A stretch of DNA of 64,000 nt. It comes from Natrinema sp. SYSU A 869 (GTDB taxonomy: Archaea > Halobacteriota > Halobacteria > Halobacteriales > Natrialbaceae). Below, piece after piece: positions 1 to 64,000 of this stretch (its first letter is position 1; each line of letters starts with the position of its first letter). The stretch is taken from the NCBI RefSeq assembly GCF_019879105.1, contig NZ_CP082247.1:744001-808000 (forward strand). The letters run 5' to 3'. The notes beneath the pieces were generated by a model. The model was not told the origin of the DNA. It did no database searches and saw only the letters and a program-made list of their open reading frames with translations. Position numbers and translations under genes: made by a program.

Positions 1-101
1 TCATCACCGGCGCGGTTCTGATCTGTATCCTGATCGCGGATCTCACCTACGGGATGATCGATCCGCGAGTCAGCAAGGGCGAAGGCAAGGAGGCCTACTG
101 A
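1..101 (+). CDS. ABC transporter permease, C-terminal end only (DppB type, partial)
   Basis: Only the last 32 codons are inside the window, reading from base 3 to a TGA at 99-101. The visible peptide begins with a hydrophobic stretch (ITGAVLICILIADLTYGMID) and ends in a short charged tail, as in DppB/OppB-type inner-membrane permeases, where the final transmembrane helix is followed by a D-PR motif. It is followed after 13 bases by a DppC-type permease and then by two ATPases, the normal dppBCDF order, so it is most likely the first of the two permease subunits. The identification rests mainly on gene order. Confidence 0.7.
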   Translation, partial: ITGAVLICILIADLTYGMIDPRVSKGEGKEAY

Positions 102-114
102 GAGGTAACATTCG

Positions 115-1107
115 ATGGCTGAAACCAATTCAACGTTCGACGCAACCGACGATCGCGACAGCACGAGTGACGGACCGACGGCGACCCGTTCGGAACTATA
201 CAGGGAGTGGCTCGATGTAGCCATCCTCGCCCCGCTACGGGTCGTCTGGAACGACTGGCGGACGAAGGTCGGCTCGATCATTATCCTGTTCTACATACTG
301 ATGGGAACGGTCGGTCTCTATCTCGTTTCCCCACCGAACCAGGGGCAGGGACCGCGACTGATAGGCCCCTTCGAAAGTATGGCGTATCCGCTCGGAACGG
401 ACAACACCGGGACGAGTCTCCTCTCAGAGATCGTCTACTCGACACCGCCGGTGCTGAAGATGATTCTGGCCGGTGCGGTGTTCTCGACGATTATGGCGAC
501 GATCATCGGGACTATCTCGGGCTACAAGGGTGGGGTCGTCGATAGTGTCCTCACCACTCTCACGGACATCGCCATGACCATTCCCGGCCTGCCCCTGATC
601 ATCCTCCTGGTTGCCGTCTTCGAACCGGAGAGCCCGTATCTGATCGGCGTCTTCCTCGTGATTAACTCGTGGGCCGGTCTCGCGCGGTCAATCAGGTCGC
701 AGGTGCTCTCGATCAGGGACCACTCCTACGTCGAGGTCTCCCGGATCATGGGCGCATCCACGCCGAAAATCATCGCTGACGATGTCCTGCCGAACATCAT
801 GCCCTACGTGCTGATCAACTTCGTCAACTCCGCACGCGGGGTCATCTTCGGTGCGGTCGCGCTGTTCTACCTCGGGCTCCTCGGCGGCTTCTCGTCCAAC
901 TGGGGGATCACGCTTAACGAGGCCTATACCAACGCAGCGATCTACTCGTTAGACTCCGTTTACTGGCTGCTCATTCCGATGGTAACGATCGTCGGCCTCT
1001 CGTTCGGGTTGGTACTGTTCGCACAGGGAACGGAAAAACTGTTCAATCCGCGTATTCGGGCGCGCCACGCGGAAACGGTCGATGACACTGCGCCCTACGA
1101 GAAATAA
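115..1107 (+). CDS. Dipeptide/oligopeptide-type ABC transporter permease (DppC family)
   Basis: 330 aa membrane subunit of an Opp/Dpp-family importer. A soluble acidic N-terminus (about 45 residues) is followed by a first transmembrane helix near residues 53-72 and a bundle of about five helices in the second half. The EAA loop that docks to the ATPases is visible near residues 205-225 (EVSRIMGAS). It starts 13 bases after the upstream permease and ends 2 bases before the next ATPase gene, so all are one operon. In haloarchaea this family also carries oligosaccharides; the arabinofuranosidase just downstream suggests a sugar-oligomer substrate, but no residue here proves that. Confidence 0.9.
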   Translation: MAETNSTFDATDDRDSTSDGPTATRSELYREWLDVAILAPLRVVWNDWRTKVGSIIILFYILMGTVGLYLVSPPNQGQGPRLIGPFESMAYPLGTDNTGTSLLSEIVYSTPPVLKMILAGAVFSTIMATIIGTISGYKGGVVDSVLTTLTDIAMTIPGLPLIILLVAVFEPESPYLIGVFLVINSWAGLARSIRSQVLSIRDHSYVEVSRIMGASTPKIIADDVLPNIMPYVLINFVNSARGVIFGAVALFYLGLLGGFSSNWGITLNEAYTNAAIYSLDSVYWLLIPMVTIVGLSFGLVLFAQGTEKLFNPRIRARHAETVDDTAPYEK

Positions 1108-1109
1108 CA

Positions 1110-2162
1110 ATGCAGCACAAACGCACATCAACCGTCGACGATCCGATCTTCGAGGTACAGGATACGACCGTCTCATTCGACATGTCACGAGGGGAATCGA
1201 GAGTACTGAACGAAGTGGATATCGACGTGGCACGAGGTGAAGTCCTCGGCGTCGTCGGCGAAAGCGGCAGTGGGAAATCGATGTTCGCGTCCGCGTTGCT
1301 CGACGCTGTCGTCGACCCAGGTGTCCTCACCGGCGATATCACCTTCTACCCCGAGTCGGGGGAGCGTATTGACCTGCTCGAGCTTTCCGAGTCGGAAATC
1401 AAGCAGGTCCGCTGGGAGGAGATTTCGATGGTGTTCCAAGGCGCGATGAGTTCGTTCAACCCGACGATGTCGATCGGAGACCACTTCCGAGAGACGCTGG
1501 CCGTCCACGACGAAGACGTCGACGAAGGGATGGAACGCGCCGAGGACCTCCTCTCGGAACTCTACCTCGAGTCCGACCAAGTGTTGGACTCCTATCCGCA
1601 CGAACTGTCAGGTGGGATGAGCCAGCGCGCACTCATTGCCCTGAGTCTGGTACTCGAGCCCGAAGTGCTGGTGATGGACGAGCCGACGGCCGCGCTGGAC
1701 CTCCTCATGCAGCGCAGCATCATCCGGTTGATCAGGGAGATTGCGGACGAGCGCGATCTGACGATCGTCTTCATCACCCACGACCTGCCGCTGGTCGCGA
1801 ACCTCGCCGACCGGATCGCGGTCCTCTATGCCTTCGAGTTCATCGAGGTCGGCCCCGCCTACGAGGTGTTGACTGAAGCGAAACATCCCTACACGCGAGC
1901 GCTGCTCAACTCGACGCCGAACTTGGAGACGCCCCGCGAACAGATGCAGCCAATCGAGGGCGCGGCTCCGGATCCGGTTTCGGTTCCTAACGGGTGTTCG
2001 TATCACCCGCGCTGTCCGATGGCCGACACGACCTGCGAACGCGATGATCCACCGCTCGAGTCGGAGACGCCGGACGACGGACACGTCTCGGCGTGTCACT
2101 ACGTCGACGAGGTGCCCGATACGGTTCCGCTGACCCTTCAGGAGGTGAAGGTCAATGAGTGA
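1110..2162 (+). CDS. Oligopeptide-type ABC transporter ATP-binding protein (DppD/OppD family)
   Basis: 350 aa cytoplasmic ATPase. Walker A is GESGSGKS at residues 50-57, the ABC signature is LSGGMSQRA near 165, and Walker B is VLVMDEPTAALD near 190. The C-terminal oligo_HPY region, typical of Opp/Dpp ATPases, is seen around the cysteine-rich CSYHPRCP segment. The signature has M where E or Q is usual, a mild deviation. The ATG lies 2 bases after the permease stop, and the 3' end overlaps the next ATPase gene by 8 bases, consistent with translational coupling. It works with the neighbouring DppF-type ATPase as a heterodimer. Confidence 0.93.
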   Translation: MQHKRTSTVDDPIFEVQDTTVSFDMSRGESRVLNEVDIDVARGEVLGVVGESGSGKSMFASALLDAVVDPGVLTGDITFYPESGERIDLLELSESEIKQVRWEEISMVFQGAMSSFNPTMSIGDHFRETLAVHDEDVDEGMERAEDLLSELYLESDQVLDSYPHELSGGMSQRALIALSLVLEPEVLVMDEPTAALDLLMQRSIIRLIREIADERDLTIVFITHDLPLVANLADRIAVLYAFEFIEVGPAYEVLTEAKHPYTRALLNSTPNLETPREQMQPIEGAAPDPVSVPNGCSYHPRCPMADTTCERDDPPLESETPDDGHVSACHYVDEVPDTVPLTLQEVKVNE

Positions 2163-3279
2163 GGATCACGTCGTCTCGCTGCAGGACGTGGAAGTGCACT
2201 TCGAGTCGGATTCGTCGCTCCTCTCCCGATTCAGGGGTGAAACCGATATCGTCAAAGCCGTCGACGGCATCTCGCTGGACATTCCCGAGAACGACGTCGT
2301 CGCGCTGGTCGGCGAGAGCGGATGCGGGAAAAGTACCCTCGGAAAGACCGCCATCGGCGTCCAGCGCCCGACCGACGGCTCGGTGAGCTACAGGGATCAG
2401 GACGTCTGGAAGGCCAAGGACAAGGAAGGAAACGTTGAGGTTCCGTACGACGATATCCGCCAGTCCCTCCAGATCATTCCCCAGGATCCGGGCGCGTCGC
2501 TCAACCCGAACAAGACGGTCCAGCACTCGCTCTCGGCGCCGCTCAAGCTTCGTAATCCGGAGATGGACTCGTTCGAGCGACGGGATCGAATCCACGAAAT
2601 GATCTCGCGGGTCGGCATGTCTCCGCCGGAAGACTACGCCAAGCGGTTCCCCCACCAGCTCTCCGGTGGCGAGAAGCAACGCGTAGCGCTGATTCGGGCA
2701 CTGTTGATGAACCCCGACCTCATCCTCGCGGACGAGGCGGTGAGCGCACTCGACGTCTCCTTGCGGATCGACATGATGGACCTCATGCTCGAGTTGCAGA
2801 GTGAGTTCAACACGTCGTTCCTATTCATCAGCCACAACCTCTCGAACGCCAGTTACGTTGCCGGGAAGTCTAACGGCCGGATCGGAATCATGTATCTCGG
2901 CGAACTCGTTGAGATTGGGCCCATCGACGAGGTCCTGACAAACCCGAAACACCCCTACACGAAGGCACTGGTGTGGGCGACACCGAACCTCGATCCCGAC
3001 GCCGACGCGAAGAACGAATCGCCGCTCCGGAAGATCGACGTTCCGGATCCCCGGAACCCGCCGTCGGGCTGTCGGTTCCACACGCGGTGTCCCGAGGCAC
3101 GCGAGGCCTGCAAGGGGACTACCCCCGAGTCGGTGCCGGTCGACGGCGACGAGGACCACGCAGTGACCTGCTTCCGGGCGCTCGACAACCACGAGTACTG
3201 GAACAGCCCGGAACTCGAGGACGAGCCGACTGAATCCGACGCGGATCCGGCCGAACTCGCGGACGAACCCGTCCAGTAG
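2155..3279 (+). CDS. Oligopeptide-type ABC transporter ATP-binding protein (DppF/OppF family)
   Basis: 374 aa, second ATPase of the importer. Walker A is GESGCGKS (53-60), the signature is LSGGEKQR (169-176) and Walker B is LILADEAVSALD. A C-terminal oligo_HPY region contains CRFHTRCPEAREAC, and a strongly acidic tail follows, as usual for a halophile. It overlaps the preceding ATPase gene by 8 bases. This is the last gene of the transporter operon; a short intergenic gap with no clear T-run terminator follows. No solute-binding protein gene is visible in the window, so it must lie upstream. Confidence 0.93.
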   Translation: MSEDHVVSLQDVEVHFESDSSLLSRFRGETDIVKAVDGISLDIPENDVVALVGESGCGKSTLGKTAIGVQRPTDGSVSYRDQDVWKAKDKEGNVEVPYDDIRQSLQIIPQDPGASLNPNKTVQHSLSAPLKLRNPEMDSFERRDRIHEMISRVGMSPPEDYAKRFPHQLSGGEKQRVALIRALLMNPDLILADEAVSALDVSLRIDMMDLMLELQSEFNTSFLFISHNLSNASYVAGKSNGRIGIMYLGELVEIGPIDEVLTNPKHPYTKALVWATPNLDPDADAKNESPLRKIDVPDPRNPPSGCRFHTRCPEAREACKGTTPESVPVDGDEDHAVTCFRALDNHEYWNSPELEDEPTESDADPAELADEPVQ

Positions 3280-3336
3280 CGCTCTTCCCTCGCCGTTCCA
3301 GTACTTCTATTACGACGTCGCCGAAACAAGGAGGCA

Positions 3337-3549
3337 ATGGATACGAGCGAAGCCGTCTTCCGGGCGCTCCTCTCGATTACCCTGACGCTGGCAATCATTC
3401 TCCTGGCGTTGTTCCCGTTCCAAGAACCCGGATCGGAAGGTCGCGTCGTGTCGATTCTGGCGCTGGCCATACAGAGCGTCATGATCCTTATCGCTACAGC
3501 GGGACTCTACTTCGGCTGGGAGCCATTCAAGTTTTTCGACGAGACCTAG
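3337..3549 (+). CDS. Small two-helix membrane protein of unknown function
   Basis: 70 aa. Two hydrophobic helices are evident, roughly residues 10-27 and 40-60, joined by a short loop containing PFQEPGSEGR, with an acidic C-terminus. A Shine-Dalgarno-like AAGGAGG sits 3 bases before the ATG. I do not recognise a family. It lies 57 bases after the transporter operon on the same strand. Its TAG stop overlaps, on the opposite strand, the TAG stop of the arabinofuranosidase gene: the palindrome CTAG at 3546-3549 serves both. Confidence 0.7.
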   Translation: MDTSEAVFRALLSITLTLAIILLALFPFQEPGSEGRVVSILALAIQSVMILIATAGLYFGWEPFKFFDET

Positions 3550-5807
3550 TTCGTCGGCGCAGCCGACGCGCCGTCAGTCGGATCTCGGTCCCCGGTCAGC
3601 CGAAGTACCGAATACGGCGGGAGCGACACCATGACGGTCCCGTTGTCGACCGTCGCGCTGTCGGTCGTCGGCGCGATCCGCTGGGGGTCCTCGAGCGTGT
3701 TCGTGTCGTACATCGTCTCCGCCGAGAGCCGATCGACGGTCACCTCGTTGAGCGATTTCAGCGGGTCGCCCGAGACCGTGACGTCGATGGCCCCCGCCCC
3801 GGCGTCACGGTGGACGAGCATGATCGCGATATCGTGCTCGTCGGCGTCGGTCACCGCCATCACGTCGACCGCCGGCTCGTCGGTCACGGGCTCGAGTTCG
3901 CCGAACCACTGGGTCGTATCCGACCCCCACGTGGTCTCCGTCGAGAAGGTGTGACACGTCACGTTGACGCCGACCGGGGTGCCACCGATCAGTCCTGTCC
4001 CGAGCTGTTGGCCATAGTAGCAGGGATCCACCCATACCCGTCCCTGTGACTTCCGGAGTCCACCACCGTGGTTTCCGACGCCGGAGTGAGTCACCATGTC
4101 GACGGTTCCACTCCGGATGCACTCGTGGATGATCGTGGCGTCGAAGACGGCCTCGGTGATGCTCTTGTTCGTGGGGAGGGTCTCCTGGTCCATGCGGTTT
4201 CCCTCATGGGCCTCGTGTAGCTCGTCCATTCCGTCTGACTCGTCCGCTTCGTCCTCACGGTTGCCGTCGGCTTCCGCTGCGGTATCCTCCTCGTCGAACC
4301 GAGTGAACAGCTGCAGTTCCGTGATCGCCTGTCTGACATCCTCGAGCCCGGCGTCCCGGCAGTCGTCCGCGATCCCCTCGTACTCCGCGCACAACTGGCT
4401 CGCAAAGCCCGAGTGGGCGTTGAACAGTTCGACCGGGTCGGTCCCCGAATCGGCGTGACACTCGAGGAGGACGTGATCGGTGAGCCAGTCGGTCGACTCG
4501 AGTTCCGCGAGGAGTGGTTCGTTCCAGTCAGTATGGCGGTTCCCGCAGGCCATCACCGCGATCGAATCGTCGACGGCCTCCATCACTGCCTTGAACCGTC
4601 GGTAGCGGTCGGCGTTGCCCGCCGGTGTCGTCCAGCCGATCTGCCACGGACCGTAGAGTTCGTTTCCGACCTCCCAGTAGGTGACGTCGTACGGTTCGGG
4701 ATGGCCGTGTTCGGCTCGCAGGGCACCCATCTCGGTGTTGATCGATCCGTTGCAGTACTCCACCCACCGCGCCGCTTCCTCGGGTGTCCCACTCCCGGCG
4801 TTCACGCAGATCATCGGCTCGCAACCGACCGCCTCACAGAGTGCGACGAACTCGTCGGTCCCGAAGAGGTTCGTCTCGAGGGCGTCCCACGCCGGGTTCG
4901 GCTCGGTCGGTCGCTCCTCGATCGGACCGACGCCGTCCCGCCAGTGATACCCCGAGACGAAGTTTCCACCAGGCCACCGAAGCACGGAGAGGTTCAACTC
5001 CGCGAGCAGGTCGACGATTTCGGGGTCGGCCGTGGCGACGTGATCGTCGGGATAACAACACACCCGATCGACGACGACGTTCGCGGTAGCGCCCCGCGTG
5101 GTCACGCTGAACCCGAAGAGTCGCTCCGACGCCTCGAGTTCGTTCTGTGGCAGTTCCAGCGAGAACGAGACGGTTCGATCTTCATCTCGGGCAGTGACGA
5201 CGGTCTCCGCGAGTACCTCCCCGATCGTTCCGTCGGTAGGGTCGACGTCGTGGACCGCGAGTCGAACCGGTCTCTCTTCGGCGGCGCGCATCGTTACCTG
5301 TCCCTCGAACGCGTTCGTTCGATGGACTGGTAGGTAACACCACTGCGCGAGGCCGTCGTAGCTGTCCGCCGAACCGGTCTCGAACCGTTGTGCGCGGTCG
5401 TCGGCCGTCCCAATATCGGGACTCGTTCGTACCGCATCTTCGTTCCCGTATGGGAACCACCACAGTGCCGTTCCGTCGCGATAGGCCGCCTGGAGTCGTT
5501 CGGTGTCCGGTATTCCGTGCGTCTCGGCGTACGTCTCGATCCGGTCGTCGATCTCGTCAGGATCGCTGACGGCACTGTTGCCGCCGTCCGGACCGTACTG
5601 CTGGTGCCCAAACTTCCAGGAGCCGAACGTGGGGTTGAATAGCGCCTGTGCCTCGAGGACGTTCGTCACGTTCCGGGGCGTGTAGAGGTGTTCGCCGAAT
5701 TTCGAGTACAGTCCGGGGCTGACCGCCTCTCCCCGCCTCGATGGGTCGAGGCGGACGGTTGCCTGCGATTCGGAGTCGCCGCTCGTATGCGTATAGAGAT
5801 CCGCCAT
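3546..5807 (-). CDS. Alpha-L-arabinofuranosidase, glycoside hydrolase family 51 type
   Basis: 753 aa retaining exo-glycosidase expected to release L-arabinose from arabinan, arabinoxylan or short oligosaccharides. The family hallmarks are WPGGNFVSGYHWRDGVGP, then YWEVGNELYG with the acid/base Glu at residue 383, and the ITELQ segment with the nucleophile Glu at 497. Right after the nucleophile (about 505-546) is a roughly 40-residue very acidic insert, unusual at that place. There is no signal peptide, so it acts in the cytoplasm, matching import of oligosaccharides by the neighbouring transporter. An upstream in-frame ATG at 5840 exists, but the best TATA box (5857-5864) would start transcription near 5833, so the ATG at 5807 is preferred. 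Confidence 0.88.
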   Translation of the reverse strand: MADLYTHTSGDSESQATVRLDPSRRGEAVSPGLYSKFGEHLYTPRNVTNVLEAQALFNPTFGSWKFGHQQYGPDGGNSAVSDPDEIDDRIETYAETHGIPDTERLQAAYRDGTALWWFPYGNEDAVRTSPDIGTADDRAQRFETGSADSYDGLAQWCYLPVHRTNAFEGQVTMRAAEERPVRLAVHDVDPTDGTIGEVLAETVVTARDEDRTVSFSLELPQNELEASERLFGFSVTTRGATANVVVDRVCCYPDDHVATADPEIVDLLAELNLSVLRWPGGNFVSGYHWRDGVGPIEERPTEPNPAWDALETNLFGTDEFVALCEAVGCEPMICVNAGSGTPEEAARWVEYCNGSINTEMGALRAEHGHPEPYDVTYWEVGNELYGPWQIGWTTPAGNADRYRRFKAVMEAVDDSIAVMACGNRHTDWNEPLLAELESTDWLTDHVLLECHADSGTDPVELFNAHSGFASQLCAEYEGIADDCRDAGLEDVRQAITELQLFTRFDEEDTAAEADGNREDEADESDGMDELHEAHEGNRMDQETLPTNKSITEAVFDATIIHECIRSGTVDMVTHSGVGNHGGGLRKSQGRVWVDPCYYGQQLGTGLIGGTPVGVNVTCHTFSTETTWGSDTTQWFGELEPVTDEPAVDVMAVTDADEHDIAIMLVHRDAGAGAIDVTVSGDPLKSLNEVTVDRLSAETMYDTNTLEDPQRIAPTTDSATVDNGTVMVSLPPYSVLRLTGDRDPTDGASAAPTN

Positions 5808-5856
5808 GCTCGTACGTGTACTGTTTCCCGTATGTCTCATAAACGTGGGGATAACT

Positions 5857-5864
5857 CTTAAAAG
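5857..5864 (-). promoter_or_regulatory. Probable TATA box of the arabinofuranosidase gene
   Basis: CTTTTAAG on the minus strand. A start about 27 bases on falls near 5833, inside the longer reading frame but ahead of the ATG at 5807, which decides the start choice. The IS6 element ends only 33 bp upstream (5897), so any upstream activator site has been displaced by 742 bp. Confidence 0.45.
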
Positions 5865-5888
5865 ACGTTCAGTTAGAGAAACGATATC

Positions 5889-5896
5889 CTGCCCGC
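5889..5896. repeat. Target-site duplication, left copy (CTGCCCGC)
   Basis: The 8-bp CTGCCCGC directly flanks the insertion sequence on the left and is repeated exactly on the right at 6639-6646. Eight base pairs is the usual duplication size for IS6-family transposition. Two identical copies indicate a recent, simple insertion at this locus. Confidence 0.93.
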
Positions 5897-6638
5897 GGCA
5901 CTGTCTAGTTTAGTACCTCCGCTGGCGTCTGTCCGTTGAGTGATTGGTGCGGTCGTTGTGTATTGTAGTAGTGTACGAACTGTTCAAGCCAGTCTCTGAC
6001 GCTCGCTCGACTGCCCACCCATGAGTTGTGGAAGCAGTCAATTCTCATCTTTAAGGTATGAAACCACTTTTCGATCAGGTTTCGATCGACATAGTCGAGC
6101 TGACCGCTCAACCCCAATCGAGAAAGGGCAGTCAGATAGCCGTAGCCATCGACGAGAAACACAGTGTTGGAGAGATCGTGTTTCTCGGTCAATTTATGCA
6201 GGAACGCAGCGGCTGGATCGGTTCCCCGCCGTCCAAACACTGCAACATCAAGAATAAGCCGTGAGTCTAGGTCGATTGCAGCGTACACCCAAGACCAGTC
6301 GCCGTTAATCTTGACAGCGGTCTCATCAATAGCGACCCGCGACGGCGAAGCCGACGGCGGGTCTGGGACGCTGTCAGCCAGCCGATGCACCCAGTACCAG
6401 ATTGCTTGATGAGTGCGTTCTACGCCAATCAAGCGAAGAATTGCTTGTGTCTCTCGGAGAGAACAACCGGTCGCGTGGAGTCGGACGGCGAACACCCTGA
6501 CGGGCGTCGCCGTCCGCTCACGCTCCCAACATTCATCAAATTCCGCCGCGTAGCACTCGCTGAGCAGGTCTGCGAGCCACATTCCAAACTAACTCCACGA
6601 CCTGCTTGTTCCTCAAACTGGCCTAACTAGACACTGCC
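5897..6638 (-). mobile_element. Complete IS6-family insertion sequence (742 bp)
   Basis: Bounded by terminal inverted repeats. The left end starts GGCACTGTCTAGTT and the right end, read inward on the minus strand, starts GGCAGTGTCTAGTT: 13 of the first 14 bases match. An exact 8-bp target duplication flanks it. It carries one transposase gene on the minus strand filling nearly the whole element, whose stop codon lies inside the left inverted repeat. The layout is that of small haloarchaeal IS6 members of the ISH14/ISH15/ISH29 kind; the exact name was not determined. Confidence 0.95.
5905..6582 (-). CDS. IS6-family transposase
   Basis: 225 aa, full length and uninterrupted. An N-terminal helix-turn-helix region (about residues 30-65) precedes a DDE catalytic domain with Asp86 (VAIDETAVK), Asp145 (FLVDGYGYL) and Glu171 (NLIEKWFHTLK), followed by the family's HYYNTQRPHQSLNG tail. 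The intact catalytic triad and perfect target duplication imply an element still able to move. It is transcribed toward the arabinofuranosidase gene, so read-through could affect that gene. Confidence 0.96.
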   Translation of the reverse strand: MWLADLLSECYAAEFDECWERERTATPVRVFAVRLHATGCSLRETQAILRLIGVERTHQAIWYWVHRLADSVPDPPSASPSRVAIDETAVKINGDWSWVYAAIDLDSRLILDVAVFGRRGTDPAAAFLHKLTEKHDLSNTVFLVDGYGYLTALSRLGLSGQLDYVDRNLIEKWFHTLKMRIDCFHNSWVGSRASVRDWLEQFVHYYNTQRPHQSLNGQTPAEVLN

Positions 6639-6646
6639 CTGCCCGC
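6639..6646. repeat. Target-site duplication, right copy (CTGCCCGC)
   Basis: Exact partner of the 8-bp duplication at 5889-5896. Removing 5897-6646 restores the uninterrupted pre-insertion sequence. Confidence 0.93.
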
Positions 6647-7524
6647 TGAGTACCCGCTTCCCCGAACAGACGCGGTAATATACTTCGATGGAGTAGAACA
6701 GGGGGAATCTGCCGAGTATGGGATTTCAGGGATCGATCGATTCAGTCGAGTAGCGATATTCGGCAGGTCAATCACTTTCAACTACGATCCAGTTTCGGAA
6801 CGGTATGGGTCCAGACCGCCGAACTCGAGGTGATGGAATCGAAGGCGGACAGTCGATCGGCAGCCGACGGATTGAAGCGACACGGATCAGGTTGTAGTCG
6901 ACGAGACGGCAGTTCAGTTCGACGGTCGGCGCTATCGGCCGGCCGTAGCCGTCGACCCGACGCCGTGGCCTGAAGCGACGCGCCCTCCACACCGACTCCG
7001 ATTTCGAGACGAGACCCACAGAAACCGACACGCTGTCGAACCTCTCTCTCGAGATACATGATCGCGGACGTCCCGGTTCGGAAACAGTTCAAATCCGCCG
7101 ACCCAGCGACTGCGGAAATGCGATCCAAAGCGATAGAGATGACGGCGGACAGTTTCTCAGGACGGCCCGTAAGCACCGAATCGATGCGTCGCTGCTCGAG
7201 GATTTCCGCGGAACACGCTGCGTCGTTAACTCGGTTACGGAGGGGTATCACGTTACCCAAATAAAAATAGCATAACCGGTTAGTATACTGAATTAGCCTA
7301 CATAGTTATGCCGACGCAGCCACCGGAATATCGACAAATAGAGGACCTATTTTTATGTTTTTCTACCAGTCTATTTTTATAATCGAAGGCTCGAACGACC
7401 AGCTTCGTCGGATCTATCGACGCACCGTCGGACGCACTACAGAAGGTCCGAAGGAGAGTCCCAGTTCACTGCCAACATCGCTGGAGACCGGACATTTTTC
7501 TCGACCGACGTGGAGAACCATTCG
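6647..7524. other. Gene-poor interval with AT-rich promoter-like patches
   Basis: About 880 bp between the insertion sequence and the thioesterase gene. Open frames on both strands lack acidic haloarchaeal composition and recognisable motifs, so no gene is called. The right part (7261-7380) is strikingly AT-rich for this genome. It holds the 10-bp palindrome TAACCGGTTA (7273-7282) and three copies of CTATTTTTAT, listed separately. It may contain promoters for the thioesterase gene or an unrecognised small RNA. Confidence 0.5.
7261..7380. repeat. Three copies of the AT-rich decamer CTATTTTTAT
   Basis: CTATTTTTAT occurs at 7347-7356 and 7371-7380 (24 bp apart, about two helical turns) and as its exact reverse complement ATAAAAATAG at 7261-7270. 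Exact recurrence of a ten-base AT-only core within 120 bp of a GC-rich genome is unlikely by chance. Each copy could act as a TATA box, or the set could be operator sites; no regulator is adjacent. Confidence 0.55.
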
Positions 7525-7971
7525 ATGGACCCGTTCACGATTACGGACTCAAACCCGTTCGCACAACTCCTTGGGATCGAACTGGTCGAAGCGGCGGACG
7601 GTCATGCCGAAGCTCGACTCCCGTTTCGCAGCGAACTCTCGTCGAGCGCCCACACCGAAATCGCACACGGCGGCGTAACCTACGCGCTGGCGGACCACGT
7701 CGGCGGGATGGCGATCATCTCCGTCGCCGAAGAAATCTGCCCGACGATCGATATGCGAATCGACTACCTCGTACCGGCCCGCAGCGACCTCCGGGCGACT
7801 GCGACCGTCGTTCGAAACGGGGGGCAGGTCGCACCGGTCGATATCGACGTCTACGATGCGGACGATATCCATGTTGCGACTGCTCGCGGCGTCTACAAGG
7901 TCGATCGATCATCGGCGGGTTCGACCGACGAGAATCCCTGGTTGCGCGACCAGAGCGACGACAGCGGGTGA
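7525..7971 (+). CDS. Hotdog-fold thioesterase, PaaI family
   Basis: 148 aa acyl-CoA thioesterase that would hydrolyse CoA thioesters, probably of (hydroxy)aryl or medium-chain acids. Family features are FAQLLGIELVEAADGHAEAR, then HGGVTYALADHVGG with the catalytic-site His-Gly-Gly and an acidic residue on the hotdog helix, and SLKIDY-like DMRIDYLVPA. A GTG codon five residues upstream (7510) is an alternative start, but ATG at 7525 fits homologues that begin just before the hotdog domain. It probably recycles CoA or clears dead-end thioesters in this catabolic region. Confidence 0.85.
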   Translation: MDPFTITDSNPFAQLLGIELVEAADGHAEARLPFRSELSSSAHTEIAHGGVTYALADHVGGMAIISVAEEICPTIDMRIDYLVPARSDLRATATVVRNGGQVAPVDIDVYDADDIHVATARGVYKVDRSSAGSTDENPWLRDQSDDSG

Positions 7972-8073
7972 CGAGATCGGGATCGGAGCCGTGCCCGCAG
8001 ATAGCGAGGTCCCCGATCGCGATACGGCGGTTCCGCTCGGCCAACGGCGGCCCGAGTCGTATCGATACGTGGG

Positions 8074-9045
8074 TTACGGCGTCAGTGCGACTTTTCCTGT
8101 GCTCTTCCGATCCTCGATGAATCGATGGGCTGCCGCGGCCTCCTCGAGCGGGAACTCCTCACCGACGATCACCTCGAGGTCGCCGTTCGAAAGCACATCC
8201 GTGAAATCGATGACTGCGGTCGTTATTCGACCCGGATCGTGGGCAGCGGCCTGACTGAGGTGAAACCCGATGACGCGCTTGTTTTCGAAGAGGAGCCGTT
8301 TGTTTTCGACGGCCGCTAGCGTACCGCTCGCGACGCCGTAGATGACGAGTCGACTGAAGTGAGTGAGCGCGTCGAGGCTCCGTTCGAAAACGTCGCCGCC
8401 GACGCTCTCGAGGACTAATTCGACGCCGTCACCGTCCGTTTCCGTCTCGACGACCTCGCGAAAGTCCGTCTCGGTGTAGTTGATCGGACGGTCACAGCCA
8501 AGATCGGCCGCGAGATCGAGCTTGTCCCAGGTACTCGCGGTGCCGAACACCGTCGCGCCGGCGCGGGACGCGAGCTGAACGGCGGCCGTCCCGACCCCGC
8601 CTGCAGCCGCCTGGATCAGTACCGATTCGCCGTCCTCGAGGCCGTCCCACTCGAAGAGACAAGAGTGTGCGGTGAGGAATTGGACGGGGAAGCCGGCGGC
8701 TTCCGCGAAACTCGTTCCGTCGGGTATCGGAAACAGCAGCTGGGTGTCCGAGACGACGAACTCGGCGTAACTGCCGCCACCGGGCATCGCGACTACCCGG
8801 TCGCCCTCGGTCACGTCGAGCCCCTCGCCGACTGCGTCGACGGTCCCTGCGGCCTCCGCACCGGGCACATATGGCGGTTCCGGGCCGCCCGGGTACGTGC
8901 CGCGACGCTGCATGATATCTGCGAAGTTGATGCCCGCCGCTTCGACGTCGATTCGGACCTCGCCGGGCCCCGGTTCGGGGACCGGTCTGTCGGTCAGCTC
9001 GAACACGTCGCTATCGCCGTGGTCCGGCACTTCGATGGCCTTCAT
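8074..9045 (-). CDS. NADPH:quinone reductase-like, zinc-independent medium-chain dehydrogenase
   Basis: 323 aa. The N-terminal GroES-like domain begins MKAIEVPDHGDSDVFEL. The segment AAGINFADIMQRRGTYPGG matches the quinone oxidoreductase branch, which lacks zinc ligands, and the nucleotide-binding motif is AAAGGVGTAAVQ near residue 150. It is expected to reduce quinones or alpha,beta-unsaturated carbonyls with NADPH. A TATA-like TTTATGATATG lies on the minus strand about 25-35 bp upstream of the ATG. It is divergent from the acyl-CoA ligase at 9191 and convergent with the thioesterase. Confidence 0.88.
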   Translation of the reverse strand: MKAIEVPDHGDSDVFELTDRPVPEPGPGEVRIDVEAAGINFADIMQRRGTYPGGPEPPYVPGAEAAGTVDAVGEGLDVTEGDRVVAMPGGGSYAEFVVSDTQLLFPIPDGTSFAEAAGFPVQFLTAHSCLFEWDGLEDGESVLIQAAAGGVGTAAVQLASRAGATVFGTASTWDKLDLAADLGCDRPINYTETDFREVVETETDGDGVELVLESVGGDVFERSLDALTHFSRLVIYGVASGTLAAVENKRLLFENKRVIGFHLSQAAAHDPGRITTAVIDFTDVLSNGDLEVIVGEEFPLEEAAAAHRFIEDRKSTGKVALTP

Positions 9046-9190
9046 GGCTCTCTGCTTCGGGTGTGCATATCATAAACATGGATGGTCCTGTTCCCCGTGA
9101 CGCCTCTCGAAGAGCCACCGGTGAGAGAGTCACGCTGTACCCTCTCGGCGAAACACATATAGTGGTATGTGTTGGCAGTCCACAACGGAG

Positions 9191-10828
9191 ATGGAGCTAC
9201 ACGATGAAGATCAAATAGCGAGATACGAGGACGCGGGCGTCTGGGGAGACGAGACGCTGCTCGAGCGGTTCGCGGATACCGTTTCCCGGCATCCCGAGCG
9301 GACGGCCGTCGTGGATCCACCGAACACGCGGGACTTGATCGATCGAGAGCCGGACCGACTGACGTACGCGGAACTCTCCGACGCCGTCGACGCCGTCGCG
9401 GCATCACTTCACGAGCGCGGGATCGGCGAGGACGACTTCGTCGTCGCGCAGTTGCCGAACACGTGGGAACTGGCCGCGCTGTACCTAGCGGTCGCTCGAG
9501 CCGGGGCCGTCACGTCGCCGATGCCGATTCAGTGGCGGCGACACGAACTCGAACACGTAGTCGACATCACTGAGGCCGTCGCGTACGTCGGGCCTCGAGA
9601 CTTCGACGGGTTCGACCACGTCGAGATGGCGACGGCGGTCGCCGAGACGTCGGAACCGCTCGAGCACGTCGTCTCGTTTTCGGACGTTCGAGACTTCGCG
9701 GCCGCTGATCCGGACACGTCAGGGCTCGATACCGTCGAGGTCGGGGCCAACGAGGTGTTCAATATCCAGTGGACGTCCGGGACGACCGCCGATCCGAAGG
9801 CGTGCCCGATGACGCACAACAACTGGCAGTCGAATCCGACGCCGCTCCTCTGTGAGATGAACGAGGGCGACGTGATACTCTGTGCAGCGCCGCTGGTCAA
9901 CATGACCGCGCTCGGCGTCAATTACGTTCCGTGGTTGCTCACTCGCGGAACGCTCGTGCTCCATCATCCGATCGATCTCGGTCTGATGGTCGAGCAGATG
10001 CAAGACGAGGGCGTCACGTTCACCATCTTGGTTCCGGCGATGTTGAATCAGTTGCTCAAACACCCCGACGTCGACGACTTCGACCTGAGCGACGTCGAAA
10101 CGATCACGACGGGTTCGGCTGCACCCGCCGAGTGGGCGATGCGGGAGTTCGACGAGCGATGGGGGATCGAGATCATCAACATCTGGGGGCAAAACGAGGG
10201 AACGTCTGCCATCAGCGGTCCGAAGACGACCCCCCTAGAGCGTCGTGCAACGGAGTTCCCGCGGTTCGCCGAGGACGTTGATTGGGGGATCGACGATCCG
10301 CGGATCGACACCGTCGACACTCGGATCGTCGACCCGGAGAGCGGCGACGAGGTGACCGAACCGGGCGAAGTCGGCGAGGTCGCGTTCCGTGGGCCGGGGC
10401 TCATGGCCGGCTATTACAACCAGCCCGAACTCACCGCAGACGCGTTCGACGAGGGCGGATACTTCTATACCGGGGATCTGTTCCGAGTCGAAGCGGACGG
10501 GTACATGAGTTTCTTCGATCGGAAGAAAGACGTCATCGTTCGGGGCGGGTTCACCATCAGCGCGAAGGAAGTCGAGAACATCGTCATCGAACACCCGAAG
10601 GTCGCGGACGCGGCCGTCGTCGGTGAACCGCACGAGGACCTTGGCGAGCGCGTCGCAATCTTCGCGGTCCCACAGTCGGACGAGGGCCTCTCGCTCGAAG
10701 ATATAACGGAATACATGGGCGACGACGTCGCCGTGTACAAGCGCCCCGAACGGCTGGAACGCGTCGAGGAAATTCCCCGGAATCCGGTCGGGAAGGTTCT
10801 CAAGACTGAGCTCCGAGAGCGACTGTGA
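9191..10828 (+). CDS. AMP-forming acyl-CoA synthetase (acid-CoA ligase)
   Basis: 545 aa adenylate-forming enzyme activating a carboxylic acid with ATP and CoA. Motifs: WTSGTTADPKACPMTHNN (P-loop-like A3), WGQNEGTSAISG (A5), YTGDLFRVEADGYMSFFDRK (A7/A8), and a C-terminal PVGKVLKTEL with the catalytic lysine. An upstream ATG at 9167 is in frame, but a TATA box (ACATATAG, about 9152-9159) points to transcription starting just before ATG 9191, and the extra residues look unrelated. Substrate not deducible; branched, cyclic or aromatic acids are all possible. Confidence 0.88.
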   Translation: MELHDEDQIARYEDAGVWGDETLLERFADTVSRHPERTAVVDPPNTRDLIDREPDRLTYAELSDAVDAVAASLHERGIGEDDFVVAQLPNTWELAALYLAVARAGAVTSPMPIQWRRHELEHVVDITEAVAYVGPRDFDGFDHVEMATAVAETSEPLEHVVSFSDVRDFAAADPDTSGLDTVEVGANEVFNIQWTSGTTADPKACPMTHNNWQSNPTPLLCEMNEGDVILCAAPLVNMTALGVNYVPWLLTRGTLVLHHPIDLGLMVEQMQDEGVTFTILVPAMLNQLLKHPDVDDFDLSDVETITTGSAAPAEWAMREFDERWGIEIINIWGQNEGTSAISGPKTTPLERRATEFPRFAEDVDWGIDDPRIDTVDTRIVDPESGDEVTEPGEVGEVAFRGPGLMAGYYNQPELTADAFDEGGYFYTGDLFRVEADGYMSFFDRKKDVIVRGGFTISAKEVENIVIEHPKVADAAVVGEPHEDLGERVAIFAVPQSDEGLSLEDITEYMGDDVAVYKRPERLERVEEIPRNPVGKVLKTELRERL

Positions 10829-10987
10829 GCAAGCGATTCCGATACGTGAGGCCCGCTAGAATACACTCGACGATACGATTGGCACGAACAGGGCGAATCG
10901 GTATCGCGGTATGAACCGATACGGCAATTCGGTCCCCGGTCGAAGCGCGGGTTACCGATCTTTATTCACGATGGTTGAACCAACGTT

Positions 10988-10994
10988 CTTATCT
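10988..10994 (+). promoter_or_regulatory. TATA box of the rdfA-like gene
   Basis: CTTATCT centred about 28 bp before the ATG at 11019. This predicts a leaderless transcript and supports that ATG over in-frame upstream starts at 10911 and 10971. Confidence 0.5.
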
Positions 10995-11018
10995 ACAACG
11001 GGTGAAAAGAGAGGGGCG

Positions 11019-11603
11019 ATGAGCGAGTACGGCTGTAAAGTCTGCCGAGTATTAGATGAGTACGGGATGGAGCGATACGAGGAGCGACTACTCGAGCAGT
11101 GGCAGGCGGACCCCTCTCAGCGGAAGGGGTATCGGCAACTCGCTGAATGGTTCAATACGCTCATGTTGCGCCGCGAAATGGACCGCGCGGGGCTTTCGAC
11201 CCTCGGCGACGAAGCCGAGTCCAAGTACGAGCGGCTACAGTCGGACGAAGCGGTCGCAGCGGAGGTCGCGACGGAGTTAGAGAACGCAGGGATTCCGATC
11301 GAGACGCTCCGAGACGATTTCGTCTCGTACGGCGTGATTCGAACCCATTTGAAGGAGTGTCTCGAATCCGATATCGACCTCTCGAGCGGGGACTGGGAAC
11401 AGAACGCGATCGAGATCTCACGGGATCACGCGTCCACGAAAATCGAAGAGGCGGTCCGATCGCTCCGGAACAAGGGACGGCTCACCGCCGGCGGTGACGT
11501 GAGCGTGTCCGTCACCGTCGAACTCGAGTGTGAGAACTGTCACGCTCGCGTCCCTAGCGATCGGGCGATCCGCCGCGAATACGTCTGCCGTTGTGATGAC
11601 TGA
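11019..11603 (+). CDS. rdfA: RdfA-like protein (rod-determining factor family)
   Basis: 194 aa. It resembles the haloarchaeal RdfA family: an N-terminal CKVCRVLDEYG segment, a central region rich in ERLLEQW and GYRQLAEWFN, and a C-terminal zinc-ribbon-like CENCHARV...CRC. RdfA was reported to influence rod versus disk cell shape in Haloferax volcanii; its biochemical action is not known to me. It is followed after 2 bases by the SMC-related gene, the same pairing seen in other haloarchaea. The family assignment is from recalled motifs, so the symbol is tentative; paralogues of unknown role are common. Confidence 0.6.
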   Translation: MSEYGCKVCRVLDEYGMERYEERLLEQWQADPSQRKGYRQLAEWFNTLMLRREMDRAGLSTLGDEAESKYERLQSDEAVAAEVATELENAGIPIETLRDDFVSYGVIRTHLKECLESDIDLSSGDWEQNAIEISRDHASTKIEEAVRSLRNKGRLTAGGDVSVSVTVELECENCHARVPSDRAIRREYVCRCDD

Positions 11604-11605
11604 TT

Positions 11606-13458
11606 ATGACTGACCGAACACTGCATCTCGAACTCGAGAATATCGGTGGTATCGAACGCGAAGAACTGTCGATTACTGCGGGACCGACGTTCATTCAGGG
11701 CCCGAACGCTGCGAACAAGAGTTCGTTCCTCAAGGGACTGCTCTTCGCGCTCGGGAGCACGACGGTTCCGATCCGAAGCGGGGCCGACGAGGCTCGCGCA
11801 GTGCTCTCGTCCGGCGAGAAGCGCGTCGAACGGATCGCTCGACGGACCGACGCCGGTATCGAGACGGCCGGCGAGGCGTGGATTACGGACCCCGACGACG
11901 TCACGCTTCTCGAGCGGTTCGCGGGACTACTGGAGACGAATTCGCTCAGAAGTGCCGTGGCTCGGAACGAAGACGTCGAGTCGCTCCTGAAAGAGCCGAT
12001 GGACATCGAGGCGCTCGAGGCGGAGCGATCGACGAAATGGCGCGAAAGCGGGAGCTGACGGCGGAGATCGAGTCGGCCGGTGACGTCGATGATCGGCTCG
12101 AGGACCAAAAACGCGAGCTCGCGACGAAACGCGACCGACTCGACGAACTCGAGTCGACCCTCGAGGAGCTGTACGACGAGCAGGACGACACCGATACCGA
12201 CACCGACGATGTCCTGCAGGAGCTGCGCGACGAACGAGCCGATCTGCGCTCGGACGAAGCCGAGTGTGAGACACAGATCGAACAGCTCGAAGCCGCTATC
12301 GACCGCCTCGAGGAGCGGAGGGACGAGATCGAAGCCGATCTCGAGGACGCACGCGACGCCATCGAAGAGACCGATATCGAGGCCCTGAAACGGAAACGCG
12401 AGTCAGCGCGGGCCGAACTCGACGACGTAACAGAACGCCTCGACGTGTTGCAGTCGGTCCTGACTGCGAATCGCGAGATGGTCGATTCAGAGTTTACGGG
12501 CGTACTCGGCAGCGATACAGGACTGATGGGCGACGAAGTGACCTGCTGGACGTGTGGCCGATCGGCACCGGTCGAGGAGCTCGAGGGGACGATCGAGGAG
12601 CTGACGGAACTCGTCAAAGCGGACAAACGCCGAAAGCGCGAACGCGAACCGGAGATCGAAGAACTCACAGAGCAGATCGAGCAAGCTCGACGCTCGGAAA
12701 CGGAAATCCAGCAGCTCGAGGCGGAGAAAGGGGACGTCGAGCAGACGCTCGAGAGCCGGCGTGACTCCCTCGAGGAACGACGCGACCAGCGAGAGACGAT
12801 TCGCGATCGGCTCTCCGAACTCGACGACGAAATCGCCGATCGAGCGGCCGATCAGCGCTCCGAACAGTCGGAACTCACCGACGAGATCGAAGAGACGCGA
12901 GTCGAGATAGAGACGCTTCGACGGGAGATCGAGCGACTCGAGGAGACCTGCGAATCGCTCCGCGAAACGCGGGCGGAGCTGGAACGCAAACGCGAGGAAG
13001 TCGATCGACTCTCCGACGAGATCACGGCGTTGACGGACCGAATCGAGAACCTCGAAAGCGAGCTCCGGGCGGTGTTCAACGAAACGATGGACGAACTGCT
13101 GGACGTCCTCGAGTTCGAGCGGATCGAGCGCGTCTGGCTCGATGGCGAGTTCGAACTCGTGATCGCCCGCGAGGTTGACGGCCGGACGCAATCGGACTCC
13201 ATCGAGCATCTTGCCGAGAGCGAGCGGGAGATGATCGGGCTCGTCCTCGCACTCGCCGGATTCATCACGTACGACGTCGACGACGTGACACCGGTACTCG
13301 TTCTTGACTCGCTTGGTGCGTTCGACGCGGAACGGACCCGCCGATTAGTCGATTACTTCGCCGACGAAACCGACTATCTGGTTGCGACGGTCCATCCCGA
13401 GTCCACCGTCGATACCGCGTTCGATACCGTGACGTTCGAACCGCCGGTGCAGAACTGA
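11606..13458 (+). pseudogene. Archaea-specific SMC-related (Rad50-like zinc-hook) protein, one frameshift
   Basis: The repaired protein is about 617 aa: an N-terminal ATPase half, long acidic coiled coils, a zinc-hook-like CWTC (about 12544-12555), a second coiled coil, and a C-terminal half with LVLDSLGAFD in the Walker B place. The P-loop is GPNAANKSS, with Asn where Gly is usual, and Walker B has Ser after Asp; both match what I recall of haloarchaeal SMC-related proteins rather than classical SMC. The reading frame breaks in the AAA run 12035-12037. Adding one A joins ERSTK to MARKRELTAEIES with no further stops. It is probably a sequencing error or a very recent mutation. Coupled with the rdfA-like gene. 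Confidence 0.8.
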
Positions 13459-13549
13459 CGCGTCCTCGGAACTACGGTGGCGTTTGAGAGGAGAAAACTA
13501 AACCGAACACGGTGGGATTTTCGGTACAAATTATGGTTCCTGGGACTGA

Positions 13550-14035
13550 TCAGTAAACGGGAAGATAGTTCCCGATATCCACAGCGCGGTCTGTTTCGAT
13601 GAAGTAATCGATATCAGTCATCGAGTCGAGCGCTCGCATCTGGACGAGAAGCTCGTCGATCTCAGCGTTCGATTTCGCGGTGGCGATGCCGTACAGGTCG
13701 ACGGTGCCGAACCCTTCGGCGACGAACCAGAAGTCCATGTTCGACATCGCCTCGAAGGCGTCCCGTTTCGCGTTCGCTTCGTCGGCGGTTCTGGCCGTGA
13801 CGAGGACGATTTCCCAACTGTTGCGTTCCGGGCGCGGTAAGAAGAAACTCGTCATGTTCTCGAGCAGCGACGTGACGCGGCGGCGGACGCCTTCGCTGCT
13901 CAGGTCGATATCGTACTCGGCTAACTCGGCGGCGATATCTGCGTACGGACTCCGCGGGTCGTTCGCGAGTATCTCGAGAATCCGTCGATCGATCTCGTCT
14001 ATTTCGAGGACATCGTCGTCGGAGTGATCCGCCAT
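13550..14035 (-). CDS. Lrp/AsnC-family transcriptional regulator
   Basis: 161 aa. An N-terminal winged helix-turn-helix (about residues 12-62, IDEIDRRILEILANDPRSPY) is followed by a RAM-like effector domain (about 70-155). It is expected to bind DNA as a dimer or octamer and respond to an amino acid or other small acid. It lies 90 bp downstream of the F420-type oxidoreductase gene on the same strand and may be co-transcribed. Its proximity to acid-catabolism genes makes it a candidate local regulator; the target site is not known. Confidence 0.88.
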   Translation of the reverse strand: MADHSDDDVLEIDEIDRRILEILANDPRSPYADIAAELAEYDIDLSSEGVRRRVTSLLENMTSFFLPRPERNSWEIVLVTARTADEANAKRDAFEAMSNMDFWFVAEGFGTVDLYGIATAKSNAEIDELLVQMRALDSMTDIDYFIETDRAVDIGNYLPVY

Positions 14036-14125
14036 ACTCGGGTACTATGTCTACCACCTATTAAATCTCTAGATGGCCGCGGAGAGTATCGACTACGGGC
14101 CGCTATCGGTCGGTGTCTCGACCGA

Positions 14126-15124
14126 TCATGGCGCTAACGCGGTCATCGTCTCGTGTATTTCGTCCGGTCCGGCGCCCCGCGGGAAGGAGACGTTGACGGC
14201 GTCCAGTCCGTCGATATCGAGGAACTGCTGCAGTTGTTCGCGCGCCTCCGCCGGCGCCCCCGCGGCCCCCATCTGGTCGCGCAGCTCCTCCCGAACGATC
14301 ATCGTGGCGCGGTCCTTGTCACCTTCCTGCCACAGATCGTAGATCTCGTGGGCGACCTCCTCGTACCCCTGTCGGACGAGGTTATCGCGGTAAAACGTCC
14401 CCATCCCGCCGATGTAGAATGCGGTGTGTTGGGCGACGAGTTCGCGGGCGCGCTCGCCGTCCGCGAGGGCACAGCAGCCCACGGCGAGCGTCACGCGGAG
14501 ATCGTCGGGGTCTCTGTCACCTAACTCGGCGCCGCGTCGGAGGTCGGCGAGCCGCTCTCTGAGGCCGTCTCTGGTGTAGTTGACGGCGTGCCAGCCGTCG
14601 GCGAAGCGACCGGCGAGTTCGACGGCCTTCGGGCCGAGACCCGCCGCATCGACCGGTGGGGCCGGTTCCGGCGGGTCACAGCGGAGTCGAAAGCCGTCCA
14701 GGGAGAAGTACTCGCCGTCGTAGGAGACCGTCTCGCCGGCGAGGACCTGTTGGACGATCTCGACCGTCTCTCGTGTTCGACGCAACGGATTGCCGAAGTC
14801 CATCCCGTGCCAGTTTTCGATAACGATCGGTCCGCTCGGACCGATGCCGAGCCGGAAGCGGCCGTCGCTGGCCTCCTGCAGCGTGGCGGCCGTCTGCCCG
14901 AGCAGCGCCGGCGATCTGGAGTAGATGTTGGCGATGCTCGTTCCGATCCCGATCTCGTCGGTCCGTTCGGCCGTGGTCGCCATCGCGGTGACGACGTCCC
15001 GTCCCCAGGTCTCCGGAAACCAGACGCGGTCGTATCCCAACTCCTCGGCGGTGACCGCCTGGTCGACGAGATCCTCAAGCGTGGGCTGTGCACCGACCGG
15101 CAGAAAGACGTCCCTATCGGTCAT
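14126..15124 (-). CDS. Luciferase-like (LLM class) F420-dependent oxidoreductase, copy 1
   Basis: 332 aa TIM-barrel oxidoreductase of the bacterial-luciferase/Mer superfamily, expected to use coenzyme F420 (possibly FMN). Landmarks: VFLPVGAQPTLEDLVDQAV, ELGYDRVWFPETWGRDVVT, GTSIANIYSRSPALLGQTAA and FADGWHAVNYTRDG. It is a close paralogue, with identical length, of the gene at 20370-21368. The ATG at 15124 matches the paralogue's start; a longer frame reaching 15229 lacks support. It resembles what I recall as the NP1902A subfamily. Reaction unknown. Confidence 0.85.
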   Translation of the reverse strand: MTDRDVFLPVGAQPTLEDLVDQAVTAEELGYDRVWFPETWGRDVVTAMATTAERTDEIGIGTSIANIYSRSPALLGQTAATLQEASDGRFRLGIGPSGPIVIENWHGMDFGNPLRRTRETVEIVQQVLAGETVSYDGEYFSLDGFRLRCDPPEPAPPVDAAGLGPKAVELAGRFADGWHAVNYTRDGLRERLADLRRGAELGDRDPDDLRVTLAVGCCALADGERARELVAQHTAFYIGGMGTFYRDNLVRQGYEEVAHEIYDLWQEGDKDRATMIVREELRDQMGAAGAPAEAREQLQQFLDIDGLDAVNVSFPRGAGPDEIHETMTALAP

Positions 15125-15293
15125 GTCTGTCTCGTATTTCGCATTCATAATAAAAGTACACGGCGGACTCGAGCGTCGCTTGCAAACCTGACCGAATGAG
15201 CTCGATCGGACACGCTCGTTCCGTATCAATCTGGCCCGCGTAGCGGAGGATCAGTGGTGGGATTTATACGCTCACGCCGCACAGTGGGATTTG

Positions 15294-15856
15294 ATGGCAT
15301 GAGCGAGTGCCGTAGGTGTCGGAATGACGACGTTCGGCCCCCACGAATGGACGCTTGCGGAACTAGTCGCCGAAGCCGCACTCGAGGCGCTAGACGATGC
15401 AGGGACGACGAACGATAGCATCGACGCGTTCTATCTCGGGAACACGCTCGGCGGAATGACCGAAAACGAGACCCACCTCGCACCGAAACTGGCGACGCAC
15501 GTGGGGATCACCGGCGTGCCCGCACAGCGCTTCGAAGCGCTGTGCGACGTCCCCTCGGACAGGAGTGTCTCGAGTGCGGTCATGCCACCGCGGCACCGAA
15601 GGCGGCGTATGCACGCTGTGGTTCCCGCGACCTCGAGACGGTCGAATTACCGACGACGGGGACGGTCTACACCGTTACCACGATCACTGTCCCGCCGCGA
15701 CAGTTCAGTGGCGAGGACAGTTATCAGGTGGCGATCGTCGAACTGAACGAAGCGCGCGTGATGGCACATATCGACGGGGAGGCCGAGATCGGCGACGAGG
15801 TCCGCCTCCGAGGAACGATCGAGGCGGACGACGCGCCGGCACCGCTTTTCGGATAG
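15294..15856 (+). pseudogene. Relic of a thiolase gene fused by deletion to a DUF35/OB-fold gene
   Basis: The first part reads as a thiolase N-terminus (GVGMTTFGPHEWTLAELVAE ... GITGVPAQRFE). Near 15530-15560 the sequence jumps into another frame that reads as the rest of a DUF35-type protein: a zinc ribbon remnant (CLECGHATAAP ... RCGS) and an OB-fold ending DDAPAPLFG. Such thiolase and DUF35 genes are normally adjacent and work together as a SCP-x-type thiolase pair, so an internal deletion of roughly 1 kb explains the join. The thiolase start is also damaged by an in-frame TGA (15300-15302), and one zinc-ribbon Cys appears replaced by Tyr. A genuine pseudogene, unlike the homopolymer frameshifts. 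Confidence 0.75.
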
Positions 15857-15963
15857 CGTATACGAAGGTCGCGATACCCGTGTCGTGATCCCCGGACGGT
15901 CCGTCCGCCGACAGTAATTATATTACGGAGGAGCCGGATGGTAGTGGTGAGGTTTGACCTAGC

Positions 15964-16851
15964 ATGAATGTTGCAGTCCTGGGAGCTGGCTCCATGGGTC
16001 ACGGTATCGCCCACGTCAGCGCTCTCAGTGGACACTCGGTTATCGTTCGCGATGTCGAACAGGAACTCGTCGAAGACGGTCTCGAACAGATCGAGGCGAA
16101 TCTCGAGGGCGGAATCGAACGCGAGAAGATTACCCCGGCGGAGAAAGAGGACGCGATCGAGCGGCTCACCGGGACGGTCTCACTCGAGGCGGCCGTCGAG
16201 GACGCCGATCTCGTCATCGAAGCGGTTCCGGAACAGCTCGAGATCAAGCAGGACGTCTTCGAGGAGGCCGAGGAATTCGCGCCCGACAACGCGATCATGG
16301 CCACGAACACCTCGTCGCTGTCGGTCACGGAAATCGCCAGCGTGTTCGAGGATCCGTCCCGCTGTATCGGCCTTCACTTCTTCAACCCCGCTCACATCAT
16401 GCCGCTCGTGGAGATCGTCGTCGCGGAGCAGACGAGCGAGGACACGAAGGAGTTCGCCGACCACTACGTCGAGAGCATCAAGAAAACGCCGACGACGGTC
16501 ACCGACGTCCCCGGCTTCGCTTCGTCTCGACTCGGCGCGATGTTCAGTCTCGAGGCGATCCGGATGGCCCAAGAGGGCGTCGCGAGCATCGAGGACATCG
16601 ACGAGACGATGCGACTGGGGTACAACCTCCCGATGGGGCCGATCGAACTCGTCGATCACACCGGGATCGACGTTAACGTCGAAGTGATGGAGTACCTCCG
16701 GGAAGAACTGGGCGAGCGATTCAAGCCGCCGCAGTTGCTCAAGCGGAAGCTCCGGGCCGGAAAGCTCGGTCGGAAGACCGGCGAGGGGTTCTACGTCTGG
16801 GAAGACGGGGAGATCGTCGGCGTTAGCGACGCCGGAGACGTCGCGGAATAG
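15964..16851 (+). CDS. 3-hydroxyacyl-CoA dehydrogenase
   Basis: 295 aa NAD-dependent enzyme oxidising 3-hydroxyacyl-CoA to 3-ketoacyl-CoA in beta-oxidation. The dinucleotide-binding motif GAGSMGHGIA is at residues 7-16. The catalytic His lies in IGLHFFNPAHIMPLVEIV and its partner Glu follows in that segment, and the C-terminal domain has LGYNLPMGPIELVDHTG and KTGEGFYVW. Length and motifs match the short, single-domain HbdH/FadB2 type. An AT-rich TAATTATATTA (about 15913-15925) could be the promoter. It supplies the step between the crotonases and thiolase found nearby. Confidence 0.93.
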   Translation: MNVAVLGAGSMGHGIAHVSALSGHSVIVRDVEQELVEDGLEQIEANLEGGIEREKITPAEKEDAIERLTGTVSLEAAVEDADLVIEAVPEQLEIKQDVFEEAEEFAPDNAIMATNTSSLSVTEIASVFEDPSRCIGLHFFNPAHIMPLVEIVVAEQTSEDTKEFADHYVESIKKTPTTVTDVPGFASSRLGAMFSLEAIRMAQEGVASIEDIDETMRLGYNLPMGPIELVDHTGIDVNVEVMEYLREELGERFKPPQLLKRKLRAGKLGRKTGEGFYVWEDGEIVGVSDAGDVAE

Positions 16852-16961
16852 TCGACAATTCACCGCCCCCGCGATACTCCGATCGCCTTCAGTATCCCAC
16901 CTGTCCTCAGATCGGCCAGCACCGGTCCCGTCGAAAGAGCGAGTTTCTCGGTCGGAGTGCT

Positions 16962-17057
16962 GCATTTATGGTCGAGTCCGCCGGCCAGGGAATAACGGAC
17001 TTAGGGTGTTATTCAATGCTCGGCTCGAGTATCGGGGTATGCGCAATCAAACCACGG
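16962..17057. repeat. Dispersed repeat with palindromic core, copy A
   Basis: The core 16993-17011 reads TAACGGACTTAGGGTGTTA, a dyad of the form TAACRNNCTWAGGGYGTTA. The 96-bp copy begins with GCATTT and ends with CAAACCACGG. Copy B (29081-29176) has the core, GCATTT and the end motif at identical spacing. It lies between convergent genes, so it is not an ordinary promoter element. A perfect small hairpin, GTGTGA-GTA-TCACAC, follows just downstream. Confidence 0.6.
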
Positions 17058-17204
17058 GTGTGAGTATCACACGATTCAGGACGGGAGTCCGATTCGGAGA
17101 CGCTCCACAGTGAAACGAGTCGCTCAGGACGGGATCGGAGTTGGAACTCTCGGTCGAGTCTCTCGAGTCCGACGCCGGGGTCGTTCGCCACTGAAACGGC
17201 CGCG

Positions 17205-17423
17205 TCAGGGTCGTTGCTCGGCGACTGTGCTCCGATAGTAGTCGGTGAATTTCACGATCTCATACGGCTCGAACGCCGCACCGACGCCGTCTGGCGTCCA
17301 AGACACGGTCTCGTCTGCCTCGAGCAAACGGGGGAGATGTTTTTCGCCTGGTCGGCGAGTTGGTCGTAGTGGGAGACGCGCGAGTCACGCAGCACTCGTT
17401 CGACTGAGGAACAGCTGATCCAT
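17205..17423 (-). pseudogene. Degraded C-terminal fragment of an unknown haloarchaeal protein
   Basis: On the minus strand two frames together read like one acidic haloarchaeal protein tail: DSRVSHYDQLADQAKN in one frame, then LEADETVSWTPDGVGAAFEP and YEIVKFTDYYRS to a TGA at 17207-17205 in another. No complete frame, start or upstream portion is present. I do not recognise the family. Most likely a gene remnant left by rearrangement in this gene-poor interval (16852-17551). Confidence 0.4.
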
Positions 17424-17551
17424 GTTGTCATTGGTCGTCGTATGCGATGATGTCGATGGTTGTTCGAACACGATCACGACATGACGTCCGTCGCGGTCGT
17501 GGCGCTATTCGGTCACTGTGGTCGGCGCTCGCCGAGCGTCCGCCGACGATC

Positions 17552-18352
17552 TCACTGGCCCTCGAACTCCGGCTCTCGGTTCGCCACGAACGCGTTGACG
17601 CCCTCGGCGTGGTCGTCGGTTTCCGCCGCCGTCGCGATCGCGTCCGTCTCCGCGGCGAGTTGTTCCTCGAGCGATCGATCGAAACTCCTCGTGAGAAGCT
17701 GTTTCACGGCTCCGTACGCTCTCGTCGGTCCGTCCGCCAGTTGCCGAGCCAGTTCGTCGAGACGCGCATCGAAGTCGTCGTCCGGAACGGATTCGGTCGC
17801 CAAGCCCCACTCGACGGCTTCTTCCGGCGTGATCGGCTCGTCGAGCAAGGCGATGTCCTTCGCTTTCCGGAGGCCGACGAGTCGCGGGAGGTGAAACGTC
17901 GCACCGCCGTCTCCCGGCAGGCCGAGGCGCGGATAGCCGTATTCGAAGCGAGCGTCCTCGCTGATCAGGACGAGATCGCCGAGGAGCGCAATGCCGAGGC
18001 CGGCACCGGTCGCGACGCCGTTGACGCCGGTGACGAGCGGGACGCCCGCCTGATGGAACTGGACGATCGCGTCGTGGAGAATCGATGCGCCGCGTCGCAC
18101 GGAATCGGATCGGTGACCGTCTTCGGCGAAGCTCTCGACGTCGGCACCGGCACAGAACACGCCGTCCGATCCCGTCATGACGGCACATCGAGTGCCGTCG
18201 TCGGCGTTGAGAAACGACGCAATCTCGAGTAGTTCGTCGCCCATCGTATCGTTGAGCGAGTTGAATTTCGTCGTACTGTCGATCGTAATGGAGACGATAC
18301 CGTCGTCTCGTTCGAGAACGAAGTTCTCACACTCCGGCAGCAGTCGTGCCAT
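17552..18352 (-). CDS. Enoyl-CoA hydratase/isomerase (crotonase) family protein
   Basis: 266 aa. The crotonase oxyanion-hole segment is FCAGADVESF, followed by GVNGVATGAGLGIALLGD. At the two positions where true hydratases carry catalytic Glu, this protein appears to have Gly (GAGLG) and Arg (YPRLGLPGDGG), so a reaction other than hydration (isomerisation, thioester hydrolysis, decarboxylation) is likely. The TATA box GTTATAATT (18375-18383) lies about 27 bp before the ATG at 18352. First of three minus-strand crotonase genes, each apparently with its own promoter. Confidence 0.88.
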   Translation of the reverse strand: MARLLPECENFVLERDDGIVSITIDSTTKFNSLNDTMGDELLEIASFLNADDGTRCAVMTGSDGVFCAGADVESFAEDGHRSDSVRRGASILHDAIVQFHQAGVPLVTGVNGVATGAGLGIALLGDLVLISEDARFEYGYPRLGLPGDGGATFHLPRLVGLRKAKDIALLDEPITPEEAVEWGLATESVPDDDFDARLDELARQLADGPTRAYGAVKQLLTRSFDRSLEEQLAAETDAIATAAETDDHAEGVNAFVANREPEFEGQ

Positions 18353-18485
18353 GGTATCACGTATACATCCTATTGTTATAATTCTCCGGTCCAGTAACGA
18401 GCGCCGATCGATGGAGCGCCGAACGGAGACGGAGTCAGCGCCGGCTCAGACGACTAACGGGCAATGCCCGCCGTCGCCGGATCAG

Positions 18486-19295
18486 TTACCGCCCCTCGAA
18501 CTCCGGCTCGCGCCCCTCGAGGCGGGCAGTGAATCCCTCCGTGTAGTCGCGGGTGTCGTCGAGTTGCTCGCCGAGTGCCCGCTCGTAGGCGAGCCCGTCG
18601 TCGAGAGGCATCTCCAGGGCAGCGTTGAGCGCTTTCCGTGCTCGCTCCATCCCCAACGGCGCGTTCTCAGCGAGATCGTCCGCCAGCTCGCGAGCGCGTT
18701 CGTCGACCGCCTCCGCGTCGCAGACCTCGTTGACGAGCCCGATCCCGTCCGCCTCCTCGGGGTCGATGAACTCGCCGCTCAGGACGAGCTCTTTCGCCTT
18801 CGCCAGCCCGATCATGCGCGGAAGCCGTTGGGTCGCCCCGCCGTGGGGGAAGGTGCCGAGCTGTACCTCGATGACACCGTATTTCGCGTCCTCGGAGATG
18901 ATCCGAAAGTCAGCGGGGAGCGACAGTTCGAACGCGCCCGCGGGTGCGGCGCGCTTGATGCCGACGACGGTCGGAACGCGCGCGGTATCGACGGTCTCGA
19001 TGACGTCACCGAGGAGACTCCCGCCGCTCTCGGCTCCGCGGGACTCGCCTTGCTGGGCCTGTTCGCCGCGGTCGCGCATCATCTCGAGGTCCATCCCCGC
19101 ACAGAAGACGGGACCCTTCCCGAGCAGTGCGACGGCGCGGACGTCCTCGTTCGCATCGACCTCCTCGAACGCCCGCTTCAGGTCGGAGAGAACGTCCTCG
19201 TTCAGTGCGTTTCGCTTGTCCGGGCGGTTCAGCACGACGTCGGCGCGGTAGCCGTCGACGTCCACGAGTACGTGACCAGTGCCAACTTCTCGCAT
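18486..19295 (-). CDS. Enoyl-CoA hydratase/isomerase family protein
   Basis: 269 aa crotonase-fold enzyme. The oxyanion-hole motif is FCAGMDLEMM. Both hydratase glutamates appear present, in GAFELSLPADF and YGVIEVQLGTFPHGGATQR, so a genuine trans-2-enoyl-CoA hydratase is plausible. A conspicuous insert, RDRGEQAQQGESRGAESGG, lies at about residues 76-94, between the first oxyanion segment and the helix that follows. A TATA-like ACAATTAAGT on the minus strand precedes the ATG by about 30 bp. It lies between two other crotonases on the same strand with gaps of 112 and 133 bp. Confidence 0.9.
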   Translation of the reverse strand: MREVGTGHVLVDVDGYRADVVLNRPDKRNALNEDVLSDLKRAFEEVDANEDVRAVALLGKGPVFCAGMDLEMMRDRGEQAQQGESRGAESGGSLLGDVIETVDTARVPTVVGIKRAAPAGAFELSLPADFRIISEDAKYGVIEVQLGTFPHGGATQRLPRMIGLAKAKELVLSGEFIDPEEADGIGLVNEVCDAEAVDERARELADDLAENAPLGMERARKALNAALEMPLDDGLAYERALGEQLDDTRDYTEGFTARLEGREPEFEGR

Positions 19296-19407
19296 ACAAG
19301 GCGATCAACCAGATTGAACTTAATTGTACCGCCCCGGTGCCGTGTGTTCCCGCTGTTCAAACCGCGGGTTCGTCGCGAAATCGAAGCCGAGTGCGCCAGT
19401 GCGGCCG

Positions 19408-20199
19408 CTATCGACCCCTGAACTCCGGTTCGTAGTCGTCTTCGGCGAACGCCTTTGCCCCCTCTTCGTGGTCCGCCGTCTCCAGCAACCGTTCGAACAG
19501 CCGTCGGTCGTACTGTCGTCCCTCTCGAAGACCGGTCTGCGTGGCGATGTTGCCGGACTCCTTGATCGCCTGAATCGAAAGCGGCGGCTTCGACGCGATC
19601 GTTTCGGCGAAGTCTCGGGTCGCCTCGTCGAGATTATCGGGAACTCGAGTGACGATTCCGAGGTCGCGCGCACGGTCCGCGCTGATGTGTTCGCCGGTCA
19701 TCGCGATCTCCTTCGCCGCGGCGGGATTCGCGAGTCGACTGATGAACTGGACGCCGCCCGCTCCGGGAACGATACCCAAATCGACCTCCGGGAGTCCGAA
19801 CCGAGCGTCTTCGTCCGCGAACCGGAAATCACAGGCCATCGCCGTCTCGAGGCCGCCGCCGAGGCAGTAGCCGCGAATCTTCGCGATAACGGGTACCGGG
19901 AACTCCATGATGAATTCGTAGTGGTGGCGCTCGGAACTGGCACCCGGATTCGACTCGCTGAATTCGGTGATGTCGGCACCGGCACAGAAGTTCCCGTCTG
20001 CGCCCTCCACGATGACCGCCCGCAGTGCGATTCCGTCCTGGTCCTCGTTTTCGCTCTCGAGTAACCGGAGCCCCTCGATGAGGTCCGCCCGGAGCTGATC
20101 GCTGAGCGCATTGAGCGCGTCGGGGCGGTTCAACGTTATGTGGCCGATTCCCGTCTCTGGAGTGAATTCGACTACCGTCGTCTCGAGCGTTTCTCGCAT
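19408..20199 (-). CDS. Enoyl-CoA hydratase/isomerase family protein
   Basis: 263 aa. The oxyanion-hole motif is FCAGADITEF. Catalytic glutamates are visible in CLGGGLETAMACD and GLPEVDLGIVPGAGGVQF, which is the pattern of authentic enoyl-CoA hydratases. Start: in-frame ATGs also occur at 20211 and a GTG-type start at 20217, but the TATA box (20220-20229) is about 27 bp from ATG 20199, favouring that leaderless start. It would hydrate the products of the nearby acyl-CoA dehydrogenases and feed the hydroxyacyl-CoA dehydrogenase at 15964. Confidence 0.92.
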   Translation of the reverse strand: MRETLETTVVEFTPETGIGHITLNRPDALNALSDQLRADLIEGLRLLESENEDQDGIALRAVIVEGADGNFCAGADITEFSESNPGASSERHHYEFIMEFPVPVIAKIRGYCLGGGLETAMACDFRFADEDARFGLPEVDLGIVPGAGGVQFISRLANPAAAKEIAMTGEHISADRARDLGIVTRVPDNLDEATRDFAETIASKPPLSIQAIKESGNIATQTGLREGRQYDRRLFERLLETADHEEGAKAFAEDDYEPEFRGR

Positions 20200-20336
20200 A
20201 CACGCGTCCATCAACACGATATTAGATATCTTTTCCGACTAGTACGCGATAGCGACAGTAGCAGTAGCGACCGAGACCCGTATAGTCGCGGCCGTTCGCC
20301 GCGCCTACTGAATAGCACGGGCCGAATCTGGTATAG

Positions 20337-20343
20337 CTTTATC
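20337..20343 (+). promoter_or_regulatory. TATA box of F420-type oxidoreductase copy 2
   Basis: CTTTATC about 30 bp before the ATG at 20370, giving a leaderless or nearly leaderless transcript. Confidence 0.45.
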
Positions 20344-20369
20344 ACGTCGAACGGCTAACGGAACATCGT

Positions 20370-21368
20370 ATGACAGACCGTGACGTATTTCTCCCGGTCG
20401 GCGCACAGCCCACGCTCGATCAACTCGTCGATCAGGCGGTCGCCGCGGAGGAACTGGGATACGATCGCGCCTGGTTCCCCGAATCGTGGGGTCGTGACGT
20501 CGTGACGGCGCTCGCGACCGCTGCCGAGCGAACGGATCGGATCGGCCTCGGAACGAGCATCGCCAACGTCTACTCCAGATCACCGGCGCTGCTCGGGCAG
20601 ACGGCCGCCACGCTGCAGGAGGCTAGCGACGGCCGCTTTCGACTCGGACTCGGTCCGAGCGGCCCGCTCGTCGTCGAAAATTGGCACGGGATGGACTTTG
20701 GCAACCCGCTGCGTCGAACGCGAGAGGCGATCGAAATCGCCAGACAGGTAGTGGGCGGTGAGACCGTCTCCTACGACGGCGAGTACTTCTCCCTGAACGG
20801 CTTTCGACTCCGCTATGACCCGCCAGAGCCGGCGCCGCCGATCGATACGGCGGGACTCGGCCCGAAAGCCGTCGAACTCGCCGGTCGCTTCGCCGACGGC
20901 TGGCACGCCGTCAACTACACCAGAGACGGAATCGCCGATCGCCTCGAGGACCTCCAACGCGGCGTCGAACTGGGAGACAGGGATCGCGACGACCTCCGCG
21001 TCACGCTCTCCGTGAGCTGCTGTGCCCTCGCAGACGGCGAACGCGCCCGCGAACTCGTCGCCCAACACATCGCCTTCTACCTTGGCGGGATGGGGACGTT
21101 TTACCGCGATAATCTCGCTCGGCAGGGGTACGACGAACTCGCACACGAGATCCACGACGCGTGGCAGCGGGGGGAGCGCGACCGCGCTACGGATCGCGTG
21201 CGGGCGGAGTTACGCGATCAGATGGGCGCTGCCGGTACGCCGGCCGAGGCCCGCACGCAACTGGAACAGTTCGAGTCCATCGACGGCGTCGATGCGATCT
21301 ATATCTCGTTCCCGCGCGGGGCCGAACCCGACGAGATACGTGAGACCATGACCGCGATGGCTCCGTGA
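20370..21368 (+). CDS. Luciferase-like (LLM class) F420-dependent oxidoreductase, copy 2
   Basis: 332 aa, the paralogue of the gene at 14126-15124. The same length and near-identical blocks (VFLPVGAQPTLDQLVDQAV, GTSIANVYSRSPALLGQTAA, FADGWHAVNYTRDG) point to a duplication within this genome or lineage. The two copies face opposite directions and bracket the hydroxyacyl-CoA dehydrogenase and the three crotonases. Expected to reduce or oxidise a substrate with F420; the substrate is not deducible. The two enzymes may be redundant or act on related intermediates. Confidence 0.87.
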   Translation: MTDRDVFLPVGAQPTLDQLVDQAVAAEELGYDRAWFPESWGRDVVTALATAAERTDRIGLGTSIANVYSRSPALLGQTAATLQEASDGRFRLGLGPSGPLVVENWHGMDFGNPLRRTREAIEIARQVVGGETVSYDGEYFSLNGFRLRYDPPEPAPPIDTAGLGPKAVELAGRFADGWHAVNYTRDGIADRLEDLQRGVELGDRDRDDLRVTLSVSCCALADGERARELVAQHIAFYLGGMGTFYRDNLARQGYDELAHEIHDAWQRGERDRATDRVRAELRDQMGAAGTPAEARTQLEQFESIDGVDAIYISFPRGAEPDEIRETMTAMAP

Positions 21369-21542
21369 TCTCTCCATCTTCCCCTGTCCGAATCGGTGTT
21401 CCCCTGTCCGAATCGGTGGCTCACGGTCACTAGCCCGATTTCCGACTGCCGCGGACCGCCCCGGAAACGGCGCCGTTCATGATAGTATCGTTATGCGAAT
21501 GGCGGGATTTATATGTGTATTCCGATAATGGTCTGTGTACTC

Positions 21543-22769
21543 ATGGCACGATCAGTGGAGACCGGTTCCAGCGTCTCGTTCGGGACCGACGGCGAAACGG
21601 AACTCATCCTCCAGAGCCTCGAGGAGTTCGTCGAGCAGGAAGTGAAACCGATCGCCGATGACCTCGGTGAGACGCTCACGAACCCCCGGCTCGGACACGA
21701 ACCGAACGGTCGGCTGACCAACGAAGTGCTCGAGGCGAGACGGGAGGTGCGACGGAAGAGCGCGGAGGCCGGCTTCTACGCGATGAACATGCCCGAGGCC
21801 GTCGGCGGCGAGGACGTGTCGGCCGTCACGTGGTACCGGGCGAACAAGCACCTCGCGAAGCAGGACGTGCCGCTGGCTTCGAACGTCCTCGCCGGACCCG
21901 GCGGTCCGAAGCCGCTCCTCGCTCAGGCGGAGGGCGAACAAGTCGAGCGATATCTCGAGCCGGCGATGCGCGCGGAAAAGACGACCGCGTTCGGGCAGAC
22001 GGAACCCGGCGTGGGGTCGGACTCGCCGAACATGGAGACGCGGGCCGAGAAAGACGGCGACGAGTGGGTACTCAACGGGACGAAACAGTGGATCACGAAC
22101 GCACCCTACGCCGATTTCATCCAGGTCTTCGCGAGGACGACGCCGCAGGAAGAGGCGGGTCGACACGGCGGCATCACGTGTTTCATCGTCGAGGAAGACG
22201 AGTACGAGATCGGGAGCCTGAACAACGCCGTCGGCGCGACCGGTATGCAGGCGGAGGTCCGCTTCGACGACGTCCGACTCTCCGACGATCGCGTCCTCGG
22301 GAGCGTCGACAACGCGTTTTACGACGCGATGTCGTTCCTCGGGCTCGGGCGCGTCGAGATCGGCGCGACGGCGGTCGGCCACGCGGAGTGGCTGCTCGAC
22401 GAGGCCACGAACTATGCGAACGAGCGCGAAGCGTTCGGCGAGCAGATCGGCCAATATCAGGCGATATCGCACAAGATCGCTCGCGGACGAGCGAACGCGC
22501 TGGCAGCGGACACCGTCGGGCTCAAATGCGCCTGGCTGCTCGATCAGGGCGAGCCGGCGATCGCCGAGTCGTCGATCCTCAAGTGGTTCGCGAGCAACAC
22601 TTTCTGGGAGATCGCCGACGATGTCGTCCAGATTCACGGTGCCAACGGCCTCGCCGAGGAGAACCCGTTCATGGACCGCCTCCACCGCGCCCGTATCCAA
22701 CGAGTCGTCGAGGGGACCGACGAAATTCAGCTCAACACGATCGCCAAACAGTACGGCGTGGAAACGTAG
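21543..22769 (+). CDS. Acyl-CoA dehydrogenase
   Basis: 408 aa FAD enzyme introducing the C2-C3 double bond in acyl-CoA. Motifs: FGQTEPGVGSDSPNMETRA and WVLNGTKQWITNA in the middle domain, and a C-terminal EGTDEIQLNTIAKQY containing the usual base Glu. The N-terminal domain is long and includes an unusual GHEPNGRLTNEVLEARRE stretch. A TATA-like ATTTATAT (21507-21514) fits ATG 21543; an upstream ATG at 21513 is too close to the TATA box. It is followed by the metallo-hydrolase gene at 22962 after 190 bp. Confidence 0.92.
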   Translation: MARSVETGSSVSFGTDGETELILQSLEEFVEQEVKPIADDLGETLTNPRLGHEPNGRLTNEVLEARREVRRKSAEAGFYAMNMPEAVGGEDVSAVTWYRANKHLAKQDVPLASNVLAGPGGPKPLLAQAEGEQVERYLEPAMRAEKTTAFGQTEPGVGSDSPNMETRAEKDGDEWVLNGTKQWITNAPYADFIQVFARTTPQEEAGRHGGITCFIVEEDEYEIGSLNNAVGATGMQAEVRFDDVRLSDDRVLGSVDNAFYDAMSFLGLGRVEIGATAVGHAEWLLDEATNYANEREAFGEQIGQYQAISHKIARGRANALAADTVGLKCAWLLDQGEPAIAESSILKWFASNTFWEIADDVVQIHGANGLAEENPFMDRLHRARIQRVVEGTDEIQLNTIAKQYGVET

Positions 22770-22961
22770 GTCGGGAGACCGAGCGCGGAACTCGAGCACA
22801 CTGACCGGGCACCCCGCCGAGAACGCGTATTGGCTCCGGTCAGTCCGTCTCACGATCTCCGAAACGAGAGCAGGACCCATCTCGCTGCACGACGGCGCTT
22901 CTATGGGATGGCTTTGCCGCTAATCGAAACTTATCCATCGTGGGTCACCGTATCTATCGGC

Positions 22962-23951
22962 ATGAGCGAACCGAATCGGACCGCTGGGAACGATCTCGAT
23001 GCGACGGTCCACCGGCTGGAGTTCTCCGTCGATTGGCCGCCGGGTCACGCGGCGGCGTACGTGATTTCGGGCGACGAGCCGATTCTCATCGATGCGGGTA
23101 CACCCGGTGAGGACGGTTCCGAGGAATTACGCACCGAACTGAGCGACCACGGGTACGATCCGTCGGACATCGAACACGTGGTGCTCACGCACGGGCACAC
23201 GGATCACGTCGGCCAGACGCCGACGCTGCTCGAGGCCGGATCACCGACCGTCTACGCGCCAAGACAGATACGGAATCGGTACGAGCGGGAGATGGACGCG
23301 GTCGCAGAGAGGACTCGAGCGAATTTACTCGAGGCCGGTCTCGAACCCGAATACCTCGAGTCCGCCAGCGAACGCTTGCTTTCCGCTCATCGCACGGTGC
23401 GCGAGTCGCTTCCCGAAGACGCGGTCGACATCTGGATCGATGCTGACCCGTTCACCGTCGGGACGCACGAAATCGAACCGATCTATTCTCCAGGCCATCA
23501 TATCAGTCACTGCTGTTTCGGGACGACGCTCGACGGTGAGCGAGTCGTGTTTTCGGGCGACATGGCGATGGAACCGTTCCGCGCGCCGTCGCTACTCGTC
23601 AACTTCGACGACGGTGTCGAAGACAGCGTCCGACTGTTTCGTGCGACGCTAGAGCGCCTCAAAACGTATCAGTTCGAGCAAGTGTTCCCAGGCCACGGTC
23701 CGGTACACGAACGGTACGAGGAGTGTCTCGACCGATCCATCGCCGATCTGGAGTCCAAACTCGAGCGGTGCCGCGATCGGATCGAATCGGACCGGGCGAC
23801 GGCCTTTCAGATCGCGACGGAGAGGGCGGGCACGGAGCGCGGAATCAGTCGAATCTTCGCGGAGACCGTTGGGCTCGTCGAATATCTGGAGGATAGAGGG
23901 GACGTCCAGAGTGTTCTCGAGGACGGTGTTCGGTTCTACGAGAGTACCTGA
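22962..23951 (+). CDS. Metallo-beta-lactamase-fold hydrolase
   Basis: 329 aa. The zinc-binding HxHxDH motif is clear (VVLTHGHTDHVGQ), followed by later metal ligands in SPGHHISHCCF and FSGDMAME, and a C-terminal FPGHGPV. The family includes glyoxalase II-like thioesterases, and this one resembles the larger members found next to acyl-CoA metabolism genes; thioester hydrolysis is therefore plausible but unproven. Start at 22962 is chosen because the frame upstream is not protein-like and a TATA-like CTTATCC (about 22930-22936) lies 26-32 bp before it. Confidence 0.85.
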   Translation: MSEPNRTAGNDLDATVHRLEFSVDWPPGHAAAYVISGDEPILIDAGTPGEDGSEELRTELSDHGYDPSDIEHVVLTHGHTDHVGQTPTLLEAGSPTVYAPRQIRNRYEREMDAVAERTRANLLEAGLEPEYLESASERLLSAHRTVRESLPEDAVDIWIDADPFTVGTHEIEPIYSPGHHISHCCFGTTLDGERVVFSGDMAMEPFRAPSLLVNFDDGVEDSVRLFRATLERLKTYQFEQVFPGHGPVHERYEECLDRSIADLESKLERCRDRIESDRATAFQIATERAGTERGISRIFAETVGLVEYLEDRGDVQSVLEDGVRFYEST

Positions 23952-24070
23952 GCGGTTCACGTACTCCTATGTCTGATCAGCGGATCCGATAGACCGTCTC
24001 ACGGGGAGAGTTCTGTTCGATAGTGCCAGTCGACGCCTCGTTTTATATTATCTCGTGAGGAGGTGAGCGT

Positions 24071-25239
24071 ATGCCCGTTTCCGAGACGGAAGTCCACGAC
24101 TTAATACGGAGTTCGGTACGCGAGCTCGCTGCCGGGTACGACGCCGATTACTGGCGCGAACACATCGATCAGAAGCGCTTCCCGGAATCGTACTGGCAGG
24201 ACCTCGCGGACAACGGCTGGCTCGGCGTCGCGATCGACGAGGAGTACGACGGAGAGGGGATGGGAATGTACGAGATGACGATCGTCATCGAGGAGCTCTC
24301 GCGTGCCGGCGGGCAGGGGGGCATCATCTTCATACTGACGCCCGTGTTCGGCGGTATCAGTATTCAGCGACACGGGACGGAGGCCCAGAAGCGAGAGTAC
24401 CTCCCGGAGATCGTCGACGGGAACTGCCGGTTCTGTATGGGGCTAACCGAACCGAACGCCGGGACGAATACGCTCTCGATAGAGACGATGGCCGAGCGGG
24501 ACGGCGACGAGTTCGTGATCGACGGCGAGAAGACGTTCATCAGTAGCGTCGAGAACGCCGACGAGATGTTACTCGTCGCACGTACCTCCGAACTCGATCC
24601 CTCGGATCCGACTCACGGCGGAACGCTCTTCCTCGTTTCCGATCCGGCCGAGCGCGACGCGATTTCGCTGTCGACGCTCGACACGGCGGTGCCGTGGTTC
24701 GAACACCAATATCAGGTCGCCATCGACGGCCTCCGCGTTCACGAGGACGACATTCTCGGTGCCGAGGACGAGGGATTCGAACTCATGTTCGATACGCTCA
24801 ATACCGAACGGATCGCCGGTGCGGCGAGCGCGCTCGGCGACGGACTTCGGGCCATCGACCTCGCGGTCGAGTACGCGAACGACCGCGAGGTGTTTGGGCA
24901 ACCGATCGGTGCCCACCAGTCGATCCAACATCCGCTGGCCGAAAGCTACGCCAAGCTCCTCGCCGCCCGCCAGATCACGTACAGCGCCGCCGCGAAGTGG
25001 GACCGTGGCGAGGACTGCAGCATGGAAACGAACGCAGCGAAACTGCTCACGAGCCAGTTCAGTACTGAAGCCGCGTCACAGGCGATCCAGACTCACGGGG
25101 GGAACGGATTCACGAAGGAGTACGAAGTCTACGAACTCTGGCAGAACGCGCGCGCGTGACCGAGACCGTACCCGTCTCGAACGAAATGGCGAAGAACTAC
25201 ATCGCGGAACACCATCTCGGACTCCCCCGCTCGTACTGA
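24071..25239 (+). pseudogene. Acyl-CoA dehydrogenase, frameshift near the C-terminus
   Basis: About 388 aa when repaired. FAD and substrate domains are normal (FCMGLTEPNAGTNTLSIET, FVIDGEKTFISSVENADE, IQTHGGNGFTKEYEVYELW). The frame is broken in a GC repeat around 25150-25156, giving a premature TGA at 25157-25159. Shifting frame gives VTETVPVSNEMAKNYIAEHH and GLPRSY to the TGA at 25237-25239, which is the conserved tail as I recall it. The tail lacks the usual EGT motif with the catalytic Glu, so this subfamily probably uses another base or acts on an unusual acyl-CoA. The ATG has both a TATA box (about 24040-24048) and a GGAGGTGA upstream. Confidence 0.85.
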
Positions 25240-25395
25240 TTCGACGGGGCCGAAGGAACGGCCGATACGCTCCCCGCTCGCGGGTACGGATCCGGTTACA
25301 GGTCCCGCACGGCTTTCGGTTCCGGTACTCGAGACGGCTATCGCTGCTCGAGTGCGTTCTCCGCAGGACTGGCACGGATTCCTGACAGACGAAAA

Positions 25396-25404
25396 ACTAT
25401 ATTT
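25396..25404 (+). promoter_or_regulatory. TATA box of the acyl-CoA ligase at 25428
   Basis: ACTATATTT centred 28 bp before the ATG at 25428; leaderless transcript expected. Confidence 0.5.
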
Positions 25405-25427
25405 CCATTCAGTATACGCGGTACCAT

Positions 25428-27056
25428 ATGACATACGAGAGTGTGTACGAGGCCGTGTACGACCAGTACGAGACGGACGCGAGTTGGGACGAACACGCCC
25501 ACGTCGGGGACAGAGAGTCGCTCAATATCGCAACCGAATCCCTCGGTCGGCACGCGTCGTCGGAAGAGACGGGGCTTCGGATCCGGGACTTCGAGACCGG
25601 CGAGACCGAGACGTACACGTTCGCCAAACTCGATGCCGCCGCGAACCGAGTGAGCAACTACCTGGATGCACACACCGACCGTGGCGACCGAATCGGTGCG
25701 ATGCTCCCGACGCATTTCGAGCTGTATGCCGTCGTCTTCGGGACGATCAAGGCCGGCCGGATCTATCTCCCGCTCGCACCGATGTTCGGCCCGGACGCGC
25801 TGAACTACCGCCTCGAGGACGCGGGAGCGACCGTGCTATTCACCACGGCGGACGGCTGCGAGACCGTCGACGGGAGTCTCCCCTCGCTCGAGCGCGTCGT
25901 CACGGTCGACGGCGGACGCGGAGCGATCGATAGCGACGCGACGGTGGACGACTACGACGCGGTCCGCGATCGGTCCGAGACGTTCGAACCCGTCGAGACG
26001 CACCCGAACGACCCGTACACGCTGACGTACACGTCCGGGACAACCGGGCCGCCGAAAGGGGTCCTGAGCAGTCACGGCGGGGTGATCGAACTCCACGCGT
26101 ACGCGGAATACGTCGCCGACGTCCGTCCCGACGACGTCTATCTGGTCGCCGCGTCGCCGTCGTGGTCGTACGGACTCAATATGGGAACGATCATGTCGGG
26201 GATTCGGGGGACCGCGATCGGGTGTTATCGCGGTCAGTTCGATCCCCGCGCGTTCTTCGAGACCCTCGAGGAGTGGGACGTCGACAACGCGATGATACCG
26301 CCGACGGCCCTCCGGCAGTCGCGAGCGGGCGGGATCGATCTCGAGGCGTACGACGTCGATCTCCGCGTGTTGCTTTCGGCCGGTGAATCGCTCGACGAGG
26401 ACACCGTCGAGTGGTGTGAGAACGGATTGGGTGCACCGCCACAGGACGCCTACGGGCTCACGGAGGCCGGCATGGTGATCTGTAACTACGCGTTCGACGA
26501 CTGGGAGGGAAAGCCCGGAAGCATGGGGAAGGTCCTTCCCGGCGTCGAGGTGGCGCTACTGGACGAGGACGGCGACGAAGTCGCGCAGGGCGACGTCGGT
26601 GAAATCGCCGTCAAACGCGATACGGACGCGCATGGATCGTACTGGGGCCGACCCGAGGCGACGCTCGAGACGTTCACCGGCCGCTGGCTCAGGACCGGCG
26701 ACCTGGCGCGGCGGGACGAGGACGGCTACTACTGGTACGTCAGTCGCGCGGACGACGTCATCATCTCCGCCGGCTACCGCATCGGTCCCGCGGAAGTCGA
26801 GGAAACGCTGCTCAACCATCCCGCGGTCGAGGAAGCGGGCGTCGTCGGAACGGACCACGAAACCCGCGGCGAAATCGTCAAAGCGTACGTGACGCTCGTC
26901 GACGATGCCGACCCCAGCGAGGGACTGAACGACGACCTCCAGGAGTTCGCCCGTGACGAACTCTCGAAACACGAGTATCCCCGCGAGATCGAATTCCTCG
27001 ACGAACTCCCCAAGACCGCCAGCGGCAAGATCAAGCGGTCCGCCCTCGAGGGGTGA
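25428..27056 (+). CDS. AMP-forming acyl-CoA synthetase, acetate/benzoate-CoA ligase-like
   Basis: 542 aa adenylate-forming ligase. Motifs: LTYTSGTTGPPKGVLSSHGG, DAYGLTEAGMVIC, LRTGDLARRDEDGYYWYVSR, SAGYRIGPAEVEETLLNHPA and the catalytic-lysine motif TASGKIKRSALEG. The overall pattern (family with short N-terminus and GYRIGP hinge) is close to acetyl-CoA synthetase-like ligases that activate medium-chain or aromatic acids. It is followed 69 bp later by a second ligase. It would activate an acid for the dehydrogenases upstream. Confidence 0.9.
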   Translation: MTYESVYEAVYDQYETDASWDEHAHVGDRESLNIATESLGRHASSEETGLRIRDFETGETETYTFAKLDAAANRVSNYLDAHTDRGDRIGAMLPTHFELYAVVFGTIKAGRIYLPLAPMFGPDALNYRLEDAGATVLFTTADGCETVDGSLPSLERVVTVDGGRGAIDSDATVDDYDAVRDRSETFEPVETHPNDPYTLTYTSGTTGPPKGVLSSHGGVIELHAYAEYVADVRPDDVYLVAASPSWSYGLNMGTIMSGIRGTAIGCYRGQFDPRAFFETLEEWDVDNAMIPPTALRQSRAGGIDLEAYDVDLRVLLSAGESLDEDTVEWCENGLGAPPQDAYGLTEAGMVICNYAFDDWEGKPGSMGKVLPGVEVALLDEDGDEVAQGDVGEIAVKRDTDAHGSYWGRPEATLETFTGRWLRTGDLARRDEDGYYWYVSRADDVIISAGYRIGPAEVEETLLNHPAVEEAGVVGTDHETRGEIVKAYVTLVDDADPSEGLNDDLQEFARDELSKHEYPREIEFLDELPKTASGKIKRSALEG

Positions 27057-27125
27057 CTCCTTCGGCGTCCGGAGTTCACCGGGCGACACAATTAATACGG
27101 GTCGTCTAGACGTGTTTGTCACACA

Positions 27126-28799
27126 ATGGCACGGATTGATCAGTACCATTTCTACGAGCGGGACTGGGAGAGTTACGAACGGCTCCGCGAGTCCTTCGAG
27201 TGGGAGATCCCCGACCAGTTCAACATCGCGGAGTACGTCTGTGATCGCTGGGCTCGCGAACGCGGGCACGTCGCGTTCTTCGCCGAGAACGGGTCGAGCG
27301 ACCGCCGGACGCTCACGTTTCGGGACGTACAGCGCGACGCGAATCGCCTCGCGAACTACCTCTCGGAAGCGGGAGTCTCGGCGGGCGACCGGATCGGGAT
27401 CTGTCTCGGTCAGCGGCCGGAGGCCGCCATCGCCCATATCGCGGCGTGGAAGCTCGGCGCCGTCTCGGTGCCGCTCAGCACGCAGTTCGGCGACGACGCC
27501 CTCGCGTACCGACTCGACGACTGTCGCGCGACGGCCTGTCTCGTCGGCGAATCGAGCGTCGAGACTCTCCGAACGATCCGCGACGACCTCGAGGCACTGG
27601 AAACCGTACTGACCGTCGATGTCGACCCGACTCCGACAGAAATGACATGGGACGTGGTCAAGACGCAGGCGTCACGACGGTTCGAGACGGCGGAGACGAA
27701 CGCCGACGACGACGCGATCATCATCTACACGAGCGGGACGACGGGTGATCCCAAGGGCGTCCTTCACGCGCATCGGCTGCTGCTCGGTAACCTGCCTGCG
27801 TTCGCCGAGAGTTTCCTCGAGTCGGGAACGACGGATGGAACTGTGTTCTGGACGCCGGTCGAGTGGTCGTGGATCGGCTCTCTTTTTTCGCTCGTGATGC
27901 CGGCATTGTACTACGGACGGCCGGTCGTCGCCGACGACGTCGACCGGTTCGACGCCGAATCGGCGTTCGAACTCATCGAGCGATACGAGGTGACGGACCT
28001 CGGAGTCCCACCGACGGCCCTCCGTATGATGATGCAGGTCGATGCTCCATCGGAGCGATACGACGTGAAGTCGGTTCGACGCGTCGGTGCGGGCGGCGAA
28101 GCGGTCGGCGAAAGCGTCGTCGACTGGGCGAAAGAGACGTTCGATGGTGTCCCCGTCGAAGAGCTCTACGGACAGACCGAAGCGAACCTCGTCGTCGCCG
28201 ACTGTAGCTCGTTGAAGCGGCCCCGTCCAGGGAAGATGGGACTCACGGTGCCGGGCCACGAGGTGGCGATCGTCGATCCGGAAACGGCCGAACCGATCGA
28301 CGAACCGGGGTCGGTCGGCGAGATCGCGGTTCGATACGAGGGCAATCCGGTCTGCTTCGAGGAGTACTGGCAGAAACCGGAGCTGACCGATCGAAAGGTC
28401 CGAAACGGCTGGCTGCTGACCGAAGACCTCGGATCGGTCGACGAAGACGGGTTCTTCTCGTTCGAGGGGCGCAAAGACGACGTGATCATCACGTCGGGTT
28501 ACCGCGTGAGTCCCGAGGAAATCGAGGAAACAATCGCGAGTCACGGTGCCGTCGCCGACGTCGCCGTTATCGGCGTTCCGGACGAGGAGCGGGGAGCGGT
28601 CCCGAAAGCGTTCGTCGTCGCAGACGACGACCACCCGACGACCGAGTTGAAGGAGACGCTCGGAACGCGTGTCAAGGACCGTCTGGCTCCGTATGAATAC
28701 CCTCGAGAGATCGAGTTCATCGACGACCTCCCGACGACGTCTACCGGAAAGGTCCGCCGTCGGTCCCTCCGCGAGCGGGAGGGAATCGCGGACTCGTGA
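27126..28799 (+). CDS. AMP-forming acyl-CoA synthetase, medium-chain (ACSM-like)
   Basis: 557 aa. The N-terminal ESYERLRESFEWEIPDQFN is characteristic of acetate/medium-chain-type synthetases. Further motifs: IIYTSGTTGDPKGVLHAHR, ELYGQTEANLVVADC, RKDDVIITSGYRVSPEEIE and TSTGKVRRRSLRER with the catalytic Lys. A TATA-like AATTAATAC (about 27088-27096) precedes the ATG by about 34 bp, so it has its own promoter despite its closeness to the ligase at 25428. The two are sequence-divergent paralogues and probably differ in substrate range. Confidence 0.9.
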   Translation: MARIDQYHFYERDWESYERLRESFEWEIPDQFNIAEYVCDRWARERGHVAFFAENGSSDRRTLTFRDVQRDANRLANYLSEAGVSAGDRIGICLGQRPEAAIAHIAAWKLGAVSVPLSTQFGDDALAYRLDDCRATACLVGESSVETLRTIRDDLEALETVLTVDVDPTPTEMTWDVVKTQASRRFETAETNADDDAIIIYTSGTTGDPKGVLHAHRLLLGNLPAFAESFLESGTTDGTVFWTPVEWSWIGSLFSLVMPALYYGRPVVADDVDRFDAESAFELIERYEVTDLGVPPTALRMMMQVDAPSERYDVKSVRRVGAGGEAVGESVVDWAKETFDGVPVEELYGQTEANLVVADCSSLKRPRPGKMGLTVPGHEVAIVDPETAEPIDEPGSVGEIAVRYEGNPVCFEEYWQKPELTDRKVRNGWLLTEDLGSVDEDGFFSFEGRKDDVIITSGYRVSPEEIEETIASHGAVADVAVIGVPDEERGAVPKAFVVADDDHPTTELKETLGTRVKDRLAPYEYPREIEFIDDLPTTSTGKVRRRSLREREGIADS

Positions 28800-29323
28800 C
28801 GCGTCGCTCACGCAGCGCTACGGGCGACGGGCGTGTTCTGAGACGCGACGACTCGACCGCTCGCTGGCTATCGTTCGAATTTGGTTCCGACCGATCCGCG
28901 TTCTTCCGACAATGATCGCTCCTCAAGTCCGGTGAGAGAGCACTGAGGGGTGTAACGGATGGGATCGACGCGACCCCGTCGTACCGATCCCTCTCGCCCG
29001 CGTTTCGATGAATACGGTCCTGTCACGAGCGGAGCGAGCGAGTCCGACCACAGCCATAATAAGTGTTAAAACAATATTAGGCATTTGGATTCCCAGCAGC
29101 GTCCAGAGTAATAACATACTAAGGGCGTTACTAAATGGCGCGATCGAGATCCTGTGCGCCGGAGTACCAACGAAGGTTTTGCTTACCGTGGAATGTCACA
29201 TCGGCCGCGAATCGCTCGAGAAACCGTAGAGAACGGGATATCGGCGATCCGGAGATTCGTAGAACACGTAGCCGAACAGAGGCAAAGCCTATTAGCGTCA
29301 CGGTAGTTAACAACACACGTACC
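28800..29323. other. Intergenic interval holding dispersed repeat copy B
   Basis: About 520 bp between the acyl-CoA ligase and the thiolase. It contains repeat copy B (29081-29176) and AT-rich patches such as ATAATAAGTGTTAAAACAATATTAG. One minus-strand frame (28923-29117) encodes a short hydrophobic peptide without family resemblance and is not called. The thiolase promoter is presumably in the last 100 bp, where ACGGTAGTTAAC is the nearest AT-rich element. Confidence 0.5.
29081..29176. repeat. Dispersed repeat with palindromic core, copy B
   Basis: The core 29112-29130 reads TAACATACTAAGGGCGTTA. It starts with GCATTT 29 bp before the AATAAC arm, exactly as in copy A, and ends with CCAACGAAGG 45 bp after the AGGG, again exactly as in copy A. 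TCGAG also falls at the same offset in both. This constant spacing over 96 bp argues for common descent rather than chance. Confidence 0.6.
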
Positions 29324-30472
29324 ATGAGAAACGCAGTTATCGTCGACGCAGTTCGCACTCCGTTCGGGAAGCGAGACGGCTCGTTTCGAGACATGCATCC
29401 GCAGGACCTCGCGGCGGAACCCCTCGAGGCGCTACGTGAGCGGAATGGATTCGAGCCCGAGACGATCGAAGACGTCATCTACGGCTGCGTGACGCCGATG
29501 GACGAACAGGGACTCAACATCGCCCGGCTCGCACCGATGGTCGCCGGCTGGGGCGATATCGTCCCGGGGGTTCAACTCAACCGGATGTGCGGGTCGGGTC
29601 AGCAGGCAGCTAACTTCGCCGCGTCGAACGTCATGGCCGACCAGCACGACGTCCTCATCGCCGGCGGCGTCGAACACATGACCCGCGTTCCGATGGGATC
29701 CGACGACGGCGGGCTGACGGACACGTATTTCGAGCATTTCGACGAGCGGACCCACCAAGGCGAGGGGGCCGAGCGCATCGCCGAGGAGTACGGCTTCACG
29801 CGCGAGGAGCTCGATGAGATCGCCGTCGACTCCCAGCGGCGTTGGAAGGAGGCCTGGGACGAGGGCCGCTACGACGACCAAATCACACCGGTCGAAACCG
29901 AACTCGACGGCGAGGAAGTCGTCGTCGAGCAGGATGAACATCCCCGTCCCGACACCGACATGGACACGCTCTCCGACCTTCCCCTCTCCTTCCGCGAGGA
30001 GGGCGAGGGCTTCCACCATCCCGGCAACGCCTCGGGGATCGTCGACGGCTCGGCGGCACTGTTGATCGCGAGCGAGGAAGCCGCTGAAGAACACGGCTGG
30101 GAACCGATGGCCCGTATCCGACAGACCGAGGTCGTCGGTGTCGACCCCATTACGATGTTGAAGGGCCCGATTCCGGCCACCGAAGGCGTCCTCAAGAAGG
30201 CCGACATGACCGTCGGCGACGTCGATCTCTTCGAGGTGAACGAGGCCTTCGCGTCGGTCGTCGCGGCCTGGCTCGAGGAGACGGGCGCATCCTGGGAGGA
30301 CGTCAACGTCAACGGCGGCGCGATCGCTCACGGTCACCCGCTGGGCGCGACCGGCGCGATGTTGCTGACCAAGCTGGCCCACGAACTCGAGCGGACCGGT
30401 CAGGACACCGCGCTGTCGGCGATGTGTATCGGCTTCGGCCAGGGCATCGCGACGATCCTCGAGCGGGTCTAG
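29324..30472 (+). CDS. Acetyl-CoA C-acyltransferase (thiolase)
   Basis: 382 aa degradative/biosynthetic-type thiolase cleaving 3-ketoacyl-CoA with CoA. All three catalytic signatures are intact: the nucleophilic Cys in LNRMCGSGQQAANF, the His in GGAIAHGHPLGATGA and the second Cys in MCIGFGQGIATI. The start is fixed by the conserved MRNAVIVDAVRTPFGKRDG; the longer open frame upstream is not protein-like. It completes a beta-oxidation set with the dehydrogenases, hydratases and hydroxyacyl-CoA dehydrogenase of this window, though it is transcribed alone. Confidence 0.94.
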   Translation: MRNAVIVDAVRTPFGKRDGSFRDMHPQDLAAEPLEALRERNGFEPETIEDVIYGCVTPMDEQGLNIARLAPMVAGWGDIVPGVQLNRMCGSGQQAANFAASNVMADQHDVLIAGGVEHMTRVPMGSDDGGLTDTYFEHFDERTHQGEGAERIAEEYGFTREELDEIAVDSQRRWKEAWDEGRYDDQITPVETELDGEEVVVEQDEHPRPDTDMDTLSDLPLSFREEGEGFHHPGNASGIVDGSAALLIASEEAAEEHGWEPMARIRQTEVVGVDPITMLKGPIPATEGVLKKADMTVGDVDLFEVNEAFASVVAAWLEETGASWEDVNVNGGAIAHGHPLGATGAMLLTKLAHELERTGQDTALSAMCIGFGQGIATILERV

Positions 30473-30635
30473 CGGCGACGATTCGTTTCGGTGACCATCG
30501 GCGGTTCTTCGGCGGTCGTGTCCCGTGGGGCGGTCCCCGCTGCTACCCGTTGGTACCGGTTTCTAGAGGCTCGCATCGAATCTCGGCTCCTGTGATGACC
30601 GTGTATCCCGGTTCACTATCCGAACCTCGTCCGAA

Positions 30636-30644
30636 GTTATTAAT
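30636..30644 (+). promoter_or_regulatory. TATA box upstream of the 30670 start
   Basis: GTTATTAAT centred about 30 bp before an ATG at 30670 that opens a 28-codon frame, rather than before the amidohydrolase ATG at 30743. The amidohydrolase mRNA therefore likely begins with this short frame. Confidence 0.45.
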
Positions 30645-30669
30645 GGTTGTACGTTAACAATACACAAGT

Positions 30670-30756
30670 ATGGCGTCACATACTACTGTCATGTTCGGTG
30701 TGAGTGCGAGCGAGGAAACCGAGGCCGAGACGGAGGGGGCCCATGTTAGACCTTGA
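30670..30756 (+). CDS. Possible 28-residue leader/small protein overlapping the amidohydrolase start
   Basis: ATG at 30670 to TGA at 30754-30756, reading MASHTTVMFGVSASEE and then an acidic TEAETEGAHVRP. A TATA box about 30 bp upstream would place this ATG at the very 5' end of the mRNA. It overlaps the amidohydrolase start by 14 bases in another frame. It may be a small acidic protein, a translated leader that affects downstream translation, or chance. The composition (Glu/Ala/Thr rich) is like haloarchaeal coding sequence. Confidence 0.35.
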   Translation: MASHTTVMFGVSASEETEAETEGAHVRP

Positions 30757-31834
30757 GGAGACGTTCGTGTACGACGCCGTAACGCACTCGTACAACATGT
30801 CCCCGTCGAACTACCGTAACGAACAACACGCCGAGGGGATCACGGAGATGCTCTTCGGGAACGTGTCGGCCGTCGTCTCCGACGAGTACACGCTCACCCC
30901 GGAGGGCTTCGTGCGGGATTGGGGCGTCGAAGAGACGGCGACCATGCTGTTCGAGGAGAGTTACACGGACATGGCAACGTTCCATCCGGTACCGATGTAT
31001 GCCTTCCACGACGGGCTGGTCGCCAACGGCAAAGCGGGTGCGGTCGTGGACCGATGGCCCGACCGGTTCCGGTCCTACGCCTGCGTGGATCCGCTCCGAG
31101 ACGAGTGGGAGGACGAACTCGAAGCGCAAGTTCAGGACTTCGATCCGCTCGGAATCAAACTCTATCCGTCCCACTGGAGCGAGGATCATCACGAAGGCTG
31201 GAGCATGGGTGATCCGGAGGTCGCGTTTCCCGTCTTCGAGAAGGCACACGATCTCGGCATCGAACTCATCGACATCCACAAAGCCATTCCCTTCGGTCCC
31301 GTTCCACGAGGCCCGTATCACCCCGGTGACGTCGACGAGGCGGCTGAGAGCTTCCCCGATCTCACGTTCAGTATCGTCCACGGCGGCTATTCGTTCACCG
31401 AGGAGACCGCCTGGCAGCTCGCTCGCTTCCCGAACGTCTACGTGAATCTGGAGGGACTACCAGCGATTCTGCTCGGTAACGAACGGCGGTTCGGCGAGTT
31501 GCTCGCCGAGTTGATCAGCTTTCTGGGAGAGGACGGGATGGACCGGCTGTTCTGGAGTTCAGGAGCGATGTCCGTCCACCCGCGGCCGCAGCTCGAAGCG
31601 TTCCGCGATTTCGAGTTTTCCGAGCCGGTCCGCAAGAACACCAGTATGATGGGCGAACTCCCCCAGATCACCGACGATCACAAGCGGAAGATCCTCGGAG
31701 AGAACTACGCGAACCTCATCGATCTCGATATCGACGAGGCCCGCACTCGTCTCGAGGACGACGAGTTCAGTAGTGCGCGGGCGGACGAGGAACTCGCGGA
31801 CCCGTACTCGACGACGAACGCCGAGGTGGCGTGA
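30743..31834 (+). CDS. Amidohydrolase-family (TIM-barrel) metal-dependent hydrolase or decarboxylase
   Basis: 363 aa. It resembles the amidohydrolase-2 group that includes ACMSD and gamma-resorcylate decarboxylase. The segments IKLYPSHW, IELIDIHKAIPFGPV, FSIVHGGYSF and DRLFWSSGAMSVHP fit barrel strands with metal ligands. The usual N-terminal HxH motif is replaced by THSYN, so metal binding may differ. The stop overlaps the MIP18-type gene as TGATG. From memory, an amidohydrolase of this type and a MIP18-like gene also accompany propane/ketone monooxygenase operons in actinobacteria, perhaps for metal-centre maturation. No monooxygenase is present here. Confidence 0.75.
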   Translation: MLDLEETFVYDAVTHSYNMSPSNYRNEQHAEGITEMLFGNVSAVVSDEYTLTPEGFVRDWGVEETATMLFEESYTDMATFHPVPMYAFHDGLVANGKAGAVVDRWPDRFRSYACVDPLRDEWEDELEAQVQDFDPLGIKLYPSHWSEDHHEGWSMGDPEVAFPVFEKAHDLGIELIDIHKAIPFGPVPRGPYHPGDVDEAAESFPDLTFSIVHGGYSFTEETAWQLARFPNVYVNLEGLPAILLGNERRFGELLAELISFLGEDGMDRLFWSSGAMSVHPRPQLEAFRDFEFSEPVRKNTSMMGELPQITDDHKRKILGENYANLIDLDIDEARTRLEDDEFSSARADEELADPYSTTNAEVA

Positions 31835-32211
31835 TGTCCTCCCTAGAGAACCGAATTCGCGAGCGGCTGGACGAGGTCATCGATCCGTGTAGCGCGGCCA
31901 ACGGGACGAATCTCAGTATTATCGAAATGGGACTCCTCGACGAGATCGACGTCGACGAGGGCTACGTCACCGTCTCGATGCGACTCACCACGCCCTTCTG
32001 CATGCAACTCCCCTACTTCGTCGAAGAGATCGACGAGCGGGTCAGCGCCATCGACGAGGTGGTATCCGTCACCCTCGAGACGGACGAGGGCGTCGACTGG
32101 CATACGGGGATGATGTCCGAGGAGGCACAGAAACAGCGACGGGAACGCAAAGCTGCCCGCGAAGCGGAGTACTTCGACGAGACGTCCGAGGACGTCCGCG
32201 CCGACGATTGA
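31834..32211 (+). CDS. MIP18/DUF59-family protein (iron-sulfur assembly type)
   Basis: 125 aa. The DUF59 core (about residues 8-85) has RLDEVIDPCSAANGTNLSII, EMGLLDEIDVDEGYVTVSMR and LTTPFCMQLPYFVEEIDE, with a cysteine in the usual place before the amphipathic helix. A charged C-terminal helix rich in Lys/Arg/Glu follows. Such proteins help mature iron-sulfur or other metal centres (SufT/PaaD group). Its ATG overlaps the amidohydrolase stop (TGATG), implying tightly coupled production and a joint task. Confidence 0.8.
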   Translation: MSSLENRIRERLDEVIDPCSAANGTNLSIIEMGLLDEIDVDEGYVTVSMRLTTPFCMQLPYFVEEIDERVSAIDEVVSVTLETDEGVDWHTGMMSEEAQKQRRERKAAREAEYFDETSEDVRADD

Positions 32212-32307
32212 CGGAGCAGGGACGGCAGAGACCGTTTTTCACAGCGTCATGGAGCGGAGCCCCGCCCGTAACGAACGAGCCGCGTCAGCGCGAGTAAGGA
32301 GAGGAGG

Positions 32308-33057
32308 TCACACGTACCCGGCGTCGACTTTCAGCGCTCGTCCGGTCACGTACGACGCGTCCTCGCTGGCGAGGAAGGCGACGCAGGACGCGACTTCGTC
32401 GGGATCGGCCCAGCGGTCGAGCGCTGTCTGCCGACGCATCGCCTCCTGTTCCTCCTCGGAGTACCACTCGTCGGTCATCGCCGTGTCGATCAGACCGGGA
32501 CAGACGGCGTTGATGCGAACGTCGTACTGTGCGAGTTCGCCTGCGACGGACCGCGTGAAGTGGAGCACTGCCGCCTTCGTGAGCGCGTAGGACGTGATCG
32601 GGGCCGGCTTCCATCCCGCCATCGAGGACGTATTGACGATGACGCCGCCGCCGTCTGCCTCGAACAGCGGGAGTACGGCGTGACAGCCGTTCCAGACGCC
32701 CTTAAGATTCACGTCGATCAGTTCGTCCCTGTGTTCGCGCGTCGTTTCGCGGAAGGACCGCGCCTCACCGATGCCGGCATTGTTGAACAGCACGTCCAGT
32801 CCGTCGTAGTCCTCGGCGACGGCGTCCAGACACTCCTCGAACCGCTCGTAGTCGCTAACGTCGAGCGAGCGGAACTCCGCCGTCCCGTCGGCCGCCTCGT
32901 TTGCGTCGATCCGCTCGACGGTCTCTTCGCCCCGCTCGTTGTCGATGTCAGTGACGACCACGTCGACGCCCTCCTCGGCCAGTCGGTGCGCCGTCGCGCG
33001 GCCGATCCCGGACGCACCGCCGGTAACGACTGCAGTCTTTCCGTGCAATCCTCGCAT
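32308..33057 (-). CDS. Short-chain dehydrogenase/reductase (SDR)
   Basis: 249 aa classical SDR. The NAD(P)-binding motif TGGASGIG is near residue 12, the NNAG motif is present, the catalytic Ser is in NTSSMAG, and YALTKAAV provides the Tyr and Lys. Asp in VVTDIDNERG after the second strand suggests NAD preference. TATA box GTATAAGA (33080-33087, minus strand) lies 27 bp ahead of the ATG at 33057, rejecting a longer frame to 33129. Divergent from the E1alpha gene. As an NAD-dependent alcohol/ketone oxidoreductase it could serve the 4-hydroxy/4-oxo acid or acetoin steps proposed for this region. Confidence 0.9.
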   Translation of the reverse strand: MRGLHGKTAVVTGGASGIGRATAHRLAEEGVDVVVTDIDNERGEETVERIDANEAADGTAEFRSLDVSDYERFEECLDAVAEDYDGLDVLFNNAGIGEARSFRETTREHRDELIDVNLKGVWNGCHAVLPLFEADGGGVIVNTSSMAGWKPAPITSYALTKAAVLHFTRSVAGELAQYDVRINAVCPGLIDTAMTDEWYSEEEQEAMRRQTALDRWADPDEVASCVAFLASEDASYVTGRALKVDAGYV

Positions 33058-33187
33058 GCGTTCCGTTAACACGGGTATTGTATAAGAAAGTACGCCTCGA
33101 GCGCTCCCGGCCGCCGGGGTTTCCGCCACACGGAATTCGTGGAATATCCGCCGGCAGTGCCGTCGCGATACCGCTCACCGGGGGTAG

Positions 33188-33193
33188 ATTTAT
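33188..33193 (+). promoter_or_regulatory. TATA box of the E1alpha-E1beta operon
   Basis: TTTATG centred about 27 bp before the ATG at 33217, supporting that start over the in-frame ATG at 33229. Confidence 0.4.
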
Positions 33194-33216
33194 GCGGCAT
33201 ACTGAAACACCTTTAG

Positions 33217-34232
33217 ATGTGGGATCGAATGACACAGAACGTTAGCGTCGACGACGACACGGCGAGAGATCTCCTCGAGGAGATGCTCCGCATCGATGTC
33301 TTCGAGGAGGAGACGAAAGAGCGGTTTGGAGAGGGGGAGATTCCGGGGTTCGTGCACCTCAGCGGCGGCCACGAGGGATCACATGTCGGCATGGGAGCTG
33401 CGATGCGGGACGAGGACTGGCTGGCAGTCGGGGGTGCGCGACTGATCGGACAGTATATCGCGAAGGGCGTGCCGCTACCGGAGATCATGGCGGAACTCTA
33501 CGGGCGCGTCGGGGGATCGAACAAGGGCCACGGCGGCCAGATGCACGTCTCCGACGTCGATCGGAAGCTGTACGGACACGCCGCAACGATCGGCTCCGGG
33601 CAGAACCCCGCCGTCGGACTCGGGCTGGCGGAAGAGATGAAGGGGACCGACAACGTGGCGGTGACGACCATCGGCGACGGCGGGACGAGTCGCGGCTCGT
33701 TCCACACGGCGCTCGTCTTCGCCGCGTACTGGGACCTGCCGGTCGTATTCATTATCGAGAACAACGAGTGGGCCATCTCGACGCCCGCCGAATCGCTGTC
33801 GCCGGATCACCTCTCGGATTACGGGATTCCGCACAACATGCCGACCGAGAGCATCGACGGGAGCGACGTCGAGGAAGTGTACCACACTGTCTCCGAGGCG
33901 ATCGAGCGCGCTCGCAATGGTGAGGGACCGACAGTCATCGAGAGCCGCGTCGTCCGTCTCGTTCCCCATTTCGAAGGGACAAGGAGACCTACCGCGACGA
34001 GGAGGCCTACGAGCGGGCCAAGGAGGAGAAGGATCCGATCGAGAACTATCGGGAGCGGCTGCTCGAGAACGACGTCATCACCGAGGCCGAACTCGAAGAC
34101 ATGGTCGCGAACATCGAAGCGGAGGTCGAGGAGGCCGTCGAGTTCGCTCGCGAGAGCCCGGAACCGGAGCCGGAAGCAGCCTACGATCACGTCTACCAGC
34201 TGCCCCTCTACGGGCAGGGTGAGGGACAATGA
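33217..34232 (+). pseudogene. 2-oxoacid/acetoin dehydrogenase E1 alpha subunit, one frameshift
   Basis: About 338 aa when repaired. It is the thiamine-diphosphate-binding E1 alpha: GDGGTSRGSFHTAL and IIENNEWAIST form the ThDP/Mg site, with GGQMHVSD before it. The frame breaks at GGG 33976-33978. Adding one G gives HFEGDKETYRDEEAYERAKE and runs on to DHVYQLPLYGQGEGQ, whose TGA overlaps the E1beta ATG (ATGA). That overlap is the normal arrangement and argues that the real gene is intact. Compact E1 alpha of this type is shared by pyruvate, branched-chain and acetoin dehydrogenases. Confidence 0.88.
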
Positions 34233-35194
34233 CACGAGAGATCACGTACGTGCAGGCGATCGCGGAGGCGATAGACGAGGAACTGGAACGGGACGAGGAG
34301 GTCATCCTGTTCGGCGAGGACGTCGAGGAGTTCGGCGGCAACTTCGGCGAGACGGAGGGGTTGTACGAGAAACACGGTCGGAACCGAGTTCGGAACACGC
34401 CGCTGTCCGAAATCGGGATCGCGGGAATGGCTCTGGGCGCTGCCGTCGGCGGGATTCGGCCCGTCGCGGAACTCCAGTTCGCTGACTTCGCGGCGACGGC
34501 CGGTGACGAAGTCTTCAACCAGATCCCGAAACAGCCCTACGTCAGCGGCGGACAGATCGAAGCACCGCTCACTATCTTCGCGCCGTCCGGGGCCGGGATC
34601 GGTGCGGGTGCACAGCACTCGCAGTCCGTCCACTCCTGGCTCGGCAACGTGCCGGGGTGGGTCGTCGTCACCGCGACGACGCCCTACGATGCGAAGGGAC
34701 TGTTCAAGAGCGCCATCCGGGACGATAACCCGGTCTTCTTCCTCCCCCACAAGATGCTGAGCGAGACGAAAGGCGAAGTGCCCGACGAGGAGTACACGCT
34801 CCCGCTCGGGGAAGCCGCGATCGAGCAGGAAGGAGAGGATGTCACCGTCGTCGCGACCCAACTCATGTTCCACCGCGCGAAGGAAGCCGCGGCCGAGGTC
34901 GACGCCGACGTCGAGATCGTCAACCCTCGGACGTTCGCCCCGCTCGACACCGAGACGATCGCCGAGAGCGTCCGGAAGACGGGACGACTGGTTGTCGTCG
35001 ACGAGACCGTCGAGCGATACGGGACGCAGGGCCACATCGCGAACGAGATCGTCGAGAACGACTTCTTCAGTCTCGACGCGCCGCCGAAGACCATCGGCGT
35101 GAAGGACATCCCCATTCCGCTGAGCCCACCCCTCGAGCAGGAGGCGCTGCCCTCCGCCGACCAGATCGCGAACGGGATCGAATCGCTCTTCTAG
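34229..35194 (+). CDS. 2-oxoacid/acetoin dehydrogenase E1 beta subunit
   Basis: 321 aa transketolase-type beta subunit. Recognisable segments: YVQAIAEAIDEELERDE, LFGEDVEEFGGNFG, RVRNTPLSEIGIAGMALGAA, ELQFADFA and VEIVNPRTFAPLDTETI. It pairs with the E1 alpha (ATGA overlap) to decarboxylate the 2-oxo acid or cleave acetoin, passing the acyl group to the E2 lipoyl domain. Length and motifs match AcoB/PdhB/BkdB-type proteins; they do not distinguish the substrate. The stop is followed by a 178-bp gap and an independent promoter for E2. Confidence 0.92.
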   Translation: MTREITYVQAIAEAIDEELERDEEVILFGEDVEEFGGNFGETEGLYEKHGRNRVRNTPLSEIGIAGMALGAAVGGIRPVAELQFADFAATAGDEVFNQIPKQPYVSGGQIEAPLTIFAPSGAGIGAGAQHSQSVHSWLGNVPGWVVVTATTPYDAKGLFKSAIRDDNPVFFLPHKMLSETKGEVPDEEYTLPLGEAAIEQEGEDVTVVATQLMFHRAKEAAAEVDADVEIVNPRTFAPLDTETIAESVRKTGRLVVVDETVERYGTQGHIANEIVENDFFSLDAPPKTIGVKDIPIPLSPPLEQEALPSADQIANGIESLF

Positions 35195-35340
35195 CGACGG
35201 TCGGCCGGGGAACGCGCTTCTCCGGTCGCCATTCCTCGTCTCGAGGACCGGTAGGCGCGGTGAGACACAGAGAACGGAGACGACGCGAGGGTCGGTGGTC
35301 CGGTTCTCACGGGCGGAACGGGGACCCGATCGGGTGAGAA

Positions 35341-35350
35341 TTTAAATATA
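35341..35350 (+). promoter_or_regulatory. TATA box of the E2 gene
   Basis: TTTAAATATA. Counting about 27 bp from its centre puts the transcript start near 35371-35373, exactly at the ATG 35373. The Shine-Dalgarno-like AAGGAG next to the ATG at 35361 would then lie outside the mRNA, so the later ATG is preferred. Confidence 0.5.
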
Positions 35351-35372
35351 AAGGAGAACCATGCTACCAAAC

Positions 35373-36835
35373 ATGGTAGATGTAATACGGATTCCGAAGC
35401 TCGGGCTGAGTGACTACGGAGACCTCGTTGCCTGGGAGGCCGACACGGGCGATCGTGTGGAGAAGGGAGACGTCGTCGCCGTCCTCGAGTCGGAGAAGGC
35501 TAGCGCCGAAATCGAGGCCCCCACGAACGGAGTCGTGCTCGAGCAGTACGTCGAGGAGGGCGAAGAGATCGCGATCGAAGTGGGGAAACCGCTGGCGGTG
35601 ATCGGCAAGGAGGGAGAGTCAGCGCCGTCGCTGTCGGAACTCGAGGACGGAGAGAGCGACGAGCGGCCGGCGGACGTCGGCGAGGCGGCGTCGGCTCCGG
35701 ACACCGACTCCGTTGACGGCGCGGAAGCCGATGGCGGTGCAGCGACCGCAGACGTCAAGGCGACGCCGCGGGCCAAGCGTCGCGCCAACGAAGCGGACGT
35801 CGATCTGGCTGAAATCGACGGAACCGGGCCGCAGGGTGCGGTCACCGAGGGCGACATCGAGGAATACCTCGAGAGCGGGGGCGGTTCGTCGGCAGGGAGC
35901 GGTGACGGAGCGTCAGCAGAGGGCGACGACGAGTCGGAGTCCGACGCCGCGTCTGCGACGGACGACGTCAAGGCGACGCCGCGGGCGAAACACCGCGCCG
36001 AGGAGGACGGCGTCGACTTATCTCGGATCGAGGGGACGGGCCCACAGGGGGCGATCACCGAAGGTGATGTCGAAGCGTTCGCGAGCAGTGCCGACGCCAA
36101 TGGTCCCGACGCGTCAGCGGTCGCGAGCGACGAGCTGACCACCGACGGACTCACCGTGACGGAATCGCGGGAACTCACCGGCACACGGAAAACGATCGCG
36201 GAGCGCCTGAGCCGGAGTGCTCGAGAGAAACCCCACGTCATGGGGACGCGCGATATCGGGATCGAGCGCCTCGAGGAAGTCAGAGACCGACTCGAGGAGA
36301 AGGGCGTCGACGTCTCATTGAACGACCTCATCCTCCACTTCGTCGGCCGAACGCTCGAAGATCTCCCAGAGTTCAACGCTCACTTCGAGGACGGCGAACA
36401 CCGCCTCATCGACGAGGTCAACGTCGGCTACGCGGTCGACAGCGAGAACGGACTCATGGTGCCGGTGATCGACGACGTGCCGGACCGCGACCTCGAGGAC
36501 CTGTCGTCGGAGCGGCGGCGACTCGTCGAGACGGTCCTCGAGAACGAGCACACGTCGTCGGATCTCCAGGGGGAACCTTCACCGTCACCAACGTCGGCGT
36601 CTTCGACATGGACGTCTCCTTCTCGATCATCAACCCGCCGCAGGTCGCGATCCTCGCACTGGGTCGGCGCAAGCCGATTCCCGTCGAGCGCGACGGCGAC
36701 ATCGAATTCGAGCGCGCGATCACATTCAGTCTCACGATCGACCACCGCGTGCTCGACGGGGCCGACTCGGGCGCGTTCCTCGAGCGGCTCGCCGAGTACC
36801 TCGAGTATCCCGGACGGGCGTTCGACGCCGTGTAA
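35373..36835 (+). pseudogene. Dihydrolipoyl acyltransferase (E2) with two subunit-binding domains, one frameshift
   Basis: About 487 aa when repaired. Domain order: lipoyl domain (1-78; lipoylated Lys42 in ESEKASAEIEAP), acidic linker, peripheral-subunit-binding domain 1 (127-166, ATPRAKRRANEADVDL), second acidic linker, subunit-binding domain 2 (198-237, ATPRAKHRAEEDGVDL), then the catalytic domain from about 262 with DHRVLDGAD containing the active-site His and Asp. Two binding domains are unusual; most E2 proteins have one. The frame breaks in the G run 36569-36573. One extra G gives LQGGTFTVTNVGVFDMDVSF and the rest in frame. Works with the E1 pair upstream and the E3 at 59236. Confidence 0.88.
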
Positions 36836-36874
36836 CGCGCAATCGCGTCGAAACAGAAATCGAGACGGTCGCTC

Positions 36875-37876
36875 TCAGGGACCGAGATCGGAACCCGTGA
36901 TGACTTCGTCGTGGAACCGCTCGTTCTCCTCGGTCCGGTCGGGCGGAAACAGGCACATGACGTGGTCGACGCCGAGCTCCTCGAGCGCTCGCAGTCGCTC
37001 TCGACACGCCTCGGGCGGTCCCGCGACCGCGAAGCGATCGCCGAGATACTCCCACACCTCGTCGTCGATGTCCGCGAGCGCGTCCGCTTCCTCGTCGCCG
37101 TGCTCCTGCATATCGTGAGCGTCGACGAGGTCGCGGAGGTCGGCTTGCACGTCAGCGGGCGCTTCTTCGACGGAGAAGCTGAAGTTGTGATAGGCGATGG
37201 GTTCGATGACCGGCTTCAGCTTCTCGACCGCTCGAGCCCGGCTGTTGGCCGCGCAGGTCGGCGTGAGCGTCACGATATCGAGGTCCTCGAGCGACCGCCC
37301 GGCGCGTTCGGCCCCTTTGCGGACGTTCGCCAGCCCGAGCTCCTCGACGGTCTCGGGGTTCGGACCGCCGCCGAAGATGACGCCGTCGGCCACCTCGCCG
37401 GCCATCCGCAGCGTCTTCGGGCCCTCCGCAGCGACGTATACGGACACGTCACGTCGTCGCGACTCGAGCCGAAACGGCTCGCCGCCGAACGCGACTTCCT
37501 CGCCGCGAAGCAGACGACGGATTTTCGTCGCGCTCTCCGCGACCTCCTCGACGGTCGCCGGCCGCTGTCCGACGGAATAGACGGCGCTGTCGCCGGCGCC
37601 GATGCCGAGTACCGCTCGGCCGTCGGCGAGCTGGTCGAGCGAGGCGATCGCGTTCGCCGTCACCGACGGGTGTCGGCTCTTGGGGTTGGTGATGCCGGGC
37701 GCGAGCGTCAGTTCGTCGGTGACCGTCGCACACTCCGCGAGCGTGACGTACAGGTCGGTGTAGAGCTGCTGGGAGTCGATCGCCCAGAGAGCGTCCCAGC
37801 CCCACGACTCGAGCGAGCGGGCGTATTCCCTCGCGTCGGCGACGGAGTCGGTCGCGACGAATCCGCCGAAGTTCAT
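36875..37876 (-). CDS. Luciferase-like (LLM class) flavin/F420-dependent oxidoreductase
   Basis: 333 aa, related to methylene-tetrahydromethanopterin reductase (Mer) and F420-dependent dehydrogenases. Segments: NFGGFVATDSVADAREYARS, WGWDALWAIDSQQLYTDLYV, LAPGITNPKSRHPSVTANAI and VLGIGAGDSAVYSVG. It is only distantly related to the two LLM paralogues at 14126 and 20370. Its ATG overlaps the HyuB stop (ATGA), so it is translated with the HyuA-HyuB pair and likely acts on the same substrate or its product. Last gene of the minus-strand run. Confidence 0.87.
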   Translation of the reverse strand: MNFGGFVATDSVADAREYARSLESWGWDALWAIDSQQLYTDLYVTLAECATVTDELTLAPGITNPKSRHPSVTANAIASLDQLADGRAVLGIGAGDSAVYSVGQRPATVEEVAESATKIRRLLRGEEVAFGGEPFRLESRRRDVSVYVAAEGPKTLRMAGEVADGVIFGGGPNPETVEELGLANVRKGAERAGRSLEDLDIVTLTPTCAANSRARAVEKLKPVIEPIAYHNFSFSVEEAPADVQADLRDLVDAHDMQEHGDEEADALADIDDEVWEYLGDRFAVAGPPEACRERLRALEELGVDHVMCLFPPDRTEENERFHDEVITGSDLGP

Positions 37877-39554
37877 GACTCGTCGGCCGGGTCGTAGCCG
37901 TAGACGTCTCGAGCGCGCGCTTCCGAAATCAGCCCCCGCTCGACGTCCGCCGCGACGCGTTCGGGGTCGCGGTCCTCGGGATCACCGTAGCCGCCGGGCG
38001 TCGCGGAGACGAGCGTGAGCGTCTCGCCGGGCTCGAGCGTTCCGGGGCCGTTCGGCGGAACCTCTTTTCCGTCGCTCGAGGAGGCCGTCGTCGCCCGTTT
38101 CCCCGATCGACCGCCGCGGAAGCCCGACGGATCGCGGTCGGCGCGACCGGAGGTGAGCGCGAAGTACACCGGCCGATCGGTCGGGTTGTGGTACGACGTG
38201 CGCATCGCCGGTCCGGACCGATGCTCGCCAGCCCCTTCGGTATCGGGGACTAGCGCCGTCTCCTCCCATCGGAGCGGACTGTAGCGTTCGAACATCTCGA
38301 TAGGGGTGTTCTGCCCGTTGTACGGGAAGTAGACGCCGGGGATCCCGTCCCCGTCGGCGCTGGGCGGGAGACCGCCGGCCGTCCCGCCCACGGCGATGAA
38401 CTCGTCACCGTTCTCGTCGGCACCCGAGAACGGCGCGAGTTGAATACCCGCCATCTCGGAGAGCGCCGATTCGGGGACGACCTGACCCAGCGCGCGGATG
38501 AGCGCGTCTTCCGCCCGCGAGTAGGTGAGGTGGCGACCCATCGTCGCCTTCGGCCGATCACAGTTGAGGATCGATCCCTCCGGTGCGGTCACCTCGATGG
38601 GCCGGAAGAACCCTTCCGCGTTCGGCAGATCGGGGACGAGCATGCACTTCACGATGTACTCGGTGATGGTGACGATGTTCCCGAACGGACAGTTGATCCC
38701 GCCCTCGACCTGCGCCGATGTCCCGGCGAAGTCGACTTCCAGGGAATCACCGTCGATCGTCGCGGCGACGCGAATCTCGAGATCGTGCTCGGCGATGGTG
38801 AATTCGATCGAGTCCTCGTACGTGCCGTCGGGCAGGTCGGCGAGTCTCTCCCGCAGCGCGCGCTCGGTCCGCTCGATGACCTCGCTCGCGACTCGGTCAA
38901 ACGTCTCGGGGCCCCGATCGGCGACGATTTCTCGAACGCGCTCCTCGCCGACCGTGTTCCCCGATCGCAACGCCTCGAGGTCGCCCAGCGCCTGGTGGGG
39001 GATCCGGACGTTGCTCCGAATGATGGAATCGACCGCGTCGTTTCGCTCGCCGGCCTCGTAGAGCTTCGTCGGCGGAATCAGGATCCCCTCCTCGTACACC
39101 TGTTCCGCGTCGGTCGACCAGCCGCCGCGGTTCCCGCCGACGTCGTCGGTGTGACCGAGACTGCCCACGATTCCGACGAGATCACCGTCGTGGAAAACGG
39201 GGTTCAGGACGACCACGTCCGACAGGTGACCGCCGCCGATCCAGGGGTCGTTCGTGATGACGGTATCGCCCGGTTCCAGCGTCTCCGGCGGGAAGTGATC
39301 CTCAAGGATGATCCGCGTCGTCCGGGAGAGTGCCCCTGAGAGAACGGGGACGGACTGGTCGGAGAGGCCGATCGCGTCGCCCTCGGCGGTCATGACGGCC
39401 GTCGAGGCGTCGGCTCCCTCTCGAATGGAAAGGAGTACGCCAGCCGCTCGGCGGCATCGTACATCTCGTCCGCGGTGGCTTGCAATCGGTTCCAGAGGAC
39501 CTGGGTCTCCAGGCCCGTCGAATCGGTTGTCTCGGTGTCGTCTGTTTCAATCAT
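37873..39554 (-). pseudogene. hyuB: Hydantoinase/oxoprolinase B-family subunit (HyuB), one frameshift
   Basis: About 560 aa when repaired. The N-terminus starts at ATG 39554, overlapping the HyuA stop (ATGA), and reads TQVLWNRLQATADEMYDAAE; the frame breaks at 39429-39431 (AAA on the plus strand). Restoring one base gives AYSFSIREGADASTAVMTAE and joins the long conserved part (ITNDPWIGGGHLSDVVVLNP, GHTDDVGGNRGG, VEGGINCPFGNI, PGGYGDPEDRDP). HyuB acts with HyuA in ATP-dependent ring opening of lactams or carboxylation of ketones (5-oxoprolinase, N-methylhydantoinase, acetone or acetophenone carboxylases). Which reaction occurs here cannot be told from sequence. Confidence 0.88.
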
Positions 39555-41623
39555 AGTTCGATGGTGATGTCGTAGTTGTCGGCGACGGTCACGATCGAGT
39601 CGGGATCGGCGACGACGGTCGTCTGGTCTGCTTCGACGACGATGGGACCGTCCACCGTCTGGCCCGCCTCGAGACCGTCCCAGCGGTAGACGCCGGCCTC
39701 GACGGTCCCGTACTCCGGTCCGTAGTAGACATCTCGCTCGCCGGGTTCGGTACGATCGCCCTCTGGAGCGGCGAGCTGTGCGGTCTCGCCGGTACTCTCG
39801 TCCTCGCCGAGTTCGAGACGGTAGGTGAGCACCTCGACGGGAAACTCTAGCGTCTCGCGGTTGAACGTCTCCCGGTAGGTACGTTCGAACGCGTCGCGGG
39901 CGGCCTCGGGAGTCACGTCGTCGATATCACAGTCTTCGAGGGGGACTTTGATCTCGTGGCCCTGATCGACGTGGCGCATATCGAGGCTGAGAGATGTCTC
40001 GGCTTCGTCCAGATCGATGCCTGCCCGCTCGAGGACCGATGCGGCCTCCTCGCGGAGGGACTCGAACTGACGGCGGAAATCCTCGGTCGAGAGCGTCGCG
40101 AGAACCGCTTGACTCGTCGAACTGGCCTCGTACATGCACGGCGCTTCGGTGAGTCCGATCGAGGAGCCAACGCCGGCGCCGTACGGGCAGACGACCTCGT
40201 CGATACTGAGCTTTCGGGCGACGCGAAACGCGTGCGACGGACCGGCGCCACCGAGGGCCGTCATTGAGAGTCCGCGAGCGTCGATCCCGCGAGAGGCGGC
40301 GTACCGACGGAACGCCGTGGCCATGTTTTCGTTGACCACCTCGAACACGCGCCACGCTGCCTCGGTGACCGAAACGTCGAGCGGGTCGGCGAGTTCCTCG
40401 GCGAAGACGGATTCAGTCCGTTCAGCGGCCAGCTCCATCCGCCCGCCGTAGAAGTTCTCGGGGTTAAGGTAACCGAGCAGGAGCGAGGCGTCCGTCACTG
40501 TCGGCTCCTCGCCGCCCTGATTGTAACAGATCGGACCGGGATCGGAGCCGGCCGACTCGGGACCGACTTCGACGAGTCCGACGTCGTTCACGGAAGCGAT
40601 CGATCCCCCGCCGGCACCGATCTCGGTGAGATCGATGAGCGGCGAGACGAGGTCGTAGCCGCTCCCCTCCTTGAACCGGTGGACGCGGGCGACGTCGGTC
40701 TCGTACTTCATCCGGACGTCGCCGTCCTCAACGACCGATCCCTTCGCCGTGGTGCCGCCCATATCGAAGGAGAACACGCCGTCGTTGCCGTGGTTCTCGC
40801 CGAAAATGCGCGAGGCGAGGACGCCCGCTGCCGGGCCGGACTCGACGAGTCGGATCGGTTCCGCCTTCGCCGTCCGGACGTCGACGATACCGCCTGACGA
40901 GGTCATCATGTAGACCTCACCTGCGAATCCCTCCGACTGAAGTTCCGAGCGGAGGAACTCGAGGTAGTCCGCCACGACGGGCGCGACGTACGAGTTGATG
41001 ACGGTCGTCGACGTTCGCTCGTACTCCCTGATGACGGGAACGACGTCCGCGGAGAGCGAGACGTTCAGGTCGGGATACTCGTCTTCGATGACCTCGGCCA
41101 CGGCGCGCTCGTGAGTATCGGACTCGTAGGAGTGCAACAGCGACACGGCGACGGAGTCGACATCGTGGTCCTCGACCAGCGTCTGAGTCCGCTCGCGGAC
41201 TTCCTCCTCGTCGAGCGGCTCGACTACCTCGCCGTCGTCGGTCAGGCGCTCGTCCAACTCGAGACGGCGCTGGCGGGGGACCAGCGGGTCAGGATACTCC
41301 ATCTCCCAGTCGAACATGTCGTAGCGCGACCCGCGCCGGAGTTGGAGCGTGTCGCGGATCCCCTCGGTCGTGAGCAGCCCCGTCGTCGCTCCCGTGCCTT
41401 CGATGAGCGTGTTTGAGACGAGGGTCGTCCCGTGAATGACAGTGTCGAGATCGTCGAACGAGACGTCGTTCTCGTCGAGGATCCGACGAGCCCCGGTCAG
41501 CGCCCCCTCCGCCGGATTCGCCGGCGTCGTCGGCTCCTTATCGATGGTGACCGTCCCCGACTCCCGATCGACCAGGGTGAAGTCGGTGAAGGTCCCGCCG
41601 ATGTCCATGCCAAGTGTGTACAT
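39551..41623 (-). CDS. hyuA: Hydantoinase/oxoprolinase A-family subunit (HyuA), ATP-dependent
   Basis: 690 aa actin-like-fold ATPase. The phosphate-binding motif GMDIGGTFTDFTLVDRESG is at the start, VFSFDMGGTTAKGSVVEDGD is the second nucleotide site, EIGAGGGSIA follows, and GGAGPSHAFRVAR is the C-terminal signature. Intact. The ATG at 41623 is preferred over a GTG at 41647 because the nucleotide-binding motif normally starts within six residues; a TATA-like AACATATATTTG (minus strand, about 41656-41665) would start transcription just before it, so the hyu genes may have their own promoter. Forms an enzyme with HyuB, and couples by an ATGA overlap. Confidence 0.92.
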   Translation of the reverse strand: MYTLGMDIGGTFTDFTLVDRESGTVTIDKEPTTPANPAEGALTGARRILDENDVSFDDLDTVIHGTTLVSNTLIEGTGATTGLLTTEGIRDTLQLRRGSRYDMFDWEMEYPDPLVPRQRRLELDERLTDDGEVVEPLDEEEVRERTQTLVEDHDVDSVAVSLLHSYESDTHERAVAEVIEDEYPDLNVSLSADVVPVIREYERTSTTVINSYVAPVVADYLEFLRSELQSEGFAGEVYMMTSSGGIVDVRTAKAEPIRLVESGPAAGVLASRIFGENHGNDGVFSFDMGGTTAKGSVVEDGDVRMKYETDVARVHRFKEGSGYDLVSPLIDLTEIGAGGGSIASVNDVGLVEVGPESAGSDPGPICYNQGGEEPTVTDASLLLGYLNPENFYGGRMELAAERTESVFAEELADPLDVSVTEAAWRVFEVVNENMATAFRRYAASRGIDARGLSMTALGGAGPSHAFRVARKLSIDEVVCPYGAGVGSSIGLTEAPCMYEASSTSQAVLATLSTEDFRRQFESLREEAASVLERAGIDLDEAETSLSLDMRHVDQGHEIKVPLEDCDIDDVTPEAARDAFERTYRETFNRETLEFPVEVLTYRLELGEDESTGETAQLAAPEGDRTEPGERDVYYGPEYGTVEAGVYRWDGLEAGQTVDGPIVVEADQTTVVADPDSIVTVADNYDITIEL

Positions 41624-41718
41624 GTGTAGTTCGTCTCCGGAGTCCACATCCGGTCAAATATATGTTGTGATGGCCGATAGCAATAGACACAGTATCGGAC
41701 CGATGCGATCCGGATTCC

Positions 41719-42786
41719 TCAGCACCGATCGGCTTCGATGATCGCGAGGAGGTCCTCGATCAGCCCCGGGATCGGGTACTGGAACCAGGCGTTGCGGACG
41801 TCGTCGCTCGCGCCGGTGTCGTACTGATTGGCGCCCCAGCAGCAGATGGTGAGCATGACGAACGCCGAGAAGGCCTGCCAGTACCGGACGCGCTCCCGGT
41901 CGACGGGTCGTCCCGTCCGCCGCTCGTACTCGTCGTAGAACCACTCCCGCTCCAGCAGCGAGCAGGCGAGTTCGGGCCGCTCGATCGGCTCGACGAGTTT
42001 CCCCGCGAAGTACCGCGTGCTCGCATAGCCGAGGTCGAACAGGGGGTCGCCGACCCGGGCGAACTCCCAGTCGAGGAGGCCGGTGATCCGATCGTCATCG
42101 ATGAGGGCGTTCCCGATCCGGAAATCGCCGTGAATCAGCGTCGTCTCCGGAACCGCGGGTTCGTTGGCCCGGAACCAGCGAATCGCTTCCTCGACCGCCG
42201 GTTCGCGCTTCAGTTCGGCGTCCCGGTAGAGCGCCTCCCAGCGGTCGATCTCGCGAGTCACCACCTCGTCAGCCGGCACGTCCTCGATCCCCGGAACCGT
42301 CGCGCCGTCGATCGAGTGAACGCCCGCGGCGGCATCGACGAACTGGTTCGGAAGCGTTCGCTCGGCCGAGTCCCACGCGTCGTACAGGTCCTGTCGATCC
42401 CGCGGGTCCCACGTGATCGGTGGCTCACCCTCGAGATGGTCCATGACGAAGAGGCCGCGCTCGAACGGCCCACCGTCCGCGTCGAACCAGCGGACTCGCG
42501 GAACCGGAACGGGCGCGTCTTGACTCGCGACGAGCGTCTCGTACTCGGTCTCGATGTCATTCCCGGGGAGCGACGCCGCGTCGATATCGTGTTGCAGTTC
42601 GTTCTCGGCTCTGAGGACGAGACGTTCAGAGACGTCGTCGCCGTCTCCGCGATACCGAGCCGTGAACGAGACCGTGTCTCGGGACCACCCCTCGGTGTGC
42701 GCAACGATATCGTCGACGGACACCTCGCCGTCGGCGAGCGACCCGGAGAGGTACGTCGAGAGCGCGTCGGCCGTGAACTCCGTCAT
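41719..42786 (-). CDS. LvaA-like acyl-CoA kinase (APH-fold phosphotransferase)
   Basis: 355 aa aminoglycoside-phosphotransferase-fold kinase. Catalytic loop LIHGDFRIGNALIDD (HGDxxxxN) and metal motif GLLDWEFARVGDPLFDLGY are intact. This is the ACAD10/ACAD11-LvaA subgroup rather than antibiotic resistance, as shown by its neighbours: a small LvaB-like protein (ATGA overlap) and an acyl-CoA dehydrogenase. In Pseudomonas putida, LvaA with LvaB phosphorylates 4-hydroxyvaleryl-CoA (Rand and colleagues' levulinate work); the same step on a 4-hydroxyacyl-CoA is inferred here. A 95-bp gap separates it from hyuA. Confidence 0.85.
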   Translation of the reverse strand: MTEFTADALSTYLSGSLADGEVSVDDIVAHTEGWSRDTVSFTARYRGDGDDVSERLVLRAENELQHDIDAASLPGNDIETEYETLVASQDAPVPVPRVRWFDADGGPFERGLFVMDHLEGEPPITWDPRDRQDLYDAWDSAERTLPNQFVDAAAGVHSIDGATVPGIEDVPADEVVTREIDRWEALYRDAELKREPAVEEAIRWFRANEPAVPETTLIHGDFRIGNALIDDDRITGLLDWEFARVGDPLFDLGYASTRYFAGKLVEPIERPELACSLLEREWFYDEYERRTGRPVDRERVRYWQAFSAFVMLTICCWGANQYDTGASDDVRNAWFQYPIPGLIEDLLAIIEADRC

Positions 42787-43256
42787 TCCTCTCCCTCCCG
42801 GCCGAGCAGGCGCAACTGCCGGTCGACGCGCGTCCGCAGGAACTCGTACAAGGGCCGTCGAGCGATCGCGGCCCGCTCCGCGTCCAGTTCCTCGTCGATC
42901 GTCGCCAGTACGTCGTCCGCGGCGGTCAGGAGCGTCTCTTCGACGTCTCGAGTTGATCCGTCTACGGCGTCTATCTCGTCGCGAGCGTCATCGAGTGCGG
43001 TACGTACCGCGCTCGAGTCGATCTCGTTTCGTTCGAGCACCGACTCGAGCTCGTCCAACCGTTCGGCGAGAGTCCGACGCTGGGCCCGAACGGCTGCCTC
43101 CCGGCCGCCGACTTCGCCCGCCAGGAACTGCAGCGTCGAGGCCATCGATCCCACCTGCGCGTGAACGAACTCGTCGTCGGTGACTGCGGGGCGGACTTCC
43201 TCCCGCGTGAACGTCGCGAACCGGTCCAGTATCAGCTCCGGATCGAGGTATGGCAT
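42783..43256 (-). CDS. LvaB-like small helical protein (DUF6285-like)
   Basis: 157 aa, predicted all-helical and acidic: LDPELILDRFATFTREEVRP, ASTLQFLAGEVGGREA, and a C-terminal LYEFLRTRVDRQLRLLG. It resembles the small partner proteins encoded beside LvaA/ACAD10-type kinases, which in Pseudomonas are needed for kinase activity. It sits between the acyl-CoA dehydrogenase (49 bp upstream) and the kinase (4-base ATGA overlap). The start at 43256 is chosen because the preceding open frame is non-protein-like antisense of the dehydrogenase gene. Identification relies on size, helical pattern and gene order. Confidence 0.65.
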   Translation of the reverse strand: MPYLDPELILDRFATFTREEVRPAVTDDEFVHAQVGSMASTLQFLAGEVGGREAAVRAQRRTLAERLDELESVLERNEIDSSAVRTALDDARDEIDAVDGSTRDVEETLLTAADDVLATIDEELDAERAAIARRPLYEFLRTRVDRQLRLLGREGEE

Positions 43257-43305
43257 ACCGTGGTATAGTACGGTATCGTTACAAAAGCTGCGGGTCGGCC
43301 GCATC

Positions 43306-44538
43306 CTATCCGAGGTAATCGAACAGGTGACCGGCGACGTTGCGCTTCTGGATCTCCTCCGATCCCTCGGTGATCCGGTAGCGCCGGTGATGGCGGTAGA
43401 TGTGCTCAAACGGCTTGTGGCGAGTGTACCCCTGTCCGCCGTGGACCTGCATCGCCCTGTCGGCGGCGTCGCACGCCAGGAGGTTCGCGCGGTAGTTCGC
43501 CATCGAGACCTTGTCGCTCACGCTCTGTTGATTCTCCTCGTCGAGCTGCCAGGCCGTCTTGTACACCAGGTTGCGCACCATTTCGGCCTCCGTGTGCAGG
43601 TCGGCCAGCGGGAACTGGATCCCCTGTCGCTTCGCGAGCGGTTCGTCCCACGTGCGGCGTTCCTTCGCGAACTCGACCGCTTCGTCGATGCAGAACTGGG
43701 CGGCACCGACGCTCGAGGCGGCCTGCCTGATGCGGCCCTCGTGAACGAAGTACGACGCCTGCTGGAGGCCTCTGCCCTCCTCGCCCAGAATCGCGTCCTC
43801 GGGGACGCGGACGTCGTCGAGCGTCACCTCGGCGTGGTCGGTCGGCATGTTGAACGTCCAGTGGAAGTACTCGACCTCGAGTCCGTCCGCGTCAGTCGGC
43901 ACCCAGAACGCCGTGATTCCCTCGTGGTCGCCGTCGTCGCCGTCGGTCCGAGCGAAGATGACATCGTAGTCTGCGGTGTGCAAGCCGCTGTTGTATCGCT
44001 TCGCCCCGGTGATCACCCACTCGTCGTCGTCCTTCTCGGCCGTCGTGTCCATGTGCGTCGCGTCGCTGCCGTGTTCGGGCTCGGTCAGTCCGAACGCGGC
44101 GGTCGTCTCGCCGGTGATCAGGTCCTCAAGGTGGCGTTCTTTCCGCTCTTCACTGCCGAATTCGATCAACAGCTCGGGGACGTTGAAGTTTCCAACGACG
44201 GCGGCCTCCTGTTGCAAGACGTTGTGCAGGCCGATCCCCTTCTGGGCGAGGTGTTCCCGAATCACGGCCATCCCGAGGTTGCTCCCGTCCCGACCGCCGT
44301 ACTCCTCCGGGAGCATGTACCGATACAGTCCCGCCTCGTCGGCGCGGCGGCGCATCTCCTCGAGCAAGGCCTCCCATTCCGCCGTCGGCGTCCCGTCCTC
44401 CCAATTTGTCCGAGCGTCCTCGCGTCGGTGATCGAAGAACCGTTCGTGTTCCCGCTGGAGCGGCTCGATCTCGTCTTCGATGAACGCGTCTATCTCCTCG
44501 AGCAACTGCTGGAGCTGCTCCGGCATCCGGAAATCCAT
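43306..44538 (-). CDS. Acyl-CoA dehydrogenase, LvaC/ACAD11-type
   Basis: 410 aa. FAD/substrate motifs: AAFGLTEPEHGSDATHMDTT, WVITGAKRYNSGLHTADYDV, EEGRGLQQASYFVHEGRIRQ and the C-terminal ITEGSEEIQKRNVAGHLF with the expected Glu. HGGQGYTRHKPFEHIYRHHR is like ACAD10/11 enzymes. Next to the LvaB/LvaA pair it would catalyse loss of phosphate from a 4-phosphoacyl-CoA to give an enoyl-CoA, feeding beta-oxidation. The TATA box (44563-44572, minus strand) centres 27-30 bp from ATG 44538, preferred over ATG 44550 and 44526. Confidence 0.88.
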   Translation of the reverse strand: MDFRMPEQLQQLLEEIDAFIEDEIEPLQREHERFFDHRREDARTNWEDGTPTAEWEALLEEMRRRADEAGLYRYMLPEEYGGRDGSNLGMAVIREHLAQKGIGLHNVLQQEAAVVGNFNVPELLIEFGSEERKERHLEDLITGETTAAFGLTEPEHGSDATHMDTTAEKDDDEWVITGAKRYNSGLHTADYDVIFARTDGDDGDHEGITAFWVPTDADGLEVEYFHWTFNMPTDHAEVTLDDVRVPEDAILGEEGRGLQQASYFVHEGRIRQAASSVGAAQFCIDEAVEFAKERRTWDEPLAKRQGIQFPLADLHTEAEMVRNLVYKTAWQLDEENQQSVSDKVSMANYRANLLACDAADRAMQVHGGQGYTRHKPFEHIYRHHRRYRITEGSEEIQKRNVAGHLFDYLG

Positions 44539-44675
44539 ACGTAGTGACATTCGACGAGAGTACATTATAGTTCGGGTGAGAGAGGAGGCCGCGTTCGGGC
44601 GAGCGCTCGAGTACACCGGTTCTGCGGACCCTCGACGAGGCAAACCGTTAAGACTCGAGCTGACGACCGACGACT
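44539..44675. promoter_or_regulatory. Divergent promoter region between the LvaC-like and acetoacetate-decarboxylase-like genes
   Basis: 137 bp with two outward TATA boxes: AACTATAATG on the minus strand (44563-44572) and CGTTAAGA on the plus strand (44646-44653, 27 bp before ATG 44676). The space between could hold an operator shared by both transcription units. Confidence 0.5.
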
Positions 44676-45460
44676 ATGTCCGGGTTCGTTCGATCGGAGG
44701 AGGAAATCGAGGCGATTCGGGAACGGATGGTAGAGAACCGCTTCGACGACACGAGGCAGGTGGCGATCCGGTTCCGCACCCGCGAGTCGACGGTCGACCG
44801 GATCCTCCCGCCCGGTCTGGAACCGACCGAGGAGCCGGTGATACGGGTCGATGTCGTCGAGGTTGGGCGCAGTAATTGCGTCGGTTCGTTTCGCGGAGCC
44901 GGCGTCTACGTGCGAGCGCAGCACGAGGGCCACGTCGGAGAGTACTGTTTGACGATGCCGATGTCGACGGAGGCCGCGATCACGTGGGGACGAGAGCTGT
45001 TCGGTGAGCCGAAGAAGAAGGCCGCCATCTCGCTCGAGCGGAGCGAAAGCGAGGTGAGCGGACGAGTGTCCCGAAGCGGCGAGCCGCTCATCGAAACGAC
45101 GCGACCGTGGAAACGAAACGGCAGCTCGACCCGAAGCCGCAGACGATCTACCACTACAAATCGCTCCCCGACGCGACCGGGCGGGGGTTCCAGTTCGATC
45201 CGACGCTGGTCCGCGTCACGTTAGACAGCGACCTCCACGCGTACGAAACCAGGTCTGGCTCACTTTCGCTGGGCGAAGGGGCCGACAGTCCGCTCGGTGA
45301 ACTCGAAATAGAAGAGGTCCTCGGAGCGTCGTACACTGAGGCGGACCTGCGCTCGTCACAGGAGAACGTGACCACCGTCGACTCCGAAGCGTTCCTCCCG
45401 TACGCCTTCGGAACCGGACGCGGTAACGATTGGCTCGAGTTGGATAACGTATCCGATTGA
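44676..45460 (+). pseudogene. Acetoacetate decarboxylase-family protein, one frameshift
   Basis: About 261 aa when repaired. The Schiff-base lysine region GRELFGEPKKKA is present, as in acetoacetate decarboxylase, and the C-terminal half (LDPKPQTIYHYKSLPDATG, FDPTLVRVTL) is typical of the superfamily. The frame breaks at AAA 45094-45096; one extra A reads PLIENDATVETKRQLDPKPQ and continues to the natural stop. The family decarboxylates beta-keto acids or performs aldol/dehydration chemistry through a Schiff base. It is divergent from the LvaC-LvaB-LvaA-Hyu run, and may act on a keto-acid of that pathway. Confidence 0.83.
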
Positions 45461-45599
45461 GACCGTCTGTGAACGTGGCCGTCCAGTCGATCGGAACGCC
45501 CGGACGTCTCTGAATGGCCCCTGCGACACAGCACAATCCGTCGAGACACTGTGCCGTGGAAGCCTCTGTCAAAGCGATCGGACGAGAGACCCGATCCTC

Positions 45600-45643
45600 G
45601 CCGGAACTGAGGTCGACTGACCATCGCCGGCATTGAGGTCGAC
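45600..45643. repeat. Imperfect 18-bp direct repeat upstream of the acyl-CoA ligase
   Basis: GCCGGAACTGAGGTCGAC (45600-45617) and GCCGGCATTGAGGTCGAC (45626-45643) match at 16 of 18 bases with a 26-bp period. They lie about 105-150 bp ahead of the ligase start. Tandem operator sites are one explanation; a simple local duplication is another. Confidence 0.45.
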
Positions 45644-45747
45644 CGCAGGACGCTCTCAACGGCCGAAAACGCCATCTCTCCTCACTACCCTGCGAATCTA
45701 CTGCGGCGATCCATAATTTTTTGACCAGTGTTATCATCTATCAATGT

Positions 45748-47271
45748 ATGGACGGACTCACCGTCGGCTATCTCGCCGAACGGAACGCACGAATCCAGCC
45801 GGACGCCGAAGCGGTCGTCCAGCGGGCGGACGGAGCGCGAACCGAGACCGTGACCTTCGAGGCGCTCAACCGCAGGGTCGACCAGCTGGCAAACGCGCTC
45901 TCGGAATTCGGGATCGAGAAGGGAGACGCCATCGCGACATACACGGGGAATCGGGTCGAGACGATCGAGAGCTACCTCGCGGCGATGAAGCTCGGTGCCC
46001 TGCCGGTCCCAATCAACCACCGGTTCAAGGCCGGCGAAGTGAGCTACGTCCTCGAGGACAGCGACGCGACGTTGTGTATCTTCGGCGAAGCCGGTCGCGA
46101 GACGATCGCGGGCGTCCACGACGAGTTCGACTCGCCCGTCGAGACGTACCTGTACGCCGGTGACTCAACGCCGCCGTTCGCGACCGACTACGAGACGGTT
46201 CGGGACGAGGCCGCTCCCGATCCCGTCGAGGTCGTCCCGTCCCGGCTCGACGAGGCGGCCATCATGTACACGAGCGGAACGACCGGCGATCCGAAGGGGT
46301 GCGTACTCACGCACGACAACGTCGTCCAGGCCGCGGAGAACGGCCTCTACGAGGTGAACCTCTCCCGCGACGCCCGGTTCATGGTGGTGACGCCGCTGTT
46401 CCATATCGCCGCGTTCGGGCTGTTTATGATGTCGTTTTACGTCGGCGGGACGACGATCCTGGTCGACGACTTCGAGCCGGCGTCGGTCCTCTCGATCCTC
46501 GAGGACGAATCCGTGACGGCGTCGTTCATGGTCCCGATGATGAGCCGCGCGGTACTGTCGGCCGACCCCGAGTCGTACGACCTCTCGCAGTTCCAGCACT
46601 ACATGACCGGCGCAGCGCCCTCGGAGCGCTCGCTCAAGGAGGCGATCATCGAGACCGTCGACTGCAACCTCTACGACGTCTTCGGCCAGACCGAACTCTC
46701 GCCGTCGACGACGATGTTGCGACCGGAGAACGCGCTTGAGAAGCCCGACAGCGTCGGTCGGCCGATTATCAACGTCGAGGTCAAAGTCGTCGACGAGACG
46801 GGCGACGAGGTCGAGACCGGTGAAACGGGCCGGATCGCCTACCGCGGTCCGACGGTGTTCAAAGAGTACTACGGCATGCCGGAGAAGACTGCAGAGGTGT
46901 TCGACGACGGCTGGTTCGTCTCCGACGACCTCGTCCGGATGGACGAGGACGGCTTTGTCTACTTCGTCGGCCGGGCCGACGACATGATCATCACCGGCGG
47001 CGAGAACGTCCACCCCGCCGAGATCGAGGAGGTGCTCCACGACCTCGAGGGCGTGGACGAGGTCGCGGTCGTCGGCGTCCCCGACGACCAGTGGGGCGAA
47101 CGGATTAAGGCCGTCGTCGTCCCCGAGGAGGAGGCTGTCCTGACGGAGAGCGACGTCGTCGGCCACGTCGAGTCGAATCTGGCCGGATTCAAGAAACCCC
47201 GCGAGGTCGAGTTCCGGGACGAACTGCCGCGGAATCCGACCGGAAAGGTCCTGAAGAACGAGCTCGCCTGA
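45748..47271 (+). CDS. AMP-forming acyl-CoA synthetase (LvaE/FadD-like)
   Basis: 507 aa adenylating ligase. Motifs: IMYTSGTTGDPKGCVLTHDN, DVFGQTELSPSTTML, WFVSDDLVRMDEDGFVYFVG, RADDMIITGGENVHPAEIEE and NPTGKVLKNELA. An upstream TTG start adds nine residues of no known use; ATG 45748 is preferred. AT-rich sequence TTTTTTGACCAGTGTTATC precedes it, with the TATA box probably near 45715-45722. Its position next to the Lva-like genes makes it a candidate for activating the 4-hydroxy or 4-oxo acid, as LvaE does in Pseudomonas; this is inference. Confidence 0.9.
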   Translation: MDGLTVGYLAERNARIQPDAEAVVQRADGARTETVTFEALNRRVDQLANALSEFGIEKGDAIATYTGNRVETIESYLAAMKLGALPVPINHRFKAGEVSYVLEDSDATLCIFGEAGRETIAGVHDEFDSPVETYLYAGDSTPPFATDYETVRDEAAPDPVEVVPSRLDEAAIMYTSGTTGDPKGCVLTHDNVVQAAENGLYEVNLSRDARFMVVTPLFHIAAFGLFMMSFYVGGTTILVDDFEPASVLSILEDESVTASFMVPMMSRAVLSADPESYDLSQFQHYMTGAAPSERSLKEAIIETVDCNLYDVFGQTELSPSTTMLRPENALEKPDSVGRPIINVEVKVVDETGDEVETGETGRIAYRGPTVFKEYYGMPEKTAEVFDDGWFVSDDLVRMDEDGFVYFVGRADDMIITGGENVHPAEIEEVLHDLEGVDEVAVVGVPDDQWGERIKAVVVPEEEAVLTESDVVGHVESNLAGFKKPREVEFRDELPRNPTGKVLKNELA

Positions 47272-47284
47272 CCCGGGTTCGCGA

Positions 47285-48294
47285 TCAGGGTTCCACGACG
47301 AGCTTTCCGACCGCGTTTCGATCCGCCATGTCGGCGAACGCTCGATCGGTTTCCGCGAGCGGATAGCGCTCGTGGACGACCGGCTCAAGTCGGCCGTCTT
47401 CGACGAGGGAAACGAGGCGCTCGAGGTCGCCCTGCGTTCCCATCGTACTTCCGATTACTCTCTTCTGATTCAGGAAGAGGTCGTCCAGCGTGAGCGTCGA
47501 GGTCGGACCGGCGGTCTGCCCACAGATCGCCATCCGCCCACCGCGTCGGAGGACGTTCAGCCCGCCTCCGAGAACGGACCACCGAGGTGGTTGATCGTCG
47601 CGTCGACGCGACCGATCTCGAGGACCGCCTCGCGGATCTCGTCGGGATCACCGGACTCGATGGTGTGGTCGGCACCGAGGGCCTCGAGCCGGTCGAGTTT
47701 CGCTCGAGACGTCGAGGTACCGATCGTCCGCGCGCCGAGAATGGCCGCCAACTGGACGGTCGCCACGCCGACGCCGCCCGTCGATCCTGGGACGAAGACG
47801 AGGTCGCCCGGACCGACCGCGGCCGCCTCGAGCATTCGAAACGCGGTCATGTACGAGACGGGGAGCGCCGCCGCGTCCGCCGGTTCGACGGCGTCGGAGA
47901 GCGGAATCAGCCGATCGGCACGGACGGTCGCGTACTCCGCCAGCCCGCCGTGATAGAGACTGAACCGCTCACAGTAGCTCTCCGGCCCCTCCCGGCAGAA
48001 CTGACAGGAACCACACGTCTGATTCGGACAGAGGAGGACTCGACCCCCCGTCTCGACGCCGTCGACGTCGTTTCCGACCGCGGAGACGGTCCCCGAAACG
48101 TCCATCCCGGCCACGTACGGGAGTTGGTCCTCGCCGACCCGGAAGTCGCCGTTGAGGATCCACAGGTCGTGGTGGTTAATCGAACAGGCCTCGACCTCGA
48201 GAACCGCCTCCTCGGGACCGGGCTCGGGATCGTCGAACGATTCGATCGTCACGTGCTCCGGACTACCGAATCCGGTGAACGCTGCAGCGCGCAT
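47285..48294 (-). pseudogene. Zinc-type medium-chain alcohol dehydrogenase, one frameshift
   Basis: About 337 aa when repaired. GroES-like domain with SINHHDLWILNG, PYVAGMDVSGTVSAVGNDVD and a four-Cys structural zinc loop CPNQTCGSCQFCREGPESYC; nucleotide site VPGSTGGVGVATVQLAA. The frame breaks near 47560-47563 (CCC on the plus strand). One extra G on the coding strand gives GGPFSEAGLNVLRRGGRMAI and then CGQTAGPTSTLTLDDLF to the stop. The catalytic-zinc Cys is replaced (NHHD), as in crotonyl-CoA reductase-like members, so enoyl/ketone reduction is possible. TATA box GATATATAGG (48317-48326) is 27 bp from the ATG. Confidence 0.85.
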
Positions 48295-48457
48295 GTCATC
48301 TCGCTCGGACGCCATCGATATATAGGTCCCGTTCAGCGAAGGCGGAACGGACGCAGCGGGCCGATGGGGTGCCGCGCCGTCGGACACGCCGTCATCGCGG
48401 GACGCAGTCTCGACAGTTGCGGAAAGCGTTTTATCGCCGGGTGAGAGTCAGTACCAC

Positions 48458-49297
48458 ATGCCATCGACCGTCGACTATACCGTCGATTCGGATCGAGCGG
48501 CCGCGCTCGTCACACTCGACCGTCCCGACTCGCTGAATACGCTGAACGACTGCCTGATCGAGGAGCTGTGCGACGCGATCGCTCGAGCAGAGGCCGACGA
48601 CGAGGTGAGAGTGATCGTCCTTCGCGGCGCGGGTGACGAGGCGTTTTCGGCCGGCTACGACATCACCCCAGCGGAGGAAGATGGGGAGGAGACAGACCCC
48701 GTTCCGTCGGTCGACGACCTCCTCGACGAATTCGACGCCGCGACCGATCACGTTCACGCCGTCTGGGAGTGTGACACGCCGGTGATCGCCGCCGTCGACG
48801 GCTACTGTCTCGCCGCCGGCAGCGACCTGGCGATGGCGTGTGATCTCGTGATCGCGACCGAGGAGTCGGAGTTCGGCTATCCGGGATTGCGGATGGCCGG
48901 CGTCCCGCCGACGCTCGTCTATCCGTTCGTCATGAACCTCCACGAGGCGAAGGAACTGCTCCTCTCGGGCAAGATCGTCGACGCGCAGCGAGCGTCGGAG
49001 TTAGGAATGGTCAATCGCGTCGTTCCGCGGGACCGACTCATGGCGACGGTCTTCGCGGAGGTCGAGGAGATCCGGAAGATGCCGGGCAACAACGTTCGCA
49101 TCCTCAAACAGGTGCTCAACGGCGCCGCGGAGATGCAGGGCGCGAAACCGATGTTCAAGTTCAGCGAACTGTTCGACGCGCTCGGCCACCACACGGAGTA
49201 CGGCAAGGAGTACTACCGCATCGCGGCGACCGAGGGGTTCGACGCGGCGCTCGAGTACATGAACGAGCGGAACAAGGGAACGAGGCCGCCCGAGTGA
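48458..49297 (+). CDS. Enoyl-CoA hydratase/isomerase family protein
   Basis: 279 aa crotonase-fold enzyme. The oxyanion-hole motif is FSAGYDITPAEED and the central helix is GYCLAAGSDLAMACD. At the catalytic-Glu positions it has Asp (AGSDLAM) and Gly (YPGLRMAGVPPT), so it is probably not a simple hydratase. The C-terminal RIAATEGFDAALEYMNERNK is typical of a subfamily linked to acid catabolism in actinobacteria and haloarchaea. It is convergent with the acyl-CoA ligase at 49365 (67-bp gap). Confidence 0.9.
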   Translation: MPSTVDYTVDSDRAAALVTLDRPDSLNTLNDCLIEELCDAIARAEADDEVRVIVLRGAGDEAFSAGYDITPAEEDGEETDPVPSVDDLLDEFDAATDHVHAVWECDTPVIAAVDGYCLAAGSDLAMACDLVIATEESEFGYPGLRMAGVPPTLVYPFVMNLHEAKELLLSGKIVDAQRASELGMVNRVVPRDRLMATVFAEVEEIRKMPGNNVRILKQVLNGAAEMQGAKPMFKFSELFDALGHHTEYGKEYYRIAATEGFDAALEYMNERNKGTRPPE

Positions 49298-49364
49298 CTA
49301 GAACGTGGAACGAGATCGATCGAACGACCGGACACGGGTGCTCCTATTGCACTGCCGACCGCGT

Positions 49365-50939
49365 TCAGTCCTCGTTGCGGAGCTTGTACTTCTGGATCTT
49401 GCCGCTCGGATTCTTTGGGAGGGCGTCGCGGAACTCGTACCGTCGCGGCCGCTTGAACTCGGCGAGGTCGTCGCTCGCTCGGCAGAAGTCGTCGAGGTCG
49501 TCCGCGGTCAGGTCGCCGTCCGGAACGACGTGCGCGACGACGCGTTCGCCCCACTGGTCGTCTTCCTCGCCGATCACAGCGACCTCGGCGACGCCGTCGT
49601 GCTGGTAGAGGACGTTCTCGACTTCGGTCGGGTAGATGTTCTCCCCGCCGCTGATGATCATGTCGTCGATCCTGTCGACCAAGAAGAGGTAGCCGTCCTC
49701 GTTGCGATAGCCCGCGTCGCCCGTGAAGAACCAGCCGTCGCGGATCGCGTCCGCCGTCTTCTCCGGCAGGTTCCAGTACTCGTCCATCATCGGCGGCCCC
49801 TGCAGGATGATCTCGCCGGTCTCCCCGGTCACGACGGTGTCCGTCGGCGTGACGGGATCGTTCGGGTCCTCGTTCTCGGTCGGCTCGACGATCCGGACCT
49901 CGTGGTTCGGCGCCGCCCGACCGACGCTCTCGAGGTGCTCCCGAACCTCGAAGGGGAGGATGAACGTCGCGCACGGCCCCATTTCCGTCATCCCGTAGGC
50001 CGTGGCGTAGTCCTCGGTGAACGTCTCGATACACTCCTCGAGCAGCGACGGCGGCATCGGGGCGGCACCGTAGACGCCGAGCTCGAGCGACGAACCGTCG
50101 AACGATGCCAGCTCGTTCGACTCCTCGAGCAGTTGCCCCCAGATCCGCGAGGCGACGAAGAGGTGGGTCGCACGCTCTTCGTCCACGATTTCGAGAGCGC
50201 GTCGCGCGTCGAAGTCGTGGAGGATCACAGACTTCGCGCCGAGGTTGATCCGCGTGAGCAGTCCGCAGTTGAGTTCGGCGTTGTGGTACAGCGGCATCGC
50301 TGAGATTCCGACGTCCGTGAAGTTCAGCCCCATCTGGCCGGCGTAGAGCATGTTGTGGTACGTCGCGTCTCGATGGGAGTGGACGACCCCCTTCGGTCGG
50401 CCGGTCGTCCCGCTCGTGTACATGATCGCGTACTGGTCCGTCGAATCGACCGAGACCGGCGGCGTCGACGCGTCGGCGCGCTCGAGCAGGTCGTGGAACC
50501 CGGCGGCGTAGTCGGGCGTGCGTTCGACGTCGTCGTCGACGTACACGTACTCCTCGACCGTTCCGAACTCGTCGCGGCCGCTCTCGACCGTGTCTCGCGT
50601 CGCCTCCTCGAAGACAAGGACCGTCGACTCGGAGTCATCGAGGATGTAGCCGACCTCACTGGGAGCGAGGCGATAGTTGACGGGATTGAAGACGGCACCG
50701 GCCCGCAGGAGACCGAACAGTGCGATAGCGAACTCCGCGGAGTTGTGGAGCAACAGCGAGACGCGGTCGCCGCGTTCGACGCCGCGCTCTCGGAGCGCGT
50801 TCGCGAACCGATCCACTCGGTCGTCGAATTCGGCGTAGGTCAGGCGGAGGTCCTTTCGAGGGTAGACGATCGCCTCCCGATCGGGATACTTCCGCGTCGT
50901 CCGCGACAGCGTCTCCGGTAGCGTGGGAAGGTAACCCAT
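49365..50939 (-). CDS. AMP-forming acyl-CoA synthetase
   Basis: 524 aa. Motifs: IMYTSGTTGRPKGVVHSHRD, TAYGMTEMGPCATF, WFFTGDAGYRNEDGYLFLVD, RIDDMIISGGENIYPTEVEN and NPSGKIQKYKLRNED. It belongs to the long/medium-chain FadD-like ligases with DDMIISGGENIYP. It starts just after a short AT-poor leader and is divergent from the crotonase at 51038 with about 98 bp between starts. Fifth acyl-CoA ligase of the window; the paralogues are diverged, suggesting different acids. Confidence 0.92.
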   Translation of the reverse strand: MGYLPTLPETLSRTTRKYPDREAIVYPRKDLRLTYAEFDDRVDRFANALRERGVERGDRVSLLLHNSAEFAIALFGLLRAGAVFNPVNYRLAPSEVGYILDDSESTVLVFEEATRDTVESGRDEFGTVEEYVYVDDDVERTPDYAAGFHDLLERADASTPPVSVDSTDQYAIMYTSGTTGRPKGVVHSHRDATYHNMLYAGQMGLNFTDVGISAMPLYHNAELNCGLLTRINLGAKSVILHDFDARRALEIVDEERATHLFVASRIWGQLLEESNELASFDGSSLELGVYGAAPMPPSLLEECIETFTEDYATAYGMTEMGPCATFILPFEVREHLESVGRAAPNHEVRIVEPTENEDPNDPVTPTDTVVTGETGEIILQGPPMMDEYWNLPEKTADAIRDGWFFTGDAGYRNEDGYLFLVDRIDDMIISGGENIYPTEVENVLYQHDGVAEVAVIGEEDDQWGERVVAHVVPDGDLTADDLDDFCRASDDLAEFKRPRRYEFRDALPKNPSGKIQKYKLRNED

Positions 50940-51037
50940 ACCTGTCCGTTTCCGCGATCAGCATGTTAGCTCTTTCGTCCGCGACCCCCGGCCGTCACAG
51001 GGATTTATGAGGGTAACCGACATCTGTTCTGGCGGAC

Positions 51038-51833
51038 ATGCAGGAGTACGAGAACCTAGCAGTGACGCTCGACGGCGACGTCCTCCGAATCGCGATCGAC
51101 CGACCGGACGCGCTCAACGCGGTGAACGCCCCGCTCCACACCGAACTCGCCGAGGTGTTCGACGACGCCTACGACGCCGACGCGAGGGTGGTCGTCCTCA
51201 CCGGGAACGGCGACGCGTTCTCCGCCGGCGGCGACGTGAACTGGATGAAAGAGAGCGTCGAGGAGCCCGAAAGTTCCTCGAGACCGCCCGCGAGGGCGAG
51301 GAGATCATCGAGAGCATCGTCAACCTCGAGAAGCCGGTGATCGCGAAGGTGAACGGCGACGCGACGGGACTGGGGGCGACGCTCGCGCTCTTCTGTGACA
51401 TCGTCATGCTGAGCGAGGACGCGCGGATCGGGGACCCGCACGTGAACGTCGCGCTCGTCGCCGGGGACGGCGGGGCGGTCATCTGGCCGCTCCTGACGAG
51501 TCTGAACAAGGCGAAGGAGCTGCTGATGACGGGCGAGCTGCTCTCCGCCGAGGAGGCCAAAGAGCTCGGACTCGTCAATCACGTCGTCCCCGCCGACGAA
51601 CTGGACAACGCCACCGACGAGATGGTCGAGAAGCTGGCGACGGGGCCCCAGACTGCGATCAGATACACGAAAAGACCCTGAACAGCTGGCTCGAACTCGG
51701 GAACGACCTCGCGCTGACGAAAGGCATCGCGCTCGAGGCGGCGGCGCAACAGCATCCCGACCACGAGGAAGCCGTCGAAGCGTTTCTCGACGGCCGACGG
51801 CCTGACTTCCCGAGCGGCCGCGACCGCGAGTGA
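51038..51833 (+). pseudogene. Enoyl-CoA hydratase/isomerase family protein, two frameshifts
   Basis: About 266 aa when repaired. Oxyanion-hole motif FSAGGDVNWMKES. The first break is at CCC 51266-51268: one extra C gives EEPRKFLETAREGEEIIES. The second is at AAAA 51670-51673: one extra A gives AIRYTKKTLNSWLELGNDLA and on to RRPDFPSGRDRE. At the hydratase Glu positions it has Thr (GLGATLALFCD) and His (IGDPHVNVALVAG), a pattern seen in non-hydratase crotonases. With both repairs the protein has normal length and no internal stops. Followed 75 bp later by an acyl-CoA dehydrogenase. Confidence 0.87.
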
Positions 51834-51908
51834 CGCCGGCTCCGACGGACGAGGAACAGAGACGGGACCGAACGGCGATAGACGACACCTAACAGAAGAG
51901 ACCAGCCA

Positions 51909-53045
51909 ATGACGACAGCACTGACAGCGGAACATGAGGCGATTCGCGACGCGGTTCGCGAATTCGCGGAGACGGAGATCGAACCGGTCGCCAGAGAGTA
52001 CGACGAGCCCGGCGTGGTACAGTTCCCGCGGGAGATCTTTCGGGAGGCCGCCGATCTGGACTTCCTGGCCCCGCACTATCCCGAGGAGTACGGCGGTGCG
52101 GGGATGGACTTTCTCGCATCGGTCATCGTTCACGAGGAATTCAATCGCGCTGATCCCGGGATCGGCACCGCCGTCCTGACCGGCAAGTTCGGCACCGAAA
52201 TGCTCCTCGAGTACGGCGACGACTGGCAGAAAGACGAGTTCGTTCGACCGGTTCTCGAGGGCGAGGCCGTCTGTGGCACCTCGATCAGCGAACCGGACGC
52301 GGGGAGCGACGTCGCCGGGATGCGGACGACCGCCGAGAAGGACGGCGACGAATGGGTCCTCGACGGGAGCAAGACCTGGGCGAGCAACAGTCCAGTCGCG
52401 GAGTTCATGATCGTCATGGCGAAGACGACTCCCGACGCGGGTCACGACGGGATCAGCGCCTTCATCGTCCCGACCGAGACGGACGGGTTCGAGGTCGGCA
52501 ACGATATCGAGAAGATGGGGCTTCGGGCGAGCCCGACCGCCGAGATCGACATCACAGACGCGCGGATTCCCGAGGACCACCTCGTCGGCGAGGAGGACCG
52601 CGGCTTCGCGCAGTTGATGGAGTTCTTCAACGAGAATCGGATCCTCGTGGCGGCGAACGCGCTCGGTGCCGCCGCCGGGGCGTTCCGCCACGCGTTCGAG
52701 TACGCCCACGAGCGCGAGGCCTTCGGGCAGCCGATCGGTGACTTTCAGGGCCTCCAGTGGAAGCTCGCGGACATGATAACCGGGATCGAAACCGCCCGTT
52801 CGACCACCTACCGGGCGGCGGCCGAACTGATGGCCGGGAACGATCCGCGGCGACTCGCCTCCATCGCCAAGTACTACACGAGCGAAGTCTGCGAAGACGT
52901 CTGCTCCGAGGCCGTCCAGATTCACGGCGGCTACGGCTACACGCGGGAGTTCCCGGTCGAGAAGTTCTATCGGGACTCTCGAGTACAGAAGATCGTCGAG
53001 GGGACGAGCGAGATCCAGAAGAACATCATCTACGATAGCCTCTAG
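51909..53045 (+). CDS. Acyl-CoA dehydrogenase
   Basis: 378 aa, the compact four-domain form. CGTSISEPDAGSDVAGMRTT, WVLDGSKTWASNSPVAEFMI, DRGFAQLMEFFNENRILVAA, QIHGGYGYTREFPVEKFYRD and the base-Glu motif KIVEGTSEIQKN are all intact. It is probably co-transcribed with the upstream crotonase (gap 75 bp), forming a dehydrogenation plus crotonase pair. Expected electron acceptor is ETF. The substrate is likely short- or branched-chain acyl-CoA given the neighbouring Liv-type transporter, but this is inference. Confidence 0.94.
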   Translation: MTTALTAEHEAIRDAVREFAETEIEPVAREYDEPGVVQFPREIFREAADLDFLAPHYPEEYGGAGMDFLASVIVHEEFNRADPGIGTAVLTGKFGTEMLLEYGDDWQKDEFVRPVLEGEAVCGTSISEPDAGSDVAGMRTTAEKDGDEWVLDGSKTWASNSPVAEFMIVMAKTTPDAGHDGISAFIVPTETDGFEVGNDIEKMGLRASPTAEIDITDARIPEDHLVGEEDRGFAQLMEFFNENRILVAANALGAAAGAFRHAFEYAHEREAFGQPIGDFQGLQWKLADMITGIETARSTTYRAAAELMAGNDPRRLASIAKYYTSEVCEDVCSEAVQIHGGYGYTREFPVEKFYRDSRVQKIVEGTSEIQKNIIYDSL

Positions 53046-53309
53046 CGGCCGCAGTGCGGTTCGTGAGGGTCGGACACCGGTCCACGGTAGCCCGTCGTCC
53101 GCTCGCCACTGTGACCGGGCGCGTCGGAGCAGACGGGCATCGATCCGCTACCGTCGAACCGGGCAACCAGAAGAGCGAGAAGTGTCGACTGATAGATATG
53201 ACTGATCGGTGGTGTCAGCGGCGTCATACCACGTCTACTGCGATTCTATAACTATTATTATGGAAAGAGATATAAGGGAACCTCCGGGATTTACTGGTGG
53301 TCGATACCA

Positions 53310-54665
53310 ATGAGCAAGGAGTCCAATGAGCAGACTCGCTACGGCAGAGGCATCTCCGATCGAACGGATCGCCGAACCGTTCTGCAGACGATCGGAGCGG
53401 GGGCAGCGGTCACGTCGATCGCGGGGTGTCTCGGCGGCGGTGGTAGCGGGGATACGATAAAGATCGGGCACATTATGGCCGTCGAAACGGACAACGGTCT
53501 CGGCTCGGAGCGGTCGGCACAGTTAGCCGTCGATCAGTTAAACGAGAACGGTGGCATCCTCGACCAGGACGTCGAGCTCGTGACGGCCGACTCCGCCGGG
53601 CAGCCCTCCGAGGCGCACTCGGCAGTGACGGAGATGGTCAGTCGGGAGAACATCCAGATGCTGGTCGGGACCATCGTGAGCGAAGTCGCGCTGTCGCTGG
53701 TGGACATCGCGTCCGAGAACGACCTACCCTTCATGATTACCGGGGCGGCGTCGCCGCGTATCTTCGCCGAAAACCACGCACAGAACTACGATCAGTACAA
53801 GAGCATCTTCCGGCCCGGACCGGTCAATTCGATCAAACAGGCCGAATATCTCGCGGAGTACGGCCAGTACCTCAGCGAGGAGCACGGGTGGGACACGATG
53901 GCCGTTGTCTCCGAGGACGCCGCCTGGACGCAGGACATCACAGACATCACCGCGGGACTCCTCGAGGATAGCGGAATAGACGTTTCAGTCAACGAGCGGG
54001 TTGCGCTGGACACGAACGACTGGACGCCGATCCTCGATCAGGTCGAAAGCTCCGGCGCACAGGCCATGATCGGAGCGCTCTCGCACATTCCGATCACCGG
54101 CATGACCGCGTCCTGGTCGCGAAACGAGTACCCGTTCTCCGTCGACGGCGTTATGATCGCCGCGCAGTCGCCGCAGTTCTGGTCCGACACCGACGGTACC
54201 GCGGAGTATCTGTCCACGGCGACGGCCGCCGCGGACGGGTTCGCGGACATCACGCCGAAGACGAGCGAAGTCATGGACGCGTACCAGGCCGAGTACGACT
54301 CGCGGCCGACGACACCGACGTTCGTCGGGTTCATCACGCACGACGCGATCACTCTCTACGCGGAGGCCGTCGAGCGCGCGGGCACCGCGAACCACCAGGA
54401 GGACATCGACGCGATCGTCGAAGAACTGCAGGCAACCGACTTCCAGGGATCGTTCGGACAGATTCAGTTCCAGGGTGAGGGCGACGAGTACCCGAACGAC
54501 GTGTATCCGGGCGAAAGCGCGGGTGACGAGTACGCACCGTTTACTGTCACCCAGTGGCAAACGGCGGAAGAAGGCGACGGAATCGGCGGGACGGACGGTA
54601 CGAAACGCTGCGTCTGGCCCGAGAGCTACCAGAACGGCGACCACCAGCCGCCGTCCTGGATGTAA
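53310..54665 (+). CDS. Branched-chain amino acid-type ABC transporter substrate-binding lipoprotein
   Basis: 451 aa. The Tat signal with twin arginines (TDRRTVLQTIGAGAAV) ends in a lipobox SIAGCLG, so it is a Tat-exported, lipid-anchored protein outside the cell membrane. The mature part has the periplasmic-binding LivK fold (IKIGHIMAVETDNGLGSERS, QLAVDQLNENGGI, VGTIVSEVALSLVDIASEND, PTTPTFVGFITHDAITLYAE). Family members bind branched-chain amino acids, urea, amides or aromatic acids. It heads the liv-type operon; permease and ATPase genes follow at once. A TATA-like GATATAAG (about 53269-53276) precedes it. Confidence 0.93.
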   Translation: MSKESNEQTRYGRGISDRTDRRTVLQTIGAGAAVTSIAGCLGGGGSGDTIKIGHIMAVETDNGLGSERSAQLAVDQLNENGGILDQDVELVTADSAGQPSEAHSAVTEMVSRENIQMLVGTIVSEVALSLVDIASENDLPFMITGAASPRIFAENHAQNYDQYKSIFRPGPVNSIKQAEYLAEYGQYLSEEHGWDTMAVVSEDAAWTQDITDITAGLLEDSGIDVSVNERVALDTNDWTPILDQVESSGAQAMIGALSHIPITGMTASWSRNEYPFSVDGVMIAAQSPQFWSDTDGTAEYLSTATAAADGFADITPKTSEVMDAYQAEYDSRPTTPTFVGFITHDAITLYAEAVERAGTANHQEDIDAIVEELQATDFQGSFGQIQFQGEGDEYPNDVYPGESAGDEYAPFTVTQWQTAEEGDGIGGTDGTKRCVWPESYQNGDHQPPSWM

Positions 54666-54676
54666 TCACTGATAGC

Positions 54677-55537
54677 ATGCTCTCAGATATACTCACGATC
54701 GTGATTGTCGGGGCGATGATCAGCGCGATCTACGCCCTGATCGCGATCGGATTCACGATGATCTTCGGTGTCGGTGGGATACTCAATCTCACTCATGGGG
54801 CGTTGCTCATGCTCAGCGCCTACACGTACCTCGTGGCACAGCCGTACGTCGGCCGGCTCGGAGGCGTAATCGCCGGCGTTCTCGTCGCCGCGCTCGCGTC
54901 GTACGGCGTCTACATGGGCCTTGTCAGATACATCGAAGAACACGTAGTCATCACGTTTATGGCGACGATCATGGCCGCGCTCGCCATCCAGGAGGCGATC
55001 ACGATGGGGTTCTCACAGCAGGCGCGCGTTCTCGAGCCCATGGTACCGGGCTCCATCGCGGTCGCCGGCACCCGAATGCAGTACGACCAGCTCCTGGCGT
55101 TCGTCGTCTCCTGGGTGTTGATCGGCCTGCTGTGGTACTACGTCACGAACACGAAGAACGGACGAGCGATCCTCGCGACGTCGATGAGCGAACGGGGCGC
55201 GATATTCACCGGCGTCGATCTCCCGCAAGTCCGGCGACAGACATGGCTCATCGCGGGCGCGTTCGCCGGCGTCGGCGGGCTCTTCATCGGGCGTTTGCAA
55301 CAGACAAGCCCCGAGATGTGGCTCGAGCCGCTCACGCTCGCGTTCATCATCGTCATCATCGGCGGTGTCGGCTCGATCAAGGGATCGATCATCGCGGCGT
55401 ACCTGATCGGCTACATCGAGACGCTCACGGTCGAACTCATCGGCGCGCCGTACCGCGTCGTGATAGCGCTACTGATAATCATCGCAGTGATCATGTACCG
55501 GCCGGAAGGCCTCTACGGGAGGGAGTACCTTGAGTAA
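54677..55537 (+). CDS. livH: Branched-chain amino acid-type ABC transporter permease (LivH family)
   Basis: 286 aa integral membrane protein with about eight helices. It starts MLSDILTIVIVGAMISAIYA and shows family segments GFTMIFGVGGILNLTHGALL and IIVIIGGVGSIKGSIIAAYL. Eleven bases after the binding-protein stop. The frame extends further upstream without a protein-like sequence, so ATG 54677 is used. It forms the heterodimeric pore with LivM. Confidence 0.93.
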   Translation: MLSDILTIVIVGAMISAIYALIAIGFTMIFGVGGILNLTHGALLMLSAYTYLVAQPYVGRLGGVIAGVLVAALASYGVYMGLVRYIEEHVVITFMATIMAALAIQEAITMGFSQQARVLEPMVPGSIAVAGTRMQYDQLLAFVVSWVLIGLLWYYVTNTKNGRAILATSMSERGAIFTGVDLPQVRRQTWLIAGAFAGVGGLFIGRLQQTSPEMWLEPLTLAFIIVIIGGVGSIKGSIIAAYLIGYIETLTVELIGAPYRVVIALLIIIAVIMYRPEGLYGREYLE

Positions 55538-56540
55538 CGAATACGATCGCTCCGGCGAGCCAGTACTGCAGCGGTTCACGAGGGAGTTCCTCGGCGAACC
55601 GAACCAATACCAGATCGCGGCAGTCGGGGTCGCGCTCCTCGCGCTCTTCACCCTGCCGTTCTGGGCCGCCCAGTACCTGTACGTGTTCGCGTTAGCGAGC
55701 ATCTGGGCCATCTTCGCCATGGGCTGGGACATCATCAGCGGCCACACCAACTACATCAGTTTCGGGCACTCCGCACTGTCCGGCGGCGCCGCCTACATGA
55801 CCGGGATTCTCGTCCACAACGTCAACCCCGATATGGCGATGTACATCACGTTCCCGCTGTCGATCCTGGCGGCGGTCGCCATCGGGCTCCTGTTCGCAGT
55901 CCCGACCCTGCGACTCGAGGGACCGTACTTCTCGCTGATCACGCTGCTCGGCGTGTTGGTTCTGACCCAACTCGTCTACATTTACGGGGAGTACACCGGC
56001 GGCGAGCTGGGGATTACCGCGGTGTCGACGCTCACGTACGATCTCACGACCCTGTACTACTACACGCTGCTCCCGATGCTGCTCATCGGTTCCGTACTGG
56101 TCGTGGTGAGTCAATCGAACGTCGGGCGGATCCTACGCGCGATCGGCGAAAACGAGGCCGCGATCGAGTCCTCGGGGATCGACACGACGAAGTTCAAACT
56201 GTGGTCGTTCCTGCTGAGTGCGGTCACGATGGGGATCGGCGGCGCGATGCTCGCTCACTTCTACGGGAACGTCACACCCTCGACGGTCCTCGTGATCGAC
56301 CGCAGCCTTGAGATGGTCGCGATCGCGGTCATCGGTGGCATGGGAACGATCGCCGGGCCGATCGGCGGCGCATTCGTCTTCATCTTCCTCCGCGACGAGG
56401 TGCTGACGGTGTTCGGATCGACCGGTCGGTGGCTCGCACTGTGGCTCATCGTGCTGTTCTTCCTCGTGTTCCTCCGGGACGGGATCTTCCCGTTTATCTG
56501 GTCTCGAATCGGTTCCATTGGAGGTGATCGCGATGAGTAA
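55530..56540 (+). CDS. livM: Branched-chain amino acid-type ABC transporter permease (LivM family)
   Basis: 336 aa. The apparent start is TTG at 55530, overlapping livH by 8 bases and preceded by GGGAGGGAG; no ATG occurs before the first membrane helix. Segments [40 protein letters not shown] and [20 protein letters not shown] are characteristic LivM. About nine helices. It ends by overlapping livG by 8 bases. Confidence 0.93.
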
Positions 56541-57276
56541 CGATACCGTGTTCCAGATCGATGACTTGCGAAAGGAGTTCGGCGGTCTCGTCGCCGTCGA
56601 CGACCTGTCATTCGACCTCCGGGACGACGAGATCCTGGGGCTGATCGGTCCGAACGGGTCCGGGAAGAGTACCGTCTTCAACTGCATTATGGGAATCTAC
56701 GGCGTGACGGGCGGCTCCGTCCAGTTCAGGGGCACCGACATCACGGATATGGATACCCACGAGATCGTTAACCGCGGGATCGCACGCGTTTCCCAGGAAT
56801 CGAACCCGATTCCGTCCTCGACGGTCGGCGAAAACATCGAGCTGTTCACGTATCCGAACGATATCTTCTCGCTCACCGGCGGTGCGAGTCAAGCGGAGGT
56901 CCTCGACATCGCCCGGCGGTTCGGCCTCGACGGGAAGTTGGATACGCTCCCCGGATCGCTCCCCCACGCCGACGTCCGGCGGCTCGAAATCGCCAAGGCG
57001 TTGGCGACCGGGCCCGAAATGCTCCTCCTCGACGAACCGTTCGCGGGGATGAACCAGGCGGAGATTCGCGAACTGTCAGAACAGATTCGCGATATCCATG
57101 CGGAAGGGCGACCGATTATCATCGTCGACCACAATATGAAAGGACTCATGCCGATCGTCAACCGCGTCGTCGTCATCAACAGCGGACAGAAGATCGCCGA
57201 GGGATCACCCGAGGAGATCGCGAACGACGAGACGGTACAGAAAGCGTACCTCGCCGGTGCGGAGGTGGGCAACTGA
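56533..57276 (+). CDS. livG: Branched-chain amino acid-type ABC transporter ATP-binding protein (LivG family)
   Basis: 247 aa ATPase. Walker [11 protein letters not shown], Walker [19 protein letters not shown] and H-loop [10 protein letters not shown]. The signature [15 protein letters not shown] departs from the usual LSYGQQR form (ADVR in place of GQQR), so the transporter's ATPase signature in this subunit may be degenerate. A strong Shine-Dalgarno, GGAGGTGAT, sits 4 bases before ATG 56533, inside the 3' end of livM. Confidence 0.92.
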
Positions 57277-57992
57277 TGGCCGACCCCGTCCTCGAGATCG
57301 AGGGACTGGACGTGACCTACGGCAAGACGCAGGCGCTCGACGACGTCTCCCTACACGTCGAGGAAGGCGAAACGGTCGGCGTCATCGGTCCGAACGGCGC
57401 CGGGAAGACGACGCTGTTCGACACCCTCTCCGGGATCACGGAGTACGAGGGCAGCATCAAGCTGTTCGGCGAGGAGCTGTCCGACCTCTCCAAGCGCGAA
57501 ATCGTCGATCAAGGGCTCGTCCACTGCAGCGAAGAGCACGACCTCTTCCCGTTTTTCTCCGTCCACGAGAACCTCCTGATGGGAGCCTATCCCCGAGACG
57601 ATCAGGAGGCCGCCCAAGAGACGATCAACTGGGTCTACGAGCTGTTCCCGCGACTGGACGAGCGCCGCGAGCAGGACGCGGAGACGCTGAGCGGCGGCGA
57701 ACAGCAGATGCTCGCCATCGGCCGCGCGCTGGTCAGCGATCCGAAGCTCCTCATCTTAGACGAGCCGACGCTCGGGCTCGCGCCGGTCATCATCAACGAC
57801 CTCGACGAGACCTTCGAGCAACTCAAGCGGGAGGGCATCACGATCCTGATCGCCGAACAGAACACCACCTTCGCGATGCGCCACGCCGAGCGGCTCTATC
57901 TGCTCGAGACCGGAGAGATCACGCTCGAGGGACCCGCCGCGGAACTACAGGAGGACGAGTACGTGCGGGACGCCTACATCGGCGTTACGTGA
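57276..57992 (+). CDS. livF: Branched-chain amino acid-type ABC transporter ATP-binding protein (LivF family)
   Basis: 238 aa ATPase. Walker A GPNGAGKTTL, signature LSGGEQQMLAIGRAL, Walker B LLILDEPTLGLAPVI and H-loop region LIAEQNTTFAMRHAERLYLL, all canonical. Its ATG overlaps the livG stop (TGATG). Completes the SBP-LivH-LivM-LivG-LivF operon. With the LivG signature altered, this subunit likely provides the fully active ATP site. Confidence 0.95.
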   Translation: MADPVLEIEGLDVTYGKTQALDDVSLHVEEGETVGVIGPNGAGKTTLFDTLSGITEYEGSIKLFGEELSDLSKREIVDQGLVHCSEEHDLFPFFSVHENLLMGAYPRDDQEAAQETINWVYELFPRLDERREQDAETLSGGEQQMLAIGRALVSDPKLLILDEPTLGLAPVIINDLDETFEQLKREGITILIAEQNTTFAMRHAERLYLLETGEITLEGPAAELQEDEYVRDAYIGVT

Positions 57993-58126
57993 CGTCGCTG
58001 CGTCACCGTTTCCTGCTGACGTAGTTCGGACGAGTCGGGTCGCCGTACCAGCCGCGAGCACCGATAGGCGGCGGCCTACGGACACGTAGCTTTACCTTCG
58101 CAGGAATGGTATGGGTAGGCAGGACA

Positions 58127-59203
58127 ATGGATGCCGTCTACCTGCATGGGCCCGGAGACCTCCGTGTCGACGACGTCGATCAGCGCGCCGTCTCGGCGGA
58201 CGCGGTCGCGGTCGATATCGAGTACACGGGGATCTGTGGCTCCGATCTGCACGAGTACGAGGTCGGACCCATTCCGATCCGAGCCGAAGCGACCGAGCAC
58301 TCGATTCCGGAGTCGGACTGGGACGAGTACCTGCCGAAGCCGATGGGTCACGAGATCGCCGGCACCGTTTCGGACGTCGGTGAGACCGTCGATGACGTTC
58401 GCGTCGGCGATCGCGTCACGCTGAACATGGTCACGGCCTGCCACGATTGTCGCTACTGTGCAGCCGGGAAGTACCACCTCTGTGAGCGAGGCGACGGCGG
58501 CGTCGTCGCCAGTCGCGGCTTCGCGGATCGAATCGTCGTCCCGTCCTCGATGGCTGTCCCCGTCTTAGACGAGGTGTCGCTGCGCCACGCCGCGCTCGCG
58601 GAACCCCTCGGCGTCTCGCTTCGGGGCGTCCGGCGATCGGGCCTCGAGCCCACCGATCGCGTCGCGGTGTTCGGCGCCGGGCCGATCGGCCTCGGCGTCG
58701 TCGCAAGTGCCGCTGCGGCCGGTGCCCGCGAGATCTACGTCAGCGAGCCCCGAGCGGCGCGTCGAGCGGCCGCAGAGTCGCTCGGTGCCGACGTCGTCAT
58801 CGATCCGACCGCCGTCGACGCCGTCGAGGAGATTCAGCGGGAGACCGACCGAGTCGACGTCTCATTCGAGTGCGCCGGAACGGCCGCGACGCTGACGGAC
58901 GCGCTCCGGAGTACCGCGTACGGGGAAACGGTCGTCGTGCTCAGCGTGTTCGAGGAGGAGGTCCCGATTCATCCGAACGATATTATGCAAGCGGAACGGG
59001 AACTCGTCGGGTCCTTCGGCTTCCAGGGCGGGCCGCTTGTCTCGCGGTCGGAATTCGCGACCGCACTGGATCTGATCGCCGACGGCCGCATCGACCCCGA
59101 GCTGATGATCACCGAGACGGTGCTGCTGGACGGCGTGGAATCTGCGTTCGAGGGGCTTCGCGATCCCGAGAGCGATCAGATCAAAGTACTCGTCGAGCCT
59201 TAA
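58127..59203 (+). CDS. Zinc-dependent alcohol dehydrogenase, 2,3-butanediol dehydrogenase-like
   Basis: 358 aa. Catalytic zinc ligands lie in YTGICGSDLHEYEVGPIPI (Cys) and PKPMGHEIAGTVSDVG (His-Glu); the structural zinc loop is CHDCRYCAAGKYHLC; the nucleotide motif is GAGPIGLGVV. CGSDLHEY...GPIPI with a long insert before GHE is the pattern of butanediol/acetoin dehydrogenases, so oxidation of a vicinal diol to acetoin is suggested. ATG 58127 is preferred over 58106 given the TTTACC box at about 58091. It is convergent with the dihydrolipoamide dehydrogenase gene. Confidence 0.85.
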   Translation: MDAVYLHGPGDLRVDDVDQRAVSADAVAVDIEYTGICGSDLHEYEVGPIPIRAEATEHSIPESDWDEYLPKPMGHEIAGTVSDVGETVDDVRVGDRVTLNMVTACHDCRYCAAGKYHLCERGDGGVVASRGFADRIVVPSSMAVPVLDEVSLRHAALAEPLGVSLRGVRRSGLEPTDRVAVFGAGPIGLGVVASAAAAGAREIYVSEPRAARRAAAESLGADVVIDPTAVDAVEEIQRETDRVDVSFECAGTAATLTDALRSTAYGETVVVLSVFEEEVPIHPNDIMQAERELVGSFGFQGGPLVSRSEFATALDLIADGRIDPELMITETVLLDGVESAFEGLRDPESDQIKVLVEP

Positions 59204-59235
59204 CCCGTCAGTTACCCCACCACGGTCGCAGTCGG

Positions 59236-60639
59236 TCAGCGATTCAGCGTGTGTATCGCCTGTCCGAGCGCGTTCTCGCAGGCCTCCATGACCGCCTCCG
59301 AGAGCGTCGGGTGCATGTGGACGGTGCCGGCGACGTCCTCGAGCGTCAGTCCCGTCTCGACCGCCACCCCGAGTTCGCCGATCAGTTCGGACGCCTCGGG
59401 ACCGACGATCTGTGCACCGAGGAGTCGGCCGGTGTCTTCCCCGGCGACGACGCGGACGAACCCCTCCGTCTCCGCGAGCGTGAGCGCTCGGCCGCTCGCG
59501 TTGAACGGGAACTCGCCGACGACCGGCGAGTGACCGGCGTCGCGCGCATCGGCCTCTGTCAGTCCGACGGTAGCGATCTCCGGGTCGACGAACACCGCCG
59601 TCGGAATCGCGGCGTCATGAAGCGCGGCGTCACCGCCCGACGCGACTTCCGCGGCGACGAGACCCTCTGCGACCGCTTTGTGTGCGAGCATCGGTTCGCC
59701 GGCGACGTCGCCGACCGCGAAGACGTGATCCCGAGCCGTCCGGGTTCGATCGTCGGTCTCGAAGAATCCGGCGTCGGTTGGCTCCAGTCCGATCGCCTCG
59801 AGACCGAGCGTGTCGGAGACGGGTTCCCGACCGATCGCGACGAGTATCCGCTCTGCGGTCGTCTCGTGATCGGTCCCGTCCGTCCCTTCGGTGTGGAGGG
59901 TAACTGTCCCGTCACCCTCTCGAGACCACTCGACCGCGACCTGACCGAACTGGAAATCGACGCCGACGGATTCGGCTCGCTTCTTCACCGGTCGGGTGAG
60001 ATCCGATTCGTACCCCGGTAGCACGTCGTCTTCCATCTCGACGACCGTGACGTCCGTCCCGAGCTTCGCGAACACCGTCGAGAGTTCCATGCCGATGTAC
60101 CCCGCGCCGACGACGGCCAGCGACCGCGGCGCGCCCTCGAGCGCCAGCGCCTGCCGAGAGTTCAGAATCGGGTCGTCGTTGACGGAAAACCCCGGAACGC
60201 TCATCGGGTGGCTCCCGGTCGCAATGACGGCGGTTTCGAACTCGAGTTCGTCGATAGTGCCGTCCGTCGCAGCGATTTCGACGGTGTGGTCGTCCGTAAA
60301 CCGCGCCGTCCCCTCTCTCACGGTGACGCCGTTCGCCTCGCAGAGTTTTTCGACGCCGCCCGTGAGCCGGTCGACCACGTCGTCCTTCCAGTCGATCATC
60401 TCCCCGACGTCGACGAACGGCTCCGCGTAGATGCCCATCCGGGACGCCGACTCGAGCTCAGTGACGAGGTTCGACGCGGTTAACAGCGCCTTCGAGGGGA
60501 TACAGCCGTGGTTGAGACAGGTTCCGCCGACGCCGTCCCGATCGACGAGCGTGACATCGCAGTCGCGCTGTGCGGCACGAATCGCGGCGCTGTAGCCGCC
60601 GGGTCCACCGCCTATCACGAGAACGTCAGTCATTGCCAT
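59236..60639 (-). CDS. lpdA: Dihydrolipoamide dehydrogenase (E3)
   Basis: 467 aa FAD disulfide oxidoreductase that reoxidises the E2 lipoyl group with NAD. N-terminal FAD site VLVIGGGPGGYSAAIRAAQ, redox disulfide GGTCLNHGCIPSKALL, NAD site VVGAGYIGMELSTVFAKLG and C-terminal HMHPTLSEAVMEAC with the catalytic His-Glu. TATA box CTTATAGT (60662-60669, minus strand) is 27 bp from ATG 60639; ATG 60633 is a second possibility. About 24 kb from the E2 gene, which is unusual for a dedicated E3; it may be the general E3 of the cell. Confidence 0.94.
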   Translation of the reverse strand: MAMTDVLVIGGGPGGYSAAIRAAQRDCDVTLVDRDGVGGTCLNHGCIPSKALLTASNLVTELESASRMGIYAEPFVDVGEMIDWKDDVVDRLTGGVEKLCEANGVTVREGTARFTDDHTVEIAATDGTIDELEFETAVIATGSHPMSVPGFSVNDDPILNSRQALALEGAPRSLAVVGAGYIGMELSTVFAKLGTDVTVVEMEDDVLPGYESDLTRPVKKRAESVGVDFQFGQVAVEWSREGDGTVTLHTEGTDGTDHETTAERILVAIGREPVSDTLGLEAIGLEPTDAGFFETDDRTRTARDHVFAVGDVAGEPMLAHKAVAEGLVAAEVASGGDAALHDAAIPTAVFVDPEIATVGLTEADARDAGHSPVVGEFPFNASGRALTLAETEGFVRVVAGEDTGRLLGAQIVGPEASELIGELGVAVETGLTLEDVAGTVHMHPTLSEAVMEACENALGQAIHTLNR

Positions 60640-61895
60640 GCGGAGAAAATCGTCTGGGTTGCTTATAGTGGTTTGGTGACCGGTTCCCGTCTCGAACGGA
60701 GTAGGGGGATGGTCCGTCCGAGAGGGATGTATCTGGCGCAGCACCGTCTCGCTGTTATAAATCCTTGTGGGTATCACTCACGGCCGATTTTGACACGCTA
60801 TCCCGCCCCGCTGTACATAACACCCTTAGGGCGTTATTATATTGTGGTCGGCCGCAGTTCCACTGCGGAATCAAACGACGGTACCAACATTAGCTGTCTC
60901 TCCGTCACCATTTCCGAAGAGAGCGCCTCCGAACCAGTCCTCCAGTTCGAGTAATATCTTACTGAAATCGTACCGAAATCCCCTCATTGGCCTGGCCATG
61001 GTGACAGCTGGACTCGATCCATCTAGGAAATCCTGTCCGCGGCCCATCCTCACGTATCCTTCTATTCCCGGGTAGGACTGAAGCCGTTGCGATGCGTTCT
61101 TCACAACGGTACCACCGCTTGATTATACGGAACCGTGAAGACGCGGCCCGTCGGTAGCGGTTCGTTCACGCTCGGTCATGCCTCTTCGCGACGATCAATC
61201 TGGGCGAAACGGACCTTCACCGGAAACAGTCGGTTGCTCCGTTGGACGCGTTTCGATTAGCTCCGACCTCAAGGGACGAGGAATGGACGGAAAATGGCGA
61301 ATTTTGCAGTGTACTGTCATAGGGTAAGGTGGCTGGATTGGTTGACAGTTGGGAGTCGGGTTTGTTCGTGATGTTTCGTCCGTCCCACCTCCGTGGTAGT
61401 TGGTACCACCCACCATCAAATAAACGTTAGTGTTGCGGAAGGACTGTCTCGGTTTTCCGACAATGTCTGCAGGGGAGAATGTACGATTACCGGACTCTCT
61501 GCGTTTACCGATCGGAGAGCTCTGTCGTCGACCTATGTCGCCACGAATTCACGGACGTGAGAGTGGGAACGGCAGCGAGAAGACGGTCCGCTGTCTCCGC
61601 GGCGAGCCGGCGACTGGGGAGACGGATTTCGGTGAGAGAGGTGTTCTGTCGTTCGAGCGGAGTCACAGGAGAGGGCGGGAACGGTCGTGGGGATTCCCGT
61701 TACCGCCCTCGAGGTGTGGCAAACGACTGACCCTAATGGCTGCTCTGCAGCCGTGGTATAGTATGGCAAGCACTGCCTTGAATCCGGCGGCGTTTCGCAG
61801 TGCATGACGTCGCTGAGCGATCGGCCAGCGCGATTCAGGTCGCCGAGCGACTCCGTTCGCATTCAGCGCCTGTCAGGTCCCGGGATCCGGTCGCA
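60640..61895. other. Gene-poor interval of about 1.25 kb with repeat copy C
   Basis: No convincing gene. It holds dispersed repeat copy C (60787-60881), a perfect hairpin GGCTGC-TCT-GCAGCC at 61738-61752, and AT-rich patches near 61418-61435. A minus-strand frame (60871-61104) reads FRYDFSKILLELEDWFGG, which is protein-like and could be a gene remnant, but I know no family for it. Other frames (61195-61419, 61430-61807) have basic, Ser/Arg-rich composition unlike this organism's proteins. Confidence 0.5.
60787..60881. repeat. Dispersed repeat with palindromic core, copy C
   Basis: The core 60818-60836 reads TAACACCCTTAGGGCGTTA, the most symmetrical of the three: arms CATAACACC and GGCGTTATT around CTTAG. 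The end motif CAAACGACGG follows 44 bp after AGGG, against 45 in copies A and B. Outside these landmarks similarity is weak. It lies about 180 bp upstream of the lpdA start, outside that gene's core promoter. Confidence 0.55.
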
Positions 61896-62684
61896 CTAGA
61901 GGTTCGAAGCGCCGGCCCCGCCGTCGACAGTGACGGTCTCGCCGTCGATATACCCCGACTGTGGTGACGAGAGGAACGCAATGGTTCGGCCGAGATCCAT
62001 CGGGTCACCGATACTCCCGACCGGAATCCCAGAGCTCCGTTCTTCCAGCCCCTCCTCGTAAGAGTCGTACTCACCTCGTTCGAGACCCTGTTCGATGACT
62101 TCGCTGATGCGTGGCGTCTCGTGGACGCCGGGGAGCACGGCGTTCGCGCGAATTTCGGGCGCAAGTTCCGTCGAGAGCGTCTTTTCCAGTCCGATAACGC
62201 CCATCCGGACAGAGTTCGAGAGAACGAGCCCGTCGATCGCTTCCTTGACGCTACTGGACGTGATTGTGACGATCGTTCCGCCGCCATCGCGAAGGTGATC
62301 GACCGCCTCGCGGACGACTCGGACGACGCTCATCACGAGCAGATCGAACGCCTCGTACCAGTCCTCGTCGCTTTTCTCCAGGAAGGGGCCGCTCGGCGGG
62401 CCGCCGGCACTGGTCACGAGGTGGTCGATCGTCCCGAATTCGTCGACGGTCCTCTCGACGAGCGCAGTGATATCGTCGGGCTCGGTCAGATCGCCGGACT
62501 GACCGACAACGGTGCCCGTCGCATCGGTTCGGACGTCCTCGACTGCCGCCTCGAGGCGCTCCTCGTCCCGACCGTTCAGTACGACGTTCGCTCCCTCCTT
62601 CGCGAGCGCGCGAGCGGACGCTTTGCCGAGCCCGCTGCTCGACGCCGTGACGAGCGCTGCGTTACCCTGCAGTTGCAGATCCAT
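61896..62684 (-). CDS. Short-chain dehydrogenase/reductase (SDR)
   Basis: 262 aa. Nucleotide motif TASSSGLGKASARAL, NGRDEERL after the second strand (Arg suggests NADP), HLVTSAGGPPSG in place of NNAG, catalytic Ser in TITSSSVKEA, and SNSVRMGVIGLEKTL in the place of YxxxK. The usual Tyr-x-x-x-Lys is not present: the aligned segment is NSVRM. This matches what I recall of a divergent SDR branch (BacC/YvaG-like 3-oxoacyl reductases) that uses other residues. ATG 62684 is preferred over a GTG two codons upstream. Confidence 0.85.
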   Translation of the reverse strand: MDLQLQGNAALVTASSSGLGKASARALAKEGANVVLNGRDEERLEAAVEDVRTDATGTVVGQSGDLTEPDDITALVERTVDEFGTIDHLVTSAGGPPSGPFLEKSDEDWYEAFDLLVMSVVRVVREAVDHLRDGGGTIVTITSSSVKEAIDGLVLSNSVRMGVIGLEKTLSTELAPEIRANAVLPGVHETPRISEVIEQGLERGEYDSYEEGLEERSSGIPVGSIGDPMDLGRTIAFLSSPQSGYIDGETVTVDGGAGASNL

Positions 62685-62857
62685 GGACACTCGTCTAACA
62701 CGTTTCGAAATAAAGGTTCATCCCACGGCAAACCCCTCGGGACGGGGACGGACACCGATCAGATGATCGATCGCGCCGCGTCGGTTCGGGAATCACGACA
62801 CGAATCCGAGCGCGGGACCATGTCCTCGAAGACCGGGACCAGCAGAGACCGCAGACC

Positions 62858-63040
62858 TCAGACGACGGTAACACTGTTCTCGAGTCGCCCGAGATCGGCG
62901 AGGCCAGTCCCGTTGGTCCGTGTCGCAGCGGCGAGGTCGCGAAACGTCTCGATCGGCGGGTCGGCCGTACCGAGATCGAACAGTTCGCCGTCGCCGCTCG
63001 CGACGAGGCCCTCGGCTCGCTCGAGTTGGAAGTACTGCAT
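62858..63040 (-). pseudogene. N-terminal fragment of a fumarylacetoacetate hydrolase-family gene
   Basis: 60 codons reading MQYFQLERAEGLVASGDGEL, then FDLGTADPPIETFRDLAAAT and RTNGTGLADLGRL before a TGA. It resembles the variable N-terminal domain of haloarchaeal FAH-family (2-keto-4-pentenoate hydratase-like) proteins, which start with a MRYYRL-type sequence. The catalytic domain that should follow is absent: an unrelated SDR gene begins 170 bp on. Probably a deletion remnant next to the 2-hydroxyacid dehydrogenase. A small independent protein cannot be excluded. Confidence 0.45.
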
Positions 63041-63321
63041 AGTTCTCTCTGTGTGAGTATTACCCCCAAGCAGTGATAAAATATCGGGACCGATACAAAC
63101 CCTGAATCGAGTCGGTAATCGGATCGGTCAGTACAAGGGAAACGAGCGGGCTGTCTCCTCAATCCGTGTCAGCGCCCGTTCATCCGGCCAGCGGTCGGTG
63201 AGAGGGGCAGGAGACTCTCGGTCGAAGCCGAATCGGGATCGATGCCGGTAGCGGAGCGTCTCAAATTTCACGCGAATATAAGTTCCAGTACGAAATAGAG
63301 TGGCTTGAACGATTTCGATCC

Positions 63322-64000
63322 ATGAGTACGACTACTACCGATATCGTCGTCCTGCGCGGCACTGCACACGGAATGTCGAGTGAACGGTGCGCAGAGCGGC
63401 TTCGCGACCGCCGTCCCGATCTCGAGGTCGAACTGGCTCGAACGCCGGCGGCGGAACGAGAACTCATCACCGAGGCCCCCATCGCGACCGGCCTCCGAAT
63501 CGACGAGGAATTACTGGCCGGCGCGGACTCGCTCCGACTGTTCGCCTGCGCATCGGCGGGCGTCAACCACCTCCCGATAGACGAACTCGAGTCGCGTGAC
63601 ATCGCCGTAACGAACGCCTCGGGCGTCCACGCACCGAACATGGCCGAACACGTGCTCGGAAACGTATTGACGTTCGCGCGCCGGCTTCACCAGGGCTGGC
63701 GGCGTCAATCTCGAAACGAATGGCGACACTACCGTGCGGGCGAACTCAACGGGAGCACCGTCACGGTCGTCGGGATGGGGCCGATCGGGCGACGGACGCT
63801 CGAGTTACTGGCTCCGTTCGATGTCGAGCGGATCGGCGTCCGATACACGCCGGCGAAAGGCGGGCCGGCGGACGAGGTGCTCGGATACAGCGATGACCTC
63901 CACGAGGCGTTCATGCGATCCGATTACGTCGTGCTGGCCTGTCCCCTCACCGACACCACTCGAGGAATTATCGACGAGGAAGCGTTCAGAACGCTCCCGC
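63322..64000 (+). CDS. D-2-hydroxyacid dehydrogenase (NAD), 3' end outside the window
   Basis: At least 226 residues, open to the window edge. It starts MSTTTTDIVVLRGTAHGMSS. The catalytic-domain segment LFACASAGVNHLPIDELESR is followed by NASGVHAPNMAEHVLGNVL and the Rossmann motif VTVVGMGPIGRRTLELL; VVLACPLTDTTRGIIDEEAF places it in the D-isomer-specific dehydrogenase family (phosphoglycerate, glyoxylate, formate dehydrogenase-like). It would interconvert a 2-oxo and a D-2-hydroxy acid. The catalytic His lies beyond the window. Confidence 0.9.
   Translation, partial: MSTTTTDIVVLRGTAHGMSSERCAERLRDRRPDLEVELARTPAAERELITEAPIATGLRIDEELLAGADSLRLFACASAGVNHLPIDELESRDIAVTNASGVHAPNMAEHVLGNVLTFARRLHQGWRRQSRNEWRHYRAGELNGSTVTVVGMGPIGRRTLELLAPFDVERIGVRYTPAKGGPADEVLGYSDDLHEAFMRSDYVVLACPLTDTTRGIIDEEAFRTLP

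Follow-up and report, generated by a model that had tools for sequence, protein, structure and literature searches.

Phosphorylation of hydroxyacyl-CoAs followed by elimination of the phosphate is documented in Pseudomonas and in mammals. In the Pseudomonas lva system (Rand et al., 2017, as far as it is described in PMC6692424 and PMC11342911), the kinase LvaA has a small partner, LvaB, which is reported to bind it in pull-down (PMC6692424). In mammals, ACAD10 and ACAD11 are fusions of a kinase with an acyl-CoA dehydrogenase (ACAD), and nonconservative substitution of three phosphate-contacting residues ablated their ACAD activity (PMC12440821). The related kinases whose function is known act on hydroxyacyl-CoA (PMC12440821, PMC11342911). 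A Stutzerimonas plasmid operon (L034) serves here as the lva-type control; it encodes a phosphotransferase, a DUF6285 protein, a histidine phosphatase, an ACAD, an SDR, an acyl-CoA synthetase and a symporter. No archaeal report of hydroxyacyl-CoA phosphorylation and elimination turned up in a limited search of open-access full texts.

The haloarchaeal locus described here lies in a 64,000-nucleotide stretch of Natrinema sp. SYSU A 869 DNA that was analysed as a whole (the window), which is part of a 0.89-Mb contig in a 5.67-Mb genome of three contigs. The original prediction described a trio of neighbouring minus-strand genes, and all three are intact where it placed them: an ACAD of 410 aa with Acyl-CoA_dh Pfam domains (43306-44538), a small all-helical protein of 157 aa in the position that LvaB takes beside its kinase (42783-43256), and an APH-fold kinase of 355 aa (41719-42786) with its catalytic HGDFRxGN and DWE motifs. 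The ATGA overlap between the small protein and kinase genes is found as described, and so are the kinase motifs HGDFRIGN and LLDWEFA, the catalytic residues of which are invariant in orthologues. On the plus strand are a gene of the acetoacetate decarboxylase (ADC) family (44676-45460, PF06314) and an AMP-forming acyl-CoA ligase of 507 aa (45748-47271, Pfam AMP-binding), the latter also foreseen and belonging to the conserved set. Downstream of the trio and co-directional with it are genes of the HyuA type (39551-41647), the HyuB type (37873-39512) and the LLM-class oxidoreductases (36875-37876), all on the minus strand and assigned from Pfam/NCBIfam. The HyuA/HyuB pair (37873-41647) is nearest to caprolactamase subunits, at scores well under their cut-offs. 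The two SDRs assigned an LvaD role do exist at 32308 and 61896, but they are generic and lie 9-18 kb from the trio.

A 400-kb plasmid of Natrinema salinisoli has an identical gene order, including the downstream HyuA/HyuB/LLM genes. Against its intact proteins, six window genes are split by frameshifts (E1 alpha, E2, HyuB, ADC, Zn-dehydrogenase and enoyl-CoA hydratase), with sites at 33978-33987, 36570, 39430 (in HyuB), 45096 (in ADC), 47560, 51250-51271 and 51670; the trio itself is spared. These frameshifts are either assembly indels or signs of decay. The ADC gene reads in two frames against an intact relative of 261 aa.

A profile search detects the small protein of the window type in 12 of 391 haloarchaeal genomes, spread over three families, and a single-sequence search of 292 haloarchaeal genomes found it in few. 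At every intact locus examined, kinase and small protein adjoin each other, down to about 40-50% identity, and an ACAD orthologue lies within a few kb at all of these loci but one, so that the trio is more than a chance adjacency. A ligase orthologue, 55-60% identical, accompanies the kinase at most of the distant loci. Conservation of the HyuA/HyuB/LLM and 2-oxoacid dehydrogenase genes is confined to the nearest relatives. Since the ACAD and the ligase persist at distant loci while other neighbours do not, the conserved unit consists of the kinase, the small protein, the ACAD and the ligase. One Natrinema genome carries a second, broken copy of the trio (L028, G193:C2:418641-419110).

This unit resembles the lva system in having an APH-fold kinase with an adjoining small partner gene and an ACAD and an acyl-CoA ligase nearby. 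It differs from it in lacking an lva-type regulator or transporter, in having the ligase on the opposite strand, and in its longer small protein, of 157 aa where that of the lva-type control has about 119. A similar layout is found on a Sulfitobacter alexandrii plasmid (L030), where a kinase 32% identical to that of the window adjoins a protein of equal length, 157 aa, with an AMP ligase and an ACAD next to them. There the order is kinase-small protein, whereas in the window it is small protein-kinase, and the Sulfitobacter ACAD differs in having the full R/R/H/R/D signature of LvaC and ACAD11.

The kinase matches PF01636 (E=2.8e-27), and both the HGDxxxxN motif and the Mg-binding D of the APH fold are present. 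Its relationships were studied in trees of 46 rows and then of 42, after removal of the four longest or shortest rows. The window family forms one clade of 13 rows. A branch supported at 99/98, and at 100/100 in the reduced tree, parts the ACAD11-like kinases, which include a second haloarchaeal family, from those of the window, LvaA and Sulfitobacter types. In the reduced tree, each kinase on the LvaA side has a small partner gene, which for the LvaA-type rows follows from their selection through a DUF6285 neighbour. A sister relationship of the window clade to LvaA is neither shown nor rejected (p-AU 0.33), and it may be sister to LvaA or to Sulfitobacter (81/45). The trees, in which long branches are present, give moderate support to the split from the ACAD11-like kinases, and the kinase, first taken for an LvaA, is better described as lying on the LvaA side, away from ACAD11, in a separate clade of its own. 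ACAD11 residues R86 and R176 were left out as kinase tests, the placement of R86 being ambiguous and R176 not being kept in the lva-type kinase of L034; the predicted structure of the kinase, of low quality at pLDDT 61, was likewise set aside.

The small protein had been predicted to be LvaB-like, and an HMM search had been proposed as a check. That search does not place it in the LvaB/DUF6285 family: it reaches no family cut-off, and neither it nor six haloarchaeal relatives match PF19802 (DUF6285) at E<=10. The LvaB-type controls reach 60-79 bits. DUF6285 occurs in none of 292 haloarchaea, and none is found in the window's own genome. Profile comparison gives a weak, collinear match to the LvaB set that covers the N-terminal ~60 residues (Prob 6.5%, or 9.8% with more sequences); the probability is 17% for Sulfitobacter-type small proteins and 55% for a pooled profile. 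With the LvaB/DUF6285 set as with the Sulfitobacter set, none of 150 column shuffles reached the observed score. Of nine LvaB-like or Sulfitobacter-type sequences ranked among 164 unrelated protein segments, four come in the top six and the others lower. The predicted model has five helices (pLDDT 88, pTM 0.74), and a fold search with it of the PDB and of viral models returned nothing at E<=0.001. A Pfam match to the CCDC93 coiled coil was discarded, as it scores below cut-off, coincides with helical sequence and does not recur in those relatives that were tested. These profile scores are suggestive of remote homology to LvaB, and an LvaAB-like kinase plus partner is a plausible reading of the two genes.

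The ACAD of the trio was predicted to play the part of LvaC, and here the prediction does not hold. Every residue specific to LvaC and ACAD10/11 is missing from it: in the alignment, R626 is replaced by F, H634 by Q, R637 by S and D753 by E, and its orthologues have F, Q, S/A and E at these four sites. ACAD11 and the lva-type ACAD of the Stutzerimonas plasmid carry R, H, R and D in the same alignment. By this signature test the window ACAD is an ordinary Glu-base enzyme. Its best PDB matches are ordinary ACADs (5ol2, 1ukw) with the same fold and the same Glu base; unlike them, it has extra basic motifs flanking the active site. These motifs, F[VL][HY]E[GNS]RIRQAA and RHHRRYRITEG, are conserved in its orthologues and missing from the other ACADs of the genome. 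RIRQ lies beside the active-site Arg, on the same helix, and RHHRR lies ahead of the catalytic Glu, so that another anion site is possible in this subfamily.

An ACAD that does have the LvaC/ACAD11 residues is encoded elsewhere. Of 292 haloarchaeal genomes, 145 have a match to such a signature ACAD (E<=1e-100), and the R626/H634/R637/D753-type signature is complete in 87 of the 88 copies examined. An ACAD11-clade kinase adjoins it at 24 of the 30 best-scoring loci, a non-random sample. This separate pair matches the ACAD10/ACAD11 type. The window genes belong to the same general enzyme classes as ACAD10 and ACAD11, but they are unfused, their kinase falls outside the ACAD11 clade, and their ACAD has no equivalents of the four signature residues. 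On an annotated Haladaptatus plasmid, a phosphotransferase gene is divergent from that of an ACAD in which the R/R/H/R/D signature is complete, and the haloarchaeal pairs are often divergently transcribed (L033 4477-6867; L065-L094). We found no description of this widespread pair. The window genome has one intact signature ACAD, on another replicon (G000:C3:1843751-1844962), and a kinase of the ACAD11-clade type that stands alone at C3:3274863-3275879. It also has a degraded extra copy of the signature ACAD, in two fragments with the middle missing (L064, G000:C3:904770-905327).

The signature ACAD of the window genome falls in a subtype B of 17 rows (SH-aLRT 100). Subtype B is found in 61 of 391 genomes (E<=1e-185), namely in all 12 genomes with the trio and in 49 of the 379 others (Fisher p = 8e-11, uncorrected for relatedness); genome richness and shared ancestry could lie behind part of this co-occurrence. 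One case comes from a family (f8) where no other sampled genome has either feature. In four genomes, the signature ACAD and both kinases are within about 10 kb of each other. Clusters in four genomes (L107, L108, L102 and L103) bring together, in some 20 kb, the small protein with kinases of both families and ACADs of both kinds, as well as an LLM oxidoreductase and an MBL hydrolase. If phosphate elimination occurs, the separate signature ACAD is the best candidate for it. The idea of a haloarchaeal 4-hydroxyacyl route, as had been proposed, is better supported by the separate pair of ACAD11-clade kinase and signature ACAD.

A mechanism can be proposed on this basis, and we favour it tentatively. 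The ligase would make an acyl-CoA, and the kinase and its helical partner would phosphorylate a hydroxyl of a hydroxyacyl-CoA, as LvaAB do. The in-operon ACAD would oxidise this intermediate, or one further along, at the alpha,beta position in the ordinary way. The separate LvaC/ACAD11-type ACAD would then eliminate the phosphate, giving an enoyl-CoA for beta-oxidation. We favour this mechanism because kinase and partner are always adjacent with the ACAD and the ligase kept nearby, because the kinase parts from the ACAD11-like kinases (100/100) and shares the side of LvaA and Sulfitobacter, and because Sulfitobacter has the kinase, the 157-aa protein, the ligase and a signature ACAD in a row. 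The small-protein profile scores that exceed every shuffle argue for it too, as does the presence of a subtype-B ACAD in all trio genomes, in four of which it is no more than about 10 kb away from the kinase. Against it, the four clustered signature ACADs also have an ACAD11-clade kinase nearby, and need not serve the window-type kinase. In addition, the likeness of the small protein to LvaB is weak, and single LvaB sequences rank inconsistently against unrelated proteins.

The kinase could instead have a target other than a hydroxyacyl-CoA, for example a terpenoid alcohol or some other small compound upstream of CoA activation, with the ACAD and the ligase being co-regulated neighbours in an island. 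APH-fold kinases are broad in substrate, no residue tested proves CoA binding by the kinase, and the window is a large catabolic island with many ligases, ACADs and F420-type oxidoreductases as well as HyuA/B, ADC and 2-oxoacid dehydrogenase genes. However, the kinase keeps the ACAD and the ligase as neighbours in different haloarchaeal families, when most of the island is not kept, and the characterised relatives of the kinase use hydroxyacyl-CoA (PMC12440821, PMC11342911), which makes this reading somewhat doubtful. It is improbable that the in-operon ACAD eliminates the phosphate itself through a different anion site, formed by the RIRQ helix and the RHHRR loop, in a functionally complete operon. 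The basic motifs set it apart from the other ACADs of the genome and its gene sits in the LvaC slot, but its Glu base is that of ordinary ACADs, it has replacements at the three phosphate-contacting residues whose nonconservative substitution ablated ACAD activity in ACAD10/11 (PMC12440821), and every trio genome already has a separate signature ACAD. We consider it quite improbable that the trio ACAD represents a second, independently evolved type of phosphoacyl-CoA-eliminating enzyme, with a Glu base and an RIRQ/RHHRR site. If it did, the haloarchaeal operon would be complete in itself, a counterpart of LvaABC built around another kind of active site.

The straightforward LvaA-LvaB-LvaC pathway for levulinate or 4-hydroxyvalerate, as in the original prediction, appears highly improbable. 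The predicted kinds of gene are indeed adjacent and resemble lva, with a kinase on the LvaA side and a small helical partner in the LvaB position that shows weak profile similarity. But the ACAD lacks the LvaC signature, which already contradicts the LvaC part, the partner is not a DUF6285 protein, no lva-type transporter or regulator stands beside the trio, and the SDRs are distant and generic. Nothing points to levulinate as the substrate. The gene trio alone is insufficient for inferring an lva pathway. Two haloarchaeal gene sets can now be named for testing: the kinase-partner module, and the widespread kinase and ACAD pair, the ACAD of which has the exact active-site residues of ACAD10/11 and is encoded by roughly half of the genomes sampled.

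The island has other features of note. An MBL hydrolase and three oxidoreductases of luciferase-like type raised the idea of a Baeyer-Villiger/lactone route, which was rejected, as the oxidoreductases match F420-dependent families and the hydrolase matches no lactonase family above cut-off. Two genes of the same catabolic island, at 14126-15229 and 20370-21368, both match TIGR04024 (F420-dependent LLM oxidoreductases) above its cut-off. Between 17447 and 20064, three reverse-strand pieces are akin to a 3-hydroxyacyl-CoA dehydrogenase/enoyl-CoA hydratase fusion and are apparently one broken gene.
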